Source of the DNA: Methylocystaceae bacterium
GTDB lineage: Bacteria > Pseudomonadota > Alphaproteobacteria > Rhizobiales > Beijerinckiaceae
Direction of reading: 5' to 3'
Assembly (NCBI GenBank): GCA_009921565.1
Contig: RFXM01000003.1
Coordinates: forward strand, 1 to 50,692
DNA length: 50,692 nt
A program made the translations under genes and the position numbers. The first letter of the stretch is position 1. Each line of letters begins with the position of its first letter. The notes below the pieces were generated by a model, which was not told the DNA's origin, did not search any database, and saw nothing but the letters and a program-made list of their open reading frames with translations. Shown here in pieces: positions 1 through 50,692 of the stretch.

Positions 1-1
1 C

Positions 2-1852
2 TGCGTGGCCGTAATGGAAGGATCGAGCCCTAAAGTTATTGAAAACGCCGAAGGCGCTCGCACAACGCCATCGATTGTCGCCTTCACAGAGGATGGCGAG
101 AGACTAGTTGGTCAACCCGCAAAACGCCAAGCGGTCACCAATCCAGACAAGACCTTCTTTGCAATCAAGCGCCTCATTGGCCGCACCTTTGATGATCCGA
201 TGACCAAAAAGGACATCGGTCTTGTTCCCTATAAAATCGTTAAGGCGAACAATGGCGATGCGTGGGTTGAAGCTTCTGGCAAGCAATATTCTCCCTCACA
301 AATATCGGCTTTCATTTTGCAGAAAATGAAAGAAACAGCTGAGGCTTTTCTCGGACAAAACGTGACACAAGCTGTCATTACGGTGCCAGCCTATTTTAAT
401 GACGCACAACGGCAGGCGACGAAGGACGCTGGTAAAATCGCCGGCCTTGAAGTTTTGCGCATCATCAACGAGCCAACAGCTGCGGCGCTGGCCTATGGTC
501 TTGATAAAAAGCAAAATGGCACAATCGCTGTTTATGACTTAGGCGGCGGAACGTTTGACGTATCCATTCTTGAAATCGGCGACGGCGTCTTTGAAGTTAA
601 GTCGACGAATGGCGATACTTTCTTGGGCGGCGAAGACTTCGATAACCGAATTGTCGAATATCTCGCAGCAGAATTTAAAAAAGACCAAGGCATCGATCTC
701 ACCAAAGATAAGCTCGCCTTGCAGCGCTTAAAGGAAGCCGCGGAAAAAGCTAAAATCGAGCTCTCTTCAGCGACGCAGACTGATATTAATCTGCCCTACA
801 TCACGGCGGATTCCTCAGGTCCAAAGCATTTAACGCTGAAGTTAACGCGCGCGAAATTTGAAGCCTTAGTGGATGATCTCATCCAACGTACGGTTGAGCC
901 CTGTAAGAAAGCGCTGAAAGACGCTGGCCTATCAGCTTCTGAAATTGGCGAGGTCGTCCTTGTCGGCGGCATGACGCGCATGCCGAAGGTTCAGGAAGTC
1001 GTAAAAGAGTTCTTCGGTAAAGAACCGCATAAGGGCGTCAACCCAGACGAAGTTGTTGCAATCGGCGCAGCAGTTCAAGCCGGCGTTTTGCAAGGCGACG
1101 TGAAAGACGTCTTGCTCCTCGACGTCACGCCGCTTTCACTCGGCATCGAAACGCTGGGCGGCGTCTTCACGCGCTTGATCGATCGCAACACCACAATCCC
1201 AACTAAGAAAAGCCAGGTCTTCTCAACGGCTGAGGATAATCAAACGGCCGTCACCATTCGCGTATTCCAAGGCGAGCGCGAAATGGCGGCGGATAATAAA
1301 ATGCTTGGGCAGTTTGATCTCGTGGGCATTCCACCCGCGCCACGCGGCATGCCGCAAGTCGAAGTCACTTTCGACATCGACGCAAATGGCATTGTGAATG
1401 TCACGGCCAAAGATAAGGCGACGAATAAAGAACAGCAGATCCGCATCCAGGCCTCCGGCGGCTTGTCCGACGCTGATATCGATAAGATGGTGAAAGACGC
1501 AGAAGCGCACGCCTCAGAAGATAAGCAGCGCCGCGAATTGGTTGACGCAAAAAACCATGCGGAAGCCTCCGTCCACGCCGCCGAGAAGTCCGTGGCTGAA
1601 TATGGCGATAAGGTCTCTAGCGCTGACAAGAGCGCCCTAGAAGCGGCCATTGCGGCACTCAAAAGCGCATTAGAAGGCGAGGATGTCGAGGCGATCAAAG
1701 CCAAGACAACCGAGCTTGCGCAGGCTTCCATGAAGCTGGGTGAAGCGATGTATAAGGCCCAACAGGCTGAAGCCTCCAGCGCAGGCGCAGGCGATGCGCC
1801 AAAAGATGACGTTATCGACGCTGAGTTCAAAGACGTCGGCGACGACAAGTAA
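2..1852 (+). CDS. dnaK: Molecular chaperone DnaK (Hsp70), 5' truncated by window edge
   Basis: Translation runs [24 protein letters not shown]... with Hsp70 motifs ([30 protein letters not shown]) and a C-terminal [15 protein letters not shown] tail; frame open from base 2, true start lies upstream of the window. Confidence 0.98.
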
Positions 1853-1901
1853 CGCGTAACAGGGACTAGTTTAAATTGTCCCGATGCGATAGCCACAACG
1901 C

Positions 1902-1928
1902 AACCCGGCGCGCCTGCGCCGGGTTTCG
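1902..1928 (+). terminator. Rho-independent terminator-like hairpin after dnaK
   Basis: AACCCGGCGC-GCCT-GCGCCGGGTT, perfect 10-bp stem followed by a short T tract. Confidence 0.7.
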
Positions 1929-2022
1929 TCATGTCTAGTCTGTGCGCGCACAGCTGCGCCTTTGATGTTTCAGCGACATCAGCCGTAGCAAACCCGCCAA
2001 AGATGAGTGAATAAGAAAAGCG

Positions 2023-3144
2023 ATGGCCAAACGCGACTACTACGAAGTTCTCGGCGTCTCTCGGACTTCAACAGAGACGGAGATGAAAATCGCCTTTCGC
2101 AAAGCTGCGATGCAATGCCATCCCGATCGTCATCCGGGAGATAAAGACGCAGAAGTAAGATTTAAAGAGCTCAATGAAGCCTACCAATGTCTCTGCGACC
2201 CACAAAAACGCTCCGCCTATGATCGCTTCGGCCATGCGGCTTTTGAACAAGGCGGCGGTATGGGCGGCTTTGGCGGCGGCGAGGGCTTTGGCGCCTCCAT
2301 GTCAGATATTTTTGAAGATCTTTTTGGCGATGTGATGGGACGTCGCAATCGCTCGGGCGGACGCGAGCGCGGATCTGATTTACGCTACAATATGGAAATC
2401 ACGCTGGAGGAGGCCTTTAGCGGCAAAGCAGCGGCGTTGAAGATTCCAACTTCGGTAACTTGCGAACCCTGCACGGGCACTGGAGCCAAATCCGGTTCAA
2501 AACCGAAAACTTGTAAAACCTGCGGCGGGCAAGGACGCGTAAGAGCGCAGCAGGGATTTTTCGCCATTGAGCGCACCTGCCCAAGTTGCCAAGGCCGCGG
2601 AGAGATCATTGATAATCCGTGTCCAAATTGTAGCGGCACAGGACGGAAAACTATTGAACGCGCCTTATCCGTCAATATTCCCCCTGGCGTAGAAGACGGA
2701 ACGCGCATTCGCCTCTCTGGAGAGGGCGAAGCGGGATTAAGAGGCGGCCCCTCGGGCGATCTGTATATTTTTCTTTCTGTAAAACCGCATCCCTTATTCC
2801 AGCGCGATGGCGCAGATCTTTACTGTCGAGTGCCAATCTCAATGGTTAAGGCGGCGCTTGGCGGCGAGATCAGCGTTCACGCGCTCGATGGCTCCGAGGT
2901 GAAACTCAAAGTCCCAGAAGGCGCACAATCGGGTAAACAACTCAAAGCTAAGGGCAAGGGCATGCCGGTCTTGCGCGGTCGCGATTATGGCGATCTTCAT
3001 GTGCAACTAAGCGTTGAAACCCCGCAAAAACTAACCAAACGACAAAAAGAATTACTCGCAGAGTTTGAACATGAATCCTCTCACGATACACATCCCGAGG
3101 CGATGAGCTTTTTTGCCCGCATGAAAGAATTATTTGGGAAATAA
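2023..3144 (+). CDS. dnaJ: Chaperone protein DnaJ
   Basis: J domain [14 protein letters not shown]...[10 protein letters not shown]-rich region, four CxxCxGxG-type zinc motifs. Confidence 0.98.
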
Positions 3145-3217
3145 GCGATTTCTGTTTAAATGCGTCAAAGCTTAAAAGAATAAGCGATAGTCGAACACGA
3201 CAAAACAAACGAGAGCA

Positions 3218-3841
3218 TTGGCCGTGCAGCAAAAAAAGAGCTCCCTTGCAGATAGCGCCCGTTTCATTCGTCAATGGGTCGAAAACCCTCGTCTCATCGG
3301 CGCCGTCTCGCCTTCTGGTCCTGCATTGGCAAAGGCTATGGCGAGCTACGTTGATTTAAAAAAAGAAGGTCCAATTATTGAATTAGGACCTGGCACCGGC
3401 CCTGTCACGCAAGCGCTTCTTGCACGCGGCATTGCGCCGGAGCGTCTTGTGCTTGTTGAATATGAGCAAGGCTTTTGTCACTTGCTAGCTGAGCGCTATC
3501 CTGGCGTTCAGATTGTTCAAGGCGACGCTTATAGTTTAAAAAATACATTACAGAATAAATTATCGGCGCAGCCCATAACGGTTGTTTCAAGTCTGCCGCT
3601 CCTTGTGCGGCCTGAACGCGATCGCGTTGAGTTGTTGCATCAAGCCTTCGAGCTCATGGGCCCGGAAGGGCTTTTTATACAATTCACCTACGGCCTAACA
3701 AAATCGCCCATGCCGATGCACGCCCATAGCATCAACGGCGCCTATGTAGGTAAAGGTTCTGCGCCGATCCTCCTCAACATTCCTCCCGCAAGAGTATGGC
3801 GCTATCGAAAAGCTGGCCATAGCGGTCGGCCTGCATCATGA
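3218..3841 (+). CDS. Class I SAM-dependent methyltransferase, PmtA-like (phospholipid N-methyltransferase-like)
   Basis: [23 protein letters not shown]-binding motif and VSSLPLL motif; stop overlaps pyrF start. Confidence 0.75.
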
Positions 3842-4536
3842 TCAGCCAAGCGTCGCGCGAACGCTTAATCGTTGCGCTAGATGTTGAGGATGTCGCGACA
3901 GCCCGCGCGCTTACACAAAAACTTGGCGATACAGTTACATTTTATAAGATTGGCATGGAGCTCGCCTACTGCGGCGGCCTAGATCTCGCGCGTGACCTCA
4001 AGGCGCAAGGCAAAAAAATCTTTATTGATTTAAAGCTGCATGACATCGGCGCAACTGTTGAACGCGCTACTCGACAAATTGCGCGGTTAGACGCCGACTT
4101 CCTCACTGTTCACGCTTACCCCCAAACAATGACTGCTGCGCGCACGGGCGCTGGCGCAAAACTGAAACTGCTCGCCGTCACGGTGATGACCTCCTATGAC
4201 GACGCCGACCTCGAGGCTGCAGGTTACGCCTTTAATGTTGAGGCGCTTGTTAACCGTCGGGCGCAGCAAGCCCGCGCCGCAAATATTGACGGACTGATCC
4301 TCTCCCCGCTTGAGCTAGCCGCTATTCGACCCTGTGTCGGCCCAGACATGCTGCTGGTGACGCCAGGGGTAAGACCCGCCGGCGCTCAATTGGGCGACCA
4401 AAAGCGCGTTTTGACGCCTGCGCAAGCAATTGCAGCGACGGCAGACCACATCGTTGTCGGACGACCCATCACGCGCGCCCAGGATCCCCGCGCCGCGGCA
4501 GCCGCGATCGTCGATGAAATCGCTTCGGCTCGATGA
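3838..4536 (+). CDS. pyrF: Orotidine 5'-phosphate decarboxylase
   Basis: [13 protein letters not shown]...[13 protein letters not shown]...[18 protein letters not shown]...IVVGRPIT. Confidence 0.96.
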
Positions 4537-4643
4537 TTTACCTGCTTAAAACCCAGGCAAGGCTTTGCCAGCGCTAACGAGCTGCTGTAGGACTGCGCCA
4601 TTCAGGCGGGTTACCGCCCCTTAATTGAGGCTCCCGCGGCGAC

Positions 4644-5522
4644 ATGATGGACATTGCCGACACAGGTTCGGGCAAAACCCACCGAGACGAAAACTTTCCT
4701 GTCGCATCGATCCTACTTGCGCCGCGTCATCGCGCGCCTGTCATGGCATTTTATGATTTCGTTCGCGCAGCGGATGATATTTCCGATCATCCAACGCTGA
4801 GCGGGACTGAAAAAATAACGCTGCTTGACCGACTTGAAGCCGCTTTAATGGGAAACGGCCCAGAGGAAACCGTTGCGGCGCGCTTGCGCGAGATCTGCCA
4901 AGAACGGAATCTCGACCGACAACATGCTTGCGATCTTTTGATCGCTTTTCGGCGTGACGTCACAAAGCTACGCTACGACGACTGGGACGATCTGATCGAT
5001 TATTGTCGTTATTCCGCCATGCCGGTGGGACGGTTCGTGCTAGATGTGCATGGAGAAGACAAAGCGCGCACATGGCCAGCAAATGATGCGCTTTGCGCAG
5101 CGCTGCAAATCATTAATCATCTTCAAGATTGCGGAAAAGATTATCAAATGCTCAATCGCGTCTATCTAACGCGAGACACGCTTGAAAAACATGATGCGCA
5201 TGTTGACATGCTCGCCGCAAAGATAGCCGCCCCAGCGCTGCGCGCAACAATTACCGAGCTTAATCATAAAACAAAAAAATTACTTGAAACCGCACAGCCC
5301 TTTGCAGATTTAATTTGCGATACGCGCCTAGCGATGGAAGTTGGGGCTATTCATTCTTTGGCTGAAAAACTTATTGCGCGTCTTAACGTCGCTGATCCGC
5401 TCAGCGAAAAAGTCCATGAGGACAAAATAGGCTTTGCCGCCATAGCGGCAAAAGGCGCCCTGGGCGCTTTGTGCCGACGTCTGCTCCGCCCTAAGCGCAT
5501 TGTACTGGATCCAGCGCAATGA
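4644..5522 (+). CDS. hpnC: Squalene synthase HpnC (hydroxysqualene synthase)
   Basis: Trans-isoprenyl synthase fold motifs (FYDFVRAADDISD; INHLQDCGKDY); first gene of the hpnCDE-shc operon. Confidence 0.93.
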   Translation: MMDIADTGSGKTHRDENFPVASILLAPRHRAPVMAFYDFVRAADDISDHPTLSGTEKITLLDRLEAALMGNGPEETVAARLREICQERNLDRQHACDLLIAFRRDVTKLRYDDWDDLIDYCRYSAMPVGRFVLDVHGEDKARTWPANDALCAALQIINHLQDCGKDYQMLNRVYLTRDTLEKHDAHVDMLAAKIAAPALRATITELNHKTKKLLETAQPFADLICDTRLAMEVGAIHSLAEKLIARLNVADPLSEKVHEDKIGFAAIAAKGALGALCRRLLRPKRIVLDPAQ

Positions 5523-6385
5523 GTTGGCAAATCGATGAGCGCGCTACCGCGCCACAAACTCAAGGCATAGCCGTAAAAAGTTCATTTTACTTAGCCATGC
5601 GCATTCTCGAACCAGCGCGTCGCGACGCGATGTTTGCGATTTACGCTTTTTGTCGCGCAGTTGATGATATTGCTGACGATGAAGGCGATCGCGACGACCG
5701 ACGAAAAGCGCTTGATCGTTGGCGAGAAGATTTGGATGCGCTTTACGCAGGACAAATTCGGCCAAGCAATGCGTTTCTTGCTGGAGCAGTGCGTCGCTTT
5801 AAACTTGACCGGGCTGATTTTGAAGCTGTGATCGACGGCATGCAAATGGATGTCGATGAAGATATCTGCGCACCCAATTGGGAAAAACTAGATCTTTATT
5901 GCGACCGCGTCGCCAGCGCTGTTGGACGTTTGTCTGTGCGCGCCTTTGGTCTGACCGAGGAAAAGGAGGGGCAGCTGCCTGAAGGGCCAAAGCTTTTGGC
6001 GCATCACTTGGGCCGCGCGCTGCAATTAACAAATATTCTGCGTGACTTGGATGAGGATGCAACACGCGGACGTCTCTATCTGCCGCAAGAATGCCTCTGT
6101 GACGCCGGCATTTCTACACAGGCCCCACATGCTGTCTTGGTTGATGGAAATCTTGCCGCCGCCTGCGCCCCGGTCATACTTCGCGCGCGCGAGCACTATG
6201 ACCAAGCCGATCACATCATGACGAAGTTGCCAAAGAGCGGCTTGAAAGCGCCTTATATGATGTCTGTCGGTTACCGCTCCATCTTTGATAATCTCACTAA
6301 ACGCGGATTTGCGCCGCCGCGCGCGCCTGTACATGTTTCTCGCGTGAAACTTGCAGGCGCGTTTCTACGTCATCTTTTCTCGTGA
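5519..6385 (+). CDS. hpnD: Presqualene diphosphate synthase HpnD
   Basis: SSFYLAMRILEPARRDAMFAIYAFCRAVDDIADDEGD; LTNILRDLDEDATRGRLYLP; overlaps hpnC stop by 4 bp. Confidence 0.95.
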   Translation: MSWQIDERATAPQTQGIAVKSSFYLAMRILEPARRDAMFAIYAFCRAVDDIADDEGDRDDRRKALDRWREDLDALYAGQIRPSNAFLAGAVRRFKLDRADFEAVIDGMQMDVDEDICAPNWEKLDLYCDRVASAVGRLSVRAFGLTEEKEGQLPEGPKLLAHHLGRALQLTNILRDLDEDATRGRLYLPQECLCDAGISTQAPHAVLVDGNLAAACAPVILRAREHYDQADHIMTKLPKSGLKAPYMMSVGYRSIFDNLTKRGFAPPRAPVHVSRVKLAGAFLRHLFS

Positions 6386-7653
6386 CGGGCATAACCCACA
6401 TCATCGGCGCCGGACTTGCAGGACTTTCCTGCGCTATCCGACTTTGCGATAAAGGCAAAAAAGTCGCGCTCTATGAAGCAGCGCGTCTCGCAGGCGGACG
6501 CGCACGCTCTTATTTTGACGCCACGCTGGGCTTAACAATTGATAATGGCAATCATCTTTTATTATCTGGCAATCGCGCCGCTCTAGATTATGCGCGCCGC
6601 TTAAATACAAGCGAAGGTCTGATTGGCCCAGAAACTTGCGCTTTCGATTTCATGGATCTTTCTACGGGCGCAAGATGGCGCTTGCGTCCCAATGACTCAC
6701 AACTTCCTTGGTGGGTATTTTTCAACGATCGACGCGTTCCCGGAACACGACCGCTTGACTATCTCGACGCAGCAAAACTTCTTTTTGCAAAACAAGACGC
6801 CACAATCGGCGAAACCATGCGGTGTCAGGGCGCCTTGTACGAAAAATTATGGCGTCCAGTCATGCTATCGGCGCTCAACACCGATCCGCCAGAAGCCTCC
6901 GCCGCTCTAGCTGGGGCAATTTTGCGTGAGACTCTTGCAGCAGGAGGGCGCGCCTGTCGCCCGTTAGTTGCAAAAAAAGGATTAAGCGACGTCTTTATTG
7001 AGCCAGCGTTGCATAAACTCGCTCAACAGGCTGTCGCGCCGAAATTCGGCGCGCGGTTAAAAGAAATTGTCTTTGCAGAGGATCGCGTTACACAGTTACG
7101 TTTTGCCGGGGAAGAGATCTCCGTCAGCCCGCAAGACACTGTTGTTTTCGCGGCTCCCGCCTGGGCGGCGGAAGAATTGATTCCCAAACTGCAAGCGCCC
7201 AATGATCACCGCGCGATCTTAAATGTTCATTTCAAACTGACGCCGCCCAATGACCAGCCGCTGCTTTTGGGACTTGTCAACGGTCTATCAGAGTGGCTTT
7301 TTGCCTTTGACGATCGTCTTTCCGTTACAATTAGCGGCGCGGACCGTCTGATGGAGACGCCGCGCGAAGCCTTAGCCTGCCAGGTGTGGCGGGAGGTTGC
7401 GCGAGCGATTGGGCTGGATGTCTCAAAGACGCATGATCTTGCCTCCGATCTGCCGCCGTGGCAGATCGTGAAAGAGAAGCGCGCAACCTTTGCGGCGACC
7501 CCCGCCCAAGATGCGCGCCGACCCGACGCCAAAACAGCATGGGAGAATTTATTTCTCGCCGGCGATTGGACGGCGACAGGACTGCCCGCGACCATTGAAG
7601 GGACGATCCGCTCCGGCTATCGGGCGGCGGACCTTGTCAGCGAAAACGCCTGA
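6382..7653 (+). CDS. hpnE: Hydroxysqualene dehydroxylase HpnE (FAD-dependent)
   Basis: N-terminal dinucleotide-binding IIGAGLAGLSCAIRLCDKGKKVALYEA; C-terminal FLAGDWTATGLPATIEGTIRSGYRAA; operon context. Confidence 0.94.
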   Translation: MTGITHIIGAGLAGLSCAIRLCDKGKKVALYEAARLAGGRARSYFDATLGLTIDNGNHLLLSGNRAALDYARRLNTSEGLIGPETCAFDFMDLSTGARWRLRPNDSQLPWWVFFNDRRVPGTRPLDYLDAAKLLFAKQDATIGETMRCQGALYEKLWRPVMLSALNTDPPEASAALAGAILRETLAAGGRACRPLVAKKGLSDVFIEPALHKLAQQAVAPKFGARLKEIVFAEDRVTQLRFAGEEISVSPQDTVVFAAPAWAAEELIPKLQAPNDHRAILNVHFKLTPPNDQPLLLGLVNGLSEWLFAFDDRLSVTISGADRLMETPREALACQVWREVARAIGLDVSKTHDLASDLPPWQIVKEKRATFAATPAQDARRPDAKTAWENLFLAGDWTATGLPATIEGTIRSGYRAADLVSENA

Positions 7654-7670
7654 CGCCAATTGAGAGTTTT

Positions 7671-9668
7671 TTGCAACCCACGAGGCTTGAAAGAATGACT
7701 GAAGCCGCGCGCCTTGCCCCCAGCGCAGAACTCCTAAACGCCGCCGAACTCGAAACAAGCATTCAAAACGCCAAGCGCGCGCTGCTCACCTTAAGCAAGT
7801 CGGACGGCCACTGGTGTTTTGAGCTTGAGGCCGACTGCACAATCCCTGCTGAATATATCTTAATGCGCCATTATCGCGCTGAGCCTATCGACGCCGAACT
7901 CGAAAGAAAGATCGCCGCCTATTTGCGTCGCACACAAGGAGCGCATGGCGGCTGGCCATTATTTCAAGATGGCGATTTCAACATTAGCGCGAGCGTAAAA
8001 GCCTATTTTGCGCTTAAGATGATTGGCGATGATATTAATGCGCCGCACATGGCGCGCGCGCGCGCTTCAATTCTTGCGCATGGCGGCGCGGCGACAAGTA
8101 ATGTCTTCACACGCGCATTGTTAGCGCTTTATGGCGAAATTCCCTGGCGCGGCGTACCTGTCATGCCTGTTGAAATCATGCTCTTGCCAAAATGGTTCCC
8201 CTTCCATCTTGATAAGGTCTCCTATTGGGCGCGCACTGTGCTCGTACCGTTGCTTGTTTTGATGACAAAAAAACCGCGCGCGAAGAATCCGCTTGGCGTG
8301 CATATTCGTGAATTATTCACAACGCCGCCAGAAGATGTAAAAGTTTGGCCAAGGGGCGAACATCAAACCTGGCCATGGGCGCATATTTTTGGCGAGATCG
8401 ATAAATTATTACGCCTGATCGATCCTTATCTTCCGCGTCAAACGCGCGAGAAAGCGCTTCAACAAGCCGTTGACTGGACGACAGAGCGCCTCAATGGCGT
8501 TGATGGTCTAGGAGCGATTTTTCCCGCAATGGCCAATTCATTACTGATGTATGATGTTTTAGGCGTTCCACCCGATGATGCGCGCGTACAAGCCGCCCGC
8601 ACGGCTATTGAACGTCTTCTTGTCATCCATGAAGATGAAGCCTATTGCCAACCCTGCGTATCGCCGATTTGGGACAGTTCTCTTGTTGCGCATGCATTAC
8701 TTGAAACAGGCGATGAAGATGCGAAGGCCGGAGCCCGCGCAGCCTGCGAATGGTTAGCGCCCTTGCAAGTTCTCGACATTAAAGGCGACTGGGCGGCGCA
8801 ACGTCCAGATGTGCGCCCTGGCGGCTGGGCGTTTCAATACGCAAATCCTTATTATCCCGACGTTGACGATACTGCTGTCGTCGCCACGGCGATGGATCGC
8901 TTAACAAGCGGCGACATGAGTAAACCCTATGCTGAACGCATTCTGCGCGCGCGAGAATGGATTATCGGCCTGCAAAGTAAAAATGGCGGTTGGGGCGCAT
9001 TCGACGCGGATAATAATTATGACTATCTCAATCACATTCCCTTCGCCGACCATGGCGCGCTGCTGGATCCCCCCACGACAGACGTCTCTGCGCGCTGCGT
9101 TTCTATGCTTGCGCAGCTAGGCGATACGATTGAAACAAGCGATGCACTCAAACGCGGCGTTGATTATATTTTAGCTGAACAAGAAAAAGACGGCAGCTGG
9201 TTCGGCCGCTGGGGCGCCAACTATATCTATGGCGCCTGGTCAGCGTTATGCGCGCTTAACGCCGCAGGCCTGCCGCATGCGCATGACGCCTATCGTCGCG
9301 CTGTGAATTGGTTTGTTGAAATTCAAAATAGCGATGGCGGCTGGGGCGAAGATCTTTCAAGTTACAAGCTTGAATATCGCGGCTATGAACAAGCGCCTTC
9401 AACAGCCTCGCAAACAGCTTGGGCGCTTATGGGATTGATGGCGGCAGGAGAAGTCGACCATCCCGCTGTCGCTCGGGGCGTCGCCTATTTGCAAAAGAAC
9501 CAAACGAGCGCCGGACTTTGGGATGAAGCCCGATATACGGCGACAGGTTTTCCGCGCGTCTTTTATCTACGCTATCACGGTTATGCGAAATTTTTTCCGC
9601 TCTGGGCTCTCGCGCGCTATCGTAATTTGCAACGCGCAAATAGCAAACGCGTTCAATATGGCCTCTAA
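7671..9668 (+). CDS. shc: Squalene-hopene cyclase
   Basis: Multiple QxxxGxW-type repeats (QSKNGGWGAFD, QEKDGSWFGRWG, QNSDGGWGEDL) and catalytic motif DVDDTAVV. Confidence 0.97.
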   Translation: MQPTRLERMTEAARLAPSAELLNAAELETSIQNAKRALLTLSKSDGHWCFELEADCTIPAEYILMRHYRAEPIDAELERKIAAYLRRTQGAHGGWPLFQDGDFNISASVKAYFALKMIGDDINAPHMARARASILAHGGAATSNVFTRALLALYGEIPWRGVPVMPVEIMLLPKWFPFHLDKVSYWARTVLVPLLVLMTKKPRAKNPLGVHIRELFTTPPEDVKVWPRGEHQTWPWAHIFGEIDKLLRLIDPYLPRQTREKALQQAVDWTTERLNGVDGLGAIFPAMANSLLMYDVLGVPPDDARVQAARTAIERLLVIHEDEAYCQPCVSPIWDSSLVAHALLETGDEDAKAGARAACEWLAPLQVLDIKGDWAAQRPDVRPGGWAFQYANPYYPDVDDTAVVATAMDRLTSGDMSKPYAERILRAREWIIGLQSKNGGWGAFDADNNYDYLNHIPFADHGALLDPPTTDVSARCVSMLAQLGDTIETSDALKRGVDYILAEQEKDGSWFGRWGANYIYGAWSALCALNAAGLPHAHDAYRRAVNWFVEIQNSDGGWGEDLSSYKLEYRGYEQAPSTASQTAWALMGLMAAGEVDHPAVARGVAYLQKNQTSAGLWDEARYTATGFPRVFYLRYHGYAKFFPLWALARYRNLQRANSKRVQYGL

Positions 9669-9683
9669 CCGACAGCGCGTTAA

Positions 9684-10409
9684 ATGACCCGGCGGCGCCA
9701 TCGCGATCAAGACGCGCAACGAAACGCGCCGCTCTTGTTTATAACAGGCATGCAACGCGAAGCCGCCTGCTGTGACAGCGACGGCGTGGTTATTATTTGT
9801 AGCGGGGCTAATGTCCAACATCTGCGCAAGCAGCTTACGCGCTTAGAAAATCAAAAATTTTCAGCTGTACTGAGCGTTGGATTAGCGGGCGGATTAGATC
9901 CTTCATTGCGCGCTGGCGATATCCTGATCGCTGACGCGATCGTCGAGAATGATCGACGCTTGCCAACAGATCCGCGATTTGCGCAAGCGCTTACGCAGGG
10001 GATAAGCGCTTGTGGCGACAAAGTCGTTAATGGCGCTATTTACGGCGCTGACGCAATCATCTTGAGCGTTGAAGAAAAAGCGCGATTACGCGCGGCGACG
10101 CAAGCGATGGCGGTAGATATGGAATCTCACATCGCCGCGGATTTTGCGCGACGACGCCAACTGCCCTTTGTGGCTTGTCGAGTTATTAGCGACCCCGCCC
10201 AACGGGCGCTGCCTCCGCTTGCGCTGAAAGCGATCACGCCACAGGGCGATGTCGATATCAAGGAAATTGCGCTTGGATTGCTCCAAGCGCCAAGTCAGAT
10301 CGGTGGACTGATCCGCGCAGGCCTCGACTCTCAGGCGGCCTTTAAACGATTAAGCGGCTGTCGAACGCTGCTCGGCCCGCTGCTTCGCCTCGTGCTCGCG
10401 GATCTCTGA
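9684..10409 (+). CDS. hpnG: Hopanoid-associated phosphorylase HpnG (adenosylhopane nucleoside phosphorylase family)
   Basis: Nucleoside phosphorylase-like VLSVGLAGGLDPSLRAGDILIAD, AVDMESHIAADFA; position directly after shc. Confidence 0.88.
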   Translation: MTRRRHRDQDAQRNAPLLFITGMQREAACCDSDGVVIICSGANVQHLRKQLTRLENQKFSAVLSVGLAGGLDPSLRAGDILIADAIVENDRRLPTDPRFAQALTQGISACGDKVVNGAIYGADAIILSVEEKARLRAATQAMAVDMESHIAADFARRRQLPFVACRVISDPAQRALPPLALKAITPQGDVDIKEIALGLLQAPSQIGGLIRAGLDSQAAFKRLSGCRTLLGPLLRLVLADL

Positions 10410-11501
10410 GAGCCGCGCGACGTTTTCGTCATAGACATATTCCGCCGGACGCTGGTTCTCGAGCGAAATATCTGGAGCCATTGGGCCTTGCGTGCGCACG
10501 CCAAACAGCGCAACGGCGGCAGCCTTCCAAGGACGGCGCACAGCATCATTGACAGCGCTGGCTTCGAAACCGGAATGCACCATGCAGTCTGCGCATTTTT
10601 CATAATTGCCGACGCCATAAGCGTCCCAATCGGTCTCTTCCATTAACTGCTTAAATGTCGGCACATAACCTTCGCCAAGCAAATAGCAGGGGCGCTGCCA
10701 CCCAAAGACTGTGCGCAAAGGATTGCCCCAGGGCGTGCAGAAATAGCTTTCATTGCCGGCAAGAAAATTCATGAACAGACCAGATTGCTGGAAAGCCCAG
10801 GCCTTGCCGCCCCGACCGCGCGCGAGAATAGAGCGAAACAATTCTTTCGTGCGCTGACGATTAAGAAAGTGCGTTTGATCCGGCGCGCGTTCATACGCAT
10901 AGCCTGGCGAAACAGTCATGCCATCGACGCCTAATTTGGTCGTATCGTCGAGGAATTTAGCAACGCGCTCAGGGTCAGCGTCAGCAAAGAAGGTGCTGTT
11001 TGTGGTTACCCGAAAGCCTTTAGACTTCGCGAGCTGCAGCGCTTCGACGGCGCGCTCATAAACGCCCTCTTGGCAAACTGCTTTGTCATGCATCTCCTTA
11101 TCGCCATCGAGATGAATCGACCAGGTGAAATAAGGACTGGGCTTATATTGATCAATTTTTTTCGTCAGCAGCAGAGCATTGGTGCAGACAATAGCAAATT
11201 TGCCGCGCGCGATGATGCCTTCAACAATCTCAGGCAAATCTTTATGCAACAAAGGTTCGCCGCCAGCGATAACGACGACAGGAGCGCCGCACTCATCTAC
11301 TGAAGCGAGACTGTCTTCGACGGAGAGACGTTTATTGAGAATGTGATCTGGATAATCGATCTTGCCGCAGCCGGCGCACTCCAAATTGCACCGAAATAAG
11401 GGCTCAAGCATGAGCACAAGCGGATAACGCTTCACACCCATAAGATGCTGCTTGATGATATAACTGCCTATCTTCGCGACGTAGCGGAATGGTATGGACA
11501 C
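10350..11501 (-). CDS. hpnH: Adenosyl-hopene transferase HpnH (radical SAM); ORF-track start 11549, homologous start likely GTG at 11501
   Basis: IPFRYVAKIGSYIIKQHLMGVKRYPLVLMLEPLFRCNLECAGCGKIDYP (CxxxCxxC radical SAM motif). Confidence 0.95.
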   Translation of the reverse strand: MSIPFRYVAKIGSYIIKQHLMGVKRYPLVLMLEPLFRCNLECAGCGKIDYPDHILNKRLSVEDSLASVDECGAPVVVIAGGEPLLHKDLPEIVEGIIARGKFAIVCTNALLLTKKIDQYKPSPYFTWSIHLDGDKEMHDKAVCQEGVYERAVEALQLAKSKGFRVTTNSTFFADADPERVAKFLDDTTKLGVDGMTVSPGYAYERAPDQTHFLNRQRTKELFRSILARGRGGKAWAFQQSGLFMNFLAGNESYFCTPWGNPLRTVFGWQRPCYLLGEGYVPTFKQLMEETDWDAYGVGNYEKCADCMVHSGFEASAVNDAVRRPWKAAAVALFGVRTQGPMAPDISLENQRPAEYVYDENVARLSEIREHEAKQRAEQRSTAA

Positions 11502-11800
11502 GGCTATTTCCTGTTGTGGTGCGCGAGCCTTCAAGGGACTGCGAGACAATAGGCGCCGGCGCGGAATCGGCCGCGAGCGTCACGCCAGCCGCTCCCCTAC
11601 CATGATTGCGCCGGCAAGGGAAATCCCGACGCTCAAAACGCCCAGACTCTGGGCCTATCGACGGCTCCTCCCGCTGCTCATCGGCGGCTCTTGCCTAATT
11701 GGCCGATTCGGTCTCTCATCTGAGGCGTGTTGACGAATCTTTTCAGACAGCAAGCCTTTAGACTTCTGACCAAAGGCTCTCAGGAGAGGCTCTTAAGCTG

Positions 11801-13942
11801 TTGCGCCGCGCAGCTAAGGGGGGGCCTATGAGCGCATCCCCCCTACCCAAAGACGTCCCGCCACAGCCAGCCCCCGGCCTCACTCCCCGACCAGCCGGGG
11901 CCTTGCCTTCTGTTTTAAAACGTCTCTGGGAAGGCGACATTGACCTAGGCCGGGTAGGCTTAATGGTTGCTGCGCCTGTATTAATGTGGGTTTTCTATAC
12001 GACCTCCTCGGGCATGATCGATATTATGCGCAAGGAAGCAGGAGACTGGATCGGCGTCGCAGGCGCCCTCGTAGCCACCTCCGCGGTCTTGGTCATGCTG
12101 GCCTCGACCTCCTGGTCGCTCGGGGCAGAGCTCGCCGCTTTGATTGTTCGACGGCGGATCGTGCGAGAACGTATGATCATTAAGACGAGCGTGACGGCGG
12201 CGGTGTTTTTGTTTGTGTTCTCAATCTCGGCGTTCTTTTCTTTTACCTTTTACTACAACAATATTTTTAAACTCTCTTCACGTAAAATTGTTGCTGAACT
12301 CCAGCCAATGGAATTAGCTAGCGAAGTTATTCTGCCCGCAACGCGCGAAATCAGCGCAGTTTATGAAGCTGGGTCGACAAAAATTATCGCGACCCCATCT
12401 TTTCGTAGCTACCTCGCTTCACTCGACGCGCTGATTGATACAGCAAGACAAGCAAGCCCCTCGCTTCGCGAGGCTATTCGTAAAGGTCAAGAAGCGCAGC
12501 AAGAAGCGCTTACGCGCGCTGCGCGACAAGCAGCCTTAGAAATTGAAACCGCCCGCACAGCGACGCGTCAATTAGAGGATGCTCGCGCTGAAATCGCCGC
12601 GTTAGAAAAAAGCGCCGCGGATCTTGAAGTAATTATTCAAGCGAAACAGGATGAAATTAATACGCTCACAACGGTGGTGCGTCAGGAAGAACAGCTCGCT
12701 GTGGACGCCGCGCATGGTCTTGACAATATGGGAGCGGCCTGCGGCCCCAATTGTCATATGCATCAATTGAAAGCTGAAGAAGCGCTTAAACGCATCGCCA
12801 CAATACGCCGCACGCTGACTAACCCAACAACAGAACGCATCGACGCGCTCAAGCGCCGGGACGCGCTGACGGCGCAAATGATCGCGTTAAAACAAAAAGC
12901 GGAGGCTGCCACCACCGCCGCCGGCCGACCAGGTCCAAGATCTAGCGCATTGCCGGATCTTGAGACGACCGTACGCAATTTAGTCGCGATCCGAGATCAA
13001 TTGGGTATTGACCCAAGCTGGGAGCGGGTGCGTGAGGCCAAACCGCTTTGCGATCCTATCCTGGCCGCTGCGCGCCAAGCCAATCTCTTAGAAAATGACG
13101 TTCCTGCTGATTTTTCCTGTGAACCGCAAGGCTCTGCGCGCGAGTTACTGTCAGCCCGCGACGAAACGCTCGCGGCGCGAGTGAGCTTTGATCAAAAATG
13201 CGGAATGGAAACAGGATTACGCGATACTTTTGCTGCCATCGTTTCAAAAATACGCGCAGCGCCCGCTTCTGATGGCGCAACTGTGAGCGCAGCTTTCAAT
13301 GCCGCAAAAGCAGCGATCGATAGTTGTGTTGTAGCGGGAAAAACTGTTGGTCTGACAGATGAAAATGTTCGAGAGCTGCTCAATGTGAGCGACGCCTATC
13401 TTCGTAAACACTCAACAGAGCGCAATAAATTCGAGCTGGCGCGTGAGGCGTTTTGGAGTTTTACGCCTGACTCAAATATGGCGATTTGCGTAGCTATGGC
13501 TCAAGATTTATTTCTCTTCATCATGAAATTCTTGGCTGAAATTTTCAAACGTAGCTCCGATGTGCGGGAACGAAAACAATTTCTTGCGCCCATAGATTTA
13601 ACGGATGACGAGGATGATGCGCTTGAAATACGCGCTATGAAAGCCTTGTTGCGCGCTGCAAAACCTTTTCAGGGGGAGATGAGCGCAATAGATCCCAAAA
13701 ACCCATCTCTGACGCGGCTTTCTGAGGCTGTTAGCGAAAATCTTATGGCGATTCTTAATCGCCTCGTGCGCGATGAAATCGCCTATATTGACGCTGAGGG
13801 CGTCTACATCGCCGACAATCAAACCATTTCGCAAATAGAAACGAGCTTGTATCAAGCCATTCGACCGCGCGCAGCGAAAGCCCAGGGCCTCACGCCCAAT
13901 CCGGCGCAGCTTCGCCGTCGAGCTGGTCAAAGGAAAATGTAA
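11801..13942 (+). CDS. Large membrane protein of unknown function: three N-terminal TM segments, coiled-coil/Cys-containing central region, a fourth TM-like segment, acidic C-terminal domain
   Basis: Hydrophobic segments VGLMVAAPVLMWVFY, WIGVAGALVATSAVLVML, SVTAAVFLFVFSISAFFSFTF and MAICVAMAQDLFLFIMKFLAEIF; long Ala/Glu/Gln heptad-like region; alternative ATG at 11828. Confidence 0.8.
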   Translation: MRRAAKGGPMSASPLPKDVPPQPAPGLTPRPAGALPSVLKRLWEGDIDLGRVGLMVAAPVLMWVFYTTSSGMIDIMRKEAGDWIGVAGALVATSAVLVMLASTSWSLGAELAALIVRRRIVRERMIIKTSVTAAVFLFVFSISAFFSFTFYYNNIFKLSSRKIVAELQPMELASEVILPATREISAVYEAGSTKIIATPSFRSYLASLDALIDTARQASPSLREAIRKGQEAQQEALTRAARQAALEIETARTATRQLEDARAEIAALEKSAADLEVIIQAKQDEINTLTTVVRQEEQLAVDAAHGLDNMGAACGPNCHMHQLKAEEALKRIATIRRTLTNPTTERIDALKRRDALTAQMIALKQKAEAATTAAGRPGPRSSALPDLETTVRNLVAIRDQLGIDPSWERVREAKPLCDPILAAARQANLLENDVPADFSCEPQGSARELLSARDETLAARVSFDQKCGMETGLRDTFAAIVSKIRAAPASDGATVSAAFNAAKAAIDSCVVAGKTVGLTDENVRELLNVSDAYLRKHSTERNKFELAREAFWSFTPDSNMAICVAMAQDLFLFIMKFLAEIFKRSSDVRERKQFLAPIDLTDDEDDALEIRAMKALLRAAKPFQGEMSAIDPKNPSLTRLSEAVSENLMAILNRLVRDEIAYIDAEGVYIADNQTISQIETSLYQAIRPRAAKAQGLTPNPAQLRRRAGQRKM

Positions 13943-14870
13943 AAGCGCTATCAAGTCCAAGCGCTGCATATAAAAAAGGCTCTGCGGTTAAAAATGGTCG
14001 CCAATATTCACTATAAGCACGCGCGCCCTCTAGGCTATTTCGACGAAAACGCTGTTCGCCGGCAAGCCAAGGGTCAAGATTTGGATTTTGGAAACGCTTT
14101 GTAAAACCAAACGTTGAGCAGACGGTAAATCTCAGCTGCAGCGCGCTATTTGACGTCATTAATTTACGAATATGATCAAAACAATTAGAACTGCGTAGCG
14201 ATTTACGCAGGACATGGCGGGCGACAGATGGATCACAGGCGTAAGTAAAAGCGTCCGGACCAAGGTTCACAAACAGTCGCTCATAAAATGTCAGCGCGAC
14301 AACAAATCTTTTAAGATTTTTTTCCTTAGCGAGCATTATGCGGTCCGCTAGCCGAGACAAGGCCCCGGACCACTCTACTTCGTCAAAGCGCGTCAGGGGT
14401 AATGCAAGCACAATCGCGTCGCTGGCTAAAATTTGTTTTGCTAATTTTGTTTTCACATCGTCAAGCAATGCGATCTGCGCGCCTTCCGGCGGCATTGCAA
14501 TGTCGCCTGCGGAATCGATGATTTCTAACAGCCAGGGCCCTTCTTGCTTTAAGTCTGTCGGCGCAGCGCCGCTCAGCGAAAGCCGAAAATAATACTCATA
14601 GGTATCAAGCGTATTCGTTGCACTCGCGCCCGCGACGAGTTCTTGTTTCAGCCGCTCATAAGGCGAGAGCGTATGAGTGAGGAAATCTGCTCTATGCCGA
14701 TCAATCGGCCCTTTCAAAAAGTCGACTTGGCTGATGGGCTGAAGAACGGGATGAAAATTCGGCGAATAGCCAAAGGCCCCTTGGCCCACGCAATCAGCCA
14801 ACGACCCTAGCAGGGAGGATTTCCCCGCCCCTTTTGGGCCCAACAGACAAATCGACACTTTCTGCGACAC
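13890..14870 (-). CDS. Divergent P-loop GTPase-like protein
   Basis: Walker A LLGPKGAGKSSLLGSL near the N-terminus; Walker B/G3-like WLLEIIDSAGD; no obvious NKxD. Confidence 0.72.
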   Translation of the reverse strand: MSQKVSICLLGPKGAGKSSLLGSLADCVGQGAFGYSPNFHPVLQPISQVDFLKGPIDRHRADFLTHTLSPYERLKQELVAGASATNTLDTYEYYFRLSLSGAAPTDLKQEGPWLLEIIDSAGDIAMPPEGAQIALLDDVKTKLAKQILASDAIVLALPLTRFDEVEWSGALSRLADRIMLAKEKNLKRFVVALTFYERLFVNLGPDAFTYACDPSVARHVLRKSLRSSNCFDHIRKLMTSNSALQLRFTVCSTFGFTKRFQNPNLDPWLAGEQRFRRNSLEGARAYSEYWRPFLTAEPFLYAALGLDSAFTFSFDQLDGEAAPDWA

Positions 14871-14983
14871 TGCGATGTCCCTATCTTGGGCCTCGTTGAG
14901 CTAAAAGGCGAAGCGGCAACATACAGCCCAGCGCGCCAGGGGCAAAGGTGACGTCCGCCCCCTCAGCATGGTAAGCGCGCAAG

Positions 14984-15922
14984 ATGCTTGAAGGCCTTCC
15001 CCCCAATGGCGCCAGTCATGTCCTGCGCCTGACCTGCAACGAACGGCGCGCCCGCGCCGTCGCTGACATTATTGTTGAGACATTTGATCCCACAGAAACC
15101 GCCGCCGCGGCTTTTGAGGAAGAAAATGGCGCCTATTGGGCGGTAGAAATTTATTTTGCGCAGGCGCCAGATGAAGAAAGCATCCGCGACTTAATCGCCG
15201 CCGTCAGCGATGAGGAAACTGCGCAACAAGCTCAGTTCTCGCAAATTGCAAAGCAGGATTGGGTGCAGAATGCGCTTGCGGGCCTCAAACCTGTTCGCGC
15301 TGGACGCATCCTGGTGCATGGCGCGCATGACCGCGGGCACAAACGACCCAACGACATTAGCGTTGAAATCGAAGCAGCCTTGGCTTTTGGCACCGGCCAT
15401 CATGGCACGACGCTTGGCTGTTTGCGCGCATTAGATCAGATCTTAAAACGCCGCCGGCCTCGACAAATTCTCGACGTTGGAACAGGCACGGGAGTCTTAG
15501 CGATTGCTGCGGCGCGACTGCTTCGACAAACTGTCGCAAGCGGCGACATAGATCCTGTTGCGGTGGATACGGCGCGCGTGAATGCCCAGAGCAATGGCGC
15601 TGGCGCTTTTGTCCGCCCTGTCTTAGCGGCCGGCCTTCGTCACCCACGTCTGATTGGGCAATATGATTTAATTTTCGCCAATATTCTGGCAAAGCCCCTG
15701 CGTTTACTCGCCCCAGCGATCGCTCAAGCCGCGAGTTTTGATGCAGAGCTCGTGCTCTCTGGCCTTTTGGGCCGCGACGTGCCGGGCGTTTTAGCCGCTT
15801 ATCGCGCGCAAAATTTTTTCCTCGCACAGCGCAGCGATATCGATGGCTGGGCGACCTTACGGCTCAGCCGCAGCGGCGCAAGTCCAATATTATTTGATGA
15901 TGATGACGATTATGATGACTGA
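14984..15922 (+). CDS. prmA: Ribosomal protein L11 methyltransferase
   Basis: AFGTGHHGTTLGCLRAL, ILDVGTGTGVLAIAAARL, DLIFANILAKPL. Confidence 0.95.
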   Translation: MLEGLPPNGASHVLRLTCNERRARAVADIIVETFDPTETAAAAFEEENGAYWAVEIYFAQAPDEESIRDLIAAVSDEETAQQAQFSQIAKQDWVQNALAGLKPVRAGRILVHGAHDRGHKRPNDISVEIEAALAFGTGHHGTTLGCLRALDQILKRRRPRQILDVGTGTGVLAIAAARLLRQTVASGDIDPVAVDTARVNAQSNGAGAFVRPVLAAGLRHPRLIGQYDLIFANILAKPLRLLAPAIAQAASFDAELVLSGLLGRDVPGVLAAYRAQNFFLAQRSDIDGWATLRLSRSGASPILFDDDDDYDD

Positions 15923-15960
15923 CGGTTGCCGGAAGCCGTCTTCGCCACTAGCTTGAAGAT

Positions 15961-17778
15961 ATGTTCGAAGCAAAATTCCAAAACTTTGTTGATGAGGCGG
16001 CTCCAGGAGAATGCGCCGCGCGCCTTACGAGACTGCGCGGTTGGCTTAAGACGCATAAGCTCGACGGCTTGCTCATTCCCCGCGCGGACGCACATCAAAA
16101 TGAATATGTTCCCAAATGCGCCGAACGTCTCGCTTGGCTCACAGGATTCACTGGCTCCGCTGGCTTTGCCATTGTTTTATCCAAACAAGCCGCCATTTTT
16201 GTTGATGGCCGTTACGTTATTCAAGTTCGTCAAGAAATTGACGCCCGCTTATTTGCGCCGCTAGATATTTCCGAAATCTCTCCCGCTAGCTGGCTCGCTA
16301 ATCATGTCCGGCCCGGAGCGCGTATTGGTTACGACCCCTGGCTTCACACCAGCGCGCAAATAGAGCGCTTCAAAAAAATACTCGCTGAGAAAGGCGCCGC
16401 GCTGGTTGCCTTAGACCAAAATCCAATCGATGCGTTATGGCGCGATCGCCCAGCCGAACCTAAAGGTCGCATTTTTATCTATCCATCGCAGCTCGCGGGA
16501 CAAAGCGCCGATAAGAAACTTGCGCAATTGCGGGTCAATCTCGGCGATCATGACGCAGCGCTTCTTTCAGATCCCCACGCAATCGCTTGGTTATTTAATT
16601 TCCGCGGCGCAGACGTGGCGCATACGCCCATTGCGCTGTGTTTCGCCCTCGTCCCTAAAAAAGGTCTCCCGCGGCTTTATATTGATGCAGAAAAAGTTGA
16701 TCCAAAGACAAAACTAACATTAAAAAAATTCCTCTCCCTTCATCCTCCTACAGAACTCTTACAAGAGTTACGTCGTTGGGGAAAAAAGCGCGCGCAGATT
16801 ATGTTCGATGCGGCGACGGCTCCAGACCTCTTAGTCGAAACATTACGCGCAGCGGGCGGTATCGCCACTGTTGGATCCGATCCCATTTCGCTCCCGAAAG
16901 CGATCAAAAATAACGCTGAGATTAATGGCGCTCGGCAGGCGCATATCCGCGATGGACTAGCATTATCGCAATTTCTTGCATGGTTTGCGCAAATGGCGCC
17001 CACCGGAAAACTCACTGAAATTTCTGCGGCCCAGGCGCTTGAAACATTTCGACGCGAGAATGGCGAGTTACGCGATATTTCCTTTCCAACTATTTCCGCC
17101 TTTGGCGAACATGCGGCGATCCCCCATTATCGCGTCACAACAGAAACAAATTTGCCGATCAAAAAAGGCGTGTATCTTGTTGATAGCGGCGCGCAATATC
17201 TCGACGGGACGACTGATGTAACCCGCACAATTATTGTTGGCGCAGCGTCTAAACAATTTAAAGACCACTACACACGCGTACTCAAAGGCCATATCGCCAT
17301 CGCGCGGGCGATCTTTCCAAAAGGAGTTTCTGGCGCACAAATCGACGCCTTTGCGCGACAATTTTTATGGCAAGCGGGACTGGACTTTGATCACGGCACT
17401 GGACACGGCGTTGGAGCTTATCTTTCCGTGCATGAAGGCCCGCAACGTATTTCTAAAGTCAGTGCGACGCCCCTACAGCCCGGCATGATTCTCTCCAACG
17501 AACCAGGCTATTATCGTGCGGGAGAATACGGCATCCGTCTTGAGAATTTGGTGATCGTAGAAAAAAGAGAAATAAAGGGCGGCGAGCGCGAAACATACGG
17601 CTTTGAGACAATCACTCTTGCCCCTTTTGATCATCATTGCATTGCTCGCGAGCTCCTCACGCCTGAGGAAATGATTTGGCTTAACGCCTATCATGCGCGA
17701 GTTTACAAAACTCTCTCGCCACTTGCTGACGCAAAGACGCGCGCCTGGCTTAAGGAAGCCACCCGCAAACTGGCGTAA
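15961..17778 (+). CDS. pepP: Aminopeptidase P family (Xaa-Pro aminopeptidase, M24B)
   Basis: YLVDSGAQYLDGTTDVTRTI, FDHGTGHGVGAYLSVHEGPQRIS, MILSNEPGYYRAGEYGIRLEN. Confidence 0.94.
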   Translation: MFEAKFQNFVDEAAPGECAARLTRLRGWLKTHKLDGLLIPRADAHQNEYVPKCAERLAWLTGFTGSAGFAIVLSKQAAIFVDGRYVIQVRQEIDARLFAPLDISEISPASWLANHVRPGARIGYDPWLHTSAQIERFKKILAEKGAALVALDQNPIDALWRDRPAEPKGRIFIYPSQLAGQSADKKLAQLRVNLGDHDAALLSDPHAIAWLFNFRGADVAHTPIALCFALVPKKGLPRLYIDAEKVDPKTKLTLKKFLSLHPPTELLQELRRWGKKRAQIMFDAATAPDLLVETLRAAGGIATVGSDPISLPKAIKNNAEINGARQAHIRDGLALSQFLAWFAQMAPTGKLTEISAAQALETFRRENGELRDISFPTISAFGEHAAIPHYRVTTETNLPIKKGVYLVDSGAQYLDGTTDVTRTIIVGAASKQFKDHYTRVLKGHIAIARAIFPKGVSGAQIDAFARQFLWQAGLDFDHGTGHGVGAYLSVHEGPQRISKVSATPLQPGMILSNEPGYYRAGEYGIRLENLVIVEKREIKGGERETYGFETITLAPFDHHCIARELLTPEEMIWLNAYHARVYKTLSPLADAKTRAWLKEATRKLA

Positions 17779-17794
17779 TTCTTATCTTAAAAGA

Positions 17795-18697
17795 CTAAGC
17801 TAACTGAATTGTAATCACACCTTTGTAAGCGGTTGCGCTCAATAAGGAAGGCGTGTTTTTTGCGCGCGCGCAAACGCCATCCTTGCCAATGACGATCATC
17901 CCGCCAACGCCTTGGACTCTAGCCTCCAGCCGACGCTGCGCTTCTTGCGTTGCGCTTTGTGTGTCCATTGCGAGATCTTCGATTAGAAAAGCGACTAAAC
18001 GCGCAGGGGACATGCGTAAGAAATGCTCGCCAACCCCTGTGCAAGAAACAGCGCAGCTGGCGTTATCTGCAAAGACACCCGCGCCTAAAACTGCTGAGTC
18101 GCCGACGCGACCAAAAGATTTATTCGTCATTCCCCCAGTTGACGTTGCTGCGGCAAGATTTCCTCTTTGATCTCGCGCAACGGCGCCAACTGTACCAAGT
18201 TTTTTTATCTCCCCAGCGTCATGATCTAGAGCTGTAGCAGATTTTTCTTTTACGCGGGCGAGTTGGGCCAGGCGCTCTTGCGTTTGAAAATAATCCGCCG
18301 GCACGCAACAAATGCCCTGAGCGCGCGCAAACTCTTCTGCGCCCGGAGCGATCAAAAAAACATGATCGCTTTTCTCCATAACTGCGCGTGCGAGAATTAT
18401 CGGATTTTTGACGCATCCAACGCCTGCGACAGCTCCAGCGGATAGATCTCGACCATCCATGATAGCAGCGTCGCATTCTGCAACGCCTTGCGCATTAAGC
18501 ACTGAGCCAAACCCCGCATTAAACAGCGGATCATCTTCGAGCAGCTGCACACATAGGGTAACAGCGTCTAGCGCCTCACCGCCAGAATCTAAAAATTCTG
18601 CGCCCTGTGTGATTATCCGCCTTAACGCGCCATCAAATCTTTCTGGCTCGCGCACAACGCCAGCCCCGCCATGGATCATGAGGGAGATATCAGACAT
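17795..18697 (-). CDS. iaaA: Isoaspartyl peptidase/L-asparaginase (Ntn-hydrolase, plant-type)
   Basis: SLMIHGGAGVV..., autoprocessing motif GTVGAVARDQRGNLAAATSTGGMTNKSFGRVGDS. Confidence 0.94.
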   Translation of the reverse strand: MSDISLMIHGGAGVVREPERFDGALRRIITQGAEFLDSGGEALDAVTLCVQLLEDDPLFNAGFGSVLNAQGVAECDAAIMDGRDLSAGAVAGVGCVKNPIILARAVMEKSDHVFLIAPGAEEFARAQGICCVPADYFQTQERLAQLARVKEKSATALDHDAGEIKKLGTVGAVARDQRGNLAAATSTGGMTNKSFGRVGDSAVLGAGVFADNASCAVSCTGVGEHFLRMSPARLVAFLIEDLAMDTQSATQEAQRRLEARVQGVGGMIVIGKDGVCARAKNTPSLLSATAYKGVITIQLA

Positions 18698-18712
18698 TGG
18701 ATTTTCTAAGAC

Positions 18713-19498
18713 TTATGCCGACGCCTTACGATCAAAAAATAAAGCCTGACTGATTGTCGCTTTCACGACATCGGTTTTATAGGGCTTACTAATTAGAAAG
18801 GCGGGCTCTGGCCGCTCGCCGGTTAACAATCTTTCTGGATATGCGGTAATAAAAATAACTTGTGCATTAAAAGATTGCAGCAATTCATTGACAGCATTCA
18901 ATCCTGACGTACCGTCAGCGAGCTGAATATCCGCAAGAATAAGACCAGGCCGTTTCGTTTGAGCAAGCGCTAATGCTTCCTGATGCGTTCGCGCAACGCC
19001 AATCACGCGATGACCTAAATCCCGCGCGATAAATTCAATGTCCTGCGCAATCAACGCCTCATCTTCAATGATTAAAACATCTGTAGCGACGCGATCTGCA
19101 ATTTCGCGCCCCGCCTGAAGGACAAGGTCATCAACTTGCGCCACCGTTATGGACAGGATTACGGCTACTTCCTCAGGCGAAAAACCCTCAACCGTTCGCA
19201 ACAGAAAGGCCTGACGCGAGCGAGGCGTCAATTGGCTAACGGCGTGCTGCGCGCTTTCCGCCGCGTCCAGCTCTGCTTCAACTTTGACATTCAGGCTAAT
19301 TGAGGCCCAGGACGCCATAAAGAGATGATAGAGCCCGACCTTTGGAGACATGGAGGTGGGAAAACTGTCCGTATCCGCGATAAGCGCCTCTAAGGTCGCC
19401 ACGACATAAGCGTCGCCGCTGGCCTGTGAGCCGCAGAGCGCGCGGGCAAAACGACGCAAATAGGGAAGGTGTGGCGCAATCTCTTGAGAGATATTCAT
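18713..19498 (-). CDS. phyR: PhyR response regulator (sigma-like domain plus receiver), general stress response anti-anti-sigma factor
   Basis: N-terminal sigma-like domain followed by receiver VLIIEDEALIAQDIEFIARDLGHRVIG...PGLILADIQLADGTSG; divergent to nepR-ecfG. Confidence 0.95.
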   Translation of the reverse strand: MNISQEIAPHLPYLRRFARALCGSQASGDAYVVATLEALIADTDSFPTSMSPKVGLYHLFMASWASISLNVKVEAELDAAESAQHAVSQLTPRSRQAFLLRTVEGFSPEEVAVILSITVAQVDDLVLQAGREIADRVATDVLIIEDEALIAQDIEFIARDLGHRVIGVARTHQEALALAQTKRPGLILADIQLADGTSGLNAVNELLQSFNAQVIFITAYPERLLTGERPEPAFLISKPYKTDVVKATISQALFFDRKASA

Positions 19499-19598
19499 TT
19501 TAAAGTCCGTGGCCTTTCAACAATTGCCTTAAGGGCGCGAGATTATGCTGTTCGGGGGCAATATTCTACTCTTGCGCCTTGAAAAAGCCCTTCTGCGG

Positions 19599-19623
19599 GG
19601 AACATTCCGTGAGCTGGCGCGTT
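19599..19623 (+). promoter_or_regulatory. EcfG-type promoter driving nepR-ecfG
   Basis: GGAAC (19599-19603) - N16 - CGTT (19620-19623), exact match to the alphaproteobacterial EcfG consensus, about 76 bp upstream of the nepR start. Confidence 0.85.
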
Positions 19624-19699
19624 TTGTTAACACGGAGCGCCCTCGGCTGATCAATGTAGATTGTCCGTCCCATCAAATTAAAGGTTTTTGGAAGAATCG

Positions 19700-19930
19700 A
19701 TGACCATGGGGGAAGAAGCCAATAAGGCCTCCGAGGAAGCTGTTGCGGGTCCAGGCCGGCCTGAGGCTGGTATTGCCGCCGAACATATCCCCGCGCTCGA
19801 TCCAAAGATCCAAGACCAATTGGGTAGGGTTTTTCGTTCCTTTTGTGACGATTTGGTCCAACAACCCATGCCCGACAAACTCCTTGTTCTGCTCGCGCGG
19901 CTAGAAGCCAAACAACGCGAGAAGAAATGA
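19700..19930 (+). CDS. nepR: NepR anti-sigma factor
   Basis: Small acidic protein with conserved core LDPKIQDQLGRVFRSFCDDLVQQPMPDKLLVLLARLEAK; between phyR and ecfG; ATG at 19700 inside the ORF-track TTG ORF. Confidence 0.9.
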   Translation: MTMGEEANKASEEAVAGPGRPEAGIAAEHIPALDPKIQDQLGRVFRSFCDDLVQQPMPDKLLVLLARLEAKQREKK

Positions 19931-20460
19931 GTGAAAATGCTTTTGCCGATATGATGGTGGCGGAAATGCCCTATCTTCGGGCATTCGCCTTATCTCTTTC
20001 TGGCTCAACGACTGTCGCAGATGATTTAGTCCAAGAAACCCTTGTTAAGGCCTGGACGCATACGGAATCTTTCGCTCTAGGCACAAATTTCCGCGCCTGG
20101 CTTGTGACAATCTTACGCAATACTTACTTCAATCAATATCGAAAACTTGCGCGCGAGGTGCAAGATAGCGATAACACACATGCAGAACAAATCCTCGTTG
20201 GCGGCGAACAAGAGTCACGCTTGACTATGCAGGATGTGCAGCGCGCTTTAAACAAATTACCAGAGGATCATCGCGAGATTCTCCTCATGATTGGCGTAAC
20301 CGAGCTATCCTATGAAGAGGCCGCACAGGTCTGCAATATTGCTGTCGGAACTGTTAAAAGTCGCCTAAATCGCGCACGGGCAAAACTAGCTGAACATCTT
20401 GGCATGGTGGATGGCGCGACTGATCTTGACCTTGAAAAGAACCACCAAAATAAAACTTAA
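19927..20460 (+). CDS. ecfG: ECF sigma factor EcfG (general stress response)
   Basis: MPYLRAFALSLSGSTTVADDLVQETLVKAW; region 4 LPEDHREILLMIGVTELSYEEAAQVCNIAVGTVKSRLNRAR. Confidence 0.95.
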   Translation: MSENAFADMMVAEMPYLRAFALSLSGSTTVADDLVQETLVKAWTHTESFALGTNFRAWLVTILRNTYFNQYRKLAREVQDSDNTHAEQILVGGEQESRLTMQDVQRALNKLPEDHREILLMIGVTELSYEEAAQVCNIAVGTVKSRLNRARAKLAEHLGMVDGATDLDLEKNHQNKT

Positions 20461-20488
20461 CGGTTTTAGGTCGATCGATGCTAAAAGA

Positions 20489-21508
20489 ATGCTCCTGCGC
20501 AAAACCCCTAAAGGAGGCATAAGATTGGTAAAAAGACCAAGTGCGCCGCCTATGAACGTCATGATTTGGGCTTTTTCTTTCTTGCTCTTTTCTTTGTCTG
20601 ACAGGGCGCAAGCAGCGGATCTCATCGCTGATCTTTACGCGACGCCGCCGGCTCTTTTTTTCGCCTTAGCATTAGCCTTTGGGGTGATTATTTATCTTCT
20701 CTTCAATCAGCGCAGGCAAGATAAAGCTCTTGGCCAATTAGCTGAGCTAAGCGAAAAACTTTGTCTTGGACAAGATCTGAGGCAAGAATTTTCATGGCGA
20801 AAAACCGGCGCGATTGAAATTGACCTGATTGCCGCCACGCTCACGCGCGTTGATGACCGATTAAAACAAAAACGCCTTAAACTTCAGGAAGTCTCACAGC
20901 AAATTGATGAGGCCGACGAACACCGTCGCAGCATGAATCTAGAACTGCACCACCGCGTCAACAATGCGCTGGCGATGATGCAAGGAATTACAAATATCAC
21001 AGCGCGCTCAGCCACGGATATTGGCGAATTTCGCACTAATCTCTCTGATCGCGTGCAATGCCTTGGCGCCATATCAACCTTATTGGTGAAGAAATCCTGG
21101 ACAACCACGCCCTTACGGGAACTTGCTGAAATAACCCTTTCCTGCTGCAGTCCAGATCTTGCTGAACGCGTGGATCTTGGCGGCGAAGATCTCGAGCTTC
21201 GCTCTGAGGTGACCTTAGCGCTTGGTATGACATTGCATGAGCTTCTCTCTAACGCCATACGTCATGGCGCGCTGGCCAATGAGACAGGTCGCGTTACGTT
21301 GAACTGGCGGATTGAAAAACAACAGGAGGGGAAAAAAAGATTGATCTTACTCTGGCGCGAGCAGAATGGACCAATCGTCGAACCGCCTAGCAAAGCTGGC
21401 GTTGGCCAATATTTAATGCAGGAGGTGTTGACGCGCCAATTTGGCGGCGACATTGATTTTATTTTTCCGCCGCAAGGATTTCAGGCGACAATTACAGCTG
21501 AAATTTAA
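20489..21508 (+). CDS. Sensor histidine kinase (HisKA_2/HWE-like) of the general stress response locus; start uncertain (ORF from 20399)
   Basis: LELHHRVNNALAMMQGITNITARS H-box; HELLSNAIRHGAL N-box; signal/TM segment near N-terminus. Confidence 0.88.
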   Translation: MLLRKTPKGGIRLVKRPSAPPMNVMIWAFSFLLFSLSDRAQAADLIADLYATPPALFFALALAFGVIIYLLFNQRRQDKALGQLAELSEKLCLGQDLRQEFSWRKTGAIEIDLIAATLTRVDDRLKQKRLKLQEVSQQIDEADEHRRSMNLELHHRVNNALAMMQGITNITARSATDIGEFRTNLSDRVQCLGAISTLLVKKSWTTTPLRELAEITLSCCSPDLAERVDLGGEDLELRSEVTLALGMTLHELLSNAIRHGALANETGRVTLNWRIEKQQEGKKRLILLWREQNGPIVEPPSKAGVGQYLMQEVLTRQFGGDIDFIFPPQGFQATITAEI

Positions 21509-21523
21509 GGCTGGAGCTAAACG

Positions 21524-22828
21524 CTAATCCTCTTGCGCAAGATCTTGCGGCGTCACCTTTAAAGCCGTGACGCGATTACGAATTTTCCGCATAACTTCAA
21601 ATCTAAACCCATGAAAGGTGAAGACCTGACCCGCTTCAGGAATGGCGCCGACTTCGTGGATTACCAATCCTGCAATTGTTGTCGCTTCTTCATCCGGAAG
21701 ATTCCAGGCCATAACGCGATTGAGATCGCGCACGGGCACAGCGCCATCAATTAAAACGGACCCATCTGGCTGTGGGCGAACGCCTTGAACGGCTAAATCA
21801 TGCTCATCGCGAATATCGCCGACAATTTCTTCAAGAATATCCTCTAGCGTCACGAGACCCATGACCTCGCCAAATTCATCTACGACGAGCGCAAAATGCG
21901 TCTTACGTTTAAGGAAGGCCTCAAGTTGATCCTCAAGAGTGGTCGCCTCTGGAACGAACCAAGGCTCTGACATAACGTCATCAATATTAATTTTCTCCGC
22001 CTCGCCACCAGCGGCGTCGAGCGCACGGAGGAGATCTTTTGAATGAAGCACGCCGACAAAATTATCTGATTGCTCGCGCCACAGCGGCATGCGGGTAAAA
22101 GGCGAGGATAAGACTTCACGCACAATTTGAACTGGCGACAAATCAGCGTCTATCGTGCGCATTTTTGTGCGATGGATCATGACGTCAGAAACATGTAAAA
22201 CCTGAAGATCTAGAACGCCGCCAAACATATCTCGAGCGGCGCGCTCCACATTGCCTTCTTCATGCAGAATATCGACAGCGCCTTTAAGTTCTTCATAGGG
22301 AGATAGCATTGTTCGATCGTGACTGAGCTCCACGCCAACAAGCCGAAGAACGCTACGAACAATAAATTCAACCGCCGCCAATAATGGGCCAAAAATAGAA
22401 ACGAAAGGCTCAATAAATTTGGCCACGCGTAAAGAAAATGTATCTGGATGATTAATCGCGAAAGTTTTTGGTAAAACTTCTGCAAAGACTAATAGTAAGG
22501 CGGTCATGAGGATTGTGGCGTAAACCGCGCCATTATCTCCCGCAATTACGACGAGAACGCTCGTGGTGAAGGCGGAACTGCCAATATTACCTAGCGTGCT
22601 GCCTAGCAACAAGGCTGCAATCATTCGATTGCGTTGTCGCAACAGCCGCATTACAGCAGCCGCCCGCTTATCGCCTTCTTTCTCTAAAGTGTGCATACGC
22701 GCATGCGAGGCCGCGGTCAGCGCTGTTTCAGATCCAGAAAAAAAAGCAGAAAGAAAGATACAGAATGCGACGATGAGGATCGCCGTCCAAATATCGACCT
22801 GAGGCCCGCCTGCTTCAAGACCATGCAT
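21524..22828 (-). CDS. Hemolysin-like CNNM/CorC family protein (DUF21 + CBS + CorC_HlyC)
   Basis: SAFFSGSETALTAASHARMHTLEKEGD; CBS region VMIHRTKM...; HFALVVDEFGEVMGLVTLEDILEEIVGDIRDEHD. Confidence 0.93.
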   Translation of the reverse strand: MHGLEAGGPQVDIWTAILIVAFCIFLSAFFSGSETALTAASHARMHTLEKEGDKRAAAVMRLLRQRNRMIAALLLGSTLGNIGSSAFTTSVLVVIAGDNGAVYATILMTALLLVFAEVLPKTFAINHPDTFSLRVAKFIEPFVSIFGPLLAAVEFIVRSVLRLVGVELSHDRTMLSPYEELKGAVDILHEEGNVERAARDMFGGVLDLQVLHVSDVMIHRTKMRTIDADLSPVQIVREVLSSPFTRMPLWREQSDNFVGVLHSKDLLRALDAAGGEAEKINIDDVMSEPWFVPEATTLEDQLEAFLKRKTHFALVVDEFGEVMGLVTLEDILEEIVGDIRDEHDLAVQGVRPQPDGSVLIDGAVPVRDLNRVMAWNLPDEEATTIAGLVIHEVGAIPEAGQVFTFHGFRFEVMRKIRNRVTALKVTPQDLAQED

Positions 22829-22833
22829 TTAAA

Positions 22834-24615
22834 TTACGTCCGTTCGAGTTCTTCTATTAGAAAAGCGCGCACTTGTTGAGGATCGACTCCCTTAGCGATA
22901 AAAGCTTCGCCAACGCCATGGGTCAAAATAAAGGTTAAAGCGCCGCCTTCCACTTTTTTATCTTGATACATCGCTTGCAAAATCGCCTCTGCGTCATCGC
23001 TCCAGCCAGGAATATCATTTATTTTTGTTGGCAAGCCTACGCCTGCAAGATGTCGCTCTACCCGCTCGACGTCCTCAGCAGAACAAAAACCTAATTTCTG
23101 TGAAAATCGCATGGCGCACACCATGCCAATCGCAACGCCTTCGCCATGAACCAGTCGTTCGCTATTATAGTGCATGAGCGCTTCTAAGGCATGGCCAAAG
23201 GTATGGCCAAGATTGAGCAAAGCGCGATCGCCCTGCTCCAGTTCATCGCGCGCAACAATATTCGCCTTCGTTTCGCAACTAACCGCAACGGCGCAAATTT
23301 GCTCAGCACGGCTGTGAAAAACGGCATCAGCGTCCGCCTCAAGCCATTGGAAAAAACGCGCATCGCCAATCAGCCCATATTTTACAACTTCTGCATAACC
23401 AGCGCGAAACTCTCTTGGCGAGAGGGTGCGTAAGACATCCACATCTGCAAGCACCAATGCGGGTTGATGAAATGCCCCGATTAGATTTTTACCATAGGCC
23501 GAGTTAATGCCAGTTTTACCGCCAACAGATGAGTCAACCTGTGACAAAAGCGTCGTTGGAATTTGCACAAAGCGCGAGCCGCGTCGCACGCTTGCGGCGA
23601 CAAAGCCAGCCAAATCGCCAACAACCCCGCCGCCAAAAGCCACAACGAGATCGCGTCGCTCTATTTTTGCAGCAAGGACATCATCGCAAACGCGACCATA
23701 GACGGGTAAAGATTTTGAACTCTCTCCAGCAGGCACAATGATTGTGCTAAAGCGAATTCCAGAATCTTGCAGGCTTTTGTGAAGCTTGGCGAGATGAAGA
23801 CGCGCAACATTTTCATCCGTAATCACAGCGCATGCAGCGCCAGGCGCCAATGCCGCTATTCGCGCGCCCGCCTCTTCAATCAAATTAGCGCCAATCACAA
23901 TATCATAGGCGCGGCCCTCGAGTCCCACTTTGATAATCTCGCGATGGGCGGCGTCAGTCGCATCGCCTGCGGCGCGGTGCGGATATAAATGCGTCATAAT
24001 CTTAGCAATTTCCTTGTCAGGCGCGATTGGGCGTGTTTTTTGTAATTTTTCAAGTCCCGTCACGAGCGCATTGAGCGTCTCATCCACCATGGCGTCTTGC
24101 GGGGCGTCATGCGAGGGAACGCGAATATCGGCCAGCTGGTAAATTGGCTGACGCGCTTCTAGCAGCAAGCGTAAGGTCTCTTCTGGATTTTCTGTGTGAA
24201 GAAGCGGGCGATCATTTTTGCGTCTCACACGCTTCATGAGCGTTTTCAAATCCGCGTCCAACCAGATGGAAACGCCACGCTGAGCAATCCGATCCCTTGT
24301 ACGTACGTCCATGAAGGCGCCGCCGCCTGTTGCAAGGACCATTTGAGGCGCATTGAGCAAGCGCATGATGACGCGACGTTCTCCATCGCGGAAATAGGCC
24401 TCGCCATATTTTGCAAAAATTTCACCGATTGGCATGCCGGCCGCAGCTCTGACAATTTCTGCGTCTGCGTCAACAAAAGGAAGACCCAGACGCGCCGCCA
24501 ATCGATAGCCGATTGCGCTTTTACCCGAACCCATCATGCCCACGAGCACGATGGTGCGGCCGCCAAGAGCAGCAAGGATTTCTCCAGTTCGAGCGTCAGT
24601 AGGGCTTTCGAGCAT
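22834..24615 (-). CDS. aroKB: Bifunctional shikimate kinase / 3-dehydroquinate synthase (fused AroK-AroB)
   Basis: N-terminal shikimate kinase IVLVGMMGSGKSAIGYRLAARLGLPFVDADAEI; C-terminal AroB VAFGGGVVGDLAGFVAAS...GGKTGINSAYGKNLIGAFHQP. Confidence 0.96.
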   Translation of the reverse strand: MLESPTDARTGEILAALGGRTIVLVGMMGSGKSAIGYRLAARLGLPFVDADAEIVRAAAGMPIGEIFAKYGEAYFRDGERRVIMRLLNAPQMVLATGGGAFMDVRTRDRIAQRGVSIWLDADLKTLMKRVRRKNDRPLLHTENPEETLRLLLEARQPIYQLADIRVPSHDAPQDAMVDETLNALVTGLEKLQKTRPIAPDKEIAKIMTHLYPHRAAGDATDAAHREIIKVGLEGRAYDIVIGANLIEEAGARIAALAPGAACAVITDENVARLHLAKLHKSLQDSGIRFSTIIVPAGESSKSLPVYGRVCDDVLAAKIERRDLVVAFGGGVVGDLAGFVAASVRRGSRFVQIPTTLLSQVDSSVGGKTGINSAYGKNLIGAFHQPALVLADVDVLRTLSPREFRAGYAEVVKYGLIGDARFFQWLEADADAVFHSRAEQICAVAVSCETKANIVARDELEQGDRALLNLGHTFGHALEALMHYNSERLVHGEGVAIGMVCAMRFSQKLGFCSAEDVERVERHLAGVGLPTKINDIPGWSDDAEAILQAMYQDKKVEGGALTFILTHGVGEAFIAKGVDPQQVRAFLIEELERT

Positions 24616-24633
24616 TGACCTTGAGGCCTGGCG

Positions 24634-25407
24634 TTACGTTACAGACGGCAATTTATACTGTACGGACCGGAAATTCATCCCAGCAGCAGATCTAAAGGCG
24701 GAATGGAGATAAATTTTCATAAAAGGAGGCAAAGAGATTTGCTCTAACGCTGCAGGATCCTTGAGAAAGACAACGCCAGAAAGCTCCGGCTGAGATTGGG
24801 CGGCAAGAAAGGCGTCAACGCGCTTTTTAAGCGCTGTATGCGCGACTGGCCAGTCAAACCGACGAATACAGGCCGCTCTTTGACCATCGAAAACAATTAT
24901 CCAATCGCGCGCTTCTTGCCCCTCGCGCGCCTCTAGCCCAGTTTCCTCTCGTAACTCTCGGATGAGACTCTCGCGCAGATCAACCGCCCCTGATGGGCGC
25001 ACATCTGACAGATCTGGGTTACCGCAGGGAAAGTAGAATGCGCCAGCATTGGAATGATCTGAACCCATCTCACCCAATAAAAAGGCGCCCTCACGCGCGC
25101 AAACAGCCGCCTGGGAGAAACAATTAAAGATAGTTTTATCCGGCCAGCCAAAATCTCGCCACGCCATAAACGCTGAAAAGGAGGTTTCAAAAAAATCAAC
25201 GCGCAACACGCGCTCAGCGTCGCTAAGATCCGCCTCGATCCTTTGTGCGAGCAATATCCGGCCATCATAAAGCGAGGGATTGCGCTGAGTACAGGCGCGC
25301 CAATGGCCTAAAATATCTTGCGCGCGATCTTTTTCAAAAGCCCAGTCATAATTACTTATTCGACACTCCAGCCGATCTACTTGGATAATGTCACTCCTAG
25401 ACTTCAC
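24634..25407 (-). CDS. NUDIX hydrolase-like protein
   Basis: Nudix core RELREETGL within GAVDLRESLIRELREETGLE; the upstream half of the Nudix box is degenerate. Confidence 0.7.
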   Translation of the reverse strand: MKSRSDIIQVDRLECRISNYDWAFEKDRAQDILGHWRACTQRNPSLYDGRILLAQRIEADLSDAERVLRVDFFETSFSAFMAWRDFGWPDKTIFNCFSQAAVCAREGAFLLGEMGSDHSNAGAFYFPCGNPDLSDVRPSGAVDLRESLIRELREETGLEAREGQEARDWIIVFDGQRAACIRRFDWPVAHTALKKRVDAFLAAQSQPELSGVVFLKDPAALEQISLPPFMKIYLHSAFRSAAGMNFRSVQYKLPSVT

Positions 25408-25585
25408 GCGCCAACGATTCCATTTCTTAACAAGCCGCCCTCAGCGACAAGAGCCATTATGGCATGCTACGCCGATAAATCCATTTTTATAAGCCCCATA
25501 GCGTTAAACGCGTTGGCGGCATCTGCACTAAGAAGCAATCTAGGCGCATCTACGCAATCTTCGCTTAATCGATTGCGCGTGAACT

Positions 25586-25630
25586 AAAAAAAACGCCCGC
25601 GCATGAATTAGGCGCGGGCGCAATTTTTGT
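25586..25630 (-). terminator. Terminator downstream of ilvC (bidirectional shape)
   Basis: CGCCCGCGC (25594-25602) / GCGCGGGCG (25612-25620) flanked by an A-run on one side and a T-run on the other. Confidence 0.85.
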
Positions 25631-25642
25631 TTTTTTTGTTTA

Positions 25643-26731
<1,089 letters not shown>

Positions 26732-26780
26732 CTATGCGGGCATCTTCTACGCGGCGGCGCCGCGAAGGTCAAAATTCTGA

Positions 26781-27332
26781 TTAAATGGGCTCAGGCCCCC
26801 GTGAAATCGCCGCCACGCCCGTGCGCGAGACCTCAACGAGCCCGATTGGGCGCATCAAATCAACAAATTCATCAATTTTCCCAGGCTTCCCAGAGAGCTC
26901 AAAAATAAAGCTTTCCGTCGTTGCATCGATGATCCGGGCGCGAAAGGCCTCGGCCAACTGCAGGGCGTCAGCCCGATTTTCTCCCCTTCCGCGCACTTTC
27001 ACCATAGCCAGCTCGCGCTCAAGCGAGCGCGCTGAGGTTGTTAGATCGGTAACCTGATGGACAGGAACCAGACGTTCGAGTTGATGATGAATTTGATCAA
27101 TCGTTTCAGGCGCGCCAGAGGTTGCGATTGTGATGCGCGAGAGATGCTCCGCATGCGCCACCTCTGCAACAGTCAAGCTCTCAATATTGTAGCCTCTGCC
27201 AGAAAACAAACCGACTACGCGCGCAAGCACGCCCGGTTCATTATCAACCAAAACTGACAGCGTGTGCGACTCTATTTTCGAACTCGAGAGCGCAGCAGAA
27301 TAAGGCGATGGCGGAGATGCGGGCGTATTCAT
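26781..27332 (-). CDS. ilvN: Acetolactate synthase small (regulatory) subunit
   Basis: ACT domain HTLSVLVDNEPGVLARVVGLFSGRGYNIESLTVA; start likely the internal ATG at 27332. Confidence 0.96.
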   Translation of the reverse strand: MNTPASPPSPYSAALSSSKIESHTLSVLVDNEPGVLARVVGLFSGRGYNIESLTVAEVAHAEHLSRITIATSGAPETIDQIHHQLERLVPVHQVTDLTTSARSLERELAMVKVRGRGENRADALQLAEAFRARIIDATTESFIFELSGKPGKIDEFVDLMRPIGLVEVSRTGVAAISRGPEPI

Positions 27333-27360
27333 GATAATCCTCAGACGATCGTAGATCGGC

Positions 27361-29133
<1,773 letters not shown>

Positions 29134-29168
29134 TATCCTATTCCGTTGTTCACTCTGCGCGAGGCAAT

Positions 29169-29190
29169 AAAAAAGGCCCTCGAGGGGGCC
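29169..29190 (-). terminator. Putative attenuator terminator in the ilvB leader
   Basis: Minus strand GGCCC-CCTCGA-GGGCC-TTTTTT, about 36 nt upstream of the ilvB start codon. Confidence 0.65.
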
Positions 29191-29235
29191 AGGTCAAGCG
29201 CCTTCATTAGCAAAGGGGGAAGCTCCCCACTCCGC

Positions 29236-29271
29236 CTAAGGCGTTAAAGATACCACATTTGGTTTAGGCAT
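29236..29271 (-). CDS. Putative leader peptide MPKPNVVSLTP upstream of ilvB
   Basis: 11-codon ORF preceded by AAGAGGAAG SD-like sequence; stop codon lies inside a CGCCTTAGGCG hairpin upstream of the attenuator. Confidence 0.45.
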   Translation of the reverse strand: MPKPNVVSLTP

Positions 29272-29426
29272 AGCGCTTCCTCTTGAAAACCAAGGTTAAG
29301 ATAGGCGGGCGCGAGAATCAAGCCAGATGAAAACGGCCGAGCTTGAGTTCTCTTACCTGTAAGCGCCCGGCGCACTTGGACAAAAGCACGCCCGTGGAGC
29401 GGATGTCGGCGCTTCGCGGCTTTTTC

Positions 29427-31067
<1,641 letters not shown>

Positions 31068-31164
31068 CTAAAGAATTTCAGGCGCTTTGGATAGAACTTT
31101 CTTGTGCTGAGAAAAGCGCTTTCCCCAGCCGATTTTCATCCTAAAGGCTAATTCAACGAAAAAC

Positions 31165-31647
31165 TTATTGGCCTGCGGCAGGTTTGCCTGTTTTTGGCTC
31201 AGCAGGCGCACCCTTAACTGGCGCATTTGGCTGCTCAGCCGCCGGCGCTGCAGCGGGTGCAGTTTGCACGCGCTGTTGCTGCGCGCGCTGTAATTGGTCG
31301 AAGATGCTGTCTTTGTTTGCTTCTGGAATGGCGGGTTTGTCGCCCGGCTTGGTCTCAGGCTTGACCTCTTTTAGCTTGATCGCGCCTTGATCCAGAGCCT
31401 TCGTCCAATCGTCCCCTCCCTCAGAGCGCCGTTGCCATGCCGGCAAAACGGTCAGCGCAATGCTGGTCAGGAAGAAAATTGTCGCGAGAATTCCCGTCGC
31501 GCGGGTTAGCGCATTGGCTTGGCCGCGACCCGTGAATACGCCGCTTTGACCCATGCCGAGCGCGCCGCCTTCGGACTTTTGATAGAGAATGAGAATAACG
31601 AGAGCGGACACCACCATGAGGTGGATCGCAATGATAACCTGTTGCAT
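31165..31647 (-). CDS. secG: Preprotein translocase subunit SecG with long Ala/Pro-rich tail
   Basis: MQQVIIAIHLMVVSALVILILYQKSEGGALGMG...FTGRGQANALTRATGILATIFFLTSIAL. Confidence 0.93.
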   Translation of the reverse strand: MQQVIIAIHLMVVSALVILILYQKSEGGALGMGQSGVFTGRGQANALTRATGILATIFFLTSIALTVLPAWQRRSEGGDDWTKALDQGAIKLKEVKPETKPGDKPAIPEANKDSIFDQLQRAQQQRVQTAPAAAPAAEQPNAPVKGAPAEPKTGKPAAGQ

Positions 31648-31774
31648 TTAAAACCTTTTCTACATTCTCATGGGGCGGAGCGCTCCGTAAGAAGCAGGCT
31701 CAACGCGCTTAACCTGGGCGCTTTTACACCAAGATGCGGCCGTGAGAAAGGTCAGGTTTCAGCAGAAGGGACTT

Positions 31775-31801
31775 AAAAAGCGCGCGCTGGGCGCGCGCTT
31801 T
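31775..31801 (-). terminator. Terminator hairpin downstream of the 31825-32292 gene
   Basis: AAAGCGCGCGC-TGG-GCGCGCGCTTT with oligo-T on the minus strand. Confidence 0.75.
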
Positions 31802-31824
31802 GAGACAGACTTACGCCAAACAGC

Positions 31825-32292
31825 TCAGTATGTATTGCCGTCCTGGCCTTTCCAACTGCCGCCGACTTCGTCAAAGCGCGTCTCATCCTTGAATTCAATG
31901 ACTTTGCCCGGCTCGATATATTGTTTTTCTTTAATCATCTGATTTTGAACTGTTGTTGAATAATATGTGCTGGCGGAACAGCCTTCCTTAACTTTGCCGT
32001 CTGCTTCCGGTTTGCATTCTAAATGTGCGCCCTTTGGAAATTTAACCAGCGCCGTGAAATAAAACTCATAGCCTGCATGGCCTGCGCCTTCGACATCCAG
32101 GGCCCAGCCGCGCGTAATATCAAACTTCTCAACCGCGGCGTCCGCATCGAATTTTTTCTTAATAATATTCTCAAAAACTTTCCGAACAGCCTCGGGCTTG
32201 GGCTCACAATTCATGAGACAGAATGCGCGGGCCGGGGCCGCCGCAGCAAAAAAAGTTAGCAGCGTTAGAGCAGCGATCGTAATCTTGTTCAT
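31825..32292 (-). CDS. Secreted hypothetical protein
   Basis: Signal peptide MNKITIAALTLLTFFAAAAPARA followed by FCLMNCEPKPEAVRKVFENIIKKKF...; SD and terminator present. Confidence 0.75.
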   Translation of the reverse strand: MNKITIAALTLLTFFAAAAPARAFCLMNCEPKPEAVRKVFENIIKKKFDADAAVEKFDITRGWALDVEGAGHAGYEFYFTALVKFPKGAHLECKPEADGKVKEGCSASTYYSTTVQNQMIKEKQYIEPGKVIEFKDETRFDEVGGSWKGQDGNTY

Positions 32293-32535
32293 AAAATAAC
32301 TCCCCTTCTATGTTGGCGATAAGCGGATACCGCCAGAAGTTTCGTTCCAAGCGTCGAAGGCCCTGCGAAACTGTTATAGTTACAATATTGAAGCTGCACG
32401 CCTTCTGCTATTGCGGCAAGAGCGTGGCTGCGCGCGAATTGTCGCACGAGACAACCGCCCAACACGAGTGTTGCGTCGCAGAGTTCATCGCTCTATTGAC
32501 GGCGCGAGTTTCTCCAACTGTTAAATGAGGTTTTC

Positions 32536-33645
32536 ATGTCCGCCTTTAAGCTTCTTCTCCTGCCAGGAGACGGCATTGGTCCAGAAATTTCCGCCGAGGC
32601 TGAAAAGGTTCTCGCGTTTTTACAAACGGTAGGGATTGCAAAATTTGAAATTGAACGCGGCCTTGTCGGCGGCGCGGCTTATGATGTTCATGGCGTCGCA
32701 ATTAGCGAAGGCGACATGAAGCTTGCGCAAGCAAGCGATGCTGTTTTGCTCGCAGCGGTAGGCGGGCCTAAATGGGACGGCGTTCCCTATGACGTGCGAC
32801 CCGAAGCTGGCTTATTGCGTTTACGCAAAGACCTAGGCCTTTTCGCTAATCTTCGTCCGGCCATTTGCTATCCGGCTTTAGCAGAAGCTTCTTCGCTTAA
32901 GCGAGAACTGGTGGACAATCTTGACATTATGATCGTACGCGAATTGACGGGCGGCGTTTACTTTGGCGAGCCAAAAGAAATTATAGATCTAGGCAATGGT
33001 CAAAAACGCGGCGTCGACACGCAAGTTTATGAGACCTATGAAATTGAACGCATTGGTCGCGTTGCATTTGAACTTGCGCGTAAGCGTAACAATAAAGTCA
33101 CCTCATCTGAAAAAGCCAATGTTATGAAATCAGGCTTGCTGTGGCGTGAAGTCATTACTGCTTTACACAAGCGAGAATATGCAGATGTTCAACTTGAACA
33201 CATGCTTGCTGACGCGTTGGGCATGCAACTGGTGCGTTGGCCAAAACAGTTCGATGTTATTGTTACCGATAATTTGTTTGGCGATATGCTTTCTGATGTC
33301 GCCTCGATGTTAACGGGATCTTTAGGCATGCTGCCTTCCGCCTCGCTCGGCGCAGCGGACAGCAACGGTCAGCGCAAAGCGATGTATGAACCAGTACACG
33401 GCTCCGCTCCAGACATTGCAGGAAAAGGCGTCGCCAATCCAATCGCAATGATTGGATCGCTTGGCATGGCGATGCGTTATTCGTTCAATCTTCCAAAAGC
33501 GGCAGATGCGATTGAAGCGGCGATTTCTGCTGTGTTGGCTCAAGGAATGCGCACGGCGGATATTAAGGGCGAGGCCGCACAAAGCGTTTCAACCAGCGAA
33601 ATGGGCAATGCAATTGTCACGCAGCTGAAAAAACTTCTCGCTTAG
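32536..33645 (+). CDS. leuB: 3-isopropylmalate dehydrogenase
   Basis: [72 protein letters not shown]. Confidence 0.97.
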
Positions 33646-33647
33646 GC

Positions 33648-33690
33648 ATAAAAAAAGCCCCGGCATAGCGATATGCCGGGGCTTAATCGT
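33648..33690. terminator. Terminator shared between convergent leuB and the 33703 gene
   Basis: AAGCCCCGGCATA (33655-33667) / TATGCCGGGGCTT (33672-33684), perfect 13-bp stem with A7 upstream. Confidence 0.9.
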
Positions 33691-33702
33691 GACAAGCCGC
33701 GT

Positions 33703-33945
33703 TTAGTGCTTGCGTCCCTTCTTGGCGGTAGCGCCGCCGGAGAATTCAGAACGGCAATCTGCAGAAAGCGCCGATAAATGCGCTGCAAGACATTTTTCGA
33801 TAGCAACGGCGTCGGGAACCGCTGATTCACACAGTCGGTAGGCGTCGTTTTCACAAGCAGCCTTTTGCTCTGGCGTCCCCTCCGCAAAAGCGGGCGCAAC
33901 GGCAAAAACCGCTAAGACAGCCGAGAGCCGGAAAATAGTGCGCAT
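33703..33945 (-). CDS. Small secreted Cys-rich-repeat protein
   Basis: Signal peptide MRTIFRLSAVLAVFAVAPAFA; CENDAYRLCESAVPDAVAIEKCLAAHLSALSADCRSEF resembles the GLG1-type cysteine-rich repeat. Confidence 0.75.
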   Translation of the reverse strand: MRTIFRLSAVLAVFAVAPAFAEGTPEQKAACENDAYRLCESAVPDAVAIEKCLAAHLSALSADCRSEFSGGATAKKGRKH

Positions 33946-34310
33946 TCATCCATTCCTTCTTCAATCTGGGATTTTCAAGATCGCTCCACCTGTCTGAGTC
34001 GGATCTCTCGCCCCCTTTAACCATAGCCGCCCTAGAAGAGTCGATAAGCGCAATGTCTGGACGGAGAAAAAGACCCTTAAAAAGCCTCTATTTTTTATAT
34101 GTATATGTATTTAATGGAAAAAAATTATCAAAGCTAAAGCGATAAAATCAAGAATTGCTCCCCTAACGCGCCGATCTCGATCGATTAGGATCCAAGCGCC
34201 ACGCATCCCAAGAGAATCATCCTCTCGATTTTAAATTCCATGTCGCAAGAGGATCCGCCGGCCAAAGCCGCATCAGGCTCTCGATCCATCCGCTATTTTT
34301 AAGAAACGCA

Positions 34311-34610
34311 TTAATTGGCCTCTGGCGGGGGAATCTTCAGCGGCTTGATTTTACGCGGCAGCTGCGGCTCGCCGGCGCAATCCTGATTAAAGATCGACTT
34401 ACCGTAGTGGCAGGGCATTCGCTCCGGGATTTCTGAAGCGTTTTGACGGGCCTGCAACGCTGGTTCGTTTTCCTCAAGGGTCGGAGCAACGCTTTGAACG
34501 GACGTAGTCGGATCAAGGCTCCTGCGTTCTTGTGCAAGAAAATGCGACAGTAAAAACGCCATAGCGGCATAAAACAGCGTCCAACCAACCAGAGTTCCGA
34601 TCCCGCGCAT
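34311..34610 (-). CDS. Small hypothetical membrane protein (single N-terminal TM)
   Basis: MRGIGTLVGWTLFYAAMAFLLSHFLAQERR..., 99 aa, isolated gene. Confidence 0.5.
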   Translation of the reverse strand: MRGIGTLVGWTLFYAAMAFLLSHFLAQERRSLDPTTSVQSVAPTLEENEPALQARQNASEIPERMPCHYGKSIFNQDCAGEPQLPRKIKPLKIPPPEAN

Positions 34611-34778
34611 GTTTACTCCAGCGTCCTAATACGCCTGCGCGCGAACGACGCCCGCTTGGAAATATCTCACTACCACATCGCCCGCGCTGCAGCCCGCTAG
34701 AGTTAGACTTTTATCCGCAGAAAAAAAACGCCACAGGCTTAACGTGTCAAAACCCTCGCCTTGCGTTAGCATTTACCG

Positions 34779-35954
34779 ATGAAACCGAATCATTTGCTTT
34801 TCTCGCTTGCATTCACGCTTATGCTGCCCGCCTCAGCCCATGCAGACTTCTCTGACTGTCTTGCTGGATTGCGCCAAACGGCAGCCAGCGCAGGCGTCCG
34901 ACACCAAACGATTTCCGCAGCCACAGACGGTATGACGCCCAATGACGCTGTAAGTTTTATGGACAAGCAACCTGAATTCACGACGCCTGTTTGGGATTAT
35001 GTCGCAGGCTTAGTCGATGAAGAACGCGTGGAAGAGGGCAAACAACTCCTTCACAAATACGCAAGCGCCCTGCATACAGCGCAATCGCGTTACGGCGTAG
35101 ACCCTGCAACTGTTGTCGCTGTTTGGGGGGTTGAGTCCGATTTTGGAAAAAGCTTCGGCAAGCGACCTGTTATTCAATCTCTCGCAACATTAGCTTGTGA
35201 CGCGCCGCGCCGAAATGACTATTGGCGCAAGGAGTTTGTCGCAGCGCTTAAAATTCTCGATAGCGGCGATATACAAGCCGAGGAGTTTCTTGGTTCTTGG
35301 GCTGGGGCTTTTGGACATACGCAATTTATGCCCTCAACTTTCCTTACCACAGCCGTTGATCATGATGGGGACGGTCGACGCAATATTGCAAGCTCTGCGC
35401 CTGACGCATTGGGCTCGACTGCTAATTTTCTTCACAAAGCTGGCTGGCGCGCTGGCGAGCCCTGGGGTTTTGAAGTCAAATTACCAAGCGGTTATTCCGG
35501 CCCCTCGGGGCGCAGACAGCGGCAATCTCTTTCACAATGGGAAGCGCGCGGCATAACCAAATTAGACGGCCGCGGTTTAGGCGAGGGCTCAGCCGCGCTG
35601 CTTTTACCCGCAGGCGCTGATGGCCCAGCGTTTTTAGTTACAAAAAACTTTGATGCGATTTATAGTTACAATGCGTCAGACTCATACGCTCTGGCAATTT
35701 GCGTTCTTTCAGATTTATTACGCGGCGGCCATGGCATTCAAACGCCTTGGCCAACCGATGACCCAGGACTTTCCCGCGCTGAACGCCGTGAATTACAAGC
35801 TCTGCTCACGCGCCAAGGCTATGACGTCGGCGACGCAGACGGCGTCATTGGGACAAAATCAAAAGAAGCAATTGCTGACTTCCAAGGCCGCGTTGGCTTA
35901 CCTCGCAATGGTCGCGCGAGTTTGAAAGTATTAAACGCTTTACGCGGTCAATAA
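34779..35954 (+). CDS. Lytic murein transglycosylase (MltB-type SLT_2) with C-terminal peptidoglycan-binding domain
   Basis: VVAVWGVESDFGKSFGKRPVIQSLATLACDAPRR; FLGSWAGAFGHTQFMPSTF; C-terminal LQALLTRQGYDVGDADGVIGTKSKEAIADFQ. Confidence 0.94.
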   Translation: MKPNHLLFSLAFTLMLPASAHADFSDCLAGLRQTAASAGVRHQTISAATDGMTPNDAVSFMDKQPEFTTPVWDYVAGLVDEERVEEGKQLLHKYASALHTAQSRYGVDPATVVAVWGVESDFGKSFGKRPVIQSLATLACDAPRRNDYWRKEFVAALKILDSGDIQAEEFLGSWAGAFGHTQFMPSTFLTTAVDHDGDGRRNIASSAPDALGSTANFLHKAGWRAGEPWGFEVKLPSGYSGPSGRRQRQSLSQWEARGITKLDGRGLGEGSAALLLPAGADGPAFLVTKNFDAIYSYNASDSYALAICVLSDLLRGGHGIQTPWPTDDPGLSRAERRELQALLTRQGYDVGDADGVIGTKSKEAIADFQGRVGLPRNGRASLKVLNALRGQ

Positions 35955-35986
35955 TCTTTCGCGCGAATATTTATTCCGTTTCTATG

Positions 35987-37102
35987 TTACTTTTGCGCGG
36001 ACGGCGCCAGGGAGAGATCCGGATCAATCGGATCTTCTTCAATCCAGGCCTTACCTAAATCCCAAACAACTGCGAGCACGACGGGCCCCACAAAAAGGCC
36101 GGGCAATCCATGCGCGATGACGCCGCCGATCACGCCGATAAAAATAACAAGCATTGGCGTTGATAGGCCATGAGCCAACAACATCGGCTTGAGCACATTA
36201 TCCATATAATTAACTGTGAGCATACAAAGCGTCAAAGCAATGGCTGGTCCGGTGTTAAGGTGTGTCCAAGCCCAAAAAATCACTGGCGCGACAACAAGCA
36301 AGGGACCAATTTGTATAATGCCTAGAACAAGTATCGCCATTGTCAAAAGACTTGCAGCCGGCACTTTGGCAAGCCCAATGCCAATACCGCCTACAACAGC
36401 CTGACCCAGAGAAACGCCCATAACCCCCCGGGAGACAGCGTTAATTGTCGCCCCGGCGAGATCAACAAATTTATCGCCGCTTGAAGGATTAATCCGACGC
36501 GCAAGGGCGCGGATCATAGCGAGGAATTGCGCGCCTGAAGCGATTACAAATCCTGTTAAGATAACGGACAAAAGAAATTTTAACGTACCATCGCCAGCAT
36601 TGCGCGCCATGCCGAGCATATATTGTCCAACAGGTTTAAGCTGCGGGGCAATCATCGACAGCGCGCTGGTGAGATTTGTCGAAGCCAGTTCCCAATAGGC
36701 ATAAATTTGCCCGCCAATCAGCGGCCAATCTTTTACTGACTCAGCTGGCGGAGGAATAGATAGATCGCCGGATTCAATCCCACTAATCAAATCTTTAACA
36801 GGTTCAATAAAACCAAAAGCCACCCAAGTCGCCGGGCCAATAACAAGCAAAAGCCCGCCTAAAGTCATCAAGCTCGCTGCGATTATCTGACGTCCGCCAA
36901 GTAGAGCTGAAAATTTGTTGAAGAGCGGATAGAAAGCCACGGCCATAACGCCGCTCCAAACAAATATTGCGGCGAAGGGCTGGATGATTGTGATGGTCCA
37001 ATAAAATAACAGACCAATCACCAGCAGACGTATCGATAATTCGATAAACCGCGCATTAAAGCGGCGCTCAACAGCGTCAAATCCATTTGTTTCGTCGATC
37101 AC
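35987..37102 (-). CDS. AI-2E family transporter / PerM-like permease
   Basis: Multiple TM segments; FIGVIGGVIAHGLPGLFVGPVVLAVVWDL motif. Confidence 0.9.
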   Translation of the reverse strand: MIDETNGFDAVERRFNARFIELSIRLLVIGLLFYWTITIIQPFAAIFVWSGVMAVAFYPLFNKFSALLGGRQIIAASLMTLGGLLLVIGPATWVAFGFIEPVKDLISGIESGDLSIPPPAESVKDWPLIGGQIYAYWELASTNLTSALSMIAPQLKPVGQYMLGMARNAGDGTLKFLLSVILTGFVIASGAQFLAMIRALARRINPSSGDKFVDLAGATINAVSRGVMGVSLGQAVVGGIGIGLAKVPAASLLTMAILVLGIIQIGPLLVVAPVIFWAWTHLNTGPAIALTLCMLTVNYMDNVLKPMLLAHGLSTPMLVIFIGVIGGVIAHGLPGLFVGPVVLAVVWDLGKAWIEEDPIDPDLSLAPSAQK

Positions 37103-37240
37103 GTTTTACCCATAATGGCTAGAGGTGGGGCATTACTGGCCAGCCCAACAGGCGCTGACAAGGGGGCATCTCACAGAATTTAGACATTTCGACGTTTTTT
37201 CAGCTAAAAGAAAGCCTCACCAGCATATGAGCCGCATGAA

Positions 37241-37855
37241 ATGACCATCCGCTTACACCAAGGCGATCTCCCGAACGGATCCCCTCTTGCGCCCATAGTG
37301 GCGATTGATACGGAAACGCTCGGCCTCAATCCCCATCGCGACCGTCTTTGTCTCGTCCAGCTCTCCTGGGGCAATGGCGACGCGGATCTCGTTCAGATCA
37401 TCAAGGGGCAAACACAAGCGCCTAACCTCCAAAAATTACTCGGCGATCACAGCGTGTTAAAGCTTTTTCACTTTGCAAGATTTGACATGGCGATCTTAGC
37501 CAAAACCTTTGGCGTTACGCCAGCTCCAGTCTATTGCACAAAAATCGCCTCTAAACTTTCTCGCACCTATACTGATCGTCATGGTCTAAAAGATCTTGTT
37601 CGCGAACTGCTCGGCGTAGAAATTTCGAAACAGCAGCAATCTTCAGATTGGGGCGCCGATATTCTTTCTGAAGCGCAACAAAACTATGCTGCGTCTGACG
37701 TGCTTTATTTGCATCAGCTCAAAGAGCGGCTTGATATCATGCTCGCCCGCGAGGGCCGCACTGCGCTTGCTGGATCTTGCTTTTCTTTTCTTTCAACCCG
37801 TATTGAACTTGATCTCGCCGGCTGGCCAGACACAGATATTTTTTCCCATGAATAA
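37241..37855 (+). CDS. rnd: Ribonuclease D family 3'-5' exonuclease (short form)
   Basis: VAIDTETLGLNPHRDRLCLVQLS (DEDD Exo I), HFARFDMAIL, YAASDVLYLHQL. Confidence 0.92.
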   Translation: MTIRLHQGDLPNGSPLAPIVAIDTETLGLNPHRDRLCLVQLSWGNGDADLVQIIKGQTQAPNLQKLLGDHSVLKLFHFARFDMAILAKTFGVTPAPVYCTKIASKLSRTYTDRHGLKDLVRELLGVEISKQQQSSDWGADILSEAQQNYAASDVLYLHQLKERLDIMLAREGRTALAGSCFSFLSTRIELDLAGWPDTDIFSHE

Positions 37856-37905
37856 AAGGGCGCGAACGCCTCGAATTCGCCACTGATCAGGCCTTATATA
37901 AGCCC

Positions 37906-38604
37906 ATGAACGATGCGCCGCAGGCACGAACTGGCCGCGATAGACTAGACGCGCTGACGACAAAGCGCGAAAGCGCTTTCCCCGCAGCGCTGCGCCATAC
38001 TGCGCGCGTGGCGCGTCTGCGACGCTGGATCCTTTGGGGCGCCGCCGGCGTTGTCGCCCTTGTCGCCACCGGTCTTATTGTAAGCTCAGTCAGGCTTTTG
38101 CCCGTCGATCTCCGCTTGGCGCGCGTGGCGATGAAGGGGTCTCAAATTGTGATCGACTCGCCAAAACTCGTTGGCTATCAAAAAGACGGACGCCCCTATG
38201 AGGTGCGCGCAAAAACCGGCGTACAAGATATCGCCGCGCCAGATACAATCGATCTCGACAGCGTTGAAGTGCGGATCGAGAACAACGCCAATAGCGCCAT
38301 TACGCTGCAAGCGCCAAAGGGCCTCTACAGCACTAAAGGCGATCGGGCGGATATGACTGGCGGGGTGATTATTCGCGATCCCAAAAAATTTGATATGCGA
38401 CTTGAGTCAGCTGTTATGGATTTTAAAACCAGCAAACTGAAATCAGATAAACCGACAATCTTAAAACTTGAAGGCGGCGAAATCTCCTCTAAGGCTGTCG
38501 AATTTTCTCAAAAGGATGCGCATGCGCTCTTTAGCGGCGGAGTCCACTCGACTTTATACGGCGAAGGCGCAGAACCTGCTAACGCTTTCCATGCTGCGCC
38601 GTGA
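37906..38604 (+). CDS. lptC: LPS export ABC transporter periplasmic protein LptC
   Basis: Single N-terminal TM, MKGSQIVIDSPKLVGYQKDGRPYEVRAKTGVQDI; followed by lptA. Confidence 0.88.
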   Translation: MNDAPQARTGRDRLDALTTKRESAFPAALRHTARVARLRRWILWGAAGVVALVATGLIVSSVRLLPVDLRLARVAMKGSQIVIDSPKLVGYQKDGRPYEVRAKTGVQDIAAPDTIDLDSVEVRIENNANSAITLQAPKGLYSTKGDRADMTGGVIIRDPKKFDMRLESAVMDFKTSKLKSDKPTILKLEGGEISSKAVEFSQKDAHALFSGGVHSTLYGEGAEPANAFHAAP

Positions 38605-39152
38605 CATTAAGAATCGTGACTAGAAAATTATCCCTCGCTGTTATTTTTATTCTGCCTTTGCTGATCAGCGGCTTCGCCTATGGCAAGGCGCGCACTAGCG
38701 GCATTTTACCCGGCGCCTCGCCAAAAGACCCTTTAACGGTTGACGCCAAAACACTTGATTTTTTCGATAAGGAGCAAAAGCTCATTTATAGCGGCGATGT
38801 TTATGTTGTGAATGGGCCCTCTACGCTTAACGCATCGCGATTAATTATTTTTCTTGAGAATAAAAAACCAACTGGAAATAAGTCCTCCGGCAATGATCGC
38901 GTCAAGCATATTGACGCTGAAGGACCAGTGAAACTCATTACACAGGATCAAACCAGCACTGGCGACGCCGGGAGTTATGACAAAGCTGAAAATAAGGTTT
39001 ACCTCAACGGCAATGTCACCATTACGCAAAATGAAACCGTCATTACCGGAGATCAAGCGATCTATGACGTCGCCACGGGCGCTTCCAGCGTCTTTAGCGA
39101 TAAAAAACAAAATAGAAAAATTCGCAGTATCTTCACGCCTAAGAATGACTAA
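38601..39152 (+). CDS. lptA: LptA/OstA-family LPS transport protein
   Basis: Signal peptide; DPLTVDAKTLDFFDKEQKLIYSGDVYVVNGPSTLNASRLIIF; overlaps lptC stop. Confidence 0.88.
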   Translation: MTLRIVTRKLSLAVIFILPLLISGFAYGKARTSGILPGASPKDPLTVDAKTLDFFDKEQKLIYSGDVYVVNGPSTLNASRLIIFLENKKPTGNKSSGNDRVKHIDAEGPVKLITQDQTSTGDAGSYDKAENKVYLNGNVTITQNETVITGDQAIYDVATGASSVFSDKKQNRKIRSIFTPKND

Positions 39153-39155
39153 GCG

Positions 39156-39656
39156 TTATTTTTTCGCCGTCTTATGTAACTGCCCTAACATACCGCGCCG
39201 CTTGGCTTCATTATAATAGCCAGATGCGTAAAGCTTGATCGCGCGGGCTTCATCCCCACCAGACAGCATATAGGCGTTTGCAAGGTAAGGAACGGCGTAT
39301 GTTAAATTAGTTTCTGCATCTAACAGACCCGAGGGCGCGCCCTCATATCCCATGCTGCGCGCAGTATCATGCCGAATTTGCATCAACCCCCAATAGGGTC
39401 CATTTTTAGCTGTGGAATTATAGTTGCTTTCCCGACGCACGGAGCGATGAATGAGCGATTCAGGGATCTGGTAAAGGCGCGCAAAATGCGCGATGCGCGA
39501 TGTCAAACCAAGCTTGCCGCTAATCTCTTTATCCGATCGCGGCTCATCAATGTAGGACTGAGGCGCTGAAGCAATGGGCGACTGCGTTGGCCCACAAGCT
39601 GAAAGCGCTAGCGCGGCGAGCAATCCGCTCGTTAAATGAAATCGCCCAAACCCCAT
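39156..39656 (-). CDS. Lytic transglycosylase (SLT domain) lipoprotein-like
   Basis: Lipobox-like LALSACG; LIHRSVRRESNYNSTAKNGPYWGLMQIRHDTARSMGY; LTYAVPYLANAYMLSGGDEARAIKLYASGYY. Confidence 0.9.
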   Translation of the reverse strand: MGFGRFHLTSGLLAALALSACGPTQSPIASAPQSYIDEPRSDKEISGKLGLTSRIAHFARLYQIPESLIHRSVRRESNYNSTAKNGPYWGLMQIRHDTARSMGYEGAPSGLLDAETNLTYAVPYLANAYMLSGGDEARAIKLYASGYYNEAKRRGMLGQLHKTAKK

Positions 39657-39957
39657 GCCGCAACCCTATCTCAGCGCTCCCACTTGAGCGAGACCGCTAA
39701 TCTCCATGAAGAAATGGCGAAAACGAGGCGGAGCAAGGATCGAAGGATAGGGCGCCTCAACGCCGCCAAATTAAGAAATTAATTTATTTAGAAGCGCTTA
39801 TCTTAGCAGCGGCGCATGCCAATTGGCCTCTTTGGGCCCTTTTGAAAGCAGGTTTTAAACGTTTAGGTCGATCCAAAGCTTTCGACCCCACCCCAAACTG
39901 GGCGGAAGCGGCAGGCGCAAACGCCTCCCGCTCACTATCGCTGATCGCCACAAGATT

Positions 39958-41610
39958 CTATCGGGCGAATTTTTTGTATTTTAGGCGATGGGGAATGACG
40001 CTATCGACGCCCAAGCGACGTTTTTTATCTTCTTCGTAATCGGCGAAGTTTCCTTCAAACCACTCAACATGGCTGTCGCCCTCATAAGCGAGAATATGCG
40101 TTGCTATGCGATCGAGGAAGAAGCGATCATGCGAAATAATAACAGCGCAACCTGCAAAATCGACCAAAGCTTCCTCAAGCGCGCGTAAGGTATCAACGTC
40201 AAGATCATTGGTTGGCTCGTCAAGCAGTAGAACATTGGCGCCGCTCTTGAGCATTTTCGCAAGATGCACCCGATTACGCTCGCCGCCCGACAGTTGACCG
40301 ACCTTTTTTTGTTGATCTGCGCCTTTGAAGTTAAACGCCGAGCAATAAGCTCGCGAGTTTATTTCGCGCTTGCCTAAATAAATAACTTCATTGCCTTCGG
40401 AGACTTCTTCCCAGACCGTTTTCTCTGCATGCAGCGCATCGCGGGATTGATCGACATATCCCAGCTGCACGCTCTCGCCGACATCAATTGATCCTTTGTC
40501 AGGCTTCTCTTGTCCTGTGATCATCCGAAACAGAGTCGTTTTACCTGCGCCGTTTGGCCCAATGACGCCGACAATGCCGCCGGGCGGCAATTTAAAAGAG
40601 AGATCGTCGATCAGCAGACGGTCGCCAAAGGCTTTGGAGATATGGTCAAAATCAATGACATTATTGCCAAGGCGCTCTGCGACTGGGATGATAATTTGCG
40701 CAGTTGTTGGCGCTTTATCATTCTGCTTCGCGACCAACTCTTCATATCTTTGAATACGCGCTTTGCTCTTGGCTTGCCGCGCTTTTGGCGAAGAAGCTAT
40801 CCAATCGCTTTCCGCTTCAAGGGCGCGTTGTCGCGCTTTATCTTCGCTAGACTCTTGCGCCAAACGTTTTTGTTTTTGCTTGAGCCAGCTCGTATAATTC
40901 CCTTCGTATGGGATACCGCGCCCTCTATCTAATTCAAGAATCCAACCTGTAACATTATCTAGAAAATAACGGTCATGGGTCACAATCAAAATTGCGCCTG
41001 GATAATTTCTTAAATGCCCCTCAAGCCAATTAACAGTTTCCGCATCAAGGTGGTTTGTTGGTTCGTCAAGAAGCAACATATCTGGTTGCTCTAGCAATAA
41101 TTTACACAAGGCGACGCGTCGGCGCTCTCCGCCCGAAAGCATTGTCACGTCCGAGTCATCTGAAGGACAGCCTAATGCATCCATCGCTTGGTCAACTTGA
41201 CTATCAAGATCCCACAGGCCCTTGGCTTCGATTTCATCTTGAAGCTTGGTCATCTCATCAGCTGTTTCGTCAGAATAATTCATTGCTAAATCATTATAAC
41301 GATCAAGAATTTTCTTCTTTTCAGCAACGCCAAGCATAACGTTGCCGCGCACATCAAGCGCGGCGTCTAATTGAGGTTCTTGAGGTAAATAACCAACGCG
41401 GGCGCCGTCGGCGACGAAACCTTCCCCCGTAAAGTCTTTATCTATGCCGGCCATCACGCGCAGCAATGTTGATTTACCTGCGCCATTGACGCCAAGAACG
41501 CCAATTTTTGCATCTGGATAGAAAGAAAGATGAATATTATCCAAGACCTTCTTCCCGCCAGGATAGGTCTTGGTTAGGCCTTGCATATGATAAATAAACT
41601 GACGCGCCAT
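39958..41610 (-). CDS. ettA: Energy-dependent translational throttle protein EttA (ABC-F)
   Basis: Two ABC cassettes ([34 protein letters not shown]) with [32 protein letters not shown]. Confidence 0.95.
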
Positions 41611-41680
41611 AGGTGTGTGCTCAAGGTGGATGAAAAACTAAGCCGTCTTTAGTGCATGTGACCGCTCTCAGGGAAGTCAT

Positions 41681-42412
41681 TTATTCACCGATCAAGGAAG
41701 ATCTTCTAGGTTTTATCCCCATTTGCGCCAATACGCGCTCAACTAGCGGGGCAATATGCGCAACAATAGCTTGTACCCCTTTCGCATTGGGGTGGAGGCC
41801 GCCCTCCTGCGTCAGAGCAGGGTTACCGCCCACGCCTTCTAGAAAATAAGGATAGAGCGCCGTCGCATAACTTCGCGCAAGCTCGGGATAGAGCGCATCA
41901 AACCGCCGGCGATAGGCGATCGGAAGATCGCTTTTGGCCACCATGCCCGCCAAAATCACATGCGCGCCAACCTGGTGAAACGCTTGCAGCATTTTCTTGA
42001 GGTTTTCGCGCGTCGTTTTAAGGGGAAGATTATTGAGCATGTCATTAGCGCCCAGCTCCAAAATCACGAGATCCGGTCGGCTTTCTAACGCCGCCTCGAG
42101 GCGCGCAAACGCCAGGGTTGTCGTCTCACCAGGCACGCCGCCATTGGCGATCAAAACGTCGTAGCCATCAGTGTGTAAGCGCATGCCAAGCATCGGCGGA
42201 AAAGCCTCATTTGGCTTGAGGCCATAGCCCGAAACCAAACTATCGCCGAAAACAAGAATCTTTGTTGGAGCCGCCTGGGCCGGCCAAGCAGCAAGCCCGA
42301 GCAAAAGGCAAAAGAACGGCAATTTCTCTAACGCCAGACGGATTAAGCGCAAGCGCCTATCTCCCGATCCACATAAAACCCAAGATTTCGATCTCGTCGC
42401 CCTTTGTCCCAC
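41681..42412 (-). CDS. Arylesterase / SGNH-hydrolase (TesA-like), probably exported; start uncertain
   Basis: KILVFGDSLVSGYGL, LVILELGANDML, GGLHPNAKGVQAI. Confidence 0.92.
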   Translation of the reverse strand: MGQRATRSKSWVLCGSGDRRLRLIRLALEKLPFFCLLLGLAAWPAQAAPTKILVFGDSLVSGYGLKPNEAFPPMLGMRLHTDGYDVLIANGGVPGETTTLAFARLEAALESRPDLVILELGANDMLNNLPLKTTRENLKKMLQAFHQVGAHVILAGMVAKSDLPIAYRRRFDALYPELARSYATALYPYFLEGVGGNPALTQEGGLHPNAKGVQAIVAHIAPLVERVLAQMGIKPRRSSLIGE

Positions 42413-42463
42413 AAGCCGCCTCGGCTATAGCGGCGAGGGAAAAGGCAACTCAAAAGGCGCGAC

Positions 42464-43741
42464 ATGAATATTTTGTTGATTGGCTCAGGAGGTCGGGAAC
42501 ACGCCATTGCAAACGCCTTAGCAAAAAGTCCACGCCTGAAACAGCTTTTCATCTCTCCTGGCAATCCAGGAACTGCGCAAGTGGGCGCGAATGTGTCATT
42601 GGATAACGGTAATCATGACGCGGTCCGTCAATTTTGCCAAGAGCGCGCCGTTGAGCTTGTGGTGATTGGACCAGAGCAGCCGCTCATCGACGGATTGTCA
42701 GACGCTTTGGCGAAAGCGGGGATCGCCGTTTTTGGCCCCTCACAAGCCGCCGCCCAACTCGAGGGCTCAAAAGGCTTCACAAAGGATTTGTGTCGCGACA
42801 ATCACATTCCCACCGCTGACTACGCTGCATTCGATAATGAGCAAGAGGCTCTAGCTTATTTGCGCACGAAAAGCGCGCCTATTGTCGTGAAAGCTGACGG
42901 CGTAGCGGCGGGCAAGGGCGTTGTTGTCGCGATGACCCTTGAAGAAGCCCAACAAGCCGTTAGCGCAATGTTTGCTGGCGTCTTTGGCGCAGCGGGGGCA
43001 CAGATTGTTATAGAGGAGTTTCTCTCGGGAGAAGAAGCCTCTTTCTTTGCAATTTGCGATGGCGCCCGCGCGCATCCTTTTGCCACAGCACAAGACCATA
43101 AACGCGTTGGCGATGGCGATACAGGTCCAAACACAGGCGGTATGGGCGCTTATTCGCCAGCGTCGATTATTAGCCCTGCGCTGTCACAACAAGTGATGGA
43201 TAAGATTATTTATCCAACACTCAAAGCGATGCAGGCGCGCGGCGCGCCTTTTTCCGGCATCCTCTACGCCGGATTAATGCTGACCAAAGACGGCCCTAAA
43301 CTCATCGAATATAATGTGCGTTTTGGCGATCCGGAAGCACAAGCGATCTTACCGCGACTAGACGAAGACCTTGCAGGCTTAATGTTTGATTGCGCGCGCG
43401 GAAACCTTCCCATACATCCCCCACAATTTACGCACAACAAAACGCTCACCGTTGTAATGGCTGCGCAAAATTATCCAGATAAACCAGTCACAGGAACGCA
43501 AATTCACAAACTCGAAGAGGCTGAAAAACTCGCTGATATTATTATTACTCATGCTGGCACGCGTCTTGAGAATGGGCAGCTCGTCGCTGCAGGCGGCAGA
43601 GTATTAAATATAACCGCCTCTGCGCCCACAATTTACGAAGCACAGAAGAAAGCCTATGCGGCGGCGCAAAAGATTGACTGGAGGGAAGGATTTTACCGCC
43701 ATGATATTGGATGGCGCGAAGTCTTGCGTGAAAAAGTTTAA
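42464..43741 (+). CDS. purD: Phosphoribosylamine--glycine ligase
   Basis: [61 protein letters not shown]. Confidence 0.97.
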
Positions 43742-43764
43742 AACTATCCGACAGCATTAAAGGT

Positions 43765-43851
43765 AAAAAAAAAGACCGCTGAGTTTCAGCGGTCTGAAGT
43801 CAAGGGAGGAAAACGCCCAAGGAGAGGGCGTGGTCAGATGATGATTCTGAC
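43765..43851 (-). ncRNA. Candidate sRNA 1, suhB/mmgR (alpha-r8)-like: hairpins + UUUUCCUCCCUU + terminator
   Basis: Minus strand: GTCAGA/TCTGAC hairpin (43846-43851/43833-43838), CGCCC-TCTCCTT-GGGCG hairpin (43814-43830), single-stranded TTTTCCTCCCTT, terminator AGACCGCTGA-AAC-TCAGCGGTCT-T9 (43765-43795). 5' end not certain. Confidence 0.65.
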
Positions 43852-44006
43852 TCATGGCGAAATCATGGCTTGAGCGACTTCTGGTTCTCTTTCATGCGAC
43901 GTGTGGTAAATCTGTCACACTTAGGTGAAGCAAATTACGCTTCAGCTCGCGACGCGCGCTTGTGAGAGCTGTCGTGAGAACCGCGCAAGATCGCTTCATC
44001 CACCCA

Positions 44007-44336
44007 TTAAGGTTCAAGACGTCCAATGTTGCGAATGACGGGACCTGTATAATTTTTCTCTTCACGCCAGCATCTTGAGACAAGTCTAATCAGTGGCCAG
44101 CTCATTCCGGGGCGGCAGCCAAACCAGTAGCATTCCGCGTAAAAGGCGTCGCTTTCCGGATTCACCGGTCCCTGATTAACGGCGACCTGAAAGGTGCCGG
44201 TTAATCTGGCGCTGCGATATTCGCCATCGAAGATGTGAATAACGCGCGCGTCGCGCACCTCCTCAAAAGCTATGGGCGTTGCGGTTTTATCGGTGTGCGG
44301 CGTGTCGGGCTGAAATTCATTTTTGTATGGCCCTAC
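44007..44336 (-). CDS. Hypothetical protein; likely start MVGPYKNEF... at 44336 within the longer ORF to 44447
   Basis: Open frame MVGPYKNEFQPDTPHTDKTATPIAFEEVRDARVIHIFDGEYRSARLTGTFQV...; coherent composition, no family recognised. Confidence 0.5.
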   Translation of the reverse strand, partial: VGPYKNEFQPDTPHTDKTATPIAFEEVRDARVIHIFDGEYRSARLTGTFQVAVNQGPVNPESDAFYAECYWFGCRPGMSWPLIRLVSRCWREEKNYTGPVIRNIGRLEP

Positions 44337-44542
44337 CATGCTCTCCCCCCGAAAATTTTTGCTTTCCCTATTACTGGCACAGCGGCCATGGGGAGAAAAG
44401 GGCAAGCGTGATGCGCTTTGGCGGCGCAGAACGCTTGAGCCAGTCATTCAGCTCGCTCTCTTGCTGGAGCCGTGGTCCCCGCGCCCTTTCCTGAACGCCA
44501 TGAGCGTCTCGCGGATTAGACAGCTGGCGCTGATGGACGACG

Positions 44543-44622
44543 AAAAAAGGACCGCTGTCGCCAGCGGTCCAAGTCTAGGGAGGAAAGCTCAGAGGGAATG
44601 AACTAAATAGCTCAATCTGAGC
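44543..44622 (-). ncRNA. Candidate sRNA 2, suhB/mmgR (alpha-r8)-like
   Basis: Minus strand: promoter TTGACT-N16-TAAGAT (44656-44651 / 44634-44629), predicted start about 44622 at hairpin GCTCAGA...TCTGAGC (44622-44587), TTTCCTCCCTAGACTT, terminator GGACCGCTG-GCGA-CAGCGGTCC-T6 (44570-44543). Confidence 0.72.
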
Positions 44623-44628
44623 AGGTGA

Positions 44629-44656
44629 ATCTTATTGTGCATCGCAACATAGTCAA
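44629..44656 (-). promoter_or_regulatory. Sigma70-type promoter for sRNA 2
   Basis: Minus strand TTGACT - 16 nt - TAAGAT. Confidence 0.6.
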
Positions 44657-44701
44657 GCGGATTTCATGCCCATAGCGCTTGATTATTAGGCAATAAAGAA
44701 A

Positions 44702-44718
44702 AATAGGAAATTCCTATT
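44702..44718. promoter_or_regulatory. Perfect 17-bp palindrome, putative operator
   Basis: AATAGGAA-A-TTCCTATT; overlaps the -35 (TTGACC, 44717-44722) of the divergent sRNA 3 promoter. Confidence 0.6.
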
Positions 44719-44744
44719 GACCTATATTCCAACTGCGATAAGTT
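44717..44744 (+). promoter_or_regulatory. Sigma70-type promoter for sRNA 3
   Basis: TTGACC - 16 nt - TAAGTT. Confidence 0.5.
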
Positions 44745-44750
44745 GCCGCA

Positions 44751-44838
44751 CCCGCTGGTAATAAGACTTTGGGTCTACCAACAGCGATTGTCCAAGTCGG
44801 GGAGGAGAAAAGCGGACGCCAGGCGCGTCCGCTTTTTT
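44751..44838 (+). ncRNA. Candidate sRNA 3 carrying SD-like GGGGAGGAG; possible sponge of the anti-SD sRNAs
   Basis: 5' hairpin CGC-TGGT-aata-AGAC-tttgg-GTCT-ACCA-aca-GCG (44753-44786); unpaired CCAAGTCGGGGAGGAG (44792-44807); terminator AAAAGCGGACGC-CAGGC-GCGTCCGCTTTT-TT (44808-44838). Confidence 0.6.
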
Positions 44839-45199
44839 ATTTACCCCTGCCGCGCGCGCCTATCGCCCCGCGTAATTTTGACGACGCTGTTCCTAAAAAT
44901 TCGTCTTCCGCGCGTTGAAACGCACTCAATAACTTTAGCGCCAAAGCTTACTCGCTTTTAAATTACAGCTAAAATAAGCGTCTATTTGTATGATATTTAA
45001 TGTTGTTCATTCATCAAACGCCATCTCAATTTAAAATAGAAATAATCTCAGCTGAGGAAAACATTAAAATTTATTTAGGTTTTCTTTGAAAATAACAAAG
45101 CGCGTAACCTTGTAAGTTAGCTTTTGATGATTAGCTCAAAAAGTCAAAGCAGATCACTCCCTGCAATGGCTTTGGTATGAATAAAAAGGCGCGTTCTTA

Positions 45200-45379
45200 A
45201 TGAGCCGGTTAGAAACATTGCTCTCAGCGGTCGTCTGCTTGTTGATGGCGGTTATTCTCTATCAAGCCTGGTCATGGATGATTGGCGCCGGCGATCTGTT
45301 GAGTGAGGGAAAACACATCGTTGAACAAGCTGAATTTGTCCGAAAATATAGTCCGCTTCTTATGCCTAAAGGAACTTAA
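45200..45379 (+). CDS. 59-aa single-TM small protein (below the ORF-track cutoff)
   Basis: ATG...TAA encodes MSRLETLLSAVVCLLMAVILYQAWSWMIGAGDLLSEGKHIVEQAEFVRKYSPLLMPKGT; clear TM segment; own terminator immediately downstream. Confidence 0.6.
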   Translation: MSRLETLLSAVVCLLMAVILYQAWSWMIGAGDLLSEGKHIVEQAEFVRKYSPLLMPKGT

Positions 45380-45401
45380 ACTTATCTGCGCATAATGATA
45401 A

Positions 45402-45441
45402 GGGCTGCTTAAGAGTCACCCCAGCAGCCCCCTAATTTTTT
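45402..45441 (+). terminator. Rho-independent terminator after the 59-aa ORF
   Basis: GGGCTGCT (45402-45409) / AGCAGCCC (45423-45430) followed by CCTAATTTTTTA. Confidence 0.8.
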
Positions 45442-45499
45442 ATCATTGATGAAAGGCGATATTGCCCCATCGTGCAGGATCGCTTTAACTCGATCCGCC

Positions 45500-46075
45500 T
45501 TATTGTTCGACTTTCGCAGGAGGCGTTTTCTTCACTTTTTTCTTCGCAGGGGCCGCCGGCTTAGTTTCTTTTTTTTCACCTGCCTCAGGCTGGCTTTCGG
45601 GCTTTTTTTCTACCGCTGCGCTGTTTGGCGCAGGCGTTTTCTCTGGGCTCGCCTGTTCTTCTTTCACCGCCGCCGGCGTTTTGACATCGCTTACTGGAGA
45701 TTCCTTAGCCACAGGCGCTGTTTCAGCTGCAGCAATAGCCTCGCGACACGATTTATAAAAATCAGACCAGCTTTGTCCGTTTAATGCATTTTCTGATTTT
45801 GTTTTCTGATAATCACTCGCACAAAAGGCTAACGCATCTTCTGATTTTACGCCCTGGTAGGAGGTTTTTTTCTCGCTGGTTGGCGATTTACAAGCTGCAT
45901 AAAAATCCTGCCAGCTTTGGCCCGCGAGTTCATTCTTGTCTTTTTTCTCAAGATATTTCGCCGCGCAGTCTTGCAATTCCTCCGCCTGCGCTAGACTTGA
46001 GTAAGCTGTCGCGAAGAAACAAATCCCAGCCATCAGGAATAATTTCGAAACAACCTTATCGCAACCTATCAACAT
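45500..46075 (-). CDS. Secreted protein with two tandem Cys motifs and Lys/Ala/Pro-rich tail
   Basis: Signal-like N-terminus; repeats DCAAKYLEKKDKNELAGQSWQDFYAACKS and FCASDYQKTKSENALNGQSWSDFYKSCRE; tail APAKKKVKKTPPAKVEQ. Confidence 0.75.
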   Translation of the reverse strand: MLIGCDKVVSKLFLMAGICFFATAYSSLAQAEELQDCAAKYLEKKDKNELAGQSWQDFYAACKSPTSEKKTSYQGVKSEDALAFCASDYQKTKSENALNGQSWSDFYKSCREAIAAAETAPVAKESPVSDVKTPAAVKEEQASPEKTPAPNSAAVEKKPESQPEAGEKKETKPAAPAKKKVKKTPPAKVEQ

Positions 46076-46161
46076 TTCTTTCTCCCCTAAAAATTTATAA
46101 GACAGTTGGGCTTCTCTAAATCTCTATGCATTCTCAGTGCGCGCATAGCAAAGCTAAGCCC

Positions 46162-47379
46162 TTAAACACTTGCGTAAATATGTTCCCTGACTACTGGGTA
46201 TACTTGACTATCCCATCGCTTACCATTGAAGACGCCATAATGGCCAACCCCAGGCTGCATATAATGTTTCTTACGATAGGGCCTTAACCCTGAGCAAAGG
46301 TCTTGCGCAGCAAGCGTTTGCCCAACTGAGCAAATATCATCACGTTCACCCTCTACAGTTAGCAAAAATGTTTTCTTAATTGCTGAAGGTCGCACGGTAC
46401 GACCTTTATATTTCAGCTGGCCTAGCGCTAATTCATGATTATGAAAAACCTTTTCAATAGTTTCGAGATAAAAGCAGGCGTCTAAATCCATTATCGCAAA
46501 ATATTCCTTGTAGAATTCTTTAATTTGGTCTGCCTTCTCGTGATCATTGCTAATGCGCTTATGGTAGAAATCTGAAAAGGCTTTAGAATGCCGCTCCATG
46601 TTCATACTCATAAATGCGCTTAATTGGATAAATCCAGGATAGACGACGCGACCTACGCCCAACGACGTACCCGGCACCCGCGCAAGCATATTCTGCTTAA
46701 ACCACTCGAGTGATTTTGATGCGGCGAATTTATTGACTGCACTGGGCTCAATGCGCGTGTCAATTGGTCCCGCCATCAATGTTAAACTTGCAGGCTGATC
46801 AGGATCGTCTTCCTCAGCCATGATTGCTGCAGCGACGAGCGATTGAACAGCTGGCTGACAGACAGCAACGACATGCGTCTGACTCCCGATTGTTTTTATG
46901 AATTTGATAATATGCTCAACAAAGCAATCAAAACAAAACAGACCCTGTTCAAGCGGCACATCTCGCGGATTGCGCCAATCGGTAATATAAACATTATGGT
47001 CGCGCAGCAGCGTTTGTATCGTGCCCCGCAACAAAGTCGCAAAGTGTCCCGACATCGGAGCCACGAGCAGGACATCCGGCTCAGACTTGTTATTCTTTTT
47101 ACTAAAACGCCGCAGTGTACAAAATGGCGTCTCAGAGATGATTTCATCCACAATCGGGATTTTCTGCCCAGTTTCTGAGCAGATCTCATAAATTTCATAC
47201 TCGGGCCGGGAATGGGTAAAGCCCGTGAATGTAAGCAGTTCTTGGAATGCCGCCATATGCCGTAAGGGTTCAGCGCGATTGAACCCATGGAGGGATCCCA
47301 GGAAAAGATTGCTTCCTGAAGCCATCACACGCAGGGAATTCGCGAGATCCGCATAGGTTTGATACGCATTGTAAATCAT
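46162..47379 (-). CDS. phaZ: Intracellular polyhydroxyalkanoate (PHB) depolymerase
   Basis: MIYNAYQTYADLANSLRVMA...LLVAPMSGHFATLLRGTIQTLL...VYITDWRNPRDVPLEQG...FDCFVEHIIKFI; HYGVFNGKRW; homologous start at 47379 inside the longer ORF. Confidence 0.93.
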   Translation of the reverse strand: MIYNAYQTYADLANSLRVMASGSNLFLGSLHGFNRAEPLRHMAAFQELLTFTGFTHSRPEYEIYEICSETGQKIPIVDEIISETPFCTLRRFSKKNNKSEPDVLLVAPMSGHFATLLRGTIQTLLRDHNVYITDWRNPRDVPLEQGLFCFDCFVEHIIKFIKTIGSQTHVVAVCQPAVQSLVAAAIMAEEDDPDQPASLTLMAGPIDTRIEPSAVNKFAASKSLEWFKQNMLARVPGTSLGVGRVVYPGFIQLSAFMSMNMERHSKAFSDFYHKRISNDHEKADQIKEFYKEYFAIMDLDACFYLETIEKVFHNHELALGQLKYKGRTVRPSAIKKTFLLTVEGERDDICSVGQTLAAQDLCSGLRPYRKKHYMQPGVGHYGVFNGKRWDSQVYPVVREHIYASV

Positions 47380-47492
47380 GACGCGTTTAAGGATCCAATT
47401 TTCTGCAATTTGAGCAGCAATACCTATGCCAAGAGGATCCCGGCGCGGTACGACATTTGCTCCCTCCCGGAAGGCGAGGATAGGTGAAAAAA

Positions 47493-48146
47493 ATGTCGAT
47501 ACCCACATTAACAATCAGCAGCAAAAATTACTCTTCTTGGTCGCTTCGCGGCTGGCTCATGATGCGAATGGCCGATGTTGAATTTGAGGAAGTGGTTGTT
47601 GATCTTGGGGATGCTTCCGCGCGTGCGGAAATCCTGCTTCTATCCCCTTCTATTCTTGTTCCATGCTTAACTTATGAGGGCAGTAAGATTTGGGACACGC
47701 TTGCGATTGGCGAATTTCTTAATGAACTGCGACCAGAAAAAAAACTTCTACCCAAAGACATGAAGCAAAGAGCGCATTGCCGCTCGATCTCTGGCGAGAT
47801 CCATTCTGGATTTAATGCGCTGCGCTCTGCTATGCCGATGAACTTAAAAGGTAACTTTCCAAAATTTAAACTCTGGTCCAAAGCGCAACAAGACACTGAT
47901 CGCATTTGCGCCATTTGGAAAGAATGCTTAAATATGTATGGCGGTCCCTTTTTATTTGGTGAGTTAACGCTCGCAGACGCAATGTATGCGCCCGTTGTAA
48001 CACGATTTAAAACTTATGACGTGAAATTAGATCGCTTGTGTGAAAATTATCGCGACCGAATTCTTGACTGGCCGCCATTGCGTGATTGGACAATTGAAGC
48101 GCTGCAGGAAGAGGAGGCTATTGAAGAACTCGAGGTGGAATTCTAA
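47493..48146 (+). CDS. Glutathione S-transferase family protein
   Basis: MSIPTLTISSKNYSSWSLRGWLMMRMADVEFEEVVVDL; IWDTLAIGEFLNE; start chosen at ATG 47493. Confidence 0.9.
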   Translation: MSIPTLTISSKNYSSWSLRGWLMMRMADVEFEEVVVDLGDASARAEILLLSPSILVPCLTYEGSKIWDTLAIGEFLNELRPEKKLLPKDMKQRAHCRSISGEIHSGFNALRSAMPMNLKGNFPKFKLWSKAQQDTDRICAIWKECLNMYGGPFLFGELTLADAMYAPVVTRFKTYDVKLDRLCENYRDRILDWPPLRDWTIEALQEEEAIEELEVEF

Positions 48147-48240
48147 GCCCTCACTCAAAAGGAAACAGCGGATCAAACTGAGATAAAATATTATTTAAAA
48201 AAGCGCCAATGCGCCTCAAACAACATTCTTGTATTTCGGT

Positions 48241-48270
48241 TAAACTCTTGGAGTTTAGTTACATTTTTTA
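48241..48270 (+). terminator. Weak terminator downstream of the GST gene
   Basis: TAAACTC-TTG-GAGTTTA then GTTACATTTTTT. Confidence 0.4.
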
Positions 48271-48340
48271 AAAAAATTCCCACTCTACGGGCCATTCAAT
48301 AGATTAGTTTAAATCCCGCGCCGTCCGTTCTTGGCCAGCG

Positions 48341-48925
48341 TCATCCTGCGATATATTTTTCCATAATTTTTGCTTTTTCTCGGTCAAATTCCTCATCATC
48401 AATCAAACGCGCTTCACGTCGCTTAACGAGCTCTGCAAGATTCGCCAAATGCTCATCTTCAGGCAAGGTTTCAGCAGGCAACCCGATTTCATTGGCCTTT
48501 AATCCAGCTTTGATTTTTTTCTCAATCGTTACAGCGGCGTCCTTATGGATATTGCTAATCTCATGATTAAAACGACCCTCCTTAACAATGAGCGTAGTCA
48601 TCATGCGTCCTGGCTCGGAGGTAACCGCGCTTATTTTCTCAAGTTCAATTGTTTTTGATTTAAACCCAAATAAAAGACCCCGACAAAGTAAAAGAATACG
48701 CCTATCAGTGACCAAAATAAGCCACATATCAAGATTGAGGACGCCCTCTCCAATGGCGAAAATCTGTTCGCCAGGATAAATTGCATCTTCGACATCGCTT
48801 AAAGCGCGACTAGAGAGCGTGAGATGCCCGCCTGTTTGCTGAAGAATTTCTTTGAGTTTTTTTTGGACTTCTATTGGCGGCGCGTTTTTATAATCAAATC
48901 CCATCACAAGCCTCATCTTCGGCAA
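48341..48925 (-). CDS. Bacterial PH-domain protein with C-terminal SHOCT-like motif
   Basis: GEQIFAIGEGVLNLDMWLILVTDRRILLLCRGLLFGFKSKTIELEKISAV (bPH); LAELVKRREARLIDDEEFDREKAKIM (SHOCT-like). Confidence 0.82.
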   Translation of the reverse strand: MPKMRLVMGFDYKNAPPIEVQKKLKEILQQTGGHLTLSSRALSDVEDAIYPGEQIFAIGEGVLNLDMWLILVTDRRILLLCRGLLFGFKSKTIELEKISAVTSEPGRMMTTLIVKEGRFNHEISNIHKDAAVTIEKKIKAGLKANEIGLPAETLPEDEHLANLAELVKRREARLIDDEEFDREKAKIMEKYIAG

Positions 48926-49090
48926 CTAATCGTCCAAAAGATCATATATAGGCCCAAATGGAGCCCCCTCAAGCCCGCGCCCTTCTCAGCCAAGACTCAG
49001 ACTTTCTGCACGAAGTTAAACCTAAACAAAGAATTATAAAGAAATATCCAATCCACCACGCGTCCAAATCACTCTTCGATAGGGCGCAAG

Positions 49091-50374
49091 TCACTGAGCG
49101 CTCTGGGCCCGCTCCGCCAGATAAGCGTGTTTTAGAGCGGCTGTATTGAGCGTTGCAATTTGCTCGCGCAAAACAAGCCCCTGCCGTATTTCTACAAAGC
49201 GCTCATCTCTCTCGCCCAGCTCTACAGCGCGCAGGACAAATCCGTCATTTGTCCGTACAAAGACGCTTGGTTGATTATTGATTATCTGAACCGCCTCAAG
49301 TGGCACAACCAGAGACTCACTGGAGCGAGCGGTTTCTATTTCAGCAGTCAGCAACGTTCCAGGACTGAGCGAATAAGCCGGCGTTTTAAAATAAGCGATC
49401 ACCTTACCCATACGCGTTTCTGGCGTAAGAACAGAACTAATGATCTCGATCTTTCCTTGATATTTGGTTCCATCCGGCGACATGAGCTCAACGCTCTGTC
49501 CCTTTTGCAAACGAGATAATTCTTCAATAGGGACCGATAAATATACTTCAACCTCAGATAAATCAGCGATGACATAAAGTTGCGTATCATTGGTGACTGG
49601 CTGTCCTATATTCACAAGCCGGTCTAATACTTTGCCTGAGATGGGCGCCAAGATTTCTTTTTCTCTCAATCGCGCCAGCGGCTGACTATCTAGCCTAGAA
49701 ATTTCATCCTCTTGAACGTCTAGGGACGATAATTTCTGTCGCGCCAAATCCAATCGCAATTTTGCTTCCGTGAAAACAGCTTTAGCTTTTAAATAAAGCG
49801 TTTCAGCCGTAATTTTCTTTTCAAAAAGCCCTCGCTCTCGATCAAAAAGATTTGCCTGTAAATCAAAGCTGACCTTAGCTGCCAAATACTCGCTTTTCGC
49901 ATCAGCTATTTCACGAGAGTCAATGACTGCAATGACTTCATGCTGCTCAACAAGCGCGCCAAGTCGTTTACGCAATTGCGCCACAACGCCATGTACTTTC
50001 GCCGCAACGCGAACAAGCTTGGATGAGTCGGCTTCAACAGTGGCGGAAACGCGAAATTTTCTTGTGATATTTCCAGATGAAACAGCGCCAATTACAATAG
50101 CTTCATCTTTGATCTGTTTTTCGCTCAACAAAATAACCGGCTCTTTTTCCAAGCTCATTTTATTTTTATGCGTATTCGCGGTAATCAAAGCGACAAAATC
50201 TTGCACCTTTCCAATAAAAATAGTCGTGGAAGCTCCTAGAATGAGACAAAAGACGATTAAAAGAAAGAACTTAGGCCCAGTCGATAAAGAACCATAAAGC
50301 GTTTTAATAAAGAAAAGTGAGATCTTTAATTTATCTAAAATAAAGTTTTTGATCAGCAACGTCAGTTTAATCAT
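49091..50374 (-). CDS. Efflux RND transporter periplasmic adaptor subunit (HlyD/CzcB/CusB-like)
   Basis: Signal anchor; VRVAAKVHGVVAQLRKRLGALVEQHEVIAVIDSREIADAKSEYLAAK; ILAPISGKVLDRLVNIGQPV. Confidence 0.9.
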   Translation of the reverse strand: MIKLTLLIKNFILDKLKISLFFIKTLYGSLSTGPKFFLLIVFCLILGASTTIFIGKVQDFVALITANTHKNKMSLEKEPVILLSEKQIKDEAIVIGAVSSGNITRKFRVSATVEADSSKLVRVAAKVHGVVAQLRKRLGALVEQHEVIAVIDSREIADAKSEYLAAKVSFDLQANLFDRERGLFEKKITAETLYLKAKAVFTEAKLRLDLARQKLSSLDVQEDEISRLDSQPLARLREKEILAPISGKVLDRLVNIGQPVTNDTQLYVIADLSEVEVYLSVPIEELSRLQKGQSVELMSPDGTKYQGKIEIISSVLTPETRMGKVIAYFKTPAYSLSPGTLLTAEIETARSSESLVVPLEAVQIINNQPSVFVRTNDGFVLRAVELGERDERFVEIRQGLVLREQIATLNTAALKHAYLAERAQSAQ

Positions 50375-50631
50375 GCAGAATTTCTATTTAAAAGAAAACT
50401 AGCGACGATGCCTAGAGCATATCGATAATTTATAATTACAATCTCTTTATCCTTAAAACTACTAATATAACACTACAGAAATGCGGCATTTCGACTTCTT
50501 CGCGCCTCTTGCCGCAAGCGCCAAATGAGATCAAGCGCCCCCCCTTCCCCTTTAATTCTATCGCCGTCGGCCCAAGCTGCTCGAGGCCGCACTAAGGCTA
50601 AGGCTCACTCAATGCAGTGATTTAAAAAATT

Positions 50632-50676
50632 AAACCCGGCGCTTTTTAACAAAGCGCCGGGTTTTATTATTTTAAC
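50632..50676. terminator. Strong terminator hairpin near window end
   Basis: AAACCCGGCGCTTT (50632-50645) / AAAGCGCCGGGTTT (50651-50664), 14-bp stem, followed by T-rich tail on +. Confidence 0.85.
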
Positions 50677-50692
50677 GATTAAGTCTCAGGCG

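Follow-up and report, generated by a model that had tools for sequence, protein, structure and literature searches.

A small RNA encoded next to two alpha-r8 (suhB/MmgR) sRNA genes in a methane-eating Methylocystis-type bacterium is most likely, with a probability of about 0.7, an RNA sponge for MmgR that would act in the manner of CrfA. This third RNA very probably represents a real, new and genus-restricted RNA family. The window, i.e. the whole stretch of 50,692 nucleotides that was analysed, comes from a 73% complete draft genome to which, among named genomes, metagenome assemblies of Methylocystaceae/Methylocystis are closest. The sRNA block is preceded by purD (42464-43741, +), and a gene of the PHB depolymerase type (PHB_depo_C; 46162-47514, -) is found downstream, in its vicinity.

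The motif AAGTC-N1-2-GGGAGGA is present three times on the plus strand of the window (43797-43810, 44571-44584 and 44794-44806), with the coordinates and strands that had been predicted from the sequence, while its chance expectation in 100 dinucleotide shuffles was 0.00 on average. At the first two sites, a scan of the minus strand listed terminators at 43795-43773 (10 bp, T8) and 44570-44549 (9 bp, T6). At the third, the plus-strand scan listed only a 5-bp piece (44821-44834), and folding revealed the full stem at 44808-44838 (+), with at least 13 pairs followed by TTTTTTATTT. Scan and folds are therefore in agreement with the predicted orientation of the terminators, leftward at the first two sites and rightward at the third. 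The description of the locus as a head-to-head arrangement within one intergenic block was only partly accurate: only the third RNA and copy 2 face each other head-to-head, copy 1 follows copy 2 on the same strand, and a conserved ORF (44007-44447, -) stands between the two copies. This small ORF, which has no Pfam match, displays 84-95% amino acid identity in two related genomes and, to judge by its substitutions, is coding since the nucleotide differences cluster at third codon positions (64 of 85; 5, 5, 35 and 6, 5, 29 in the two comparisons).

Copies 1 and 2 are new members of the known suhB/mmgR (alpha-r8) family. The original prediction had proposed this resemblance, and the covariance search bore it out, both copies matching the RF00519 model over its full length (1-77) and above its gathering score of 41 bits (cmscan, Rfam 15). 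Copy 1 (43758..43836, -; 53.3 bits, E 3e-8) has a linker UUUUCCUCCCUUGACUU, a 5' hairpin as in the RF00519 model and a 10-bp terminator with T8 (fold z -6.7). Copy 2 (44535..44604, -; 42.6 bits, E 1.6e-5) has a linker UUUCCUCCCUAGACUUGG, a 9-bp terminator (fold z -4.0) and a diverged 5' hairpin, in which four positions of the 5' helix are marked as non-standard against RF00519 and which is formed via a different 6-bp stem. Sequence and folds concur in that both copies possess the single-stranded UUUCCUCCCU linker and a Rho-independent terminator. In their 5' hairpin, UUUCCUCCCU linker, GACUU, Rho-independent terminator and length of about 65-75 nt, these RNAs are thus much like other RF00519 members, from which they differ by the rebuilt hairpin of copy 2 and by their location: they form a tandem near purD, whereas alpha-r8 genes usually occur singly, next to a gene for an N-formylglutamate amidohydrolase. 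The family was found in 56 of the 61 genomes searched, and only copies 1 and 2 exceed the threshold in the window's own draft genome. An unusually strong expansion is seen in two small drafts of ~2.1-2.2 Mb, G027 and G013, with seven and six matches, respectively.

The third element is of a different nature. A reading of it as a minus-strand mmgR was rejected, RF00519 giving no match at its site on either strand in the window's own genome, even at E <= 10; the element is not an alpha-r8 RNA. Nor was it assigned to any other Rfam family, the only hits (L20_leader, AgrB and Atu_C9) being below threshold. The candidate sponge RNA, about 91 nt with inferred ends, maps to 44748..44838 (+), scores 92 bits with the covariance model R1, of whose training set it was itself a part, and has a fold z of -3.5. 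It comprises a core CCAAGTCGGGGAGGA (44792..44806, +), complementary to the linkers of both alpha-r8 copies, and an intrinsic terminator (44808..44838, +). A weak, possible promoter was recognized by eye (TTGACC-16-TAAGTT; 44717..44744, +), which is kept in the two nearest relatives and absent from the consensus-scan list.

R1 identified 15 members (one of them decayed) in nine of 39 genomes of the genus, nine of the 15 having formed its training set. All share CCAAGTC-N0-2-GGGAGGA, which is complementary to the core of MmgR. Apart from this segment, the terminator and a loop of the GGAUYYAACC type, the sequences have diverged, including in their 5' part. An apical 5' hairpin shows whole-pair changes in some members (UUGG/CCAA, UUUCGG/CCGAAG, CUCCGG/CCGGAG); it is the best local fold in only part of them. 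Evidence for a conserved RNA structure comes from the terminator stem, in which seven of 12 pairs display compensatory changes and pairing is kept in 95% of the cells. The number of compensatory cells, in an alignment that had been fitted to this very stem, was 23 versus 6.8 +/- 2.5 in shuffles (none of 500 reached 23), and slid controls gave 1-5 or fewer. These changes exclude for the third RNA the possibility, named in the original prediction as its refutation, that the sites are a single non-RNA repeat with no conserved pairing. As predicted, the third RNA is a separate entity of opposite sense and complementary sequence, one which belongs to a conserved family. The plus strand is favoured because its U-run is kept in 14 of the 15 members while that on the minus side is not.

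The complementarity to alpha-r8 extends over the linker and its 3' flank (GACUU/GACUUGG). In the predicted complex with each copy, 13 bp are formed with one bulge, for an energy gain of 16.8 and 17.5 kcal/mol, compared with 6.8 +/- 3 kcal/mol in shuffles that keep the terminator, only extreme ones reaching such values. By raw RNAduplex energy, the complex with copy 1 is no better than the shuffles (-23.7 vs a mean of -26.7). The core hardly varies, so that sponge and MmgR offer no co-variation from which the pairing could be proven. Genomic linkage points to the same partner. Eight of the 15 members adjoin an alpha-r8 gene, six divergently, of which three share one locus (G000, G008 and G027a) and three lie elsewhere (G003, G027b and G027d), and two convergently, both in G031. 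Near the other seven, some of which are close to contig ends, no alpha-r8 gene was detected, and most of the genomes with alpha-r8 genes lack the third RNA.

Could the third RNA have another role? It might act in trans like any ordinary sRNA, using GGGGAGGA to pair with pyrimidine-rich sites in mRNAs, the match to MmgR being incidental or a consequence of descent from an inverted mmgR. Its core could also pair with CCUCC-type sites, and CrfA itself was initially thought to pair with mRNAs (PMC12559287). We nevertheless regard this as rather unlikely, for the match runs through AAGUC in all members, which lies outside any Shine-Dalgarno/anti-Shine-Dalgarno logic, and the linkage to alpha-r8 genes in more than half of the members argues in the same direction. 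That linkage, together with the conserved CCAAGUC half, would also be left unexplained if the RNA titrated the anti-Shine-Dalgarno of the 16S rRNA instead of MmgR, a highly improbable scenario in spite of the GGAGG contained within GGGGAGGA.

A functionless element, either an inverted mmgR copy in decay or a bidirectional terminator, is also improbable. In favour of such readings, the third element has the same core in inverted sense, the copy in the window could weakly end minus-strand transcripts (UUUUCU) and the U-run is gone in one relative (G014, 28.9 bits). Against them stand the lack of any RF00519 match at the site, the one-sided retention of the U-run and a stem that is maintained by compensatory changes. 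Finally, a role of GGGGAGGA as the Shine-Dalgarno for a small ORF is scarcely credible: several relatives have an ATG ~10 nt past GGAGG, within the terminator stem (CGGATGC), but the triplet is ACG (CGGACGC) in the window and in several others, and the stem is kept while the start codon is not. This candidate ORF was accordingly rejected.

The candidate sponge seems to be confined to a narrow group of bacteria. A DNA search with the third RNA found clear relatives in the same genus only. In a class sample of 385 genomes, the window alone scored above 30 bits with R1 and no convincing relatives emerged, and in 298 genomes of the family R1 gave only 22-26 bits outside the genus, the hits inspected being coding-like or single stems. 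Core patterns returned almost nothing beyond the genus in class and order samples, and a plasmid search yielded no match. A collection-wide pattern scan returned 107 stretches, judging by their titles mostly outside Alphaproteobacteria, those identified as true being from Methylocystaceae; two alphaproteobacterial matches that were inspected (L130 and L145) have no terminator. Among the papers that could be searched, none on Methylocystis sRNAs was found.

At one other locus, most genomes of the genus carry AAGTCGGGGAGGA. It forms the anti-MmgR core of a conserved putative RNA gene of ~230 nt with a strong terminator, located upstream of trxA (L056:1315-1600, -; also in L048-L070 except L066, and in L239-L248). 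This element has no Rfam match, recurs in another genus of the family and was not found in the window's own incomplete genome. In its consensus fold, an invariant GUCC/GGAC hairpin has AAGUCGGGGA as its loop. The element is possibly a second sponge, or else the segment may play a structural part. A broader scenario, which we put forward only tentatively and consider doubtful as it stands, is that Methylocystis-type bacteria possess a self-contained, duplicating cassette made of an alpha-r8 sRNA and its own divergent anti-sRNA, most of them having in addition the trxA-upstream RNA, i.e. two types of sponges against one sRNA family, with an origin independent of CrfA.

How would the sponge work? 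The two MmgR sRNAs would repress mRNAs by pairing of their UUUCCUCCCU linker with Shine-Dalgarno regions. The divergent neighbour, if transcribed, would offer, ahead of its terminator, the complementary stretch CCAAGUC-GGGGAGGA and pair in the cell over ~13 bp with the alpha-r8 linker, probably on Hfq, thus blocking the seed. This would probably accelerate alpha-r8 decay and relieve the targets, for which PHB genes or others of carbon storage and uptake are plausible candidates. The MmgR of Sinorhizobium restricts how much PHB accumulates and is itself under the control of NtrC and AniA/PhaR (PMC8401924, PMC12542648), and it is this known role, along with the nearby depolymerase gene, that by analogy suggests the PHB link. 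If true, this would add a new family to a kind of RNA sponge recently proven in Caulobacter and would mean that sponging of alpha-r8 is not peculiar to Caulobacter and is found in methanotrophs too, often with the sponge linked to its target genes. It would also provide a natural example of co-evolution, after gene duplication, between an sRNA and its antagonist, and a testable entry to carbon-storage switching in methane oxidisers.

The closest known system is CrfA of Caulobacter crescentus. RIL-seq, structure probing and compensatory mutants demonstrated in 2025 that it sequesters the alpha-r8 sRNAs SisA-D via their 10-mer, on Hfq and during carbon starvation (PMC12559287). Like CrfA, the third RNA has a G/A-rich segment complementary to the alpha-r8 10-mer and is predicted to stand on its own as a small RNA and to neutralise several siblings. 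Unlike CrfA, it is often encoded beside an alpha-r8 gene, and the two are likened by predicted pairing and anatomy rather than by sequence; the third RNA was not classified as a CrfA homologue because R1 found no convincing relative among the sampled genomes of the class. A more distant parallel is QrrX of Vibrio cholerae, a sponge of the Qrr siblings (cited in PMC12559287) that likewise antagonises a multi-copy family of sRNAs, although the RNAs and the bacteria are unrelated.
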